Origin: a virus
DNA: 47,178 bases
Direction: 5' to 3' (one strand)
Virus record (IMG/VR): IMGVR_UViG_3300035701_000061
Location: 1 to 47,178 of that record
Part shown: piece after piece, positions 1 to 47,178 of the stretch
Layout: each line of letters starts with the position of its first letter
Position numbering within the stretch: position 1 is the first letter of the stretch
Made by a program: the position numbers and the translations under genes
The notes under the pieces: model-generated
The model's input: only the letters and a program-made list of their open reading frames with translations
The model's database searches: none
What the model was told of the DNA's origin: nothing

Positions 1-118
1 AGCTGCAGGAAGATTGATCACACCAAGCCTTTCTATACGCAAAACTGTAGGAACAACGGCAAGAGTTATGGATGTGGATTATCATACTAGCGGTATTAGA
101 TACACAACACCAAGATAA
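1..118 (+). CDS. Tail fibre C-terminal fragment (5' end outside window)
   Basis: The frame opening at base 2 encodes about 38 residues, starting AAGRLITPS and ending GIRYTTPR before a TAA stop. They are identical to the last residues of the 1139-residue tail fibre that ends at 45614. They would form the last strands of its lectin-like (ConA/LamG-type) C-terminal domain. The fragment is either the end of a second fibre gene lying left of the window or the same gene seen again because the molecule is circular. The sequence alone cannot separate these. Confidence 0.8.
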   Translation, partial: AAGRLITPSLSIRKTVGTTARVMDVDYHTSGIRYTTPR

Positions 119-127
119 AGGAGATAT
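1..127 (+). repeat. 127-bp exact direct repeat, left copy
   Basis: Bases 1-127 match 45497-45623 without a mismatch. Base 128 (a) differs from 45624 (t). The repeat covers the 3' end of the tail fibre and the ribosome binding site of the next small gene. Homology continues through 134-331 but with substitutions and a 2-bp length difference just before the ATG. An exact 127-bp match beginning at base 1 is what a de Bruijn assembly with k=127 leaves at a graph fork. Confidence 0.95.
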
Positions 128-133
128 ATTATA

Positions 134-331
134 ATGAATAAAGACGATATAAAAAAGATTTTGGAAGATGCTTTAATTAAGATAAAAGAGTATGAAGAAA
201 TAGCAAACATGGCGGCCAATCTAATAGCATCAATGAAGTATCTTGATACGGAAGATGATAAAATTTTAGATACTAAGAAACAGGAATTGACAGATGCCGC
301 AACCGCTGCTAATATCGATATTAAACCATAA
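134..331 (+). CDS. Small coiled-coil phage protein, copy 1
   Basis: This is a 65-residue charged, helix-rich protein (MNKDDIKKILEDALIKIKEY and onward) with no membrane segment, zinc motif or signal peptide. The ATG at 134 follows an AAGGAGATAT-type ribosome binding site. It lies 15 bases after the fibre stop and 34 bases before the next gene. A near-identical paralogue of 66 residues sits at 45628-45828, also directly after a tail fibre end. The two differ mainly at residues 6 and 47 and at the C-terminus (NIDIKP against NISPVKP). The position suggests a fibre-associated or assembly role, but this is inference and I recognise no family. Confidence 0.85.
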   Translation: MNKDDIKKILEDALIKIKEYEEIANMAANLIASMKYLDTEDDKILDTKKQELTDAATAANIDIKP

Positions 332-365
332 TGGGCAATGTTGCTTATTATAACAAGGAGTATTT

Positions 366-839
366 ATGGAGATTAAAAGAGCGTCACTTGTAAGTATGTG
401 GAATGTGTTTGAATCTGGTGAATTAAAAGCAATTGATAATTTTAGATTCAATTATGCAATCATCAAAAACAAACGTATAATTGAACCTGAGATTAGGGCA
501 ATTGAAGAAATTCAGAAACCAACTGAAAAGTTTATTGAATTTCAAAATACTCGAATTGCATTGTGTGAAAAATATGCCAAGAAAGATGATAAGGGTGAAG
601 CAATTAAAAATGGGATGTCTTATGATATTGAAAACATGGACGAGTTTAATAAAGAACTAGAACCTATTAAGGAACAGTACAAGGATACTATTGCAGAAAT
701 TGACGAAAAGATTAAAAAGGTTAACGAGTTTATAGAGGAAGATGTTACAATAGATTTATACATGATAAAATCATCATACATGCCTGACAAATTATCAAAA
801 GAAATTATTGAGGTATTGTACCCAATTATTGGAGATTAG
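366..839 (+). CDS. DUF1617-like phage protein
   Basis: This 157-residue protein is highly charged, with alternating helical stretches. Its pattern resembles the phage DUF1617 family: an N-terminal beta segment, a long helix around residues 40-75, a K-D-D-K-G-E turn near residue 73, then a second helical hairpin and a short C-terminal cap. The ATG at 366 follows AAGGAG in the preceding gap. The stop abuts the next start at 840. Such genes are usually found among tail genes but have no known activity. The family assignment is from pattern memory only. Confidence 0.7.
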   Translation: MEIKRASLVSMWNVFESGELKAIDNFRFNYAIIKNKRIIEPEIRAIEEIQKPTEKFIEFQNTRIALCEKYAKKDDKGEAIKNGMSYDIENMDEFNKELEPIKEQYKDTIAEIDEKIKKVNEFIEEDVTIDLYMIKSSYMPDKLSKEIIEVLYPIIGD

Positions 840-1688
840 GTGGCAGATAAGTTATCGCGTTCAGAATTACTTAAGCAGAACAGAGAACAGGGGATTGATC
901 TCGGTGATTCTTTCTACCAAGATGGTTCCCTGCTTATCTATTCTGGAGGCAAACCAATTAATTTCGGCAAGGGTAAGAATAAGCAAATCCTGCAATCTAA
1001 CGGCACGTTTCCTGTCTGGAATTATCCTAACTTATTACTCAGCACAAGCTCTAATTATGAGTTGACTGATATTGATAACTATTCGACCATAATATTCACA
1101 AACAGTTCAGCGGCAAAAGAATTAAAATTACCACTCGCTATTAACAATCCTAATAGAATATTATACATCAAAAATAAATCTACCGGACATGCGGACTTTG
1201 TAATAAAGACTAAAGGAAGTGATAGATTTGACGACAATTCAACATCAAAGACGTTATATTTATATGATAATTTTATCACTTTACAGTCTAATGGCGGATC
1301 ATTGTGGTATGTAATAAACAGTTCTCCTTACAAAGAAAAATGGTACACCCTGACGATAACTGCTACAAACGTGACTGCTTGGGCCACTGTCAGGGCAAGA
1401 GGGTGCAAATATTTAACTAGTGATAATTCATGGCGAGCCAAATGCGAGATATGCGGAACACATAATGCTGATGCCGATTATTATTTAGTGATAACTGGTA
1501 ATTCAGTATCGACGTTAGCTAATGGGAATTTTGCATTGGCTGCATCCACTAAAACAACAACCAATGTAAACGCCTATTATGATAATAGTGCAACAAACGG
1601 AAGATTATATGTGAGTTCATCTGCGACCATAATAACTGTTGCAATATGGGGTGATTGGCCATGTCAGGTAGAACCTACATGGACATGA
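840..1688 (+). CDS. Putative tail/receptor-binding fibre protein
   Basis: The GTG start at 840 directly follows the previous TAG and has GGAG about 6 bases upstream. The 282-residue product is rich in Asn, Ser, Thr and Tyr. It has a charged N-terminus, a stretch resembling fibre necks (ILQSNGTFPVWNYPN, about residues 60-75), and a mainly beta C-terminal half from about residue 165 (YTLTITATNVTAWATVRARG onward) with four cysteines. That organisation suits a trimeric fibre or tip protein. No enzyme motif is visible. It sits between the small fibre-linked genes and the tail nozzle gene, consistent with an adsorption role. Confidence 0.6.
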   Translation: MADKLSRSELLKQNREQGIDLGDSFYQDGSLLIYSGGKPINFGKGKNKQILQSNGTFPVWNYPNLLLSTSSNYELTDIDNYSTIIFTNSSAAKELKLPLAINNPNRILYIKNKSTGHADFVIKTKGSDRFDDNSTSKTLYLYDNFITLQSNGGSLWYVINSSPYKEKWYTLTITATNVTAWATVRARGCKYLTSDNSWRAKCEICGTHNADADYYLVITGNSVSTLANGNFALAASTKTTTNVNAYYDNSATNGRLYVSSSATIITVAIWGDWPCQVEPTWT

Positions 1689-1695
1689 GGATTTT

Positions 1696-4600
1696 ATGGC
1701 TAAACTTGTAATTAATGATTTTAGTGGTGGCATCACAGATCTCCTGATAAATACGAACCCTAACCAATGCGAGAAGTGTGAGAATTTACTTATCGAGAAA
1801 GATAAATCTCTCAAAACTAGATTTGGTTGTGACTTATATAATAGTGTATGGTATCAACCAGTTGGCGCAAAACGCATAGATGGAATGTTTTATTATCCCT
1901 TAAGTGGACTTATATATTTCCAGGCAGAAAATCAAATTTACAATTATGTTGCCACTCCAACTCCATGTGGAACAAAATTATCTACAGAACTTGTGACAAG
2001 TGGAACATTCGATCCCACATTAGTGAATACATTTTTGCCAGCAGCAGTTAACACTACAACTGAATATATAACGATAACGGCGCATGGATTATTAAATAAT
2101 GATCCCGTCGAGTTTACCAATTCAGGCGGTGGTTTGCCAAATCCATTGGCCGTTGACACGGTTTATTATGTTGTGGGTAAAACAAATGATACTTTTCAGG
2201 TATCTGCAACATATGGTGGGGGAGCAATAAACCTTACCACTCAAGGAACTGGAACACATTCAGCATATAAATGTGCAAACGGATGGACAGGAATTGGTAC
2301 TGGTGGTTGGGAATATTTGCCAGCAACAGATAATATAAGAAAGGGTAATGCGTCTGCTGGAACATTGTCTACAACATTTTCACTTGCAAATGGAAGATAT
2401 TATTTATTAAGTTTTACATTTGAGGCGACAATAGATGGTGATTCAATGAAGGTTTCAGTTACAAATAGTTACATTAGGGATTTTATAAATGATGTAAAAG
2501 CGAATATCTATCCAACAATGTATTCAAGTCTTGACAATACATATTATTATGTAATAGAACCATATGCGACAGGTCTACAAACATTATCATTTTGGCATGG
2601 TGCTGGAGTAACTACAAATTATACAATTATAGACAATGTTTCTGTCAAACAAATTATTGATGATGCACTTGATATTTTTCTAGGGGCAACACCGCCAATA
2701 AATATAGATACCGATATAATGAGAGAACAACAAATAATTGTATCAAGCAAACAGAAACGTGGTGTAAGATTTGCAAAAAATGATAGACCATATGATGCTA
2801 TTACAAACGCAAGAGCATTTTCATTAGGATTACCAAAACCATCTACTCCAACTAAGGCATCGTCAATTAGTGGATCAAATGCGTATCTATATAGAATTGT
2901 TCATTGGTATAAATATTCAATTAATGGATGCATGCATGAGATACTCAGCGCTCCTTCAACAGCACTAGAAGTAACAGACTCTGCTATTGCGTCTTCAATA
3001 GCATTTTCTGGAAACACACATAACGGAACAGCAGTTATAGATAATATAAATACAGGCGTAACAAATTGGCCTGTTGGCGCAGTTATCGACATGGTTGGAG
3101 TACCTGTTGGAAGTACTATCTTAACAATAGCAAGTTCTAGTTCAATTACAGTTAGCGCAAACAGCACCGCTACCGCAACTGTTTATGGAAATATGTTTGC
3201 ACCATGTGTTATTAATCTACCTGCACAATTTAATAATAGTGGAGGAAATAGTGCTTGGGATTGGGCAAACATCCAAACATTAATTTATAGAACAACTGGA
3301 AATGGATCTGTATATTATTTGGTTAATACTGTTACTCAGGGAACAACTTTATATACAGATATAGTTAATGATGAAGCATTAGTAACTGGCCCACAATTAT
3401 ATTCAAATTTAACAAATCATTCTGTAACAAACGACGAACCACCATTATGTAAATATGTAACCGTTGCTAATGATATGGCATGGTATGGTGATGTATATGT
3501 TGCTCCTGTTGCAGCAACGGCGCATACAAGAGCTGCGCCGGCAGGATATTTAAAATTCAGAATACAACAATCTCAGATGGGTGATCTTAATTCATGCCCT
3601 GCTAATTTTTATGTAGATGTAGAAGGTACATTAAAAGGACTAAGTTCAATAGGCAAAACTCCAATTGCTCTTACAGATAACAGAATATATCGTCTTGATG
3701 GGTATTTTGATGAAACTGGAAATGGTCAAATTAATCCTGTTATTATAGACGATAAGGCTGGATGTATTGGTTATAAATCAATAGTAAGAACTAGAGATTT
3801 ATTATATTGGGCTGGCAACTATGGGTTCTTTGCAACCGACGGGTTTACTGTTAAAAAGATATCTTTTCAACTAGAAGATACCTACTACTCTTTAATAGAC
3901 TCTGATAATAAGAAAATAAGATTGTGCGGATCATATGACAAGAAAAATGATCGTATATATTGGGCTACTTATGATTCGACAAGTTCAGATAATAATATGT
4001 TGTATGTTTACGATATAACATTTGGTGCGTTTACCACAATAAGCCCACCCGCATCCGCCACCTATTTCGGGGCAACTACTATATTATTTTCAGAAGACAA
4101 ATTAATAAGATGCGGTCAGGATGTAGATAGTTATGGTATTGTTTATAAACATTATGATGGGAAATATACAGATGTCTGTGCGACTGGTACAACTGGTGCG
4201 GTAACATATCCAGAATATGCAATTGAACACACATACAGAACGATAAAGATAGATTATGGTGACCCAACCAACAAAAAATGGGTGCCTAAGTTTTCAATGA
4301 CTGCGGAATATGAGACAAACGCTACACTTACATTATTGCCAAATTCATATGATAATTCCTCAACTTCAGCTAGAACATTGCAACAACTTGTGTATATTAA
4401 ATATGGAACAGCGAATTATCATGGGATAACGGAAACATTACCGTCTGATTATGTGACATCAAATGAGGCAAATGCCATTATAAAATCTAGGCATTTTACT
4501 GCTGGTTGCCTAAGAACAAAACATAAACAATTAGAACTTACTAATGTTGGTGTTGATACAATTATCCAGAAATCAGATACACTTGGGAATACCTGCACCT

Positions 4601-5184
4601 CTAGTGGAGCAGGAACAAAGACCGTAACCATAGGGGCAGGTACATTTTTGACATCTCCAGAAGGATTATATCTTTCAACAGAATATAGATATGGTGGAGC
4701 AAACGGGTCATATGGAGCATTTGCAACCACCGCTGTAGATGTTACGGAAAACTGGATTGAAGTTGATTCACACGGATTATCTAATGGAACCATGATAAAA
4801 TTTACATCCAGCACCACTCTTCCAGCACCACTATCTAGCAGCACGGTTTACTATGCCCTGGTTGTAAATGCTAATTTTTTCCAAGTAGCATTAACATCCG
4901 GTGGAGCAGCAATAGACTTAACAACGCAGGGTGTTGGGACTCATTATCTATTGATTTTTGATGACTACGCTTATGACTATTTGATAACAGCGCGCCCTTC
5001 TGCTGTAACCTTGACTGTTACGGATACTAATAGAAGGCTACCATTAACGGCTCAAAAGTGGGAAATTCATGGACAGCCAAAGGGCGAGGTGTTAAAATTG
5101 AAGTCGATAGTACAGGATTATGATATTATAGGTAACGTGGGGGGTGATTATCAGGAAACCAAGGACGTTACTGGTAATGTTTAG
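1696..5184 (+). CDS. Tail nozzle / tubular protein B-like (P22 gp10-like) structural protein
   Basis: The N-terminus (IND FSGG I, then CENLLIEKDKSLKTRFG at about residues 29-45) matches the pattern of short-tailed phage nozzle proteins, in which a conserved N...G.LKTR.G segment opens a beta-propeller. At 1162 residues it is longer than P22 gp10 or T7 gp12. The excess includes two copies of a roughly 70-residue inserted domain with the pattern 'HGL.N...V.FT....LP.PL....VYY....N.FQV....GGAAI.LTTQG.GTH', near residues 115-190 and 1010-1085. The central part (residues 600-830) carries the R-L-D-G, YWAGNYGFFATDGF and YDKKNDRIYWATYD blade-like repeats. Located just before the tail adaptor gene. Confidence 0.75.
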   Translation: MAKLVINDFSGGITDLLINTNPNQCEKCENLLIEKDKSLKTRFGCDLYNSVWYQPVGAKRIDGMFYYPLSGLIYFQAENQIYNYVATPTPCGTKLSTELVTSGTFDPTLVNTFLPAAVNTTTEYITITAHGLLNNDPVEFTNSGGGLPNPLAVDTVYYVVGKTNDTFQVSATYGGGAINLTTQGTGTHSAYKCANGWTGIGTGGWEYLPATDNIRKGNASAGTLSTTFSLANGRYYLLSFTFEATIDGDSMKVSVTNSYIRDFINDVKANIYPTMYSSLDNTYYYVIEPYATGLQTLSFWHGAGVTTNYTIIDNVSVKQIIDDALDIFLGATPPINIDTDIMREQQIIVSSKQKRGVRFAKNDRPYDAITNARAFSLGLPKPSTPTKASSISGSNAYLYRIVHWYKYSINGCMHEILSAPSTALEVTDSAIASSIAFSGNTHNGTAVIDNINTGVTNWPVGAVIDMVGVPVGSTILTIASSSSITVSANSTATATVYGNMFAPCVINLPAQFNNSGGNSAWDWANIQTLIYRTTGNGSVYYLVNTVTQGTTLYTDIVNDEALVTGPQLYSNLTNHSVTNDEPPLCKYVTVANDMAWYGDVYVAPVAATAHTRAAPAGYLKFRIQQSQMGDLNSCPANFYVDVEGTLKGLSSIGKTPIALTDNRIYRLDGYFDETGNGQINPVIIDDKAGCIGYKSIVRTRDLLYWAGNYGFFATDGFTVKKISFQLEDTYYSLIDSDNKKIRLCGSYDKKNDRIYWATYDSTSSDNNMLYVYDITFGAFTTISPPASATYFGATTILFSEDKLIRCGQDVDSYGIVYKHYDGKYTDVCATGTTGAVTYPEYAIEHTYRTIKIDYGDPTNKKWVPKFSMTAEYETNATLTLLPNSYDNSSTSARTLQQLVYIKYGTANYHGITETLPSDYVTSNEANAIIKSRHFTAGCLRTKHKQLELTNVGVDTIIQKSDTLGNTCTSSGAGTKTVTIGAGTFLTSPEGLYLSTEYRYGGANGSYGAFATTAVDVTENWIEVDSHGLSNGTMIKFTSSTTLPAPLSSSTVYYALVVNANFFQVALTSGGAAIDLTTQGVGTHYLLIFDDYAYDYLITARPSAVTLTVTDTNRRLPLTAQKWEIHGQPKGEVLKLKSIVQDYDIIGNVGGDYQETKDVTGNV

Positions 5185-5193
5185 GGGGGTAAA

Positions 5194-5895
5194 ATGATAC
5201 TATCAGATCTAAGAATAAAAATAAGACGCGACATAGATATGCAAGAGGAACAATTTATTACAACTACTGAACTCAATTCATATATAAATAGTGGTATATC
5301 TGAGGCAGAACGTATCATTCATAATTTATATGAAGATTATTTCTTGACTACTGGAGCACTAACCGTCCATGGTGCTGGACTGCCTTGGTTTACCTTGCCA
5401 TCGGACATATACGCAAACAAGATAAGAAAAGTAGTTTACGATGATGGTAATAATGTTGAGTATATAATTCCAAGAATACGTAAGTTGGAGGATATATATG
5501 CTCTTGATGATATTACAGCATCTCCAGAGAATAGTTTTGCATATTTGTTATTGAATGATTTAACAAACGGGGTCCGCTTAAGACTTTATCCAACGCCCGC
5601 ATCAACTCCAGTAGCCAATATAACGGTTTATTATATTCGTAACGCGAAACAATTGTCTGCTGATAATGATGTTCATGACATTCCAGAATTTGAGAATTTT
5701 ATCGTGGCTTATGCAAAAATAAAATGCTTACAGAAAGAAGGAACCAGTCCATTGCTTCAGGTGCAGATTGCTGAATTACAGAACGAAAAAAGCCAAATGA
5801 TACAAACATTAAGCAACATGGTTCCAGATGATGATGATAATGTAATTCCTGACATGTCTTTTTATAGTGATTTTGATTGTAACGAGGGGAATTAA
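5194..5895 (+). CDS. Head-tail adaptor / tail tubular protein A-like
   Basis: The 233-residue product starts MILSDLRIKIRRDID. It has a helical N-terminus, a YINSGISEAERIIHNLYEDYF helix typical of podovirus adaptor proteins (P22 gp4 / T7 gp11 type), a beta-rich middle, and a helical acidic C-terminus (DDDDN). The ATG at 5194 has a GGGGGGT sequence about 6 bases upstream. It follows the nozzle gene by 9 bases, and the pair nozzle plus adaptor is typical of short-tailed phages. It would form the ring joining portal and nozzle. Assignment rests on position and secondary structure pattern. Confidence 0.7.
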   Translation: MILSDLRIKIRRDIDMQEEQFITTTELNSYINSGISEAERIIHNLYEDYFLTTGALTVHGAGLPWFTLPSDIYANKIRKVVYDDGNNVEYIIPRIRKLEDIYALDDITASPENSFAYLLLNDLTNGVRLRLYPTPASTPVANITVYYIRNAKQLSADNDVHDIPEFENFIVAYAKIKCLQKEGTSPLLQVQIAELQNEKSQMIQTLSNMVPDDDDNVIPDMSFYSDFDCNEGN

Positions 5896-5896
5896 A

Positions 5897-6235
5897 GTGT
5901 CAGAACTGTATGCTGAATATCAGAAAGAAGTAAGGCAGGTAGAGATATATGAACCACCAGGAAGATTTGGTTTCATATCATATATAATCACTGGGGCAAC
6001 TTGTCATGTTGCTGATGCTTATTTGCTTCCAGAATATCGTGGTAAAAATTATTCTCATGAGTTTTGGGAAGAGTTTAAAAAGATAGTTAAAGAACGCGGA
6101 GTCAATTTCTTGACAGCAATGGTTTTCATTAAATCAAATGTTCACCCTACACATTCCTTACACGCTTGTTTACATCATGGGTTCAGAGTTATGGGTGCAG
6201 AAGGTAACTGTATTTACCTAGACATGGAGATATAA
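5897..6235 (+). CDS. GNAT-like acetyltransferase domain protein
   Basis: The GTG at 5897 is chosen because GAGGGG lies 8 bases upstream and the preceding gene stops at 5895. The 112-residue product shows a GNAT-like pattern: a beta strand ending in A-D-A-Y-L-L-P-E, then Y-R-G-K-N-Y at the acetyl-CoA pyrophosphate-loop position (about residues 48-55), a helix, another strand, and a C-terminal H-H-G-F-R-V-M-G segment like the usual 'Y..GF'. Such genes occur in podovirus structural clusters. Substrate unknown. The loop is not a perfect Q/RxxGxG/A, so activity is uncertain. Confidence 0.6.
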   Translation: MSELYAEYQKEVRQVEIYEPPGRFGFISYIITGATCHVADAYLLPEYRGKNYSHEFWEEFKKIVKERGVNFLTAMVFIKSNVHPTHSLHACLHHGFRVMGAEGNCIYLDMEI

Positions 6236-6236
6236 T

Positions 6237-6809
6237 ATGGGTAGCAGTGGAGGCGGTGAAGGTGGTGGATATAATCCGTGGGCGTTTCCTAGCGCGCCAC
6301 CTACATTTCAGGGATTATCTTATCAAGAACGTGGCGCTAATCAGGGAAAATTATTGCCACAATATAGTTATCAAGCACAACAAGCCAATATACCAACAGG
6401 CCCAAGTCAGCAAACACAATATTTATTGGCTCAACAACGTGCAGGAGAACAAACTCAATTAGGTCAAGCGGCCATGCAAGCAGGAGGAACAGCAGCAGAA
6501 GCAAGAGCAGGACTTGGAATGAGAGGTGGTTATTATTCAGGAGCCAGACAACAACTTGCTAATCAAGCAATGGCTAATGCTCAGGCATTGCAACAAGGAG
6601 TACGTGGAGCAGGACAACAAGCACAATTGGGTTTACTTGGTCAGGGAGAAGCACAGAAAACTGCTCTAATGCAGGCGGATGTCCAGGCTGCACAGGCAAA
6701 CCAAATGGCTAGAAATGCTTTCTTGGCTGATTTGTATGCTTCACAGATGAAAGGTTGGGCAGCAGGACAAGAAGCAAGCGCGCAAGAGAGATCTGGTGGA
6801 AGTAAATAA
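6237..6809 (+). CDS. Putative internal virion / DNA injection protein
   Basis: The 190-residue product is unusually rich in Gly, Ala and Gln. It starts with a GSSGGGEGGG tract and continues with long Ala/Gln helices (AQQRAGEQTQLGQAAMQAGG, then NQAMANAQALQQG). This resembles ejection proteins of the P22 gp7/gp20 or T7 gp14 class, which leave the capsid with the DNA. The ATG at 6237 starts one base after the previous stop, so it is translationally coupled. The acidic, low-complexity C-terminus ends in GGSK. No sequence-specific family motif is visible. Confidence 0.6.
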   Translation: MGSSGGGEGGGYNPWAFPSAPPTFQGLSYQERGANQGKLLPQYSYQAQQANIPTGPSQQTQYLLAQQRAGEQTQLGQAAMQAGGTAAEARAGLGMRGGYYSGARQQLANQAMANAQALQQGVRGAGQQAQLGLLGQGEAQKTALMQADVQAAQANQMARNAFLADLYASQMKGWAAGQEASAQERSGGSK

Positions 6810-6810
6810 G

Positions 6811-6969
6811 GTGCCGTTTAAATCACGCAAACAAGAACAATGGATGTATATAAATAAGCCTGCTCTTGCAAAAGAGTGGACTAGAAAATATGGTTCATTT
6901 AGTGGCAAGAAAAAGGCTAAGAATAAATGGGAAATAATTGCGGGTACTCGCAGAAAGGTGGGAAGATAA
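6811..6969 (+). CDS. Small basic phage protein with MPFKS-type N-terminus
   Basis: A 52-residue gene starts with GTG at 6811, one base after the previous stop, and ends directly before the next ATG at 6970. The product starts (V)PFKSRKQEQWMYINKPALAKE, resembling a common phage family that begins MPFKS.AQ..WM...P.la. It is strongly basic toward the C-terminus (KKKAKNKW, TRRKVGR). It shares the KWEI segment with the next gene (KNKWEIIAGT and YSKWEILAK), hinting at a distant relation. Function unknown; nucleic-acid binding is possible from the charge. Tight packing on both sides supports it as a real gene. Confidence 0.75.
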   Translation: MPFKSRKQEQWMYINKPALAKEWTRKYGSFSGKKKAKNKWEIIAGTRRKVGR

Positions 6970-7185
6970 ATGGCTAAGTTAACTTACAAACAAAAACACG
7001 ATTTACCAAAGGGTTCATTTGCTATACCTGGAAAGGAAAAATATCCTATTCATGATTTAGCACATGCCCGCAACGCACTTGCGCGTGTATCTGCAAATGG
7101 TACACCAGAGGAAAAGAAAAGAGTACGTGCAGCAGTTTACAGCAAATGGGAAATATTAGCGAAACACAAAAAAGAAAGAGAGTAA
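6970..7185 (+). CDS. Small DUF6582-like phage protein
   Basis: This 71-residue basic protein shows the pattern 'L....LP.G.FA.PG...YPI.DLAHARNALARV..NGT.EEK..V..AV..KW', recurrent in many phages and annotated as DUF6582 or as part of capsid-associated polyproteins. The H-A-R-N-A-L core lies at about residues 32-37. It starts directly at the preceding stop and lies among internal virion genes. Its biochemical role is unknown. Confidence 0.8.
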   Translation: MAKLTYKQKHDLPKGSFAIPGKEKYPIHDLAHARNALARVSANGTPEEKKRVRAAVYSKWEILAKHKKERE

Positions 7186-7186
7186 T

Positions 7187-7528
7187 ATGTTTTTCAGTAG
7201 ATGGGATTTTAATGTAAGCAAGGAAGATTTCAAGAACAGAATGAAGCGTGGTGAGATATCTGAAGAATTACAAAGGGCGCAACAAATGCTTGCAAACTTG
7301 TACGCTGGCAAAGATATGCCTGCTTCTCCAAGATATAAAGACGCTACCAAGGAAGATAAAATATCCTGGCTCAGAGATCAGATTATGCAGTTAACTGATG
7401 GTATGCGCCAGATATCTGAAGAAGAAAAAGAGGACAAGGGTGACAAATTTATTGGTGATCATTTTGATGTGAAAATTGACAAAGAAGACACTGTAACAAT
7501 GCCCGAACCTGTTCGGGTTGAAAACTAG
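7187..7528 (+). CDS. Unknown acidic structural-region protein
   Basis: The 113-residue product has a helical N-terminal two-thirds and an acidic tail (EEEKEDKGDKF) with no cysteine cluster or membrane segment. The ATG at 7187 lies one base after the previous stop, within a ribosome binding context AAGAAAGAGAG. I do not recognise a family. Its place inside the internal virion gene run suggests a virion or assembly protein. Confidence 0.7.
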   Translation: MFFSRWDFNVSKEDFKNRMKRGEISEELQRAQQMLANLYAGKDMPASPRYKDATKEDKISWLRDQIMQLTDGMRQISEEEKEDKGDKFIGDHFDVKIDKEDTVTMPEPVRVEN

Positions 7529-7537
7529 GAGTATATT

Positions 7538-7993
7538 ATGAATCCAATTTTAGCTGGTGTTTTAATCGGAATGGGTGTTGGTGCTGCGAAAAACATTCTT
7601 GTTGACCAACCAAGAGAAAAAAAACAAAGGAAATTGGCTGCTGAGGTAACCAGATATTCACCATGGACGGGGCATGAAGCACAACCTGTTAAACCTGCCA
7701 GCATGTTTGAAAGCATGTTAGGATATGGCGGAACTGGTGCTATGATTGGTTCAAGTGTTGGCGCTAACGCTGCTACACCAACAACAACACCTGGATCACT
7801 AAATTATGGTTTAACCAATATGGCACCAGCAGGACAACCGGCCAGTGCATTAGGTTATCAATCCAGCATGCCAACTGCTGCTCTTTTACCATCAGCACAA
7901 CAAGCACAATATAACTTACTGACACCCGCACAAACAAGTCTAGGATATAATCCCAATAAATGGGAGCAATTATCAACTCTTTTAAATAGATAG
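7538..7993 (+). CDS. Putative internal virion / membrane-inserting protein
   Basis: The 151-residue product starts with a glycine-rich hydrophobic stretch (LAGVLIGMGVGAA, residues 5-17). A second hydrophobic glycine stretch follows at about residues 62-78 (LGYGGTGAMIGSSVGANAA), then a Gln/Ala/Pro-rich tail. This layout fits small ejection proteins that insert into the host envelope. AGGAG lies about 6 bases before the ATG at 7538. Neighbours are other internal virion candidates. No domain recognised. Confidence 0.6.
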   Translation: MNPILAGVLIGMGVGAAKNILVDQPREKKQRKLAAEVTRYSPWTGHEAQPVKPASMFESMLGYGGTGAMIGSSVGANAATPTTTPGSLNYGLTNMAPAGQPASALGYQSSMPTAALLPSAQQAQYNLLTPAQTSLGYNPNKWEQLSTLLNR

Positions 7994-8003
7994 GAGAAAA
8001 ACC

Positions 8004-9215
8004 ATGGCTGGTTTAAGCGCATTACCTGGAACAAATATATTTAATCGTCCTAGTCAAAATGCCCAGGACATAGAATTTTTAAAAAGACTAATAGGACCAA
8101 TGCAGCAACCAACAGAACAAGACTACGAAAAGACAAAAGAGCAGGTTAATTATTTAAAAAATCTACTTAGTCTTAAGCCCGCAACAATTGAAGAAAAAGC
8201 AGCAATCGAGACACAATATGCACCACCAATCATTCCAGAACCTCCAAGAGAACTTGCTGGTTGGAAAGAATTTAAAGAGTACGCATTTAGTCCTTCTGGT
8301 GGAGCAGCAAAATTAGCCGAAGAAGCAAGAAAAAAAGGAGAGACTGAGGTTGGTTGGGGACCAATGGCAACGCTGGCTAAAGGTTTATGGGGAGCCGCTA
8401 CATATAAAAAACCAAAGAAACAATATGGTGCGTATCCAGAAAAAAAGGTTGCACCATCATCTAAGCCTGCACCAGCCAAACAAGAACCAGCGCCGCCCAA
8501 AAGTGGATATGATTACAATGCGGCATTATTAGAAGCAATGTCTCCAGAGAGGGACACAGAAGATACAACATTATCTAATCTTCTGTTTAACGAGAAAAGA
8601 AATAAAAAGCTAGAAGAACTTAGAGATGATCTGCTATCTAAGAAACCGAAGATTGACCTCTCTCCGATGTTTGCACTGATTGATAAAGAAACGGGAACAA
8701 GTCTTACCCAACTTTATAATAGACCGAAGACGCGTGAGGAGAATCAATTATTGGCGGCACAGATAGACAACTTAATTGAAGATAGGAAAACTAAAGATTT
8801 TGAAACATACATGAAACTGAAAACCTTGGCTAATTTAACACATGCCGAGAAGGTAAAAGCTAAATCAGCAGGTTTCCAAAACTTATTAACCATTGAGAAA
8901 GCGGCGGCAACAGCAAGAGGTGAGGCAATAGATCCATTTACGGCAATGGTAAAAGCAACCCAAGCAGCACACACACAAGCAGAGACTAGGGCATTAACGT
9001 CCAAATATAACACTCCTGCCGATGATGCTTTGGCAACTGTTTTAGGTGGTCGTAGTGAAATTCCTAAAACAATAAAGCGATGGAAAGACAATGCTTGGAA
9101 TTTACATGCTCCAGAGTTCCAAAGTGGGAAAATGAAAATGCCGTCCGATGCTCAAATAAAAGCTATTATACTTGAACAAAGTGGAGTAAATCTGTTAAAG
9201 AAGTATGAAGATTAA
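8004..9215 (+). CDS. Putative internal virion protein (403 aa)
   Basis: A soluble, mostly helical protein with a Pro/Lys/Ala-rich linker at about residues 135-168 (KKPKKQYGAYPEKKVAPSS and onward). Several long charged helices follow from residue 190. No catalytic motif is visible. TAGGAG lies about 6 bases before the ATG at 8004. It is followed after 2 bases by the 1259-residue gene. Position and composition suit a middle-sized ejection protein of the P22 gp20/gp16 or T7 gp15 type. Confidence 0.6.
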   Translation: MAGLSALPGTNIFNRPSQNAQDIEFLKRLIGPMQQPTEQDYEKTKEQVNYLKNLLSLKPATIEEKAAIETQYAPPIIPEPPRELAGWKEFKEYAFSPSGGAAKLAEEARKKGETEVGWGPMATLAKGLWGAATYKKPKKQYGAYPEKKVAPSSKPAPAKQEPAPPKSGYDYNAALLEAMSPERDTEDTTLSNLLFNEKRNKKLEELRDDLLSKKPKIDLSPMFALIDKETGTSLTQLYNRPKTREENQLLAAQIDNLIEDRKTKDFETYMKLKTLANLTHAEKVKAKSAGFQNLLTIEKAAATARGEAIDPFTAMVKATQAAHTQAETRALTSKYNTPADDALATVLGGRSEIPKTIKRWKDNAWNLHAPEFQSGKMKMPSDAQIKAIILEQSGVNLLKKYED

Positions 9216-9217
9216 TT

Positions 9218-12200
9218 ATGCCAGAACAAGACATAATAAACTATTTGAACTATGTTGAGGGAGCAAACAAAACTCAACCAACAGTAATTCCAGAACCATC
9301 ATCATCAAGAGAGCCAGCCTCCGAGGAAGATCCGTTCAAAAATCCTGCGCTACTTGAAGGAATTAAATTTAAAGCGGTCAACCAAGCTGAAGAAGACCCA
9401 TTCAAAAATCCTGCTCTACTAGAGGGAATTACTTTTGCTAAAGGGGCAAAACTTAAACCAATACCAAGCTTTACAGACAGGATAATGACTGCCTTAGATT
9501 ATGGTGCAAATATTAGCAGAACTACCCTTACTGATTCATTATATAAACTAAAAGGAATCCCAGTAAATATGGGGGATGATCTAAGAGAAGCGTTTAAAGG
9601 AAAAACTACAAGAACTGCGGCAGATCTGAGGGATGCCTTGGGAATACCTAGACTTGCAACAGGAGCAAATAAAGATGTTCTAATTGAAAGAATAGGTGAC
9701 ATGGCTTTAAATTTCGGTGTCGATGTTATCTCAGATCCGTTGACTTATGCCACGTTTGGAGTTGGTGCAATTGCAAAATTCACTAAATTTGGTGACTTAT
9801 CAAAATTGAGAAAAGCAAACATGGCTATAAAAGGACTAGGTGATGTTGGCGAAGGATTGTTAAATATCGAAAGTAAAGTAACTAAACCAGCACTAGAAAA
9901 GCTAGGAATAAAATCGAGTGAAGAGATATATGATACAATCAAGACAGCACAAACTGTAGGCGAAACAGACAAAAACATAAATGCCTTAAAGAAAACTCTC
10001 AAACTATCTGATGCTGAGGCAATAGCATTAAAGAATATAAACGTCGATGCTATAAAAGATGCTATGTCATATGGTAAGTTTATGTCAGGAACCAGAGCCG
10101 CATTTGGTGGATATTTTGGGTATGCAGCAAGTAATCCAGACGATCCGATATCTAAAAAATTATTAAATACTGCGGCTGGTATTGGTGCCGTGTATGGCAT
10201 TGGAAAAACATTCCCATCAATAATGAAAATAACAAAAGGTGCCACAAACAGCATGGTTGATTATTGGCAGAAGGCAGCCAGAGGACTAGAGAAAGGCAAA
10301 CCGTTTGGTTTGACGGAAGCTGGTGCTAGAAGATTAGCCTACAAAGAAGCATTTGAAATATTCCCTAAGTCTGAAATGGCAGATGATTTAGATAAACTAA
10401 TACGGAAAGAACAAGTTTCGTCATATGTTGAACGCAGAATAAAACAAATGACTACACCAATGGGTGCTGCCGAAGCTACAGAAATAGCAGGAGATGCACT
10501 CAATAAATTGGGTTACCTTAAAAATATGATGATGCAAGGTAGGTTCAATATAACAAGTGAACTTCAAGGCGCAGATGTGATTCGTTTAACTGATATAATG
10601 CACCAAATGAAAAATAAAACCGTTACAATGCGCAATCAGATACTCAGCGGGAAATTGCCTGAAAATATTTATAACAAATATATGCAAACTGGTAAGATAC
10701 CAATGGCTTATAATAAAGTGGTTAACGAGGCCACGATGGATGCCAACAGATTATCTAAAGATTTTCTGCCCGAAATGTTTGCTAAAGAAGAAAGTCATAT
10801 CATTAAATCAGTAAACGAGTGGGTTGCCCATAACGAGAATGTGGTAAAAGAATACAACAAAATGACTGACAATAATATGGTTGGGTTAGCTTTTCACGTC
10901 GATGATGTGTTTACCCCAAACAATTTCAAGGAATATGAGAACGTGATAAGGACACTAACCACCAGTAAGCAGCGTTTTCATATGGCTCGTGGAGCAGCAT
11001 ATCTTGAGGATGGCGGGCTTGTAACACCCAGGCGTTATCCTGCGCAATACAAATATTCAGATCCAGAACGATGTGCTTTGATAAATGGTATAGACAATGA
11101 GTTAACCAATAAAATATTACAAGTGGAAAAGGCAAAAAATATTGATGAATTATCAGATCTAGTTAAAACTATTCCAGAACAATATATACCAAAAGGAGAA
11201 AAGTTAACACTTGATAATATAAAATTGGTATTGACTGAGCAGGCAGATGATTCTGCAAATAAAATAATTAAACAAATTAAATTAACTCCTGAGTCTTTGG
11301 ACAAGTCATATCTTGAATATGTTGATGGGGCTGCAAAGAACTTCCTAACTGTCAAAGAACGTCAGGCTATGCAGATTGTGAATCATATTCGCAACACTAA
11401 ACCCACCAATAAGTTTCAAGAATCGGCAGAGAACTTTTTGCATGGATATGATAAAATGCATAATCTGTTTAAGATTAATGTGTTGGGTGCCTCATTGTCG
11501 TGGCTGTCTACAAACTTCTGGGATAATATGCACAAAGCCTTTGTCTCAGGCGGCTTTCGTAATATGAGACAAACCACTATGGGTTCAATACCTGTATGGA
11601 ATAGGACATTGGTAAAAGATATAGAAAGAATCCGCCTCAATAGATTAGAAAAATTTAATGATCCAGAAATGCTTGAAGGACTCAAATATGGTATCATAGA
11701 ATCTACACAATATAACACGTATAAACAGGGAATAGATAATACCATTAAAGGATTGCAAACAAAGTCAACACTGGCTAAAGATTTTGTAGAAGATCCTAAG
11801 ACTTTTTTGCAAAAGTCAAAAGATATACTGGGAGGATTATACAGGCAAACTGGCGGCAGACTTGTCTCTGCTGAACAAAAGTTGCTAGAGGCTGGCCCTA
11901 TGAAGTGGGGAAACGCCATGGAAGTTTCCGCCAGAATGACTACCTACAAAAACGTGCGCGATGGTTTCATGAAGGACGGTACTTATGAATACCTGAAAAA
12001 CACACTTTTTACCGGTCAAAAAGGTGCTGATTTGATGGCTGCGAACCAAGTCAAGCGCATGGCTTCACAAATAGTTAAGGATACTTTCTTTGATTATAGA
12101 CATGTAACCGCATTTGAACAATCCGTAATGAAAAGAATAATGCCATTTTATACATTCTTTTCCAGAAACGTTCCCTATTGGTTAAAGTCAGCTACAGATT

Positions 12201-12997
12201 ATACCAAAATACGTAAAGTACAATTGTTACCCAAAGCAAGGGCACAGATTGGGCGGCAGTTAACAGAAGAAGAATATGCTGGTATGCCCCCATATATTAA
12301 AGAACAAGCACCACGATACCTAGATGATACCGAATATGGAAAGGTTGTTGGAACATTTCCAAAAAGTTCTTTTATTGACGCTATAAATATGATTGATCCA
12401 ACCGGAGACATGTTAGAAACATCCATATTATCTAAGATGAGTCCATTTCTGAAAACCCCCATAGAACTTGCATATGGTTATGATATGTTTACCAAGAATG
12501 CCCTGTTACCATCTAACCTTAGACTTATGGATTCAATGTTTGCAGATGAAACAGGCAAGGGCAAGAAATATATGTTTGGTGGCGGGTTCAAATGGCTGGC
12601 AATACAAAACGCCTTACAGAAACTAGGCAAAGATCCAGAATATTTTGGAGTTAAAATAGATAAACAAGGCAATCCTATAGCAACCAAAGACAACGTGGTT
12701 ATATTGGAAAAGTTATGGACAACCTTTTTCCCATTACCAATAATAGATCAGGTAATGGGTGCTCTAGGGAAACATAAAGCTGGCAAAGTAGAGAGTGCTG
12801 AATATAACTTATTGGGATATCTGAACTGGTATAGAGAAGCAACAGTATCCCATAAATCATATAGGCGTAATAAAGAACTTGAAAAAATAATGGAAAGTCA
12901 GCAACGTAAACGGGTAAGACCTGAACCTAAGGGGCCGAAGTCCCCACTTGACAATCCTGAATTGTTAAAAGGAATAGAATTTGCACCTGTCAAATAA
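9218..12997 (+). CDS. Large internal virion / ejection protein (1259 aa)
   Basis: This is the largest protein of the window. It has small glycine/alanine hydrophobic patches (about residues 295-330), long amphipathic helices and no visible enzymatic motif. It is comparable in place and size to T7 gp16-like ejection proteins. A short motif DPFKNPALLEGI.F occurs twice near the N-terminus (residues 38-51 and 60-74), and a relative, PLDNPELLKGIEFA, occurs at residues 1243-1256, so both ends carry the same peptide. It is the last + gene. Its TAA at 12995-12997 abuts the TAA of the opposite-strand gene with no spacer. Confidence 0.7.
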   Translation: MPEQDIINYLNYVEGANKTQPTVIPEPSSSREPASEEDPFKNPALLEGIKFKAVNQAEEDPFKNPALLEGITFAKGAKLKPIPSFTDRIMTALDYGANISRTTLTDSLYKLKGIPVNMGDDLREAFKGKTTRTAADLRDALGIPRLATGANKDVLIERIGDMALNFGVDVISDPLTYATFGVGAIAKFTKFGDLSKLRKANMAIKGLGDVGEGLLNIESKVTKPALEKLGIKSSEEIYDTIKTAQTVGETDKNINALKKTLKLSDAEAIALKNINVDAIKDAMSYGKFMSGTRAAFGGYFGYAASNPDDPISKKLLNTAAGIGAVYGIGKTFPSIMKITKGATNSMVDYWQKAARGLEKGKPFGLTEAGARRLAYKEAFEIFPKSEMADDLDKLIRKEQVSSYVERRIKQMTTPMGAAEATEIAGDALNKLGYLKNMMMQGRFNITSELQGADVIRLTDIMHQMKNKTVTMRNQILSGKLPENIYNKYMQTGKIPMAYNKVVNEATMDANRLSKDFLPEMFAKEESHIIKSVNEWVAHNENVVKEYNKMTDNNMVGLAFHVDDVFTPNNFKEYENVIRTLTTSKQRFHMARGAAYLEDGGLVTPRRYPAQYKYSDPERCALINGIDNELTNKILQVEKAKNIDELSDLVKTIPEQYIPKGEKLTLDNIKLVLTEQADDSANKIIKQIKLTPESLDKSYLEYVDGAAKNFLTVKERQAMQIVNHIRNTKPTNKFQESAENFLHGYDKMHNLFKINVLGASLSWLSTNFWDNMHKAFVSGGFRNMRQTTMGSIPVWNRTLVKDIERIRLNRLEKFNDPEMLEGLKYGIIESTQYNTYKQGIDNTIKGLQTKSTLAKDFVEDPKTFLQKSKDILGGLYRQTGGRLVSAEQKLLEAGPMKWGNAMEVSARMTTYKNVRDGFMKDGTYEYLKNTLFTGQKGADLMAANQVKRMASQIVKDTFFDYRHVTAFEQSVMKRIMPFYTFFSRNVPYWLKSATDYTKIRKVQLLPKARAQIGRQLTEEEYAGMPPYIKEQAPRYLDDTEYGKVVGTFPKSSFIDAINMIDPTGDMLETSILSKMSPFLKTPIELAYGYDMFTKNALLPSNLRLMDSMFADETGKGKKYMFGGGFKWLAIQNALQKLGKDPEYFGVKIDKQGNPIATKDNVVILEKLWTTFFPLPIIDQVMGALGKHKAGKVESAEYNLLGYLNWYREATVSHKSYRRNKELEKIMESQQRKRVRPEPKGPKSPLDNPELLKGIEFAPVK

Positions 12998-13237
12998 TTA
13001 CAATTCATCAATTTTTAAATCGTTTTCATCAATAGTCTTATAAAACCATCCGTGCAATTCTTCAAACAATTTTATTTCTGATTCGTTCAATTGTCTGTCT
13101 CCAAACGTATTATATTTGGTGGCAATACGTAATATCATAGCTACTTCGGTCAGCACACACGCCATTTCGGGAGCTTTGCTATGTACTTCAAAATCATATC
13201 TATCTTCTGGCAAATTAAACTCAAATATTTTTTTCAT
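12998..13237 (-). CDS. Small conserved phage protein (FNLPEDRYDFE type)
   Basis: 79 residues from the ATG at 13237, chosen because GAGGGG lies about 6 bases upstream. A GTG two codons earlier is possible. The N-terminal pattern 'KIFEFNLPEDRYDFEVHSKA' matches a recurrent small phage family with 'E.nLPED.ydf..a.kg', usually in early or lysis-adjacent regions. Function unknown. It overlaps the YkgJ-like gene upstream by 17 bases and ends exactly where the + strand virion genes end. Confidence 0.75.
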   Translation of the reverse strand: MKKIFEFNLPEDRYDFEVHSKAPEMACVLTEVAMILRIATKYNTFGDRQLNESEIKLFEELHGWFYKTIDENDLKIDEL

Positions 13238-13454
13238 ACTCACCCCTCAGTTTAGCACAATATTCTTTACACAACAACACAAATTCGTTCCATGAGACAT
13301 CTTTACAAAAATGTTCATACACATATTTATTATTGCATACGTTTGGTCTGGAATCATATATTTCACACAGGTTATCCTTTAAATGCGGACATCCAATTGA
13401 CTTGCAACAGGCCGCACACTTGTCACACGGAAAGGTTATTTCGTCGAGAGACAT
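13221..13454 (-). CDS. YkgJ-like cysteine-cluster protein
   Basis: This 77-residue protein has the signature C-D-K-C-A-A-C-C at residues 10-17, followed by C-P-H-L....C-x-I-Y..RP..C, as in the YkgJ/UPF0153 family (putative zinc- or iron-sulphur-binding). Here the fold is cut down to little more than the metal site. The ATG at 13454 lies inside the end of the upstream lipoprotein gene (19-base overlap) and lacks a clear Shine-Dalgarno, so coupling is likely. Substrate and role unknown. Confidence 0.8.
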   Translation of the reverse strand: MSLDEITFPCDKCAACCKSIGCPHLKDNLCEIYDSRPNVCNNKYVYEHFCKDVSWNEFVLLCKEYCAKLRGEYEKNI

Positions 13455-13732
13455 TTAGAGTATTTCTTGAATAGGTCGTTAAACTTTTTCTCAAGGGCAG
13501 CATCATTAAATAGTCGCCAGGCATTCACATCAAATTCTTCAAGTTCTTTGCACACCTTCTTTTTCATTGTGATGTCTTCCCATGAACACAGGTAAACTGT
13601 GCCATCAGTCTTCTGGGTCAGGTCGTACACATAATCCTTCGGTTTGATAGTCTGACAGGAAGCCAAGGTCATCAAGATAAGAAGCGCCATACTCATCATC
13701 AGAAGGGATAGTATCACATATAATTCCCGCAT
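13436..13732 (-). CDS. Small lipoprotein, o-spanin-like candidate
   Basis: The 98-residue product has an N-terminal hydrophobic segment ending in L-A-S-C at residues 23-26, a good type II signal peptidase lipobox, so the mature protein should begin at Cys26 and be outer-membrane anchored. The rest is soluble with several cysteines. AAGGAG lies 7 bases before the ATG at 13732. It overlaps the upstream zinc-ribbon gene by 128 bases in a different frame, a nesting reminiscent of Rz1 within Rz, though the upstream protein is not an i-spanin. Position near small membrane proteins suggests outer-membrane disruption at lysis. Confidence 0.65.
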   Translation of the reverse strand: MRELYVILSLLMMSMALLILMTLASCQTIKPKDYVYDLTQKTDGTVYLCSWEDITMKKKVCKELEEFDVNAWRLFNDAALEKKFNDLFKKYSKCLSTK

Positions 13733-14066
13733 ATTTAGTCTCCTTTTCAGGTTGTTTTCTGTATTTCTTGGCTAGTGTTTTAATCAGAAAAAGCCTAGCG
13801 CGCATGAACCTATCAACAGCATATTTTATGCTAACCTCTAGTTTCTGTGCGCGCTGTAACTCTCTTACCCCTTGAATCGTGGGATGATTCAAATTACTTT
13901 TTAATTTTTTTGGTAACCGGCTTCTTGCTTTTCTTTGTGCTTTTTGGCATAGTCTGCACTCCTCTTTGTACCCGTCTGGTCTAGAACGGTTCTTGTTAAA
14001 ATCACAGTAGGGTTTTACCCTACCACACACATAACACTTTTTTACTTTCCTAAGAATTTTGCCCAT
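13605..14066 (-). CDS. Zinc-ribbon protein with HNH-associated N-terminus
   Basis: 153 residues, starting with a basic segment and C-Y-V-C-G-R...F.K..SRPDGY...C-R-L-C (cysteines near residues 12, 15, 37 and 40). It shares this four-cysteine module with the product of 25721-25948 and the HNH endonuclease at 39196-39816. No H-N-H catalytic motif follows; the remainder is basic and helical. The ATG at 14066 has no Shine-Dalgarno and lies 25 bases inside the upstream 55-residue gene, so translational coupling is likely. The C-terminal third overlaps the lipoprotein gene in another frame. Confidence 0.6.
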   Translation of the reverse strand: MGKILRKVKKCYVCGRVKPYCDFNKNRSRPDGYKEECRLCQKAQRKARSRLPKKLKSNLNHPTIQGVRELQRAQKLEVSIKYAVDRFMRARLFLIKTLAKKYRKQPEKETKYAGIICDTIPSDDEYGASYLDDLGFLSDYQTEGLCVRPDPED

Positions 14067-14209
14067 GTGCAGGCATCTTTCGCAACACGCAATCGTTCTC
14101 TTTCTTTCTCAAGACTATCAATTTGCCCAGATTTAATCCACGCAGGGATCTGTTTGAAAAAGGCAAGAATAACTTGACATGCGGCTAATGCGAGTTCTAC
14201 AAACTGCAT
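14042..14209 (-). CDS. Small membrane-associated protein, i-spanin-like candidate
   Basis: This 55-residue gene starts with an ATG overlapping the previous TAA (TAATG at 14211-14207). It has an N-terminal hydrophobic stretch (VELALAACQVILAFF, residues 3-17) followed by a charged helix (SLEKERERLRVAKDA). That is a miniature version of the inner-membrane anchor plus coiled coil of i-spanins. It lies directly after the membrane protein at 14209-14367 and upstream of the lipoprotein. The resemblance to the segment at 46585-46803 is in layout, not clear sequence identity. Lysis role is inference. Confidence 0.65.
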   Translation of the reverse strand: MQFVELALAACQVILAFFKQIPAWIKSGQIDSLEKERERLRVAKDACTWAKFLGK

Positions 14210-14367
14210 TATTTATTTATCCCAAGAAGTGCTTTAATGGCAGCTTCAATTGGTGACAGGATAATAGCAAGCAAACTGTTTGCTGGTATCCACGCGGTTT
14301 TCCCTATAACATAGTCTATAACCACAATAACTAAACCTAATACAAGTGCCAATGTAGATGAAATCAT
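14209..14367 (-). CDS. Small membrane protein, holin candidate
   Basis: 52 residues from the ATG at 14367, chosen because GGGGG lies about 5 bases upstream. A longer start at 14427 would precede the -10 box and is unlikely. There is one strong transmembrane helix at residues 5-19 (TLALVLGLVIVVIDY) and an amphipathic C-terminal helix (LLAIILSPIEAAIKALLG). It is the first gene after a good promoter and is coupled to the next by TAATG. Small size, membrane nature and the downstream lipoprotein suggest a holin or lysis accessory, but no holin family is recognised. Confidence 0.6.
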   Translation of the reverse strand: MISSTLALVLGLVIVVIDYVIGKTAWIPANSLLAIILSPIEAAIKALLGINK

Positions 14368-14397
14368 TTTAACCCCCAAATAAAGTTTATAATATAC

Positions 14398-14427
14398 AGT
14401 ATATACAATATTAACGATTAATGTCAA
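14398..14427 (-). promoter_or_regulatory. Sigma70-type promoter for the lysis-like cassette
   Basis: On the - strand TTGACA (14427-14422), an 18-base spacer and TATACT (14403-14398) form a near-consensus promoter. It would start transcription about 25 bases before the ATG at 14367. It allows the small membrane protein and lipoprotein genes to be expressed separately from the upstream operon. Confidence 0.7.
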
Positions 14428-14434
14428 TACATAG

Positions 14435-14758
14435 TTATTCCTTTTTTAATGAGTCTGCGTCACACATAACTTCAACAACTCTATCAATTCTATATTCGAG
14501 TTGCATAATATAATTAAAAATATTTTCTTTACAACCTTTTTCAGCACACCAGATACCCACTCCTATTGTGTGCTCTTTATCATACGATCCAATATTAATA
14601 GGTTCCCATGTATGTTTACATAGTTTTGTTGGCATCAACAAGTCATTCATTGTCTTTTGATATTTTCTTAATTGCTCTTTTAAAAAGTCATTTAATCGCT
14701 CTAATTCCTCTATTTTTATTTCTAATGTTATAACTTCATCAGGTTTCATATCTTCCAT
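14435..14758 (-). CDS. Unknown coiled-coil protein with Cys/His cluster
   Basis: This 107-residue protein has an N-terminal coiled coil (EVITLEIKIEELERLNDFLKE, about residues 8-28) and a middle C-K-H-T-W...W-C-A-E-K-G-C pattern (about residues 47-78) that could bind zinc. It has AAGGAGGTG upstream of the ATG at 14758, overlapping the end of the preceding lectin-like gene. Function unknown. It is the last gene before the strong promoter of the lysis-like cassette. Confidence 0.75.
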   Translation of the reverse strand: MEDMKPDEVITLEIKIEELERLNDFLKEQLRKYQKTMNDLLMPTKLCKHTWEPINIGSYDKEHTIGVGIWCAEKGCKENIFNYIMQLEYRIDRVVEVMCDADSLKKE

Positions 14759-14761
14759 TTT

Positions 14762-15070
14762 TCACCTCCTTATCTCACGAATGCAACGGACTCTATTAAT
14801 GAAGCGCCTGAAATCCCAACCCTGGAGGCCACCGTCGATGTCCTGGATGTACGCGCCGATGCTATCGTCCGTAATAGAGGACCAGTACCAAGCCTTTTCA
14901 AAACTACCTATTTCTTTCCTATGTTCATATATTAACATTAATTCCGTCCTAGTTGGTAATCTCCAACCTTCAGGATTATCCTTAAATTTTTCCATCGCTT
15001 CGTCCCAAGTCATTTCGTTAGATTCATCTTTCTCTGCTACTTCAAAATTAAATGTTTCATTTATTATCAT
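14762..15070 (-). CDS. C-type-lectin-like (DUF1566-like) protein A, DGR-target-like
   Basis: 102 residues. The core (TWDEAMEKFKDN..GWRLPTR.EL...YEHR, about residues 21-52, then YWSS and a C-terminal NRVRC) is the DUF1566/Lcl-type C-type lectin fold used by many phage and DGR variable proteins. The segment from the first YWSS Trp to the final Cys (bases 14890-14783) is where it differs from paralogues B (15345-15860) and C (17412-17723). There, differences fall on the first two bases of NNC/NNT codons while third bases and the intervening codons stay the same. The patch is visibly richer in G and C than its surroundings. No signal peptide. Ligand unknown. Confidence 0.8.
   Translation of the reverse strand: MIINETFNFEVAEKDESNEMTWDEAMEKFKDNPEGWRLPTRTELMLIYEHRKEIGSFEKAWYWSSITDDSIGAYIQDIDGGLQGWDFRRFINRVRCIREIRR
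14783..14890 (-). other. Candidate DGR variable region, copy A
   Basis: 36 codons bounded by TGG-TAC-TGG and TGC. Compared codon by codon with copies B and C, fixed codons (TGG, TCC, GCG, TAC, CAG, GGC, CAG, TGG, AAT) alternate with variable ones such as GAC/TAC/CAC, GGC/CTC/TTC, ATC/TAC/CTC and CGC/TTC/CTC. All of these can come from AAC or AAT by changing only adenines. This is the established signature of adenine mutagenesis by a DGR reverse transcriptase. The template is not visible in the window. Confidence 0.6.
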
Positions 15071-15348
15071 TTTTCACCTTCTTTTAATGCTTCTTGGGCT
15101 AATTCATAACCATTATTTCTTGAATACCAATGACAATTTACTTTTGGCTCCATTATATCTCCACTCCAATTTAATTGATTTGCATATTGTTCAAGCACTT
15201 CCCTATATTTTTTATTTTGTTTTTCAAGTTTTTCTATATATCCATTGCATTCATACATTGCTGTTTCATATGGATTAACACCTTCATCACTATATGAACC
15301 CTTGTAGTCGATTGCAGTTTTCCTTATGACTTGTAAATATTTATTCAT
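15067..15348 (-). CDS. Unknown small soluble protein
   Basis: 93 residues, helical, with a coiled-coil-like middle (NGYIEKLEKQNKKYREVLEQ) and a C-terminal W-Y-S-R-N-N-G-Y-E-L-A-Q-E-A segment. The AGGAGGAAAAATG context gives a good ribosome binding site. It overlaps the start of lectin-like gene A by 4 bases (ATGA) and the end of gene B by 4 bases. This places it in one tightly coupled unit between two DGR-target-like genes. I do not recognise a family. Confidence 0.75.
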   Translation of the reverse strand: MNKYLQVIRKTAIDYKGSYSDEGVNPYETAMYECNGYIEKLEKQNKKYREVLEQYANQLNWSGDIMEPKVNCHWYSRNNGYELAQEALKEGEK

Positions 15349-15860
15349 TTTTCCTCCTTCTTTATATCCCTGACACAGCGAACTCTATTAATGATGAACC
15401 TGTAGTCCCAATACTGGATGCCATTGTAGAAGTTCTGGTAGTACGCGAGGTAGTTAATGTACGTAGTAGAGGACCAGTACCAGACTTTTTTAAGATTACC
15501 TAGTTCTTCACGATGTTCATACATAAATAACAATTCTATTCTAGTTGGTAATCTCCATCCATCTTTGTTGTCTTTAAACTTATCCATCGCTTCGTCCCAA
15601 GTCATTTTCTCAGGTTCATCTTTCTCAGCTACTTCAAAATTTATATGTTTTTCTAATATTATTTCTCCTCTATTTAGTGTTGCTTCCCCGTTGCTGCACT
15701 CGCTCAAATTATAAACTACACCCACACCCTTACAATTTCTGCACATCTCTGCAATTGTACTTGAAGACCACGGGCATCCTGGCAATGCGGTATAAAATCC
15801 ACCTGCAACATTCCCATGACCGTCACATATCGGGCATTTTTGTTGTATAAAGTATTTCAT
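15345..15860 (-). CDS. Zinc-finger plus C-type-lectin-like protein B, DGR-target-like
   Basis: 171 residues from the ATG at 15860 (GGGAGA about 8 bases upstream); an ATG four codons earlier is possible. The N-terminal part has two DnaJ-like C-x-x-C-x-G-x-G motifs (CPICDGHG near residue 9 and CRNCKGVG near residue 40). The C-terminal 100 residues match lectin-like proteins A and C, so this is a fusion of a metal-binding module to the same domain. The variable segment is 15375-15482. The fused zinc module could be a tether or a partner-binding part. Its function is unknown. Confidence 0.8.
   Translation of the reverse strand: MKYFIQQKCPICDGHGNVAGGFYTALPGCPWSSSTIAEMCRNCKGVGVVYNLSECSNGEATLNRGEIILEKHINFEVAEKDEPEKMTWDEAMDKFKDNKDGWRLPTRIELLFMYEHREELGNLKKVWYWSSTTYINYLAYYQNFYNGIQYWDYRFIINRVRCVRDIKKEEK
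15375..15482 (-). other. Candidate DGR variable region, copy B
   Basis: Same 36-codon frame as copy A. This copy keeps the most AAC/AAT and TAC codons. The hypothetical template inferred from all three would carry AAC or AAT at the variable positions. The flanks TGGTACTGGTCCTCT and ATTAATAGAGT are the same as in copy A. Confidence 0.6.
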
Positions 15861-15914
15861 TTTTTCTCCCATTTCTATAGTCTTCTATTTCGACAATATT
15901 ATCATTCATTCTCT

Positions 15915-16223
15915 TTAATCAGTAACGGCCCTTGTTTCTTCTTCCCAATGATCATATTCCCTGACTCTGTCAACAATATAATCACCTATCGGGACTTCAA
16001 TAGTTTTATGTTCTTCGTGGATTAATAAACCACTCTTAATAACTTTCAAAAATCTATTCTTTTTTTCATCTTCATAAAATTCAAAATCGTTAAAGGTTAA
16101 TTTATGAGAATGGCCAGTTGCTTCTCCTTCCAACAATATGTTTGTTTTTAAGTCTTTTAATCCTTTTTCTGGAATTTTTTTAATGCGTTTCAACAGAATG
16201 TCCCCTTGTTGAATAAATGCCAT
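15915..16223 (-). CDS. Conserved phage protein with GEATGHSH motif
   Basis: 102 residues from the ATG at 16223 (AGGAGG about 6 bases upstream). Contains MAFIQQGDILLKRI, GEATGHSHKL near residue 37, IHEEHKTIEVPIGDY near residue 69 and a C-terminal EETRAVTD. This beta-barrel-like family recurs in many phages. The repeated His residues might bind metal but no activity is established. It follows the DUF6745-like repeat protein by 9 bases, and the pair looks operonic. Confidence 0.75.
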   Translation of the reverse strand: MAFIQQGDILLKRIKKIPEKGLKDLKTNILLEGEATGHSHKLTFNDFEFYEDEKKNRFLKVIKSGLLIHEEHKTIEVPIGDYIVDRVREYDHWEEETRAVTD

Positions 16224-16231
16224 ATTTCCTC

Positions 16232-17362
16232 CTATGTTAATGTTATTGGTTCTTCCCATTTATCTATATTGTTTCTCCATTTTAGGGCCTCTTCTACTGT
16301 TTTACATTCTGGATGTACGCCCTCTATGTGCCAAACATCTTCCATGCTTGGATTTTTCATTTTAAGAAAAGGGCGAATTCTTTCGTCTTCTAACTTTAAA
16401 GATATTAGCTCATAGGTCCCCTGTTTGTCTATAATTTTTGCACCCAAGGCAAGATAAATTCTTTTAATTCCAATCTTCCTAACAATCTCGCGTCTTATTT
16501 CTACATTTTTTTCTGTTAGAATAATTTTGGGATCTAATTGATCTGCGGGGGTCATTACTATTTCTTTTGGAACTTTTATTCCGTTTAGCGAATAAACCTT
16601 TAATAGCCCCCCCTCATACTCTACAGTAGGTCCAGTTTCATTATGAAGCCTACCATTTTTCATCTTTATAGTTATTGGTTTTTCTGAGACACAACAAAAT
16701 TCTTGTAAGGGATAGCAAGGCCCAACATTAGCTATGTTTGTAAAAATTTTATAGTTATCATTATATTTTACATTACATTCTTTCTCAAAAAAATCATAAA
16801 AACTATTCCAATAGGCCCAATATCCGTCACAGTAGGGCCGAACAAACTTCCCAACCTGGCTCCCAACCTGGCTCTCAACCTGGTCCCCAACCTGGCTCCT
16901 AACCTGGTCCCCAACCTGGCTCCTAACCTGGTCCCCAACCTGGCTCCTAACCTGGTCCCCAACCTGGCTCCTAACCTGGTCCCTAACCTGGCTCCCAACC
17001 TGGCTCCAAACCTGGCTCCCAACCTGGCTCCTAACCTGGTCCCTAACCTGGCTCCCAACCTGGCTCTCAACCTGGTCCCCAACCTGGCTCCAAACCTGGC
17101 TCCCTTTTGTGTTTAATAAATTATAAATATAATAAATGGATAAATAAGCAACAACAGGATTAGAAAAGTAAAAAACTGGAACGGGATTTAACTTAAGAAT
17201 TTGTTTATAAAATTCATTTATATTTTCAGTGGTTTCTTTTCTATCAATTCTTTCAGTAGACAATCCAATTTTTATCCATTTGTCCACATAATAAGGAAAT
17301 TTATCAATCTGTTCTTGTCTTAATTTATCAATCATTTTTACATTAGAAGATTCAATTTTCAT
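16232..17362 (-). CDS. DUF6745-like protein with 21 tetrapeptide repeats
   Basis: 376 residues. An N-terminal domain (residues 1-87) is followed by 21 tandem copies of a [S/D]QV[G/R/W/E] tetrapeptide (residues 88-171). A C-terminal domain holds ITIKMKNGRLHNETGPTVEYEGG and a W-H-I-E-G-V segment. Proteins with this layout and long 'DQVxxQV' arrays occur in bacteria and phages as DUF6745. The array may form a beta-solenoid or coiled rod. It is encoded by a 12-bp tandem repeat and so is likely to vary in copy number. The start overlaps the stop of the short ORF before it. Confidence 0.75.
   Translation of the reverse strand: MKIESSNVKMIDKLRQEQIDKFPYYVDKWIKIGLSTERIDRKETTENINEFYKQILKLNPVPVFYFSNPVVAYLSIYYIYNLLNTKGSQVWSQVGDQVESQVGSQVRDQVRSQVGSQVWSQVGSQVRDQVRSQVGDQVRSQVGDQVRSQVGDQVRSQVGDQVESQVGSQVGKFVRPYCDGYWAYWNSFYDFFEKECNVKYNDNYKIFTNIANVGPCYPLQEFCCVSEKPITIKMKNGRLHNETGPTVEYEGGLLKVYSLNGIKVPKEIVMTPADQLDPKIILTEKNVEIRREIVRKIGIKRIYLALGAKIIDKQGTYELISLKLEDERIRPFLKMKNPSMEDVWHIEGVHPECKTVEEALKWRNNIDKWEEPITLT
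16850..17101 (-). repeat. Tandem 12-bp minisatellite coding tetrapeptide repeats
   Basis: 21 units of about 12 bases; on the + strand they read AACCTGGCTCCT, AACCTGGTCCCC and close variants. They sit fully inside the 376-residue gene and keep frame. The repeat is also open in another frame (RLGARLGT-type peptides), so slippage in multiples of 12 never breaks the gene. Confidence 0.95.
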
Positions 17363-17415
17363 TCTATAAATATTCCCGCAATAAGCCGAACTAACTCACT
17401 TCGATATTTTCTCAT
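17359..17415 (-). CDS. Possible 18-residue coupling peptide
   Basis: A short frame MRKYRSELVRLIAGIFIE starts with ATG overlapping the TGA stop of lectin-like gene C (ATGA at 17415-17412). It ends with a TGA overlapping the ATG of the 376-residue gene (17362). The double overlap suggests ribosomes pass through it to reach the larger gene. It may have no function beyond coupling. Confidence 0.4.
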   Translation of the reverse strand: MRKYRSELVRLIAGIFIE

Positions 17416-17723
17416 TTTATACTCCTGGCACAACGGACCCTATTATGATCGAGCATGTAGTTCCAATTCTGAGTGCCCCTGTAGAAGTTCTGGAGGTACG
17501 CGAAGTTGATATGGTGCTTAACCGGAGTAGCGGACCAGTACCAATCCTCTTCAAAATTACCAACTTCTTCTTTATGTTCGTACATCAGTAACAATTCTTC
17601 CCTGGTTGGCAATCTCCAACCATCTTTATTGTCTTTAAACTTATCCATCGCTTCGTTCCATGTCATTTTCTCAGGTTCATCTTTCTCAGCTACTTCAAAA
17701 TTTATATGTTTTTCTATTATCAT
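17412..17723 (-). CDS. C-type-lectin-like (DUF1566-like) protein C, DGR-target-like
   Basis: 103 residues, same architecture as protein A (TWNEAMDKFKDN, GWRLPTREEL, YEHKEEVGNF, YWSA, NRVRC). The variable segment 17430-17543 is two codons longer than in A and B. AGGAGG lies about 5 bases before the ATG at 17723. The N-terminal 55 residues are nearly the same as the corresponding part of B, so these genes come from duplication with change focused on the C-terminus. It overlaps the upstream gene by 4 bases. Confidence 0.8.
   Translation of the reverse strand: MIIEKHINFEVAEKDEPEKMTWNEAMDKFKDNKDGWRLPTREELLLMYEHKEEVGNFEEDWYWSATPVKHHINFAYLQNFYRGTQNWNYMLDHNRVRCARSIK
17430..17543 (-). other. Candidate DGR variable region, copy C
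   Basis: 38 codons; two extra codons (GTT AAG) follow the first fixed block. The remaining codons align with A and B: CAC/CAT/ATC/AAC/TTC against GAC/GAT/AGC/ATC/GGC in A and TAC/ATT/AAC/TAC/CTC in B. Third bases agree in every one of these five columns. Confidence 0.6.
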
Positions 17724-18166
17724 TTTTCCTCCTTTTTTATATTTAACATTAGTTCTTCAGGTTCTTTGGGTATATAGGGAAACTCTACCATTGTACAACT
17801 ACCCTTACCCGTATACCAACTATTACCGCCATCATCCGAAAACACCTTACCTTCAATATTATATGGCTTACCTTCAAACCTGTCTGCTTGTTTAAAAATT
17901 GTAGAACATCTATTGTTTTGAAATACACCGTTGCCAACCTCAGTCCACTCATCATCGTTACCCGTTAAAGATGTTAGGGGTTTAAAAGCTGCTAAGATAT
18001 TAAATATTTGCCTAATCATACTAGCGGATGCGCCGCTGTGGCCTTGTCTGCTAAAGACTTCTATAAGTTCCCTTACTGCCTCTCCAACCATTCCACCATA
18101 GACACTATCTTTGTCAAATAATTTAGCAAGGGTTAATTCTTTTATTGCATGTTTTGTTAAACTCAT
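17720..18166 (-). CDS. Conserved phage protein (GHSGASASMI type)
   Basis: 148 residues from the ATG at 18166, chosen because GGAGGAAAA lies directly upstream. Contains FSRQGHSGASASMIRQIFNI at about residues 39-58, then PLTSLTGNDDEWTEV and QNNRCSTIFKQ. This set of motifs recurs in phages of many hosts in early regions. No structure or function is assigned. The ATGA-type overlap with the lectin-like gene C places them in one unit. Confidence 0.75.
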   Translation of the reverse strand: MSLTKHAIKELTLAKLFDKDSVYGGMVGEAVRELIEVFSRQGHSGASASMIRQIFNILAAFKPLTSLTGNDDEWTEVGNGVFQNNRCSTIFKQADRFEGKPYNIEGKVFSDDGGNSWYTGKGSCTMVEFPYIPKEPEELMLNIKKEEK

Positions 18167-18205
18167 TTTTCCTCCGCTTTGTCGCATATTACGTTATGCG
18201 ATTAT

Positions 18206-18358
18206 TTAATAACCTCTATAAAAAGCTCCAAAATAAAAACCTATTGTTAAATATTTTCCTCTTCCTTCATGCCAGGCAGGAAGCCAATATTCAAACCAAA
18301 ACTTTTTAAACATTTTAAATCTCAAGCAGTAATTTACTTTGTTTATTGTTATTTGCAC
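18206..18358 (-). CDS. Small aromatic-rich protein (50 aa)
   Basis: A GTG at 18358 directly follows the TGA of the 23-residue frame (sequence GTGTGAGTG). AAAGGGG lies about 10 bases upstream. The product is rich in Phe, Tyr and Trp (FKKFWFEYWLPAWHEG and FYFGAFYRGY), resembling small phage proteins of unknown role. It fills the otherwise empty gap between 18166 and 18430. Confidence 0.5.
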   Translation of the reverse strand: MQITINKVNYCLRFKMFKKFWFEYWLPAWHEGRGKYLTIGFYFGAFYRGY

Positions 18359-18430
18359 TCACACCCCTTTGTCGGCTAGTTGCCAATATTTGCATTGTTT
18401 AGCATCCATATTGTTTATATCAAATTTCAT
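18359..18430 (-). CDS. Possible 23-residue peptide
   Basis: An ATG at 18430 with AGGAGG about 5 bases upstream opens a 23-codon frame (MKFDINNMDAKQCKYWQLAD and three more) ending at 18359, one base before the next GTG start. The strong ribosome binding site and tight junction support translation. No function can be assigned. Confidence 0.45.
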   Translation of the reverse strand: MKFDINNMDAKQCKYWQLADKGV

Positions 18431-18443
18431 TTTTCCTCCTCTA

Positions 18444-18584
18444 TTAATCCGTAATAAGTTTGTACATCTCATCCGTCCCACATGTCAAATAAAACCTCAA
18501 GGTACCAAATTTTTCTTTTACTTGACTAGCGGCTGGCCATAAATATTTATCAGGATATAATGCAACATATATTATCTTTTTTTG
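18444..18584 (-). pseudogene. KEKFGTLRFY-type phage segment, reachable by -1 frameshift
   Basis: This frame has no usual start codon but encodes a typical phage motif, ASQVKEKFGTLRFYLTCG followed by TDEMYKLITD. It joins the frame of the preceding 105-residue gene at A7 (18583-18577), which reads TTC AAA AAA AGA TAA in that gene. Slipping one base back on the run gives AAG ATA ATA TAT and the new frame. It could be a programmed -1 frameshift product, a sequencing error in the homopolymer or a truncated remnant of a larger gene. Confidence 0.45.
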
Positions 18585-18889
18585 AATCTATATCCTGCCG
18601 GCATTCTCCATTTTTCCCTAGGTTCTTTAGACAATACAATTTTACGAACTTCCCGTGTATCTTTATACTGTTCAGGTCTAACGAAATACATCGGGCAGGA
18701 AAAGCCCCTACAATCGACGATTTCTTCTGGCCCTGCCATCCCTATGCACCCACAACAAAACGCACGAATTGTTGGAGTTTGCGCCGTAGACCTCAGGGCC
18801 TTGAAGTAATTGTTACGTTGTATCTTGTTCATCTGCTTACGCTTAATTTCTCTTCCAGCCAGTATCTTCTCTAAATTATCTATTTCCAT
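18572..18889 (-). CDS. Small cysteine-rich phage protein
   Basis: 105 residues with an N-terminal basic helix, the cluster AFCCGCIGMAGPEEIVDCRG and F-S-C-P-M-Y-F-V-R (about residues 43-70), likely one zinc site. The pattern 'IRA.C..C.GG...EV..C....CP' is common in small phage proteins. The ATG overlaps the TAA of the helicase gene (TAATG at 18891-18887), with GGAGGT inside the helicase end as ribosome binding site. The frame ends just after a run of seven A that could allow slippage. Confidence 0.75.
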   Translation of the reverse strand: MEIDNLEKILAGREIKRKQMNKIQRNNYFKALRSTAQTPTIRAFCCGCIGMAGPEEIVDCRGFSCPMYFVRPEQYKDTREVRKIVLSKEPREKWRMPAGYRFKKR

Positions 18890-20493
18890 TACATACCTCC
18901 AAATTTCCGTATCATTTTACTAACTACACTATGCGGCTGGTTAGCCAATACCCAGCGCCTATAGTACCAAGGCGTATCTTTAACACGTTTACCCATATGA
19001 ACACCGCTTGGCAATATATCACTCGTACCTTCTAGTGCGTTCTTCCTCATAGTGTTCACTGTGGCAATCATATAAGCACCATCACTTCTATTCATTTGCA
19101 TGATCTGAGCCTTAGTAAACCCCGCGATTGTGAGTGTTTGTATCTGTTTTTGTGTTAATGGTAGGTTGCCATTAGTCATGGTTGTAGCATCACGCGGATG
19201 TAAGTTCTTAAGAAACATATCAGAACTCAAGAACCTACTAGGAAATTGTTTTGATATAATAAGTTTATGCAACCCAACCATACCCAATTGTTTGATTCTG
19301 TCAGCAATTGTGACAACCCTGCGCGTATATATATATTGTTCCGATTTGGTATCTCCATTAAGTTTCATATACTCAAGCTCATCATAGATGTCACAGATCT
19401 CTTTCGTGGTGTCTACTCGACCTCCAAGAAGGACTAAGTCCTGTACCTTTTCGTACAATCCACGTCTAATACTAGGTGCCTCACCAAACGCGTATATACG
19501 GGCATTCTGTTTGCCTGGAAAAAGTCTTAATGCACGACCTATACGTTGAAGATATAGCGTAGGTGAAGTGGTTGCATAAGGCATAAAGATAACCTGCAAA
19601 CAAGGAGCATCAAATCCGTGCGACAATACATTGCACGTTGTCAATACTTCAGTGTCGCCATTTCGAAAATCTTCAAGTGCTTCATCACGGGTATCGTTTT
19701 CTAAATCTGACGTAATGGTTTTGCATTTAACTCCATGATCCACCATAACAGATGACATAGTTTTGGAGTCCTCAATTGTCTTCAAGAATACGATAGCCTT
19801 CTGTCCTTTCTCCTGTCTGAGATATAAGTCAGTTACCCTAGCCATCCTGTCTTCATCCGTCAACGTGGTTTCTGTGACTATTTGATTGAGCTTGGGTTCT
19901 ACTAGATAACCTTGCTCGATAAGGTCTTTTATGGAAATAGAGAACGCTATACAGTCAAACCAGTTGGTCATCAGTTGACCTTCCCTGTATGGAGTAGCAG
20001 TACAACCCAATACCTTGGCATCTTTGAAATAAGATAACGCCTTCTCGTAACTGTTTGTGGTTAGGTAATGCATCTCGTCAACAATTATTAACCCGACAGT
20101 TCTCTTGTCTCCATGGAAAACGCTGCCACCAGATAGCCAGTTAATTATCTTGTCCTCTACCCTTGCCGACTGCATTGTACTGATAACGACTTGTGAGTCT
20201 GGACTTGGTTCTATGTCGGCCTGTAACACACCAATCTTGAGCTCAGGTGTACGTAAGGCAAACCGCGCCTTGGTCTGGGTGGTAAGTATTGACAGGTGAG
20301 ATAACACTAGCACCATTTTGTCAGGGTTTTCAGACAGGTACCCGCGCGTAACCTCACAGAATACTTCCGTTTTACCCGCTCCACATGGCATCACAATACC
20401 AACTTTATTCTTGGTCTTGAGTTCGGTAAGTACAGATTCTATACAGTCTTTTTGATATGGTCTTAACTTAAAGGCGTCAACTTCCTGATCCAT
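18889..20493 (-). CDS. SF2 DNA helicase (DEAD/DEAH family, RadD/UvsW-like)
   Basis: 534 residues. RPYQKDCI (about 11-18, Q-motif region), Walker A M-P-C-G-A-G-K-T (35-42), D-E-M-H (139-142), TATPYR (165-170), and a C-terminal helicase domain with HGFDAP and Q-R-I-G-R-A-L-R mark an ATP-dependent SF2 helicase. The last about 100 residues (ATTMTNGNLPLTQKQIQTLT onward) are an unassigned extension, possibly DNA-binding. It likely unwinds or remodels branched DNA in replication or recombination, with the primase and recombination genes upstream in the same direction. GGGGGG lies about 5 bases before the ATG. A 14-codon ORF precedes it. Confidence 0.9.
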   Translation of the reverse strand: MDQEVDAFKLRPYQKDCIESVLTELKTKNKVGIVMPCGAGKTEVFCEVTRGYLSENPDKMVLVLSHLSILTTQTKARFALRTPELKIGVLQADIEPSPDSQVVISTMQSARVEDKIINWLSGGSVFHGDKRTVGLIIVDEMHYLTTNSYEKALSYFKDAKVLGCTATPYREGQLMTNWFDCIAFSISIKDLIEQGYLVEPKLNQIVTETTLTDEDRMARVTDLYLRQEKGQKAIVFLKTIEDSKTMSSVMVDHGVKCKTITSDLENDTRDEALEDFRNGDTEVLTTCNVLSHGFDAPCLQVIFMPYATTSPTLYLQRIGRALRLFPGKQNARIYAFGEAPSIRRGLYEKVQDLVLLGGRVDTTKEICDIYDELEYMKLNGDTKSEQYIYTRRVVTIADRIKQLGMVGLHKLIISKQFPSRFLSSDMFLKNLHPRDATTMTNGNLPLTQKQIQTLTIAGFTKAQIMQMNRSDGAYMIATVNTMRKNALEGTSDILPSGVHMGKRVKDTPWYYRRWVLANQPHSVVSKMIRKFGGM

Positions 20494-20511
20494 TTATCCC
20501 CCCTTGTTTTT

Positions 20512-20556
20512 TTACTTAACTATATTCCATACTTTTTTATAATTTAACTTAGACAT
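20512..20556 (-). CDS. Possible 14-residue leader peptide upstream of helicase
   Basis: MSKLNYKKVWNIVK, from an ATG at 20556 with GGGGAGG about 5 bases upstream, ends 18 bases before the helicase ATG. The very strong ribosome binding site for such a short frame suggests a leader peptide that could tune helicase expression. Expression is not proven. Confidence 0.4.
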   Translation of the reverse strand: MSKLNYKKVWNIVK

Positions 20557-20620
20557 ATTTCCTCCCCTTTGTTTAAGAGACACTTATAGATTATTAAAGA
20601 TGATTTTTTCGCTCGGCGTT

Positions 20621-20674
20621 GTGGTCAGTATTATGGGCGTCCTTCCAGATACCATGAACGTGGTCAGTATTATG
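20621..20674 (+). repeat. Direct repeat GTGGTCAGTATTATG x2
   Basis: Exact 15-bp copies at 20621-20635 and 20660-20674, spaced 39 bases start to start (about four helical turns). A partial third copy (TTCAGCAATATGAG) follows near 20684. The helical spacing suggests a protein-binding array. Confidence 0.8.
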
Positions 20675-20926
20675 AACATGCTTGTTCAGCAATATGAGCG
20701 ATGGCGTTCAGTTATCTGAGCACGGTTTATAGAACCACTACACGGCTAGTAGAGCCATAGTAGAGCTATATAGCCACAGTTTACTGATTTAAAGACTACC
20801 CCCAGACTTCCCCCACTGTACTATGCGTAAGGCACACAATTTTTAGATACACCCCTAACCTAGTCACTAGTTTCAAGCAACATCTTTTTGATCTATAAGC
20901 TTGATTCTTTTTTCAAATATCCGGTG

Positions 20927-20944
20927 TTTTTAGAATTCTAAAAA
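20927..20944. repeat. 18-bp perfect palindrome
   Basis: TTTTTAGAATTCTAAAAA, in the middle of the gene-free region. Could be an operator for a dimeric regulator or part of an origin. The flanking T and A runs are not terminator-like because the stem itself contains them. Confidence 0.8.
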
Positions 20945-20981
20945 GCCCTACGTGATCGCCAGGCTCGCCCTGGATTGCTTC

Positions 20982-21010
20982 TGTTGCGAATTTTTTTTGG
21001 TCTCGCAACA
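20982..21010. repeat. Inverted repeat TGTTGCGA / TCGCAACA
   Basis: Eight-base perfect arms at 20982-20989 and 21003-21010 flank a T-rich loop. Possible stem-loop in RNA or single-stranded origin DNA. There is no T-run after the second arm, so it is not a standard + strand terminator. Confidence 0.6.
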
Positions 21011-21166
21011 ACAATCTGCAAACTCGTAGTCAGTTGCAAACCGTCCCCTAGACCCGCTATCACGAGCTACGGTGTGGCTCTTCACCACTTTGTAACTTTT
21101 TTATCCTGATAGCTCTATCGATTCTTTTAGTTTTGCATGAAAATGATTTTGTGTCAAGATAATTTT

Positions 21167-21403
21167 TTAGGCATCAAACTCTTTTTTAAATATCTTTAAT
21201 AGCAAACTCCACACCTCATCATTCGTGTTGTGGTTATCTATCTCACCATGCCCACCCATGTCACAATTATCTAGCCATTGGTAGTCAAAATTCGTGCAGT
21301 TTTCCTTGGTGCAGGAATTGTTATCGTTGATATAGATTAATCCTATCGTTCTCGCTTTGTTTTCCTGGCTATGGGGAAACGATTCAATGGTTACTCTAAG
21401 CAT
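21167..21403 (-). CDS. Unknown small acidic protein
   Basis: 78 residues with an Asn/Asp-rich middle (YINDNNSCTKENCTNFDYQW, HGEIDNHNTNDEVW) and no recognised motif. The start ATG at 21403 has AAAGGAG about 8 bases upstream, a sound ribosome binding site. It is the last gene before the gene-free region at 20557-21166. Function unknown. Confidence 0.7.
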   Translation of the reverse strand: MLRVTIESFPHSQENKARTIGLIYINDNNSCTKENCTNFDYQWLDNCDMGGHGEIDNHNTNDEVWSLLLKIFKKEFDA

Positions 21404-21471
21404 TGGGTTCTCCTTTTTTTGAATTAGGTTACTCTCTTCAGAGGATATAATATCTGGTTATCGCTGTCTCC

Positions 21472-21702
21472 TTAGTCAAGCTTTGCTCCCTTGCTATACG
21501 TTCCAGCCCTTCTCTGTGCCTGTTCTTCTCTGTGTTTATAGTCCTTGCTTGAGCCTAGACAGTTAAACTTAAAACTACATTTGGATATTAATTTGGATAA
21601 CACACCACCACACGCGCAGTTTACTGGTTCATCTTCCTTTTTCATAACAAGAACCTCTATTGTTTTGTTACATTTATCGCAGTTATATTCGTATAGGGGC
21701 AT
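21472..21702 (-). CDS. FmdB-type zinc-ribbon protein
   Basis: 76 residues beginning MPLYEYNCDKCNK, with C-x-x-C near residues 8-11 and C-A-C-G-G at about residue 29, the FmdB family regulatory zinc ribbon. The C-terminus is basic. GGAGG lies about 7 bases before the ATG. It overlaps the end of the RusA gene by 20 bases and likely shares its message. The family is often called a transcriptional regulator but the function in phages is unproven. Confidence 0.85.
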   Translation of the reverse strand: MPLYEYNCDKCNKTIEVLVMKKEDEPVNCACGGVLSKLISKCSFKFNCLGSSKDYKHREEQAQRRAGTYSKGAKLD

Positions 21703-22039
21703 TGTATTCCTCCAATACTATTAAGGCCATATCTTTAGCTACCTTAAACATTTTGGTTGCCTCAATTTTGTAAACTTGCGCGTCATCCTTGATTATCTTG
21801 GCAACAACCAACGCATCAAAAATGTTTTTGCAAATATTATCGAGATCGATCCGCCTGTTGTTTTTATATGAGAAGAACAAACGCAAGGATACGTTTTCCT
21901 TGATCAATTTGCAGTTTGTTTCCTGTTTAAACTTAATCAACTCGTTTATCAGCTCAATTTGTTTTGGCTGGTAAACCTTGCCTCTGTAAAATCTTGGTCG
22001 TTTGTGTGGCAAGACAGCAAAAGGGATTATTATATTCAC
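21683..22039 (-). CDS. rusA: RusA-like Holliday junction resolvase
   Basis: 118 residues from a GTG at 22039 (AAAGGATG about 8 bases upstream). Contains the RusA signature R-I-D-L-D-N-I-C-K (63-71) and F-D-A-L...I-I-K-D-D-A-Q-V (74-89), with the acidic residues D65, D67, D75 and D85/D86 that hold the Mg2+ ions. As a dimer the family nicks four-way junctions; here it would resolve recombination or replication intermediates before packaging. It belongs with the helicase, Sak4-like ATPase, exonuclease and primase genes of the same strand. Confidence 0.9.
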   Translation of the reverse strand: MNIIIPFAVLPHKRPRFYRGKVYQPKQIELINELIKFKQETNCKLIKENVSLRLFFSYKNNRRIDLDNICKNIFDALVVAKIIKDDAQVYKIEATKMFKVAKDMALIVLEEYNAPIRI

Positions 22040-22114
22040 GGCTCACATCCTTTCAGAAAAGGGTCTACATATATTTTGTTGTCTGTTGTACTGCAAATGG
22101 TATTACTATTGTTT

Positions 22115-22552
22115 TCATATCTCACAATTTCTATTGAATGGGTTAACATATATTTTATTATCAATATCGAAATTAATAAATCTCACCTTTACATATGCGT
22201 CTTTATTAATTGCATCCTCAATTGTAATTACCTCCGGCCCACCGCCATCTACTGCAATATATTGTAATTCGTTTAATGAAATACCAACATGATATATGTG
22301 ACCTTCTTTGTTTTTCCAGAAGATAAGGTGCCCTTCCGCCGGTTTGCTTTCTCTATCACTGGCAGAATATCTTTCGAATAAACCTTGTGCTGTATTATCA
22401 TATTCTTTCAGAAGTAAACCGCACATTTTTAAATATTCAATAACAAAACTTGAGCAATCGAAACCTTCTAATGGGTTTCTTGCCCCATATTTATATGGTT
22501 TTCCTACAAAACTTAACATAATTGTTAATGCTATTCCATGAACATTAATCAT
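22115..22552 (-). CDS. NlpC/P60 peptidase, endolysin candidate
   Basis: 145 residues. The catalytic Cys is C33 in G-F-D-C-S-S-F-V and the His is H88 in H-V-G-I, followed by a D-G-G-G turn (102-105) where the third polar residue of the family lies. Such enzymes cut gamma-D-glutamyl bonds of peptidoglycan. There is no signal peptide, so it would need a holin to reach the cell wall; none is adjacent, but small membrane proteins lie at 14.2 kb. A structural tail hydrolase is less likely given the - strand early location. AAAGGGG lies about 7 bases before the ATG. Confidence 0.85.
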   Translation of the reverse strand: MINVHGIALTIMLSFVGKPYKYGARNPLEGFDCSSFVIEYLKMCGLLLKEYDNTAQGLFERYSASDRESKPAEGHLIFWKNKEGHIYHVGISLNELQYIAVDGGGPEVITIEDAINKDAYVKVRFINFDIDNKIYVNPFNRNCEI

Positions 22553-22577
22553 AATTTATCCCCTTTCAATTTTATTT

Positions 22578-23615
22578 TTATTCATCTGCAAACCATGGCC
22601 TTTCTGGATTTATATAGCATAGTACATCGCAGAACTTTCTAAGTAGTTCTCCTTCATGATTAAATTTACATCCTACCTTACCATTAACATTTGATTTGTA
22701 AATGCTATATATAACTTTAATCACGTCACCCTGTTCTCGCTGTCTTATAGTATAGTGCGGTTGTTCCATGATTATATTACATGCTTTCTCACAATCTATC
22801 GAGTGTTGTTTAAAGAACTTTGCCAAAATACATATACTGGTGTTCATTGCCCCATCTTCAGGGCAGTTTTCTAGGATGTGTCGAATACATGGGAAAATAT
22901 TCACAGACCATGATTCATTTGTTGTGAATTCTTTCACGGTGTTGCTTTTTATTTGTTTGTTTATTGCCCGTTTAGCTTCGTCAACCATGTTTTTCACGAC
23001 ATCATTTTTTATGTGTATGGTAGAATCATTTTTTATAATACAGGGGAAGGCCGGTTTGCTTTTATATATTTCTAACATATCACTTAAATCATAAGTGAAC
23101 AATTCTTCTGGACTAATATATGTTTTATAGCATCCACTCTTGGTGTGATATGTGGAAGGCACTCGCCATAATCTTCTTCTAGTATAAACTTGATGATCTA
23201 ATGATTCGGCATCAAACAAAGATCGAACAATATGTTGTACAACAAGATGGCATTTTGGATGCTTAATTATAAATGGTGTTACTAAATGTATTCCTTTATT
23301 CCCGCTGAAAAATATGTTCGGATATATTCCAGTTAACTTTTCAAATTTGGTTACGAATTTTCTGGCATCCTTAACTGATCTTGCACCGTCAAAGTCTGCA
23401 TAAACAGGACAGGAAAGTATATTACCTTCACTGTCATAATTTTGTATTGTCTCAAATATATTTTGAGCTGTAGGGTTTTTCATTAAATCATTTACTATTA
23501 TATTAATTTGAGGCAAACTTAATAAAACTTGCCCCTTGAAATGATTGTCACCCTTTACATGCCAGGCTAAATATTTAAAATGGCAGGTCGGTTGCGACTG
23601 GTTTTGTATCAGCAT
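22578..23615 (-). CDS. Archaeo-eukaryotic-type (PrimPol-like) primase
   Basis: 345 residues with the family's catalytic layout: Y-A-D-F-D-G (72-77, metal-binding D74/D76), S-G-N-K-G-I-H-L (104-111, nucleotide-binding H110) and L-D-H-Q-V-Y with R-R-L-W-R-V-P-S-T (139-155, third catalytic D and R). A C-terminal PriCT-like helical segment and a C....H....C...C group near the end could hold zinc. It would make primers for phage DNA replication; no DNA polymerase is seen in the window, so extension may use the host enzyme. The start overlaps the DUF669-like gene by 41 bases. Confidence 0.85.
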   Translation of the reverse strand: MLIQNQSQPTCHFKYLAWHVKGDNHFKGQVLLSLPQINIIVNDLMKNPTAQNIFETIQNYDSEGNILSCPVYADFDGARSVKDARKFVTKFEKLTGIYPNIFFSGNKGIHLVTPFIIKHPKCHLVVQHIVRSLFDAESLDHQVYTRRRLWRVPSTYHTKSGCYKTYISPEELFTYDLSDMLEIYKSKPAFPCIIKNDSTIHIKNDVVKNMVDEAKRAINKQIKSNTVKEFTTNESWSVNIFPCIRHILENCPEDGAMNTSICILAKFFKQHSIDCEKACNIIMEQPHYTIRQREQGDVIKVIYSIYKSNVNGKVGCKFNHEGELLRKFCDVLCYINPERPWFADE

Positions 23616-24003
23616 TAGATATACCCACTATTCCCATGTCTAAAAAGTTTTCTAAGTTTTGATACATTTTACCTTGATATTCATATAATGGAGTCGGTAC
23701 CACTCTGAAAGATTTACCTATAAGTGAAGACGGTTTGGCCTTTTTCTCAAGTATATCTTCTCTCTTCCAGAACGCCTGCATGAATGAAGAGTAACCTTTT
23801 TTATCTGCTTTACGAATGTACAATAAATGAATCTTACCTTTGTGCTCGCCAGTGTTTACTCTGCATGGTACGCACAAATAACCTTTGTCATTGTTTTGTT
23901 TGATGTCTGCTAAAATGGTGAACTCGGCGGCGTTTCCTGGTTCAAATTGTAATGTGCTTGGTACGTTTAAATCTTCTTCTGTGCAATCAAAAAAATCCTG
24001 CAT
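23575..24003 (-). CDS. DUF669-like single-stranded-DNA-binding protein
   Basis: 142 residues with an N-terminal helical cap and a beta-barrel-like centre (GYLCVPCRVNTGEHKGKIHLLYI, then FWKREDI), resembling DUF669 proteins of phages, which often sit next to a Sak4-like ATPase and act as ssDNA-binding partners. AAGGAGAA lies about 6 bases before the ATG at 24003. Annotation rests on order (exonuclease, ATPase, this, primase) and motif pattern. Confidence 0.65.
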   Translation of the reverse strand: MQDFFDCTEEDLNVPSTLQFEPGNAAEFTILADIKQNNDKGYLCVPCRVNTGEHKGKIHLLYIRKADKKGYSSFMQAFWKREDILEKKAKPSSLIGKSFRVVPTPLYEYQGKMYQNLENFLDMGIVGISNADTKPVATDLPF

Positions 24004-24042
24004 AAATTCTCCTTTTGTTTAATGTGTAATACTAAAATTGTA

Positions 24043-24273
24043 CTACAATAAATTATTTATCGCAAACCTTTTCGCTTGTTTTTTGCTCGGTTTACAAGTA
24101 CGCTCTACTATTTCTTTTAATTGTCGCACTTCATCTGTCAAAGCATTGACAGTTTCCATAATACATATGGTTGCTGTTAATAAGCCCCCGTCACTTTGTG
24201 GCGTACGTATTTTTTTGTATATATTGTTATAAACAGTTTCAACATAACTTTTCATAGTTTCATTTGGTATCAT
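24043..24273 (-). CDS. Unknown small helical protein
   Basis: 76 residues with a helical middle (ICIMETVNALTDEVRQLKEIVERTC) and a basic C-terminus (KPSKKQAKRFAINNLL). AAAGGAAA precedes the ATG at 24273, which overlaps the end of the ATPase gene by 14 bases. No family recognised. It lies between the ATPase and ssDNA-binding genes, so may assist recombination. Confidence 0.7.
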   Translation of the reverse strand: MIPNETMKSYVETVYNNIYKKIRTPQSDGGLLTATICIMETVNALTDEVRQLKEIVERTCKPSKKQAKRFAINNLL

Positions 24274-25039
24274 TTTGTTTTCCTTTCAGTCTGTTCTCTT
24301 GAAAGAACGCGTTAATCTTACTATAACTTCCAGCCATATCATTGTAATCAAGTTCGAAATCTGTTGTCATAAAGTCAAATCTACTGCCAGCAATTGCCAT
24401 TGTGCTAGGTCTAAAGGTTATGGTAGGTTTTTCTTTCTTGTCGTTGGCTGGTACAATGAATCCTATTATGTCTACTTTACCATTAATAAAATCAAATGCA
24501 CGTGATGTCATTGTTGGCGCTTGTGTTCTGACCCTGTCTCCGTTATACATTACTTCCTTTTCCCTGGCATGTGTTATAAAAATAATCGGCATGTTTTTAA
24601 ACAATGGAGCGATTCCAGTTTGGAATTCTGATTGTTGAAGCCACCAACCTTTGCCGAAATCTAAGTCAGCAAGTGATTTAACTTTGTGTTTTCTGAGAAT
24701 AAAATTTGTACACATGTCATCAAGATCACTGATTAAATCAATCACTATGCAGGAAAAGTTATTCTTTATTTTGTCTTCCTGCTCCAAGATATAATCTCGA
24801 ACTTTGATAAATTTTTCCCAGTCTTTCCCGTCTGCATCAAGTAAACTTTGGGCATATACACTGATTGCATTATGCCCTTGTTCAGTTGTCAAAAATAACG
24901 GCTCTTTTTTATCCACAATTATTTTACTGGCAAGAGTGGTTTTACCTGTTTTGGGAAACCCATAAATCAGTTTGTTTAACTTAGAGAAATCTGAATACAC
25001 TTCTGTTTTCCTGAATACTAAATCATTTTCAATGGACAT
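24260..25039 (-). CDS. Sak4/RecA-like recombination ATPase (AAA_24 type)
   Basis: 259 residues: Walker A G-F-P-K-T-G-K-T-T (28-36), Walker B F-S-C-I-V-I-D-L-I-S-D-L around residues 93-104, and T-H-A-R-E-K (near 157) as sensor region. These are typical of the phage P-loop single-strand annealing/strand exchange ATPases called Sak4. It should pair with the DUF669-like protein and the DnaQ-like exonuclease encoded next to it to promote recombination or replication restart. The start overlaps the exonuclease end by 22 bases. Confidence 0.8.
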   Translation of the reverse strand: MSIENDLVFRKTEVYSDFSKLNKLIYGFPKTGKTTLASKIIVDKKEPLFLTTEQGHNAISVYAQSLLDADGKDWEKFIKVRDYILEQEDKIKNNFSCIVIDLISDLDDMCTNFILRKHKVKSLADLDFGKGWWLQQSEFQTGIAPLFKNMPIIFITHAREKEVMYNGDRVRTQAPTMTSRAFDFINGKVDIIGFIVPANDKKEKPTITFRPSTMAIAGSRFDFMTTDFELDYNDMAGSYSKINAFFQENRLKGKQNDTK

Positions 25040-25701
25040 TTTGGTTCTCCTTTCTGATTAATAAAACATTTATAATAGCGGTTAACCATTTCAACTACAA
25101 TCATGACATCCCGCTTACAATAATTTGCAATGTCTTGCCATTGTTTATTGTCGCCTAACATTGCAAGATTATACATTGTCTGTACCTGTGAGCCATGCCC
25201 CAGTTTACCTTCTATCTCAAGTCCCCAAGCGTAGTTAGCGAGACTAGATATTTGAGATGATGTTTTTGAAAACGAAAACATTTTATTTACATCATCAAGA
25301 TTTGTGCGCCTAAGTATTGTGGGTAAACCTATGTTGTGTCTTAGTGTTCTACCAATAATGAAAGGTATATCAAAGTCACTGCTTGATTTTCCGATTATAT
25401 TTGTGTAACTGTTTGTTTCAAGAAGCGTGAAGAAATCAACAAGAATTTTTTGCTCGTCATCGCCATAAAAAAACCACTCGGTGTTAGACAACATATCATA
25501 ACAACCAATGCAGATTATTTTTCCAGTCCACCAATGTAAACCCGCTTGCTCAAGGTCTTTTGCTTTGGCGTTCAAAATATACTGTTCTATTTTTTCCTTG
25601 TCTTTGTAGTTTGATGGCGCTTCATAACGATTGAATTGTTCAATGTATTTTTCAGCGTTAGAATTTTTTACAGTCTCGATATCAATTGCTAGTGTTACCA
25701 T
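25018..25701 (-). CDS. DnaQ-like 3'-5' exonuclease (DNA_pol_B_exo2 type)
   Basis: 227 residues: motif I A-I-D-I-E-T (residues 5-10), motif II S-S-S-D-F-D-I-P-F at about 106-114 and motif III Y-C-K-R-D-V near residue 196. These give the D-E...D...D set for two-metal 3'-5' hydrolysis. It resembles predicted phage exonucleases placed beside Sak4-like ATPases. It likely processes ends for recombination or gives proofreading in trans. AAGGAGG lies about 6 bases before the ATG at 25701. Confidence 0.85.
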   Translation of the reverse strand: MVTLAIDIETVKNSNAEKYIEQFNRYEAPSNYKDKEKIEQYILNAKAKDLEQAGLHWWTGKIICIGCYDMLSNTEWFFYGDDEQKILVDFFTLLETNSYTNIIGKSSSDFDIPFIIGRTLRHNIGLPTILRRTNLDDVNKMFSFSKTSSQISSLANYAWGLEIEGKLGHGSQVQTMYNLAMLGDNKQWQDIANYCKRDVMIVVEMVNRYYKCFINQKGEPKCPLKMI

Positions 25702-25720
25702 GTTTCCTCCTTAAAATTAG

Positions 25721-25948
25721 TTATATATTATTTACCTTAACTTTTTGAATTGAGCGCGCGGTTTTCCTAGCAACTTGCTGTTTTGCTCTTAGTTTCATTG
25801 TGCATTTCTTACACTCACTTCTTAAACCGTCATGGCGGGTTTTATCTCTAAAATAAAACTTTGGATTGCGCGGTTTTAATTTTACACAGCAAGTGCAATA
25901 CTTAGATTTTTTAAATGGTTTAAATTTTGATAGATGTTTTAAGAGCAT
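25721..25948 (-). CDS. Small zinc-knuckle protein (HNH-type N-terminal module)
   Basis: 75 basic residues with Y-C-T-C-C...F-Y-F-R-D-K-T-R-H-D-G-L...C-K-K-C. The spacing and the DG between the two cysteine pairs match the N-terminal modules of the 13605-14066 protein and the HNH endonuclease at 39196-39816. No HNH motif follows, so this is a free-standing zinc module, maybe DNA-binding. AGGGGGG lies before the ATG. Confidence 0.7.
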   Translation of the reverse strand: MLLKHLSKFKPFKKSKYCTCCVKLKPRNPKFYFRDKTRHDGLRSECKKCTMKLRAKQQVARKTARSIQKVKVNNI

Positions 25949-26059
25949 ATTTTATCCCCCCTATGTAAAGACAAAGTACTTGATTGCCAAGTAATCGTCA
26001 AGTAATCTATTAAATTTTTTTGCCTAAAATCCCCTCAACTATTTTTCTCCTGGTGTGAC
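25949..26059 (-). promoter_or_regulatory. Intergenic control site with CAAGTAATC repeat
   Basis: This 110-base gap holds CAAGTAATC twice in tandem (about 25998-26018, + strand) next to a CTTG...CAAG inverted element. On the - strand TTGACG is followed after 17 bases by TACTTT, a fair promoter for the zinc-knuckle and recombination genes. A repressor or activator could bind the repeat. Confidence 0.4.
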
Positions 26060-26302
26060 CTATTCACGGTTCGATTTCACAATTTCGTACCAATCAACTT
26101 CGCTCAATGCAGCGTCAAGAAGGTCTGACCACATGCCGCGAAGTTCTGGTTTGTCTTCCTCAATGTAATTCTTAAGTCCTTGAGCATCTTCGTTCTTTGA
26201 AAACTCTTCAAGTGTTTTAGCCGTATACTCATCATTGGCTAACCATAAATTTACACACCACGTTTCATAATTAGTCCAGCCATTGTATTTTGTAAGCCTC
26301 AA
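26060..26302 (-). CDS. YNGWTNYETW-type small phage protein (DUF7249-like)
   Basis: 80 residues with the family signature KYNGWTNYETWCVNLWLANDE near the N-terminus. Only a TTG start at 26302 is available in frame, with no clear Shine-Dalgarno; it lies inside the end of the upstream gene (32-base overlap), so coupling is likely. The family is widespread in phages but has no assigned function. Confidence 0.75.
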   Translation of the reverse strand: MRLTKYNGWTNYETWCVNLWLANDEYTAKTLEEFSKNEDAQGLKNYIEEDKPELRGMWSDLLDAALSEVDWYEIVKSNRE

Positions 26303-26492
26303 TTCTTAATAATAATTTGTTTGCTTCCGTATACACTGAGGAACAAAAAACTGTGTGCTTGTCTTTAATGAATGAGACTATAATCTTGTCGAGCTGTTTT
26401 TCATTATGTTCCAGGATTGTTTTTTTACTACGATTGATTGTGAGATCTGAATCTAATTTTAATATATAGACAGCGCAAGGATTATTTTTCAT
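26271..26492 (-). CDS. Unknown small protein
   Basis: 73 residues, mixed alpha/beta (AVYILKLDSDLTI, EKQLDKIIVSFIK, KLLLRIEAYKIQWLD). AGGTAGGTG lies before the ATG at 26492. No family recognised. Early operon member; the next gene starts inside its end. Confidence 0.65.
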   Translation of the reverse strand: MKNNPCAVYILKLDSDLTINRSKKTILEHNEKQLDKIIVSFIKDKHTVFCSSVYTEANKLLLRIEAYKIQWLD

Positions 26493-26511
26493 TTTACACC
26501 TACCTCTCTTT

Positions 26512-26799
26512 TTATTTAGTTTGAATTAAACTATAATGTCTTATTCCTCTACATCCCCGCCATAAACACTGATTGGCCCATATTGGGAGTGTTTTGCATC
26601 TTGAATCAGAACTTTTATACTGTCTCGCCCAAGTAAGCGCTTGACTAAAGGTTTTAAAGTACTCACTTGGGAATATACAAGTATTGCCAGTGTTATCTAT
26701 TATTGGGAATGTTACGCACCAATCTTTACGGCGCTTTTGATTGCTACTTTGTTGAATGAAAATTCCATTTTTATATGCATTTTCTCTGTTGTATTTCAT
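26512..26799 (-). CDS. Unknown basic protein
   Basis: 95 residues from the ATG at 26799, chosen because AAAGGATG lies about 7 bases upstream; a frame 30 codons longer lacks a ribosome site. Contains RRKDWCVTFPIIDNTGNTCI and Y-F-K-T-F-S-Q-A-L-T-W-A-R-Q-Y, a beta-beta-helix order that recalls small AP2-like DNA-binding domains, though this is only a pattern. No other domain seen. Confidence 0.6.
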   Translation of the reverse strand: MKYNRENAYKNGIFIQQSSNQKRRKDWCVTFPIIDNTGNTCIFPSEYFKTFSQALTWARQYKSSDSRCKTLPIWANQCLWRGCRGIRHYSLIQTK

Positions 26800-26971
26800 A
26801 ATCCCATCCTTTCTTTTTTCAAATGCGCCTAGCTCACAATAGGGTGCAAAACTAGGCGCTTGCACAAGAGAGCATTGTTTGATATGCAAAATGTCTATTG
26901 CATATCTGAAGGGCTACAATGTGGGATAGTGGGGAAATTGCAGCCTATCAGCTATACAATTGCTTGTATAT

Positions 26972-27008
26972 CCCAAGGATTATAATAAGTTATTATATAA
27001 TCTATGGG
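26972..27008. repeat. AT-rich inverted repeat
   Basis: CCCA and TGGG bracket GATTATA and TATAATC arms around an ATAAGTTAT core. It lies in the gap between 26799 and 27040. Could be an operator or a weak terminator for the first genes of the leftward operon. The rest of the gap (26800-27039) shows no gene. Confidence 0.6.
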
Positions 27009-27039
27009 TTATTTACAATTGCTATTCTACCAAAGCTTC

Positions 27040-27150
27040 TCATCGTGATGTCGCACCACCAAACAATAGCCAACATGTTTGAATCTCAATGACGATACCA
27101 ATTGAAGCGACTAGAATAAATAATAACTTCTCTTTTAAATTTTGTAACAT
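27040..27150 (-). CDS. Small membrane peptide (36 aa)
   Basis: MLQNLKEKLLFILVASIGIV followed by IEIQTCWLLFGGATSR; one transmembrane helix at about residues 8-20. AAGGAG lies about 9 bases before the ATG at 27150. The same AAGGAGAG layout occurs before the next two upstream genes, supporting translation. Function unknown. Confidence 0.6.
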   Translation of the reverse strand: MLQNLKEKLLFILVASIGIVIEIQTCWLLFGGATSR

Positions 27151-27210
27151 TTTATTCTCTCCTTATGTGAGACAAATTAAATAGCACTGTAAAACAAAAC
27201 TGTCAATGAT

Positions 27211-27393
27211 TTACTTATAAATTTTTATGTGAGTCGAAGTCGTTGTGGTTTCAAGCGGCGTTTGTTTTACACATGGTTTACTTACATAGACCGTTTTAGT
27301 TTTTACTGGCTGAGTTAACAGAAGTATTCCCAGGCCCACGTTTGCAAATAAACTTGCTCCCAATACTAAACCTAGAAAAAATGCTCTCATCAT
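27211..27393 (-). CDS. Small membrane protein (60 aa)
   Basis: From ATG 27393, chosen because AAGGAGAG lies about 8 bases upstream. Starts MMRAFFLGLVLGASLFANVG; a single membrane helix at residues 5-29, then a basic Thr-rich tail ending in THIKIYK. It could be a signal anchor with a periplasmic tail. Early in the leftward operon, so possibly a host-takeover membrane factor; this is inference. Confidence 0.6.
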   Translation of the reverse strand: MMRAFFLGLVLGASLFANVGLGILLLTQPVKTKTVYVSKPCVKQTPLETTTTSTHIKIYK

Positions 27394-27487
27394 ACTATAC
27401 TCTCCTTGTGTATATATACCGCCTTCATTGACGATATGACAACCTAGCGGCCCTTCCACCGCTAGATTATCGTACAGTCAATCAAGA

Positions 27488-27808
27488 TTACTCGTTGATT
27501 GCTGAAACTAATTTATTCCATTCGCCGTTCTTAACTAAAGCGTCTATTTGATTAATCTTATTCTTCCCCATAGATTGTTTGGAACCCCAATCGTCTATAG
27601 GTTTGCCGTCTATAGTGTTAGTTATGTTTATAATCGTGATAGACCTATTGCTTTTGGGCGGTGTATATAATCCCTTAGCCCAACTAACAACTATGCGCTC
27701 TTTGTCTTGTTCGCGTTGATCTCTATGCTCTTGTCTGATGATACCGTTTGCCTCTATTAAACTCTTGCCTGAGCTTAATAATTCTAACATTCTCTTCTCT
27801 TGTGACAT
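27488..27808 (-). CDS. Unknown early protein, first gene of the leftward operon
   Basis: 106 residues, charged N-terminal helical segment (MLELLSSGKSLIEANGIIRQ, then EHRDQREQDKERIV) that may form a helix-turn-helix-like unit, and a C-terminal KNKINQIDALVKNGEWNKLV. AAGGAG lies about 8 bases before the ATG at 27808. As the gene nearest to the divergent control region it is a candidate early regulator, but no DNA-binding family is recognised. Confidence 0.65.
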   Translation of the reverse strand: MSQEKRMLELLSSGKSLIEANGIIRQEHRDQREQDKERIVVSWAKGLYTPPKSNRSITIINITNTIDGKPIDDWGSKQSMGKNKINQIDALVKNGEWNKLVSAINE

Positions 27809-28015
27809 ATTGTCTCTCCTTGTGAGTTAAGCATTATTGCCTAACTATCTCGGCTTGGCGCCGCTGCTCAAGATAGTGCAGAAAACATGCCAAAATTTTG
27901 AGCCTAGATATATAAATGAATTGACGCGTACGTTCCTTAATAGCAAAAATTTCAACCTGATATCCTAGGCAAAATTGACTCAGTAAGATGTATCTTTAAT
28001 ATTCCCTGAGCACCA

Positions 28016-28113
28016 GTGCCAAAGTGAGTGACTATTAAGAAGCATGGTGTCAAAGTGGGGTATAGAATAATGAGCTGCGTCTAACGTGCATGTTGAACGG
28101 TGGTGACAAAGTG
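28016..28113 (+). repeat. Three iteron-like repeats GTGNCAAAGTG
   Basis: Copies at 28016-28026 (GTGCCAAAGTG), 28047-28057 (GTGTCAAAGTG) and 28103-28113 (GTGACAAAGTG). Only the fourth base changes. Spacing is 31 and 56 bases. They could be binding sites of an initiator or regulator. Confidence 0.7.
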
Positions 28114-28219
28114 GTTAACGCATGATGGAAACTGCCATATATGTATGGCAACGTATGGTCAGTCTTGTGTAAGTGGCTTCCTGTTTGGCTGACCGCTGCT
28201 TAATATGTTGGCATAGTCG

Positions 28220-28241
28220 GTGAGTAGTCAGTGAGTAGTCA
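28220..28241 (+). repeat. Tandem repeat GTGAGTAGTCA x2
   Basis: Two exact adjacent copies at 28220-28230 and 28231-28241, one helical turn apart, so a protein could bind both on one face. Likely part of the same control array as the upstream iterons. Confidence 0.75.
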
Positions 28242-28574
28242 AATGTGGCATAGTTGTAGTCGCTTATGTGGGGTGGTTTAATTGCTGCACACCTTCAGTA
28301 CCAAACCCCTTCTCATATAACCTACGCTTATATATAATATAACCTCTGCTTATATGACTTCTGCTATACTGAACCTCTCTATATAGCAGTCGTACTATTC
28401 ATAGTTACTGAGCAGGACATCCATATTAATGAATCCATGCGTGCGTGAAAGGCTCAGCATATGTAAGGCTCTCATAGGGGTGGGTAGGGGTCGTTGAGTT
28501 GGGTTTATCGAATTATAAGATAAGTTTGCCACTAAAAACAACAACTTAAAAACTCACGGGACATAACAAAACGC

Positions 28575-28603
28575 TTGACAGACAGGTTAGCGTGCGATAT
28601 AAC
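28575..28603 (+). promoter_or_regulatory. Strong sigma70-type promoter, rightward
   Basis: TTGACA (28575-28580), 17-base spacer, TATAAC (28598-28603): six of six at -35 and five of six at -10. Transcription should start near 28610, about 20 bases before a perfect RNA hairpin. Confidence 0.8.
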
Positions 28604-28609
28604 TGAGGT

Positions 28610-28710
28610 ATCTCCTTTCTAAAAAATAAGACTACACGCTGCGATCTAGTAAACCAACTAGGTCGTGGCGTGTAGGTGCCGGACTTACTGAGCACTGCAT
28701 CAATTATTTA
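28610..28710 (+). ncRNA. Candidate structured leader or small RNA
   Basis: The stem is 28632-28650 paired with 28657-28675: 19 continuous base pairs, three of them G-U, with loop AAACCA. G-U pairs are allowed only if the + strand is the RNA; the opposite strand would have three A-C mismatches. A small GTGC/GCAC hairpin follows at about 28676-28696. There is no T-run, so this is not a simple terminator. It begins about 20 bases after a strong promoter. Ends are inferred. Confidence 0.6.
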
Positions 28711-28714
28711 GTTA

Positions 28715-28743
28715 TTGACGTAAAAATATACTGGTGATATTAG
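28715..28743 (+). promoter_or_regulatory. Possible second rightward promoter
   Basis: TTGACG (28715-28720), 17-base spacer, TATTAG (28738-28743). Moderate match. It would drive the 55-residue gene at 28787 and is followed by AAGGAGG at 28751. Confidence 0.45.
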
Positions 28744-28786
28744 GATTAGTAAGGAGGAATTGGACATAAAGCAATGATGTCTGATT

Positions 28787-28954
28787 ATGACCGAATATAT
28801 GAGTGGAAAGAAAGCAAAGTTATTAAGGAAGACTGCTGCGGTTGTTGGCATTTTTTATGATTCTTTAAAGGCAGCATATAGAAACATGAGCAAGACTGAG
28901 AAGCGCCGGTTTTCCAACCAATGTTACGAAAAGTTATCTCGTGCTGAGAAATAA
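28787..28954 (+). CDS. Small basic phage protein (GKKAKLLRK type)
   Basis: 55 residues, MTEYMSGKKAKLLRKTAAVV, a Y-D-S-L-K-A-A-Y-R segment, then a basic C-terminus. The motif 'GKKAK.LRK......Y..LK..Y' recurs in small phage proteins. The nearest Shine-Dalgarno (28751) is about 30 bases upstream, and an overlapping 28-codon frame starts at 28774. Translation may be coupled to that frame. First gene of the rightward operon. Confidence 0.6.
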   Translation: MTEYMSGKKAKLLRKTAAVVGIFYDSLKAAYRNMSKTEKRRFSNQCYEKLSRAEK

Positions 28955-28955
28955 T

Positions 28956-28985
28956 TTGACAATAGTGTTATAGGTAGGGTAACAT
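28956..28985 (+). promoter_or_regulatory. Possible late promoter before the structural genes
   Basis: TTGACA at 28956-28961, 18-base spacer, TAACAT at 28980-28985. The -35 is perfect and the -10 fair. Located directly after the stop of the 55-residue gene and before a GC-rich hairpin. Confidence 0.45.
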
Positions 28986-29023
28986 TTAGGGTAGAGAATA
29001 TTTTTCTCTCCTTGTCGTGTGTG

Positions 29024-29050
29024 GCGGCCGCACGTTAAATAGGCCGCTTT
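29024..29050 (+). terminator. GC-rich hairpin with short T tract (attenuator-like)
   Basis: GCGGCC (29024-29029) and GGCCGC (29042-29047) form a perfect six-pair stem with a 12-base loop followed by TTTAATTATT. It lies 24 bases before the structural gene at 29074 and downstream of a candidate promoter, so it could act as an attenuator or antitermination point. Confidence 0.5.
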
Positions 29051-29073
29051 AATTATTGGGGGCGAGTACTTAT

Positions 29074-29904
29074 ATGGACACAAGCAGAAAATTATTTGAG
29101 TTTACGAGTGATCCTGTTGAGTTATTGGGTGCAGCATATACGATTACTGGGTCAATGGTAGACCAGGGTTCACGGATAGATGGAAGGAATTGCAACAAGA
29201 TAAATCTCATACTTGATTTAACTATAAGCGACAGTGCAGACGTAAGGTTACAGTTGTTGCCATCACTTGACAACAGGAAAATAGACATATTATCTTGTCT
29301 CGCTCTTGCTTCTTGCGTGGACATGGATTTCTTTATAGTTACTGCTGTTGATGGTACAAGATACGGGGTTTACCTGGATGCGACTGGATCAAGTGCAGCT
29401 CCAACGAGTCCATTATATGCGGCATGTGATCAGGAATCCAGTGCTGATATTTCAGGAGCTACTACTGCTGCTGATGTAGCGACAATTGTAGTGAGTGCGT
29501 TTAATGCTCTTACTGGGTTTACTGGTGATTTTACATTGGTTGACAATGCTGATGGTACAATAGATTTCATTCAGGACAAAGCGGGTATTGTAAAATATCC
29601 AGAAGATTACGCATATGACAGCGAGATTGATGGAACTAGCGCGTTTACCTGGATTAGAACAAGTGTTACAGAGCCGTTATATGAGGGTGTTGACGCTGAG
29701 ACACCGATCATAGCTGAGACTTTAGACACGGGTAAGATTGAGGCATCTCAGAGATATTATGAGATAACGACAGATGCTGATGGAATTTATTACATGGGGT
29801 TTAACATTCCTGTTGGGTTATATTGGCAGGTTCAGTTAGGTGCTGGAACGGCTGGAACAACTGGAACTGTAAACAGTTTGAAATATATTAAATCTTTTGT
29901 ATAG
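29074..29904 (+). CDS. Putative virion decoration/structural protein with inserted domain
   Basis: 276 residues from the ATG at 29074 (GGGGGCGAG about 8 bases upstream), supported by the paralogue at 29918 that also starts MDTSR. The outer parts match that paralogue: N-terminal about 65 residues and C-terminal YEGVDAETP, then R-Y-Y-E-I-T-T-D-A-D-G-I-Y-Y to KYIKSFV. Between them (about 67-201) is an extra domain with FFIVTAVDGTRYGVYLD and ADVATIVVSAFNALTGF, a pattern seen in phage tail and capsid decoration repeats. Located before the terminase genes. No enzymatic motif. Confidence 0.65.
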   Translation: MDTSRKLFEFTSDPVELLGAAYTITGSMVDQGSRIDGRNCNKINLILDLTISDSADVRLQLLPSLDNRKIDILSCLALASCVDMDFFIVTAVDGTRYGVYLDATGSSAAPTSPLYAACDQESSADISGATTAADVATIVVSAFNALTGFTGDFTLVDNADGTIDFIQDKAGIVKYPEDYAYDSEIDGTSAFTWIRTSVTEPLYEGVDAETPIIAETLDTGKIEASQRYYEITTDADGIYYMGFNIPVGLYWQVQLGAGTAGTTGTVNSLKYIKSFV

Positions 29905-29917
29905 GAGAAAATGACAG

Positions 29918-30361
29918 ATGGATACTTCGAGGAATTTATATAAGTTTGTTGATGATTATAAAGTATTGCTTGCCTCGCCGCAGACAATAACGTCTACCAC
30001 TGATTTTGCAGATATAGGTTCACGAATTGATTGTAAGAACTGCAATCAGTTAACCGTGGTGCTGGAAGTAGATATCAATCAGGCGAACAATATTCACATA
30101 CAACTCATACCCGCGTTAACCGATGCTGCCACATATGAGGGCGTTGACGCTGAGACACCAGTGTTGGATGAAACGCATACTACTGGAAAAGTCGATGCAA
30201 CCCAGAGATATTATGAGTTAACCACAGACGCTGATGGGTTTTATTATGTGACGTTTCCGATTTCAGTAGGTTTATGGTGGCAAGTCCAGGTCAAAATGGG
30301 GACTGATGGTGGAACAAATCCAGACATTGAATCCGCATATTACATAAAGGCGTATGTATAG
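29918..30361 (+). CDS. Putative structural protein, short paralogue
   Basis: 147 residues with the same outer fold as the gene before it, minus the inserted domain. GSRID...NCN, YEGVDAETPVLDE, RYYELTTDADGFYY and AYYIKAYV are shared. AGGAGA lies about 11 bases before the ATG. The pair shows tandem duplication followed by domain gain or loss. A beta-sandwich decoration protein is plausible. Confidence 0.65.
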   Translation: MDTSRNLYKFVDDYKVLLASPQTITSTTDFADIGSRIDCKNCNQLTVVLEVDINQANNIHIQLIPALTDAATYEGVDAETPVLDETHTTGKVDATQRYYELTTDADGFYYVTFPISVGLWWQVQVKMGTDGGTNPDIESAYYIKAYV

Positions 30362-30581
30362 GGAAGCGCTTTTAGATAAACTTGAGACAGAAGATTATCG
30401 TGGAATGTTAAAACAATGCTTTTATTTGGCAATTGACGGCAAACCTAAGTTCAAGATGTTCGATGACATAATAGATGACATGGATGATGACGAGATAGTA
30501 AAGATCAGCAAACTAATTATTCTTGAGTCTCGTTTCCTGGTAAGCAATAAAGACAGTATAACCAAGGAAATAATAAACTAA
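30354..30581 (+). CDS. Unknown small acidic protein
   Basis: 75 residues, acidic middle (MFDDIIDDMDDDEIVKISK). The ATG overlaps the end of the previous gene by 8 bases and there is no strong ribosome binding site, so coupling is likely. No family recognised. Confidence 0.6.
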   Translation: MYREALLDKLETEDYRGMLKQCFYLAIDGKPKFKMFDDIIDDMDDDEIVKISKLIILESRFLVSNKDSITKEIIN

Positions 30582-30615
30582 CATTCCAGCGCGCATGTGC
30601 AGAAATGGGAGGATC

Positions 30616-30978
30616 ATGTCAAGGTCATTAGAAAAACTAATGAGTTGGGGGCATATCTCATTAGAAATAATAATTAGCTTTTATTTTGCGGGCGTTGTAC
30701 TGTTGTCTTATAGTAGTTGGGTTGCACTGTCTACATATCAAAACAGTCAATATCTCCATAGCGGAGTGGGAATGAGTGTGATAATACATAAGCACAATCA
30801 GGCTAATGGTAAATTTGATGCTAAGTTGGAGTCATTACACGTCAACACGCGTGCTAGCCAAACAGTCAAAAATGCCATGAGACAATTAACCGAAGAATAC
30901 GCTCAGGATAAGGGTGAACGGAGAGTATCCACGGCTTACGGAAATGTGGAGAAGAGCGTCAATAAGGTTAAGATATAA
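30616..30978 (+). CDS. Membrane-anchored protein with helical tail
   Basis: 120 residues from the ATG at 30616 (GGGAGG about 4 bases upstream). One transmembrane helix at about residues 14-36 (ISLEIIISFYFAGVVLLSY), then a long soluble helical part. The N-in anchor plus helical domain layout is seen in i-spanins and signal-anchor proteins. No lipoprotein partner is next to it, so a lysis role is only a possibility. The gap 30979-31133 holds a promoter and otherwise nothing visible. Confidence 0.6.
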   Translation: MSRSLEKLMSWGHISLEIIISFYFAGVVLLSYSSWVALSTYQNSQYLHSGVGMSVIIHKHNQANGKFDAKLESLHVNTRASQTVKNAMRQLTEEYAQDKGERRVSTAYGNVEKSVNKVKI

Positions 30979-31095
30979 TTGCCGCATAACAGCATTTTGG
31001 CTATCTATAGTGCGGTTCAAGGGTAATGGCCATAGAGAACGGTCCTGTTCACCCAGATTAGTGGTGTGTCTTCTTGAAATTTCTAGTAAATTTTT

Positions 31096-31124
31096 TTGTG
31101 AAATAATCCAATATGTGTTATAAT
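31096..31124 (+). promoter_or_regulatory. Promoter abutting the phosphoesterase start codon
   Basis: TTGTGA (31096-31101), 17-base spacer, perfect TATAAT (31119-31124). The ATG is at 31134, so the message would start within a few bases of it. No Shine-Dalgarno is present. Confidence 0.65.
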
Positions 31125-31133
31125 TAATTTGCG

Positions 31134-31889
31134 ATGGAAAACTTCTGGGATAAGTCTTGGTTGGTTCTCTCAGACATGCATATACCGTTTCATGATAAAA
31201 ATTTATTAGTACCGATATTGGAGTTGATAGAGGACGGCTCGTTTAATGGGATAGTTTTGCTTGGTGACATTCATGATTTTTTCAGATTAAGCAAGCACAA
31301 CAAGGATGATCGCAGGGCTTATGATCTGCAATCTGAGCTTGAGGAATCGCAAATTGTTCTGAGACAAATCAGAGGTGCCCTGGGTAAGCAAGGGAAGATT
31401 GTCTATGTGTTGGGTAATCATGAAAAGAGGTTAAGGAAATATCTTTGCGGAGATGCTACAGCATTGTCAACGTTGCAATGTCTAGAATTTAATACTCTGG
31501 TTGGGATTGATAAGTACAATATAAGAGTAGAAAAAGAGATAAAGATTTGTCCAACATTTTTACTGCGACATGGAACAAAATGTGGCAAGTATCCAGCGAG
31601 GGCAGAGTTGGGAAACTCGCTCATGAGCGGGATGTCAGGACATTCTCACAAGACCGATAAAGCAATAATGCACGGGACAGAGAAGGTTATTGAGTGGTTT
31701 TCCCTGGGACATTTGGCTAACAGGCCGGTATTATCTAATGCGTGTCTTGAGTTTGATGAAGATATGAATTGGGATCAATCGTTTGGTATTGTAAGAACAA
31801 AAGATATTAATTACAATGTAGAGATAATAAGACCAGACCATAATGGATTTTATTGTGAGTATACTGGCAAATATTATCTTAGGGGATAA
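31134..31889 (+). CDS. Calcineurin-like metallophosphoesterase
   Basis: 251 residues with the family metal-binding motifs in order: D-M-H (14-16), G-D-I-H-D (44-48), G-N-H-E (94-97), R-H-G-T (145-148) and G-H-S-H (169-172). These coordinate a dinuclear metal centre that hydrolyses phosphodiesters or monoesters. Such genes are common near phage packaging genes; the substrate is not known. Start is chosen as the first ATG, directly after a promoter and with no ribosome binding site, suggesting a leaderless transcript. Confidence 0.9.
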   Translation: MENFWDKSWLVLSDMHIPFHDKNLLVPILELIEDGSFNGIVLLGDIHDFFRLSKHNKDDRRAYDLQSELEESQIVLRQIRGALGKQGKIVYVLGNHEKRLRKYLCGDATALSTLQCLEFNTLVGIDKYNIRVEKEIKICPTFLLRHGTKCGKYPARAELGNSLMSGMSGHSHKTDKAIMHGTEKVIEWFSLGHLANRPVLSNACLEFDEDMNWDQSFGIVRTKDINYNVEIIRPDHNGFYCEYTGKYYLRG

Positions 31890-31894
31890 TATAC

Positions 31895-32200
31895 ATGAAG
31901 ATACCAAAGAATGTAAAGATATTCGGGATTACGTATAAAGTGAAGTTAGAGGACGGGGTTTATGATGGTGTGGATAAATGTTGTGGTACCTTGGATCAGG
32001 ACAAGAAAATAATATGCATTGATAAAACCATGGATAAGTTTAATCAGAATCATACGTTCTTTCATGAGTGTATTCATGCAGTACTATATGAGACAGGATG
32101 TGGACATTCATTGAGTATTCTTGAGGAGCCGATAGTAGATAATATCTCAAAATTTATGGCAGAATTTGTCAATAGAAGAAACAAGTTGACCGCGGAATAA
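31895..32200 (+). CDS. ImmA/IrrE-like zinc metallopeptidase-type protein
   Basis: 101 residues with H-E-C-I-H (57-61), the HExxH zinc motif, embedded in FFHECIHAVLYETGCG. Preceded by beta strands (GITYKVKLED) and followed by an acidic segment with EEPIVDNISKFM, whose Glu may be the third ligand. Small phage proteins of this kind occur near terminase genes. Substrate and role unknown. It lies 5 bases after the phosphoesterase and likely shares its message. Confidence 0.75.
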   Translation: MKIPKNVKIFGITYKVKLEDGVYDGVDKCCGTLDQDKKIICIDKTMDKFNQNHTFFHECIHAVLYETGCGHSLSILEEPIVDNISKFMAEFVNRRNKLTAE

Positions 32201-32214
32201 AATCTTGTTAGTAT
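32186..32214 (+). promoter_or_regulatory. Promoter abutting the small terminase start codon
   Basis: TTGACC (32186-32191), 17-base spacer, TAGTAT (32209-32214), then AGTGTA and the ATG at 32221. With a transcript start about seven bases after the -10, the first base would be the A of the ATG. No Shine-Dalgarno. The promoter lies at the end of the preceding gene. Confidence 0.6.
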
Positions 32215-32220
32215 AGTGTA

Positions 32221-32865
32221 ATGTCGGATAGTGTTGTGATGGCATTAAAAGAAAAAGATTACGGTTACATATTCGATAAGGATAATTCGAGATCCTTGGT
32301 TAACATTACACCAACGGTCATATCAAATTACATAAAATGTATTCCAGTAGAGTATCTTGAGACAGACCTTGATAAACTTGAGGAAGGAGTAAGGCCAACC
32401 AGGACAGATAGGGCGGTCAAGGTTCTCTTCTGGCGTGAATATAACAGGGCGCAGTTAACGAATACTGCCATGCATACAGCTGGATTGTGGCGGGGTGTTT
32501 GTCAGGAAATGCATCTATATAAGCAGATTCTATGTAACACAAAGAAACTTGCCTGGATACTCAGCCAAAGTATAGAAGATGAACTTCAGTTGCACCTGTT
32601 GTATGACAAAGGATTGAAAAGGGTAGAAGAGATATTGGATTTTGCTATAAAGAAACCAGACGGTAAGATAGATGTTAAATGTGCTGAGCTTGTGCTTAAG
32701 GCATATGCGATGATTGAGAATCGTGTGAAGGGGATGGCTACTCAGCGGATAGAAAAGAAGAGTTTGAGTCTTAAGTTGGAAGAGGCTATCACGGATGAGA
32801 ACAGAGAAGAGAAGATCAAGTTGCTGAAAGAGAAATTAACCAAGTTTAGTGAACAAGGCCAATAA
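32221..32865 (+). CDS. terS: Small terminase subunit candidate (TerS)
   Basis: 214 residues, mainly helical, no enzyme motif. It sits directly before the large terminase, whose ATG overlaps its TAA (TAATG). N-terminal VVMALKEKDYGYIF may be the DNA-binding part; the C-terminus is charged and helical (KLEEAITDENREEKIKLLKE), as in subunits that oligomerise and contact TerL. Assigned from order and composition rather than sequence identity. A possible leaderless promoter stands at its start. Confidence 0.7.
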   Translation: MSDSVVMALKEKDYGYIFDKDNSRSLVNITPTVISNYIKCIPVEYLETDLDKLEEGVRPTRTDRAVKVLFWREYNRAQLTNTAMHTAGLWRGVCQEMHLYKQILCNTKKLAWILSQSIEDELQLHLLYDKGLKRVEEILDFAIKKPDGKIDVKCAELVLKAYAMIENRVKGMATQRIEKKSLSLKLEEAITDENREEKIKLLKEKLTKFSEQGQ

Positions 32866-34442
32866 TGCATAATGTAGTTGGTAAAGATGGAAGAAAGAAA
32901 AAAGAACCATTAGGTATAAATCTGCATGAATTATCAAACAAGGAAATAGCTGACCTGGAGCGAGAAGTAGAGATAAAGGAAGGATTGCCTCATCTGTTTG
33001 GATGGAATTGGTACAAGTGGCAACATGAATTCTTTCACTCGACAAATAGAGATAATTTTATATGTAGCTCGAACCAATGTGGCAAGTCGACCATTCAAAT
33101 AAGTAAGGCTATTCATTGGGCTACAGAAACAGAGTTGTGGCCAAAACTGTGGCATAGTAAACCTAGCCAATTCTGGTACTTGTACCCGAGTCTTAAGCTT
33201 GCAACAAATGAATTTAACGAGAAGTGGGTAAAGGAAATATTACCAAGGAACGGTTATGAAAAAAGTAAAAAATATGGATGGACTGCGGATATTAGGCAAA
33301 AGACAATTCATAATATCAAATTCAATTCTGGGGTCACAATATACTTTTGCTCATATGCACAGGATGAAGCGGACTTACAGGCATCAACCTGTTATGCAAT
33401 ATTCGGAGATGAAGAATTACCTGAAGACATTTTGCCAGAACTGCAAGCACGTATTAGGGCAACTAGAGGATATTTTCATATGGTGTTTACAGCAACTTTG
33501 GGTCAAGAAATTTGGCGCAGAACTATGGAAGAAAAGGGCCAATATGAAAAATTCCCATCAGCATTTAAACGACAAGTAAGCTTATATGATTGTCAAAGAT
33601 ATATGGACGGTAAAACATCTCAATGGACAGACGAAAGAATATTGGAAGAGATACGTAGGTGTGGCACCAAACAAGAAGTAGATCGCAGAATATTCGGAAA
33701 GTTTGTAGTTAGTGGCGGATTGAAATATCCAGCATTTGATAGGTCTAGGCATGTTAAAGAAAAGCATATGCTTAATTTTAATGAATGGCGTATCTATTCG
33801 GCAGTAGATGTGGGGTCTGGTGGAGAGAAAGGACATCCAGCAGCAATCGTATTTTTGGCAGTGAACCCGACATATACGAGTGGCAGAGTTTTCCGATGCT
33901 GGCGTGGTGACGGAGTACAGACAACCGCCTCAGACATTCTCACCAAATATCAAGAAATGAAGGGGAAACAAATAGTTACTCAACAAATATATGATTGGGC
34001 ATCAAAAGATTTTCAGATAATATCAGCGAGAATGGGCGAACCGTTTATGCCGGCGGAAAAGAGTCATGAGATTGGCGAGAATATTGTAAACACATTATTT
34101 AGAAACGATATGTTATTTATATACGATGATGAAGAATCGCGCAAATTGGTAAACGAATTGATAGGATTAAAGAATAATGTTGCCAAGAATTTACAGAATG
34201 ACCATTTGGTCGACTCGCTAAGATATGTATGTGCTTCAATTCCTTGGGATTTTAGTTGTATAAATGCTAAAAAGACTGAGCAAAAGGTTGAGTTTAAAAT
34301 TATAGATGAACGAGATTTGTTCAGGCTCAAACAGTTAACCACTAAAAAGACATCAAACGAGATAGAGGAAGAACAGGAATATTTTAATAGAGATGAGATA
34401 AATGAAGAGTTTGATCTTTGGAACCAACAATACGAGGAGTAA
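32865..34442 (+). CDS. terL: Large terminase subunit (TerL)
   Basis: 525 residues. Walker A-like C-S-S-N-Q-C-G-K-S-T (67-76), Walker B Y-A-I-F-G-D-E-E (177-184) and a nuclease-type Y-S-A-V-D-V-G-S-G-G near residue 315 (first acidic residue D315) followed by the later aspartates (YDWASKD, about 375, and DHLVDSLRY near 449). It drives ATP-powered packaging of DNA through the portal and cuts the DNA. Comparable in length and order to P22-like headful terminases. Confidence 0.9.
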   Translation: MHNVVGKDGRKKKEPLGINLHELSNKEIADLEREVEIKEGLPHLFGWNWYKWQHEFFHSTNRDNFICSSNQCGKSTIQISKAIHWATETELWPKLWHSKPSQFWYLYPSLKLATNEFNEKWVKEILPRNGYEKSKKYGWTADIRQKTIHNIKFNSGVTIYFCSYAQDEADLQASTCYAIFGDEELPEDILPELQARIRATRGYFHMVFTATLGQEIWRRTMEEKGQYEKFPSAFKRQVSLYDCQRYMDGKTSQWTDERILEEIRRCGTKQEVDRRIFGKFVVSGGLKYPAFDRSRHVKEKHMLNFNEWRIYSAVDVGSGGEKGHPAAIVFLAVNPTYTSGRVFRCWRGDGVQTTASDILTKYQEMKGKQIVTQQIYDWASKDFQIISARMGEPFMPAEKSHEIGENIVNTLFRNDMLFIYDDEESRKLVNELIGLKNNVAKNLQNDHLVDSLRYVCASIPWDFSCINAKKTEQKVEFKIIDERDLFRLKQLTTKKTSNEIEEEQEYFNRDEINEEFDLWNQQYEE

Positions 34443-34444
34443 GT

Positions 34445-34786
34445 ATGAAGACAACTAATTTATTGACACCAGATTCTATATGCAATATAATCAAGGCATG
34501 TAGCCAAGCTGGTGTTAACGAGTTTGTCTACGGGGGGTTAAAGATACGATTTGGGGCAATCATAAATGATTATCCACTTGCAACCACCTGTACAAGTGTA
34601 ATTAATGCATCTAACCAAGCAAGCAAAGCAAATGCGGAATCATTGCTTGAAGATGAAGTAAGTTTGAGAGAAAAGCAAATCTCCGAAGCAATCCTTCTTG
34701 ACCCTGTTGGGTTTGAAGAGATGATTAAGAATGGAGATCTTGGAGATGCTGAATCAGACGATAGAAAAGCTGAATCGGAAATATAA
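34445..34786 (+). CDS. Unknown protein between terminase and portal
   Basis: 113 residues from the ATG at 34445 (GAGGAG about 6 bases upstream). N-terminal LTPDSICNIIKACSQAGVNEF resembles a helical assembly domain; then Y-G-G-L-K-I-R-F-G and a charged C-terminus (ESLLEDEVSLREKQISEA). The C-terminal end overlaps the start of the portal gene by about 40-55 bases in another frame. No family recognised. Confidence 0.65.
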   Translation: MKTTNLLTPDSICNIIKACSQAGVNEFVYGGLKIRFGAIINDYPLATTCTSVINASNQASKANAESLLEDEVSLREKQISEAILLDPVGFEEMIKNGDLGDAESDDRKAESEI

Positions 34787-36836
34787 CGAAGGCGAATCCT
34801 GTGACCGTGAGTTATTTAGTGAACAACGCAGTAACATCTTACTGGTTACGGGAAATCATTACAATAAAAAGAGACCTAGATATCTAGAGCGAATCAGAGA
34901 CACGAACCAACTCAGCAACGAAGCAAAATTAAGAATAACTAAAAACCATCTTAAGCGAATTACCGGTATCTATGTAAATAATATTATAAATGCTGCACCC
35001 ATGGTTGGCATATATCCCAAGAATGAATCAGAAGCCAGCGACAGGAAATCAGCAGAACTGCATAAGAGTGTTTGGGAACATATTAAAGCCAAACACAAGA
35101 TGAAACAAAAAGTATATGAATGGGTGTCTGATTTTATCGAAATAGGTGAATGTTTCGTTAAAACTACATGGAATGGTAATAAGGGTGAATCAATACCAGT
35201 AGAACAAGTCGTTGATCCGATATCTGGCGATGTACTTGAGCAAACTAATCTTATGAGTGGTGACATAGAGTATGAACGCATTTATGGATTCAATCTATTG
35301 AGAGATCCAGCAGCAAAATCATATGAAGACTCCAGGTGGTTAATACATCGCAAGATGGTTGACATGGATGATTTAAAAACACAATACGCCAGCGATCCAG
35401 ACAAATTAGCATTTATAACAGAATCAGCCAAGGACACGTTTACTGTATTTAACGGGCAAACAGGATCATATGAAGCAATAAAAAATAAGGTAATGATTAG
35501 AGAATATTTTTTCAGACCGACATTATTGTTACCAAAAGGATATTTTTATATTACAACGGAAAAGGGAATATTGGACGAAGGTGAATTGCCTTTGGGTAAG
35601 TTCCCGATATTAGGAACTGGATTTGACAGGATACCTACAAGTCCTAGATATCAGAGTATCATAAAACAATTAAGACCATATCAGGCAGAAATTAATCGTA
35701 CAGCATCTAAAATAGCGGAACATCAAGTGACTCTGGGCGACGATAAAGTTTTCATACAAGCCGGAACAAAATTGGGTATGGGCGGAACAATCGCTGGTAT
35801 TCGTGGAGTTCAATATACGGGTATTAAGCCTGAAATATTAGAGGGTAGAAGTGGTGCTCAATACTTAGAGTACATGATGTCCCAAATTAGCGAGATGTAT
35901 CAAGTTGCAAATATACAAGAGATTAATGAGGAAAAGATTTCTCAAGTAGATCCATACGCTTTATTGTTCAGGAGTATGAGAGATAAAAAAGCGTTCTCTA
36001 TGTATTCTGAAAAGATCGAGATATTCCTAAATGAAATATGCGAGTTAACTTTGAGGTTATGTAAGTTCCATTGTCCAGACCAAATGGTTATTAGTATAAT
36101 TGGAAAGAATGAGCAAATCAATATGCCTGAGTTTAAGGCAATGGATGATCTGGGATATCAGATTAAGATTGAACCAAGATCAGATGATATTGAATCGCTA
36201 ATGGGTAAGCAACTCAGTCTTAATCATATTCTTCAATATGCTTCTGCTCAAATGACACCCGACATGATAGGCCAGGTTATAAAGAATATGCCGTATTTGA
36301 ATAAAGAACAAATAACGTCTGACTTCACAATCAATTATGAGAACGCAGAGAATATAATATTGGCTTTGGACAGGGGTGAATGGATTGATCCTGACCCAAC
36401 TGATGATAATGAGTACACGTTAAAAAGATTAAATCACAGAAAGAAACAGGCTAGTTTCAAGTTTTTAGTAGACAATATCAAGCAAATGTACGAACAAAAT
36501 GTACAAATAAGAGCACAAATTGTAGCCCAGCAAAAGGCTCAAGTGCAAGCGGCTGCTGCTGGTTATATACCTACGGGCGGTTATCTGGTTGGTGTTGATT
36601 TCTATGTCAACTTTGATCCAGCAAACCCACAGAAAACCAGACGTGCAAGAATCCCATTTGAATCTCTAGATTGGTTAATGAAACGTCTTAATCAGCAAGG
36701 AATGTCCCAGGAGAATCTACAACAAATGGATTTAAGTATGCAGGCTCAGATAGCAAGTCAGGGTCAGCAGCAAATGAACCAGGGTCAAACAGGACAGCAA
36801 GTACCTGTTGAAGAAATGGGGTATTCCCCACAATAA
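34731..36836 (+). CDS. Portal protein (P22-like)
   Basis: 701 residues, close to the P22 gp1 length (725). N-terminal helical region, central stem with R-R-SMRDKKAFSMYSEKIEIFLNEICEL-type helices (about 415-440), and a C-terminal Gln-rich tail (QQGMSQENLQQMDLSMQAQI) typical of P22-like portals. It forms the dodecameric ring for DNA passage at the head-tail junction. An alternative start at 34746 has a GGAG 9 bases upstream and may be the true one. Located between terminase and scaffold, as expected. Confidence 0.85.
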   Translation: MEILEMLNQTIEKLNRKYNEGESCDRELFSEQRSNILLVTGNHYNKKRPRYLERIRDTNQLSNEAKLRITKNHLKRITGIYVNNIINAAPMVGIYPKNESEASDRKSAELHKSVWEHIKAKHKMKQKVYEWVSDFIEIGECFVKTTWNGNKGESIPVEQVVDPISGDVLEQTNLMSGDIEYERIYGFNLLRDPAAKSYEDSRWLIHRKMVDMDDLKTQYASDPDKLAFITESAKDTFTVFNGQTGSYEAIKNKVMIREYFFRPTLLLPKGYFYITTEKGILDEGELPLGKFPILGTGFDRIPTSPRYQSIIKQLRPYQAEINRTASKIAEHQVTLGDDKVFIQAGTKLGMGGTIAGIRGVQYTGIKPEILEGRSGAQYLEYMMSQISEMYQVANIQEINEEKISQVDPYALLFRSMRDKKAFSMYSEKIEIFLNEICELTLRLCKFHCPDQMVISIIGKNEQINMPEFKAMDDLGYQIKIEPRSDDIESLMGKQLSLNHILQYASAQMTPDMIGQVIKNMPYLNKEQITSDFTINYENAENIILALDRGEWIDPDPTDDNEYTLKRLNHRKKQASFKFLVDNIKQMYEQNVQIRAQIVAQQKAQVQAAAAGYIPTGGYLVGVDFYVNFDPANPQKTRRARIPFESLDWLMKRLNQQGMSQENLQQMDLSMQAQIASQGQQQMNQGQTGQQVPVEEMGYSPQ

Positions 36837-36871
36837 TAACGGCGGTAAGTAAACTGCTGCAAGGAGTTTTT

Positions 36872-37888
36872 ATGGAAAAGCAAAATCCAGAAAAGACATT
36901 AGAAGAAAAGTTAGACGAAATTAAAAATCAGGTTGGAACGGGTGAGGCTGAGTCAGAACAACCAGTTGAACCATCATCGGTACAACCTACTGAACAGGAA
37001 AGCCAGCCTGCTCAAGATGCACCAACTGAAAAGGGCGAGGAACCTGCCTATCAGCCGAACTACAAGTTCAAGGTGTATGACGAAGAGAAGGAATTTGATG
37101 ACTGGGTTAAGCCTTATGTAACAAAGGACACGGAAGATCAATTTCGTGATCTTTATACAAAAGCACACGGGCTTGACGGAGTTAAATCAAAACTTGAGAA
37201 AACAAGGGAAGAATTGGCCGGCACTGAGGTTAGATATAATCAATTGAACGACGGATTACTAGAAGTTCAAAAGATAATCGAATCAGGTGACATGGAAAAT
37301 TTCTTCAAAATCACCGGAATAAAAGATGATGCCATATATGAGTATGTGCGAAATCGATTGGCGTATGAGCAAGCTGATCCTGAAGCAAGGAAAATGCATG
37401 ATGACGAAGCAGGAATGCGTAGACAAAACATGTTGCTTCAAAGACAGAATGAATTGCTCACCCAGCAAAATGTCGAAGGTACATATGATTATCATGCCAA
37501 AGAACTCGAACGAACAGTAACTCAACCCGAAGTGGCTGAGTTTGCCAAAAGGTTTGACGAGAAATATGGCAATGGTGCCTTTACCGATGAGGTTACCCAA
37601 GTGGGTCTATTCAATTATCGCAAAAATGGCATTGATATGACCGTTCCACAGGCTGTAAATCATGTTCTATCGAGATACGGTAATCAAATCCAACAGACTT
37701 CGGCACCACAAATGCCAAAGACTGGAGGAGGTTCTCCGCAAAAGATAGTAACAAAAACAATAACAAAAAATACTATCCCGAATACTGGTGGCGACTCTAA
37801 TGTGTCACCAACACAAAAAGAGATAACCTCATTAGCGGAAATTGAGGCTATTGCAGCCAGGTTTGCCAAAGAGCATAGGGGTAAGTAA
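36872..37888 (+). CDS. Scaffolding protein
   Basis: 338 residues; acidic, Gln/Glu/Pro-rich N-terminus (about 1-60), a helical centre with Q-N-M-L-L-Q-R-Q-N-E-L-L coiled coil (about 190-205) and a basic-to-mixed C-terminus. This composition and its position between portal and major capsid gene identify a scaffold. AAGGAG lies about 9 bases before the ATG. No protease motif, so it acts by assembly rather than cleavage. Confidence 0.8.
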   Translation: MEKQNPEKTLEEKLDEIKNQVGTGEAESEQPVEPSSVQPTEQESQPAQDAPTEKGEEPAYQPNYKFKVYDEEKEFDDWVKPYVTKDTEDQFRDLYTKAHGLDGVKSKLEKTREELAGTEVRYNQLNDGLLEVQKIIESGDMENFFKITGIKDDAIYEYVRNRLAYEQADPEARKMHDDEAGMRRQNMLLQRQNELLTQQNVEGTYDYHAKELERTVTQPEVAEFAKRFDEKYGNGAFTDEVTQVGLFNYRKNGIDMTVPQAVNHVLSRYGNQIQQTSAPQMPKTGGGSPQKIVTKTITKNTIPNTGGDSNVSPTQKEITSLAEIEAIAARFAKEHRGK

Positions 37889-37902
37889 TAGGAGATTATC
37901 AC

Positions 37903-39168
37903 ATGGCTACTAGTTATAATGCTGATTTCAACACGATGTTGAAAAAGTACATGCCATATAAACTTCTTGATGAAGAAGTTAAGAAGCGAAATTGGATGTG
38001 GAATAAAGTTGCAAAAGATGAGAATTGGTATAAGGGCCGCCTTGAAGTTCCTTTCTACGGTGCAGAAGCATCAAGTTTGGGATTCGGCGCTTTAACTGAT
38101 GCTAGTTACATCACACAATCTAAACCAGTTTTGGGATATGTTGACACCTTCAGAGAACTCTGGGGGACAATGTTGTTCTATGAAATGGATTTAGATTTGC
38201 ACGATGATGGTGGATTAGAGGCATCTTTCTTAAAAGTCTATCCAGATCAATTCAATAAATTTATCGGTAGAATGGCGGAAAGAATTTCTCTAAACCTAAT
38301 GAATGGTTTCATTGATAAACTAACTGCTACTGGCGGTACTGCTGGAACAGGTTTGTTATCAGTCAATCATCCAGAAAGATTCACTATTGGTGAAAAGATT
38401 TATGTTCATGATAGTGGAACGGCTGCTGATTACGGTTGGGTATGTGCAATTGATATGGTTGGAAAAACTATAGCAGTTGAAGATACTTTTGGTGGAACTA
38501 CACCATCTGCAACATTGGTTGGTACAACAAATATCAATACATATGCTGTTGCCCAAGGCGCAGCGATCTACATTCCAGGTGCAGATCCAACTGCTGCTGT
38601 TGGTTTTTCTGATTTGAGAAAAGCTCTTTTGTCATATGCAAATGGCGGAAATGCTACAATTTTTAACGTGACAAAGACATCATATCCATACACACAATCA
38701 CAGCAAATTAGTGGTGCTAGTATTAGTGCAAGTAATATTCTTGACGAAACTTTTGATGCTTTCATGGAAACAATTACATTAGGTAAGGGCAATCCATCTG
38801 AAATCGTCATGAACTTTGAGAATTTTAGCAATTGCGCTAAGTCACTAGAAGTGTCAAGGCAATTTACTGTGACTGATAAAAAGGCTGGATATGGATGGCG
38901 TACAGTATCCGTTTTAGGCCCAGAAGGCGAAATGGATATCACTGCTGTTCGTGAACAAGAAAAAGACGCAATGTTTATCTTAGACTGGAGAGCGTTGAAA
39001 TTCCACGGCTCTCATTTCTTTGATAGGAAACGCCACATGGACGGTAACGAGTTCTACATTGTACGTGCTACCACGGGGTACACTTATATTGTTGATATCA
39101 GATTTTTTGGGGATTTAGTCGTGTCAGCTCCGTCGCATTGCGGCATAGTGTATTCGATCAGTTATTAG
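37903..39168 (+). CDS. Major capsid protein
   Basis: 421 residues directly after the scaffold. N-terminal A-D-F-N-T-M-L-K-K-Y-M, then a long loop, mixed alpha/beta with glycine-rich turns (GGTAGTGLLSVNHPERFTIG, about 145-165) and a C-terminal W-R-A-L-K-F-H-G-S-H-F-F segment, as in HK97-fold coat proteins. GGAG lies about 9 bases before the ATG. Expected to form the capsid shell. The HNH endonuclease gene starts 27 bases after its stop. Confidence 0.85.
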   Translation: MATSYNADFNTMLKKYMPYKLLDEEVKKRNWMWNKVAKDENWYKGRLEVPFYGAEASSLGFGALTDASYITQSKPVLGYVDTFRELWGTMLFYEMDLDLHDDGGLEASFLKVYPDQFNKFIGRMAERISLNLMNGFIDKLTATGGTAGTGLLSVNHPERFTIGEKIYVHDSGTAADYGWVCAIDMVGKTIAVEDTFGGTTPSATLVGTTNINTYAVAQGAAIYIPGADPTAAVGFSDLRKALLSYANGGNATIFNVTKTSYPYTQSQQISGASISASNILDETFDAFMETITLGKGNPSEIVMNFENFSNCAKSLEVSRQFTVTDKKAGYGWRTVSVLGPEGEMDITAVREQEKDAMFILDWRALKFHGSHFFDRKRHMDGNEFYIVRATTGYTYIVDIRFFGDLVVSAPSHCGIVYSISY

Positions 39169-39195
39169 CAACTGATTGATTTTATTGAGGTTTTT

Positions 39196-39816
39196 ATGGT
39201 TTGCACGTCTTGTGGTATAGATAAATCTTTGGAGAGTTTTTCAATGCGTGATAATCGTGGCAAATGGATACCACGTAGGCAATGCAAAGAATGTATCTCT
39301 AAAAGAGCCAAAGAAAATTGGATTAAAAATATAGACATGAGACGTGCAACCAGACTTGCGTATAAAAATACTCCTGAAGGTCGTGAAGCAATTAAACGTG
39401 GTAATAAAAAGTGGAGAGAGCGCCACCCAGAGCAAGTGAGAGAGATACATAAAAAACGTATGCAGAACGAAGAAGCCAAAGTTATGGCTAGAGTTGCTAC
39501 ACGCAAATTTCGTAAATCTCATCTTGAGCAATATGCTGAATACCAATCTAGAGTTAGATCGGCTAGACGTAAAGTGTATGAAAGTTTGAGTGATGATAAT
39601 AAAAAAGCTATACTTTCGTTTTATCAACTAGCCAAAGAACTAACAAAGGAATACGGTATAAAGTTTGTTGTTGACCATTATTATCCGATTAAAGGTAAAG
39701 ATTCATGTGGACTTCATGTGCCTTGGAATATGCAGGTTATACCTTACATTGAAAACAGCATGAAACACAATAAAAATCCAGAGATGTTTTATGCTGAACA
39801 CAAAGGATTTTGGTAG
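39196..39816 (+). CDS. HNH homing endonuclease
   Basis: 206 basic residues. N-terminal C-T-S-C...F-S-M-R-D-N-R-G-K-W...C-K-E-C zinc module; the C-terminal catalytic part reads V-V-D-H-Y-Y-P-I...G-L-H-V-P-W-N-M-Q-V-I-P...N-S-M-K-H-N, an HNH signature. Free-standing HNH genes often sit next to capsid genes and cut related phage DNA lacking them, so spreading by repair. It splits the capsid and fibre genes but neither is broken, so no intron is evident. Confidence 0.9.
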   Translation: MVCTSCGIDKSLESFSMRDNRGKWIPRRQCKECISKRAKENWIKNIDMRRATRLAYKNTPEGREAIKRGNKKWRERHPEQVREIHKKRMQNEEAKVMARVATRKFRKSHLEQYAEYQSRVRSARRKVYESLSDDNKKAILSFYQLAKELTKEYGIKFVVDHYYPIKGKDSCGLHVPWNMQVIPYIENSMKHNKNPEMFYAEHKGFW

Positions 39817-39830
39817 TGCAAAAAGCAGAC

Positions 39831-39885
39831 AGGGGTGGTAGAAATTGGTCTGCCACTCCTTCCGCTGCATGGGGACTTTAAGTCC
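39831..39885 (+). promoter_or_regulatory. Two RNA hairpins between the HNH gene and the fibre gene
   Basis: AGGGGTGGTAGA (39831-39842) pairs with TCTGCCACTCCT (39849-39860) over 12 positions with two G-U pairs and a six-base loop. GGACTTTAAGTCC at 39873-39885 is a second short palindrome. No T-run follows. They may be an RNA processing or stability element controlling the repeat-rich gene that begins at 39900. Confidence 0.55.
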
Positions 39886-39899
39886 GAAAGGGAAAATTT

Positions 39900-41741
39900 A
39901 TGAGTATTACTGCTAGTGAAATTTATGAATTAAATAAAATGAATGGTACAGCAAGAAAAGTACAATTAGGTACTTTGATTGCTGCTGCCGAAGCTGCATC
40001 AGGCGGTGCAAGTGCATTAGTTAGTGGTCATTTATTTGTAGGTAGTGCTGGCAATTTAGCCGCAGATTGTGCTGTGTCTGGTGATATTACAATGGCAAAT
40101 GATGGTGCAGTTGCAATAACAACTGACGCTATTATTAACGCTGATGTTAACCCTGCTGCTGCGATTGCCTGGTCAAAAATGGCAGCGTTGACGGCTGGTT
40201 ATATTGTAATTGGTCATTCTGATACTGTTCCAACTGAAAGGGTAGTTTCTGGTGATATCACATTATCAAGTGCTGGAGTTGTAGCAATTGCTCCTGCAGT
40301 TATTATAAACGCGGATGTTAATGCTGCTGCTGCAATTGCGTATAGTAAATTGGCTATAATGGCTGCCAACAAAATACTAGCTGGTGTTGCCAACGTGGCC
40401 ACAGTTTGTGCCGTTGCTGGCGATTTAACGATGACTGCTGCTGGTACAGATGCAACATTCGCAATTGCTGCAGATTGTATTATTAATGCAGATGTTAAAA
40501 CTAATGCTGCAATCGCATTTAGTAAAATGGAAATTACTGCTGCAAACAAGATAATTGCTGGTGTGGCTAACGTTGCTACTATTTGCGCTGTCGCTGGTGA
40601 TTTAACAATGACCGCTGCTGGCACAGATGCGACATTTGCAATTGCAAGTGCTGTTATCATCAATGCAGATATTAATGCTTCCGCTGCTATAGCATGGAGT
40701 AAAATGGCTGCATTAACACAACATTGTATACTTGCTGGTGTTGCTGTTGGCGGAGTTCCGACAGTATGTGCGGTAGCCGGAGATCTTACAATGACGGCTG
40801 CTGGTACGGATGCAACTTTTGCAATAGCATCTGCGGTAATTGTAAATGCTGACGTAAATGCATCTGCTGCGATTGCATGGAGCAAAATGGCTGCTATTAC
40901 TAGCAACTATATTCTTGCTGGTGTTTCCAGTGTAGCTACAGTTTGTAGTGTTGCTGGTGATATCGCACTTAGTGCTGCCGTAACTACTGCTACATTCTCG
41001 ATTGGTGCAAGTAAGGTTGAACAGTTCATGTTTGATAGGGTTGATACATATGAGGATTTTGAAGTAAACCCTGTTATGTGTAAAGCTGCTGGACTTGGCG
41101 CTTGTACTGGAACTGCTGGCGATGTTAACTTACTGCAAACAGATCATAACGTATTTGAATGGCATGTTAAGGGAACTCAGACTATTCTTGCTCCAGTATT
41201 TGGTGCAACCGGATTGGATATTGCTCAGGATGTTGCGAATGCTGGTGATGGTGCAGAATATACACAAGGTATTACTGCTAGATCAAAAAGTGCATTTGTG
41301 GTCGGCACTGATGGTGCAGTATATTTTAAGGCAAGAGTGCTTGTTCATGATGTAACTGGACTGGCAGAACTTGCAATCGGTTTCCGTAAGGCTGAAGCAT
41401 ATCAAGCAGCTGTTGATAATTATGATGAAATGGCATGTATTAATGTTCAGGCTGGAGATGTATTGATTGAAACCATTCTGAACAATGGTGCAACAACAAC
41501 TACAGATTCTACAGATAATTTAACAGATGATCAATACATAGAAGTTACTGTTAACGTATCATCTGCTGGAGTTGTTACGTATCTGAGAAGTTTAAATGGT
41601 GGAGCAACTGCTGTTCCAACAGTAACCGCCGCCTTCACGTTTGATAATGGCGAAGTTATTGTACCATTTATATTCTTCATGCACGCTGCTGATTTTGCTG
41701 ATGCTACAATATTGCAACATTGGGAATGCGGTTTGCAATAA
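39900..41741 (+). CDS. Repeat-rich head fibre / decoration protein
   Basis: 613 residues. N-terminal ITASEIYELNKMNGTARKVQ resembles the capsid- or virion-anchoring part of phage head fibres. Residues about 40-380 hold six repeats of roughly 58 residues with G-D-L-T-M-T-A-A-G-T-D-A-T-F-A-I-A...I-I-N-A-D-V-N...AAIA.SKM. The last about 230 residues form a beta-rich domain (DFEVNP, F-R-K-A-E-A-Y) like ConA/lectin jelly rolls. The repeats likely form a beta-helical shaft and the end domain binds cell surfaces. GGGAAA lies about 7 bases before the ATG. Confidence 0.75.
   Translation: MSITASEIYELNKMNGTARKVQLGTLIAAAEAASGGASALVSGHLFVGSAGNLAADCAVSGDITMANDGAVAITTDAIINADVNPAAAIAWSKMAALTAGYIVIGHSDTVPTERVVSGDITLSSAGVVAIAPAVIINADVNAAAAIAYSKLAIMAANKILAGVANVATVCAVAGDLTMTAAGTDATFAIAADCIINADVKTNAAIAFSKMEITAANKIIAGVANVATICAVAGDLTMTAAGTDATFAIASAVIINADINASAAIAWSKMAALTQHCILAGVAVGGVPTVCAVAGDLTMTAAGTDATFAIASAVIVNADVNASAAIAWSKMAAITSNYILAGVSSVATVCSVAGDIALSAAVTTATFSIGASKVEQFMFDRVDTYEDFEVNPVMCKAAGLGACTGTAGDVNLLQTDHNVFEWHVKGTQTILAPVFGATGLDIAQDVANAGDGAEYTQGITARSKSAFVVGTDGAVYFKARVLVHDVTGLAELAIGFRKAEAYQAAVDNYDEMACINVQAGDVLIETILNNGATTTTDSTDNLTDDQYIEVTVNVSSAGVVTYLRSLNGGATAVPTVTAAFTFDNGEVIVPFIFFMHAADFADATILQHWECGLQ
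40020..41000 (+). repeat. Coding tandem repeats of fibre shaft
   Basis: About six degenerate copies of a 165-180 base unit. Each contains a 'GCTGGTGATTTAACAATGAC' type segment and 'GCAGATGTTAATGCT', with many synonymous changes. Boundaries are approximate. The degeneracy suggests protein-level selection rather than recent amplification. Confidence 0.75.
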
Positions 41742-41752
41742 GTAGATGATGT

Positions 41753-41971
41753 ATGAGAAAAACTCACGTTTGTGACAAAGAATCTGATATCGAAGTTATT
41801 AAGACTCACATAATCTACATTAAACAAGGTGTAGACGAGATTAAAACTAAGATGGATAAACAAGATAGATATTTTGCCACAAAGCGAGAGCTAAACATTC
41901 ATAGATATGCGCTGAGCACTTTGTTCGGCGCACTTCTAGGACTGTTATGGTATTTATTAGGAGTTAAATAA
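41753..41971 (+). CDS. XhlA-like small membrane protein
   Basis: 72 residues: soluble helical N-terminal part (VIKTHIIYIKQGVDEIKTKM), then a C-terminal membrane helix (LSTLFGALLGLLWYLLGVK). This is the layout of haemolysin XhlA proteins that assist holins. Its stop overlaps the next start by one base (TAATG). Its place in the fibre cluster rather than a lysis cassette is unusual; it may instead anchor a virion part. Confidence 0.6.
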   Translation: MRKTHVCDKESDIEVIKTHIIYIKQGVDEIKTKMDKQDRYFATKRELNIHRYALSTLFGALLGLLWYLLGVK

Positions 41972-42195
41972 TGGTTGGAGGTAGACCTAATCAAAATGAT
42001 GGAATCCAATGGGTATGGGATTATTATGTTGGATCATGGGATGCTGTCAATTTTATTGAAACTTGGACATATTATATAAACGGGGCATATGCCACTGGAA
42101 CATACACTGGAGGAACAATAACTGGATATTTACATGTAAAATATGACGACATAAATAAATCGAATTTAGTTAGTACATATTCAAAGAAAGCATAA
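41971..42195 (+). CDS. Unknown small Tyr/Trp-rich protein
   Basis: 74 residues, aromatic-rich (IQWVWDYYVGSWDAVNF, then YYINGAYATGTYTGGTITGY) suggesting a beta-sheet virion protein. The start and stop overlap both neighbours by one base (TAATG at 41971 and 42195), so all three are translated as a unit with the tail fibre. Confidence 0.65.
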   Translation: MVGGRPNQNDGIQWVWDYYVGSWDAVNFIETWTYYINGAYATGTYTGGTITGYLHVKYDDINKSNLVSTYSKKA

Positions 42196-45100
42196 TGAAA
42201 TTTACTATAAACCCGACAGACGGTAAAACAGATTTTGTAAGAAGTGATGCAGACATACTTGCTATAATTCCGTCAATGACACATAATTTATTGGGTGGCA
42301 AACAAGGTGGGACTACAAACGAATACTATCATTTAACATCAGCAGAAAATAGTGGTGATTGGGGAATCAAAAAACTATCCAACATAAGTTCAAGTGGTGG
42401 TTACGAATATTTGAACATGGCTATTGCTGGAAATACTTATGGTGTTTTATCGCAGCTAGCTCCAGGTGGTAATAACAGAATTATTATTTCTGGGGCTTTT
42501 TATGCTTATGGAACCAATGCAACAACAGGACAAGGTTTGACAGGCATAATGGGTATTGCTGAACCGCACTCAATTACTGATACTTCTATAGGTGGATATT
42601 TTTGTTTAGGTTATGGCAATACATTAAATGATCCTACAGTTGATGAAATTGGTTTATATGTAGTTCATTCATGTGCAGGAACAGATGCCAATGCTAAAAA
42701 ATGGGCATTTTATAATGCTACTAATGACAACGGTGCGTATGTGGGAGGCAAGGTTTTCTTGGGCGGTGACAACCATAAAACTTATTGGGGGCATGATAAA
42801 GACGCTTCTATATATTATGATGGTACAGACTTAAATATAAATCCAAAAGAAGTCGGTACTGGCATAGTGAAAATAAGTAGTGGATTAATCGTTACTGGAA
42901 CAACAACATTAGCGGTTGCATTAACTGGAATGACTTATTTAACTGCTGGTGTTGTAAGTGTGACAACTGATCTGCCGACGGCAACAACAATTGGTGGCGC
43001 ATATATTTATAGGGTTAGTGGTACAGATGTAGCAATTGCAGATGGTGGGACAGGTGTTAGTTCATGGACACAATACGGTATTGTTTATGCTTCAACTACA
43101 ACGGCACTTTCACAAATAGGCGCAGGAACAATACACCAATTATTAACAAGCGGTGGGGCCGGTATTCCAACTTGGTCAACTGTAACAGAAAATGCTGGCG
43201 CGTTGGCTGCAATAACTACCATAGGCATGTCGGGCGCGTTAACTAATACTTTAGCGATTGGTAATGCCCCTTTAGTAGTTACTTCTACAACGGTATGTAC
43301 TAATTTAAACGCTGATTTGTGGGACGGTTATCAATTTTCAGATTATTTAAACCAAGCCGTTAAAACTACTTCTAGTCCACAATTTGCAAATGTTAAAATT
43401 ACAAATGGTGGTTATATATATCCTTCGGCTAATGCTACTACAGCAATAAATATTGCGCAATTAGACGGAACTTGTTTTTGTGTTTGGGATACAACAAACA
43501 AAAGAATGGGAATAGGGGCAGCAACGGCACCAACATCAACATTAACCGTATCGGGAGATACAGCGGTAACGGGTAAAATTGGGATAGGAACTCCCGCGAG
43601 TATAAATAGAGCAATTACAATTAAAGATGCTGGCAAGGGAACTCTCGGTTTAGAAACAACCGCAACCGGTGGTTGGTTAGGAATGTTATCAACAAATGAT
43701 GTTTCTAAAATAGGTTATTTTGGTCTTGGGAGTTCTTTATATTCTGATTATGCTTCTGCTGCCAATAATGCAATGATTGTTTGTTCTGCTGGACAACAAA
43801 TAAATATGTACGTTGGTTCAACCTTGATGACTGCTATTGCAACCACCACTGCACAATTTAATAGAATTGTTGATATTCCTATCGGAACATTAAGATCTGG
43901 AACTGATACCACGGTAACAACATCTGGGGTACATGTACAATATCAAAAAGACGAAACACCATGTTATTTATATAATACACAACATATGGTTGTTACCACA
44001 ACAGTAGTAAATAATGGTGGAGCTAGTTGGCAATTATTCTATAGAAATGCCGCCGGATCTCCTTTCGTTATTGGTGTGGCTATTACGGTGACAAAAAAAC
44101 AGGAAATAACCTTACCTTCAGATATAACTTCTTTTGGATTACTATGTCAGTCTGCTGGTGGTTCTAATTCGTCAACAAATATTACCACAGTCGTTCCAAC
44201 TGGTGGTTGTTACATAAATGGTAGTGGATATATAGAGGGTTCACTTGAAGTTGGCGAGACAATGACAGTTGGAAATTTCGCGGTTGAAAATAGTTTCGTA
44301 ATCCCAAATAATAAATATATTAAGTTCCTTACAGCACTTGGTGCAGATGATGGGACAGGATTTAAACGAACTACTTCTGATGGATTCTTTTTGGCTTATA
44401 ATGCAAATTCAATGGTGTTTCAAGCTATTGGCGATAATGATTTTAGAATATGGAATAGTGCTGGAGTAGCACAATATGTTTTTAAACTTGCCGTTGGTGA
44501 AACCACATTTAACGATGCAGGCGCCAATATTGATTTTCGGTTTGAGTCGGATGCCAATAATAGTATGTTTTTTATTGATGGGGGTGCAAGTAGGGTTGGC
44601 ATAGGAACCGCAGTACCTGATGTTGTTTTAGATGTTAGGGGTGCAACAAATATTGTCGTTGATCTTATGAATATTTTGAAATTAAAAAGGCCATTGGCAA
44701 CTGCAACAGCATTGGCAGGAATAGAATCTCAATTATACAATGCTTCAAGTGCTTATGTTGCTTATGGAAATTTCGGAGTACAAATTGAAACAAATACTGC
44801 GGGTGCCGAACGTGGAAACTTTGCAGTCTGGCTTAGGAATACTGATGCTGCTGAACCAACTGCAAATGCCGCAAGGTTTACCATTTCAAGTCTTGGCAAT
44901 ACAAGCATATTGGGTAATTTAGATTTTAAAGGAATCGACTTATCAAAGATGTGTTATTGCGATGAAGATTTTCGTGGCCCAGTAGCACCCATTGGGAAAT
45001 GGGGGTGGGGTAGTGTAGCCTATGGTAGTGCGACTGTTTCCACTGATATCACACTTGCTGACGGAAACCATGCAGGCATAATTGCATTATCAACAGGCAC

Positions 45101-45614
45101 AGACGTAGACGCTCAAATTGTTGTTTACTTAGATATCCTGTCTGGTTATTTGCTTAGTAATGGAGTATGTTTCTTTGAAACATTAATTTATTTACCAATA
45201 CTTTCTACTGCCATTCAAGAATATGAAATTTTAGTTGGTTTGGGTAATTCACTTCCCCTGCTTGGTTCTTTTGCAGATCATACAAATGGGGTTTATTTTA
45301 AATATCGTAGGGCCACAAGTGTTAATTGGATATGCGTTACCGCTGATAATGGTTCTTTGACTTCAACAACTACGGCAACCGCAGTCGGTGCCACAGCATG
45401 GATTAAATTAGCAGCAATAATAAATGCTGCTGGAACAAGTGTGGGTTTTTATATCAATGGAACATTGGTGGCAACACACACGACTAATATACCAATAGCT
45501 GCAGGAAGATTGATCACACCAAGCCTTTCTATACGCAAAACTGTAGGAACAACGGCAAGAGTTATGGATGTGGATTATCATACTAGCGGTATTAGATACA
45601 CAACACCAAGATAA
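42195..45614 (+). CDS. Tail fibre with C-terminal lectin-like domain
   Basis: 1139 residues. The N-terminal FTINPTDGKTDFVRSDADIL and HNLLGGKQGGTTNEYYHLTS stretch is typical of phage tail or head fibres. Beta-rich shaft segments with G-I-G-T-A-V-P-type turns follow. The last about 200 residues (CYCDEDFRGPVAPIGKWGWG onward) look like a ConA/LamG lectin domain. No autoproteolytic chaperone domain is visible. Receptor binding is the likely role. The last 118 bases recur at the left edge of the window. Confidence 0.8.
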   Translation: MKFTINPTDGKTDFVRSDADILAIIPSMTHNLLGGKQGGTTNEYYHLTSAENSGDWGIKKLSNISSSGGYEYLNMAIAGNTYGVLSQLAPGGNNRIIISGAFYAYGTNATTGQGLTGIMGIAEPHSITDTSIGGYFCLGYGNTLNDPTVDEIGLYVVHSCAGTDANAKKWAFYNATNDNGAYVGGKVFLGGDNHKTYWGHDKDASIYYDGTDLNINPKEVGTGIVKISSGLIVTGTTTLAVALTGMTYLTAGVVSVTTDLPTATTIGGAYIYRVSGTDVAIADGGTGVSSWTQYGIVYASTTTALSQIGAGTIHQLLTSGGAGIPTWSTVTENAGALAAITTIGMSGALTNTLAIGNAPLVVTSTTVCTNLNADLWDGYQFSDYLNQAVKTTSSPQFANVKITNGGYIYPSANATTAINIAQLDGTCFCVWDTTNKRMGIGAATAPTSTLTVSGDTAVTGKIGIGTPASINRAITIKDAGKGTLGLETTATGGWLGMLSTNDVSKIGYFGLGSSLYSDYASAANNAMIVCSAGQQINMYVGSTLMTAIATTTAQFNRIVDIPIGTLRSGTDTTVTTSGVHVQYQKDETPCYLYNTQHMVVTTTVVNNGGASWQLFYRNAAGSPFVIGVAITVTKKQEITLPSDITSFGLLCQSAGGSNSSTNITTVVPTGGCYINGSGYIEGSLEVGETMTVGNFAVENSFVIPNNKYIKFLTALGADDGTGFKRTTSDGFFLAYNANSMVFQAIGDNDFRIWNSAGVAQYVFKLAVGETTFNDAGANIDFRFESDANNSMFFIDGGASRVGIGTAVPDVVLDVRGATNIVVDLMNILKLKRPLATATALAGIESQLYNASSAYVAYGNFGVQIETNTAGAERGNFAVWLRNTDAAEPTANAARFTISSLGNTSILGNLDFKGIDLSKMCYCDEDFRGPVAPIGKWGWGSVAYGSATVSTDITLADGNHAGIIALSTGTDVDAQIVVYLDILSGYLLSNGVCFFETLIYLPILSTAIQEYEILVGLGNSLPLLGSFADHTNGVYFKYRRATSVNWICVTADNGSLTSTTTATAVGATAWIKLAAIINAAGTSVGFYINGTLVATHTTNIPIAAGRLITPSLSIRKTVGTTARVMDVDYHTSGIRYTTPR

Positions 45615-45623
45615 AGGAGATAT
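45497..45623 (+). repeat. 127-bp exact direct repeat, right copy
   Basis: Same as bases 1-127, ending at the base before the two sequences diverge. Contains the fibre C-terminus and the ribosome binding site of the small gene at 45628. Confidence 0.95.
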
Positions 45624-45627
45624 TATA

Positions 45628-45828
45628 ATGAATAAAGATGATGCAAAAAAGATTTTGGAAGATGCTTTAATTAAGATAAAAGAGTATGAAGAAATAGCAA
45701 ACATGGCGGCCAATCTAATAGCATCAATGAAGTATCTTGATACGGAAGATGATAAAATTTTAGATGCTAAGAAACAGGAATTGACAGATGCCGCAACCGC
45801 TGCTAATATATCTCCTGTAAAACCCTAA
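45628..45828 (+). CDS. Small coiled-coil phage protein, copy 2
   Basis: 66 residues, near-identical to the product of 134-331 (most residues the same, differing at residues 6, 47 and the last five). AAGGAGAT stands about 8 bases before the ATG. Two diverged versions after the same fibre end show that the two copies are real distinct alleles, not one sequence assembled twice. Confidence 0.85.
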   Translation: MNKDDAKKILEDALIKIKEYEEIANMAANLIASMKYLDTEDDKILDAKKQELTDAATAANISPVKP

Positions 45829-45848
45829 AATAAGGAGTGTGCATATTT

Positions 45849-46028
45849 ATGGAACAAAAAATTATTACTTTGCAATTTAGTATTGATGAATTAAATCAAT
45901 TATTAACAATTATAAGCGAAAAACCTTTTAAAGATGTCTTTCTCATAATGAATAAAATACAAAGAAGTGTTCAAGAGCAGATGAAACCTGTAATAGTTCC
46001 AGAGCAAACTTATCCAACACTAGCGTGA
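45849..46028 (+). CDS. Small phage protein truncated or ended by an IS remnant
   Basis: 59 residues from the ATG at 45849 (TAAGGAG about 11 bases upstream): MEQKIITLQFSIDELNQLLT and onward to IMNKIQRSVQEQMKP. The pattern 'I.L.....E.N.LL..I...PF..V..LI.KIQ...Q.Q' is common in small phage proteins. Its last codons read CTA GCG TGA; the stop is provided where the omega-RNA/IS end begins (from about 46024), so the original C-terminus may have been lost. Confidence 0.65.
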   Translation: MEQKIITLQFSIDELNQLLTIISEKPFKDVFLIMNKIQRSVQEQMKPVIVPEQTYPTLA

Positions 46029-46060
46029 ACCACCCACGTCTAAAGACAGTGGGCTTCCTG
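46024..46060 (-). ncRNA. Omega-RNA (reRNA) 3' end of an IS200/IS605-type element
   Basis: On the - strand the end reads GAAGCCCAC, a hairpin with CTTTAG in the loop region, and GTGGGTGGTTCAC. This matches the known TnpB-associated omega-RNA right-end layout (for example ISDra2: GAA, stem, CTTTAG, stem, GGTTCAA). The adjacent bases that would serve as guide are GCTAGTGTTGGATAAGTTTG (46023-46004). Scaffold upstream of this end overlaps the remaining TnpB C-terminal code. Activity in this broken state is unknown. Confidence 0.7.
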
Positions 46061-46183
46061 GGTCGTAGACTTAGCTAACCTCTTCTCACGTGAGAATACT
46101 TTTACTAACGCCTTACCAGGTTTTTGTTTTATGTCCGACTTAGTTCCTAAACCAGACAACATTTGACTACCTTGTATTTTTTA
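46040..46183 (-). pseudogene. TnpB C-terminal remnant
   Basis: The - strand frame encodes QGSQMLSGLGTKSDIKQKPG, continuing KALVKVFSREKRLAKS and TTQEAHCL before TAG at 46042-46040. The peptide matches the region following the zinc finger in TnpB proteins, ending in the usual (Q/K)EAH.L. No zinc finger, RuvC or upstream part remains; the frame meets stop codons above 46183. The left end of the element is gone and replaced by terminators. It marks an old IS200/IS605-type insertion. Confidence 0.75.
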
Positions 46184-46189
46184 TTAAAT

Positions 46190-46233
46190 AATAAGAAAAA
46201 AGGAGCTGTCATAAAAAGATATTGACAACTCCT
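46190..46233 (-). terminator. Rho-independent terminator of the right-hand lysis-like cassette
   Basis: AGGAGTTGTCA and TGACAGCTCCT arms (46233-46223 and 46211-46201 on the - strand) with one G-T pair, followed by TTTTTTCTTATT. Ends leftward transcripts coming from 47178-46319. Confidence 0.8.
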
Positions 46234-46248
46234 GGGGTGAACAAAATG

Positions 46249-46295
46249 AAGGGAGTGACATGACAAATATTATGTCATTAACCCTTTATTTTTTT
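46249..46295 (+). terminator. Rho-independent terminator of the rightward fibre transcript
   Basis: AAGGG..TGACAT (46249-46261) pairs with ATGTCA..CCCTT (46272-46286), followed by TTATTTTTTTTATTG. Terminates + transcripts from the fibre and small genes. Back to back with the - strand terminator, so this is a convergent junction. No gene is seen in 46029-46318 apart from the IS remnant. Confidence 0.8.
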
Positions 46296-46318
46296 TATTG
46301 TCTTTTTTGCTTTTTTCT

Positions 46319-46588
46319 TCATTCTTTGTTATCTCCTTTCCATTTACAATTACTTAAAGCTTTATGAACTTCGGCTAAATAATTAATAAGATCTTGCGTT
46401 TTGGTGCAAGTATATTTGTCAAATTCTGGATCAGTTGCTGGAATAAATTCAGAGGGTTCATTTGGATTATTTCTTGTTATTCCTACGCGCGCGGAATCAC
46501 CCTGGTAAAATCTACCCGTATATAGAGGCATGGTTGCGGGGCAACTAGTTAATAGAATTAATACAGGAATTAATAACAATATTTTCAT
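46319..46588 (-). CDS. Small lipoprotein, o-spanin-like candidate (variant arm)
   Basis: 89 residues with an N-terminal hydrophobic segment and lipobox L-L-T-S-C at residues 12-16. The mature part is about 73 residues, with two more cysteines near the C-terminus. The ATG overlaps the previous TGA (ATGA). It stands third in a cassette after a two-helix membrane protein and a small amphipathic protein, the order of the cassette at 14.4-13.4 kb. Outer-membrane disruption is plausible. Confidence 0.65.
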   Translation of the reverse strand: MKILLLIPVLILLTSCPATMPLYTGRFYQGDSARVGITRNNPNEPSEFIPATDPEFDKYTCTKTQDLINYLAEVHKALSNCKWKGDNKE

Positions 46589-46803
46589 GGCTTTTTCCCA
46601 GTAAGCTTTTCCAAATCGGAAGTATCCTTTTCAGTTATTGCTTTCTCAGCAGCCTCTTTGAGCTTTTTTTCAAACTGTGCTTGGTCATAATTCATAATTG
46701 CCTTATTAGCAGCAGCAATAATATCGCGAACAACCTTCTCAATTAACGGAAATTTCATTAATGCTTGTGTCAACAAAGTGACAGTAGCTAGAAATGTTGT
46801 CAT
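46585..46803 (-). CDS. Small amphipathic protein, i-spanin-like candidate (variant arm)
   Basis: 72 residues: hydrophobic N-terminus (FLATVTLLTQALMKFPLI), then a strongly charged helix (YDQAQFEKKLKEAAEKAI). ATGA overlaps with both neighbours show strict coupling. No clear transmembrane helix as in classical Rz, so the label is tentative. Confidence 0.6.
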   Translation of the reverse strand: MTTFLATVTLLTQALMKFPLIEKVVRDIIAAANKAIMNYDQAQFEKKLKEAAEKAITEKDTSDLEKLTGKKP

Positions 46804-47018
46804 TTTGGTACTTCCAATTTATCTTTATCAATTATGAACATTAATTTGTTTTGTGAAATTATTCTCAAAAATGTAAAAACGAACAAAAGCATCCCAGTCC
46901 ATATACCAGGATGCTCTTGAGCCAAGTGTTCCACATAAGGGGTAAATGAAAAAACTATGGCAATTATTGTTATTATCCAAAGTGTACGCGATTTAAGAAA
47001 GTATTTTGCATTAGTCAA
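46800..47018 (-). CDS. Two-helix membrane protein, holin-like candidate (variant arm)
   Basis: 72 residues from a TTG at 47018 (the only usual start in frame; weak ribosome binding site). Two hydrophobic helices at about residues 12-28 (TLWIITIIAIVFSFTPY) and 38-54 (GIWTGMLLFVFTFLRII), with a charged C-terminal tail: the layout of small class II-type holins. Start of a coupled three-gene set. Confidence 0.55.
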   Translation of the reverse strand: MTNAKYFLKSRTLWIITIIAIVFSFTPYVEHLAQEHPGIWTGMLLFVFTFLRIISQNKLMFIIDKDKLEVPK

Positions 47019-47027
47019 TGTGTAAAA

Positions 47028-47178
47028 TTAACTCACTAGTAAAGAAATTAAATCATTACCAAAAAGTGTAGCCGTGCATGCTATAGCAGCTTTGTCTTCT
47101 GCCCAATCAGTAACAACATTTTCAATTCCATCAATAGCTGTAACTAAGGCTGAAAGCTCTATGGCGGCTATTTCCGTA
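47028..47178 (-). CDS. Partial gene at the right edge
   Basis: The 3' end of a leftward gene: 49 residues beginning TEIAAIELSALVTAIDGIEN and ending GNDLISLLVS before the TAA at 47030-47028. Helical with a few hydrophobic stretches. The 5' part lies beyond the window, so the family cannot be named. It is 9 bases upstream of the holin-like gene and likely in the same operon. Confidence 0.6.
   Translation of the reverse strand, partial: TEIAAIELSALVTAIDGIENVVTDWAEDKAAIACTATLFGNDLISLLVS

Follow-up and report, generated by a model that had tools for sequence, protein, structure and literature searches.

A phage record with three lectin-fold genes

The window, by which we mean the whole 47,178-base virus record analysed here, carries three small genes, A, B and C, encoding Lcl_C (DUF1566) proteins of the C-type-lectin fold, each with a variable repeat (VR) in the C-terminal part of its product (Table 1). 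Exactly three Lcl_C-type copies were detected in a profile search of the window. The Pfam gathering cut-off for Lcl_C (PF07603) is 34.9 bits; B (39.4 bits) and C (41.8) pass it, and A falls slightly under, yet is a clear paralogue. In a codon alignment the three genes are homologous over the whole domain. VR limits were set from TGG TAC TGG through the last AAT, giving lengths of 96-102 bp. As in targets of diversity-generating retroelements (DGRs), each VR lies near the 3′ end of its gene, within the lectin-fold domain, with only ~10-14 codons after it. The N-terminus of the gene B product contains a putative zinc-binding segment with two CxxCxGxG-like motifs, which neither A nor C has, nor the further copy D described below.

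Table 1. Lectin-fold genes, their variable repeats and neighbouring genes in the window
Feature	Position	Strand	Remarks
Gene A, 102-aa Lcl_C (DUF1566) C-type-lectin-fold protein	14762..15070	-	PF07603, 34.1 bits; VR C-terminal
VR of gene A, 32 codons, TGG TAC TGG ... AAT	14795..14890	-	variation at positions 1 and 2, position 3 kept, compared with B and D
93-aa accessory gene	15067..15348	-	overlaps upstream B and downstream A by 4 bp each
Gene B, 175 aa, Lcl_C domain with VR at C-terminal end	15345..15872	-	PF07603, E 8.2e-10
VR of gene B	15387..15482	-	codon alignment
Gene C, 103-aa Lcl_C protein	17412..17723	-	PF07603, E 1.5e-10
VR of gene C, two extra codons	17442..17543	-	codon alignment
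Predicted Tad3 (type I Thoeris inhibitor)	17720..18187	-	PF25185, E 9.4e-37

The product of the 93-aa accessory gene matched no Pfam family. The predicted Tad3 gene is located directly upstream of gene C, its stop overlapping the start of C by 4 bp, and the two are apparently translationally coupled; Tad3 is genomic context, not a DGR component. Between genes B and C sits a DUF6745 protein gene (16232-17362), in which a repeat at 16849-17104 consists of ~21 copies of the 12-bp unit TCCCAACCTGGC, encoding alternating QVGD/QVRS. Tail and head genes are on the strand opposite to the operon of A, B and C, so these three are probably early, non-structural genes. Elsewhere, a 613-aa gene (39900-41741), whose product has weak similarity to a minor tail protein family, contains long internal repeats with a period of 177 bp (40039-41009).

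The record is linear by IMG/VR class and may be incomplete. Its first 315 bases match positions 45497-45809, 1.37 kb from the right end, at 98% identity in direct orientation, and past this repeat both copies continue into differing sequence. Such a repeat points to a circularly permuted genome that is close to complete, in which strains vary at the junction. Terminase/packaging, portal, primase-like, Sak4-like recombinase, replication and tail genes are all carried. With this terminal repeat, and with packaging, replication and tail genes present, the window may be nearly complete.

A related cassette in an unrelated phage

A fourth copy, gene D, was found in the 41,463-bp record IMGVR_UViG_3300031999_000069 (L001:10010-10327), hereafter the sister phage, also linear by IMG/VR class and possibly incomplete. 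The two records share a 575-bp cassette at 91% DNA identity, in which the 93-aa gene precedes gene A or D; its product in the sister phage is 98% identical to that of the window. No similarity was found between the terminases or the portals of the two phages, and outside the cassette their common genes are a handful with distant similarity, a metallophosphoesterase (37%) among them. The cassette has therefore moved between unrelated phages; the near-identity of the two copies in the 93-aa gene and at the start of A/D indicates that the transfer was recent. An AlphaFold model of D, built from an alignment with 14 relatives, reached a pLDDT of 87. Among solved structures it came closest to the C-terminal domain of Legionella Lcl (8q4e, TM 0.76), with C-type lectins ranking next; its best viral match was a DUF1566 phage protein.

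Codon positions affected in the variable repeats

When A, B, C and D are aligned, 22 of the 32 VR codons are variable. The original prediction described three lectin-like paralogues whose C-terminal codons vary at positions 1 and 2 and keep position 3, with four exceptions, and the codon alignment agrees on both counts: third-position changes are limited to the same four codons (alignment columns 72, 74, 78 and 82), in one sequence each. Three of these exceptions belong to gene C, and show that it is either older or on another template.

The flanks behave in the opposite way. Numbers of changes at positions 1+2 and at position 3 were 23/1 in the VR against 16/25 in the flanks for the pair A and B (Fisher p=3.5e-6), 21/1 against 15/20 for A and D (p=4.7e-5), and 15/0 against 13/24 for B and D (p=8.6e-6). 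The excess of non-synonymous changes in the VR over its flanks, which marks DGR targets, was thus found in all three pairs (p=3.5e-6 to 4.7e-5). Third-position changes between A and D number 14 over the 53 codons that precede the VR, 1 over its 32 codons and 6 over the next 7, so that the island is bounded on both sides. Upstream of the VR the genes diverge in the ordinary manner, third positions first. For B and D, all third positions and scaffold bases of the VR and tail are identical, as expected if one template was copied, while the upstream parts differ at 37 sites. Plain recombination could account for the shared tail, which is identical in B and D to its 3′ end, but fails to explain why the VR differences are restricted to positions 1 and 2.

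Base composition at the variable sites points the same way. Among the 33 variable first and second positions, A is present in at least one copy at 24 and is the commonest base overall (49/132), and at least three different bases occur among the four copies at 12. Two-base codon changes with the third base kept are found (GGC/CTC, CGC/TTC, ATT/GGT). The transition to transversion ratio between B and D is 6:9 in the VR compared with 23:14 upstream, and such a loss of the transition excess is expected from random A-to-N replacement. We conclude that the statistics of the VRs match random replacement of template adenines and rule out ordinary divergence.

Two further claims of the original prediction had to be narrowed. 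The patches were said to be locally richer in G+C: all three VRs do exceed the rest of their gene (A, 0.546 versus 0.317; B, 0.435 versus 0.369; C, 0.491 versus 0.333), but the VR of B reaches only the 83rd percentile of the window. All variable columns were also thought to derive from AAC or AAT. Most do; TCT/GCT, ATT/ACT, ACG/CCG and AGG/ATG do not fit AAY, and would need ACT, AAT, ACG and AAG respectively as templates. The four third-base exceptions need some other cause.

Complete DGRs with homologous targets

Relatives were found at 19 loci in IMG/VR by profile search, and a reverse transcriptase (RT) is present in 5 of the 18 records that hold them, the sister phage excluded. Three viral contigs (G016, G018 and G020) contain complete DGRs, with RT and template repeat (TR), whose targets are homologous Lcl_C genes. 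In G016 (locus L032), three Lcl_C VR genes align to a single TR with 18, 15 and 10 adenine mismatches and no others in 60 bp; the RT closely follows the TR, and a small ORF ahead of the TR looks Avd-like on visual inspection of its sequence. The TR of G018 immediately precedes the RT, at ~76 kb, and is matched by a VR at ~22 kb with 14 adenine mismatches and no others in 45 bp. As some 54 kb separate this VR from its TR and RT, remote VRs do occur in DGRs with Lcl_C targets.

The third contig was reached with a loose VR pattern, which gave 34 matches in IMG/VR, mostly in unrelated proteins, the true relatives being L042 and L069. G020 (L069/L070) holds VR, TR and RT, and its TR reads CAG AAC TTC AAC AAC GGC AAC CAG AAC TGG AAT CAC AAG AAC AAC CAC AAC. 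All 17 codons align with the four genes A to D without a gap, and the scaffold codons CAG, GGC, CAG and TGG are identical throughout. Although this is the template of a homologous DGR and not the cognate one, the four genes vary at 18 of its 24 adenines compared with 6 of its 27 other sites (p=1.9e-4); with positions 1 and 2 only, the figures are 18/24 and 2/10 (p=0.005). No closer stand-in for the missing cognate template was available. Since homologous complete DGRs exist, and since the adenines of the G020 TR predict the variable sites, the VRs of A, B and C are very likely DGR variable repeats in C-type-lectin domains, and the original prediction gains strong support on this point.

Search for a reverse transcriptase and a template

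The prediction that the window lacks an RT frame and a fourth, adenine-rich copy held in every search made. The RVT_1 profile detected no RT in either phage, the 41.5-kb sister record having been searched in full, and six RTs taken from related records produced no tblastn hit better than E=0.07. A direct scan of both strands of the window and sister record revealed no TR. Once poly-A noise was removed, a search for a TR of the four genes in these two records and in the RT-bearing relatives returned VR-VR matches only. Neither of the two components of a complete DGR, an RT and an adenine-rich near-copy serving as TR, is thus found in the window or the sister record.

Looking further afield, VR/TR pattern scans yielded no matching TR in IMG/VR or in the GTDB species genomes scanned, and the exact TR/VR pattern was absent from the GTDB genomes. 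A GTDB protein scan with the four-sequence alignment produced 595 pattern-matching stretches, none of them relatives. Phage and plasmid collections gave no matches by tblastn or blastn, and a search of IMG/VR for terminase relatives, as a route to more complete kin of the phage, found none.

Origin of the variation

We infer mutagenic homing of the three VRs from their sequences. A TR outside the record would be reverse transcribed by an error-prone DGR RT that misincorporates at template adenines, and the cDNA would be written over the patch at the 3′ end of each gene. Codons that vary, for the most part AAY in the presumed template, would turn into NNY, third bases and scaffold codons staying template-like; the cognate TR would be expected to follow the pattern GCGTACNNCCAGNNCNNCNNCNNNGGCNNNCAGNNTTGG, with A at the N sites. 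The outcome would be small C-type-lectin-fold proteins with randomised binding faces. Most probably, the host or a co-resident element would supply both template and enzyme in trans.

One explanation dispenses with any retroelement and invokes positive selection together with gene conversion between the paralogues. Selection would likewise yield a non-synonymous excess, and the paralogues do lie within 3 kb of each other, but two-base codon changes that keep the third base, three or more bases at 12 sites in four copies, a reversed transition to transversion ratio and a match to the adenines of an independent DGR template are not expected from it. We regard this explanation as very improbable, and positive selection was rejected on the position, base-count and transition to transversion statistics. 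The VRs could instead be relicts: an ancestor with its own DGR diversified the genes, which later spread as cassettes and are by now ordinary variable genes. That neither carrier has an RT or TR, that the cassette moved recently between unrelated phages (near-identical 93-aa gene and start of A/D), and that C has third-base exceptions all agree with such a history. However, the VRs of B and D differ at 15 sites without a single third base among them, and A and D behave similarly despite their diverged flanks, so the VRs appear to have received new content after the flanks had diverged; relict status appears rather unlikely.

The last alternative is a DGR in cis but remote, with RT and TR in a part of the genome missing from the 47-kb contig. 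The linear class of the record leaves room for it, and the G018 arrangement makes such a distance possible inside one virus. It conflicts with the recurrence of the first 315 bp near the right end, which suggests a nearly closed genome, with the presence of packaging, replication and tail genes, and with the lack of an RT in the sister record as well, and we hold it to be unlikely. Supply in trans is the best reading because neither record has an RT or TR and the window may be nearly complete. The original prediction had placed RT and template in trans: both are indeed missing from the window, but the IMG/VR and GTDB scans turned up no matching TR, and their absence from two possibly incomplete phage records is no proof of trans supply. 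We lean slightly towards machinery provided from outside the phage. Taken as a whole, the reading that A, B and C are DGR targets, with template and RT most probably supplied in trans by the host or by an element sharing it, is in our view likely to be correct.

Comparison with known systems and possible role

In Bordetella phage BPP-1, the DGR target mtd is the tail-fibre tip, and RT, Avd and TR are in cis. The genes of the window resemble mtd in their lectin fold and C-terminal VR, but are small stand-alone domains in a non-structural operon. The G016 and G020 DGRs are closer: they have the homologous lectin domain, AAY-type variable codons, a VR at the 3′ end and templates with the same scaffold, Q-NF-NNG-NQ-N, and G016, like the window, has several VR genes in one element. 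Both differ from the window in having TR and RT near their targets, and an Avd-like gene.

Second VRs are known from Quimbyvirus, where the gene is non-structural (PMC8008677), and from gut prophages, where they lie near counter-defence genes (PMC12629997). These VR genes, like those of the window, are non-structural, off the tail genes and near counter-defence genes, but in both cases the RT is encoded by the same phage, whereas the window has three VR genes and no RT. In Thiohalocapsa PB-PSB1, DGR targets are diversified in trans by a TR of the same bacterial genome, which matches the VRs at all non-adenine sites (PMC10907252). There too, targets devoid of a working local RT/TR are apparently diversified by a DGR elsewhere; the partner TR is known in that case, while the targets of the window are on phages and their partner was not found. 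In a limited literature search, no published account was found of phage VR cassettes that lack an RT. VRs that are remote or served in trans are already known; VR-only cassettes common to unrelated phages look like a new form. The RT-centred approach of Roux et al. would miss VRs not adjacent to an RT (PMC8144416), and the VR cassettes of two unrelated phages that lack an RT point to a target class that escapes RT-centred DGR surveys.

The operon of A, B and C is non-structural, runs against the tail and head genes and adjoins Tad3; its VR proteins are therefore more probably binders that work inside the cell or in counter-defence than tail fibres. From this context, they may act inside the cell as diversified binders in phage-host conflict. 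VR targets beside a predicted anti-Thoeris gene add to reports that some hypervariable phage proteins serve phage-host conflict and not adsorption. We propose, tentatively, that VR-only cassettes pass between unrelated phages of one host, use the DGR enzyme and template of the host or of another element, and diversify small intracellular lectin-fold proteins of a counter-defence operon; such phages would be borrowing a diversification machine encoded elsewhere. Lcl_C genes with NNY-rich C-termini were also seen in three large viral records with no detectable RVT_1 (L004, L006 and L012, on contigs of 128, 97 and 58 kb); these are possibly further RT-less VRs.
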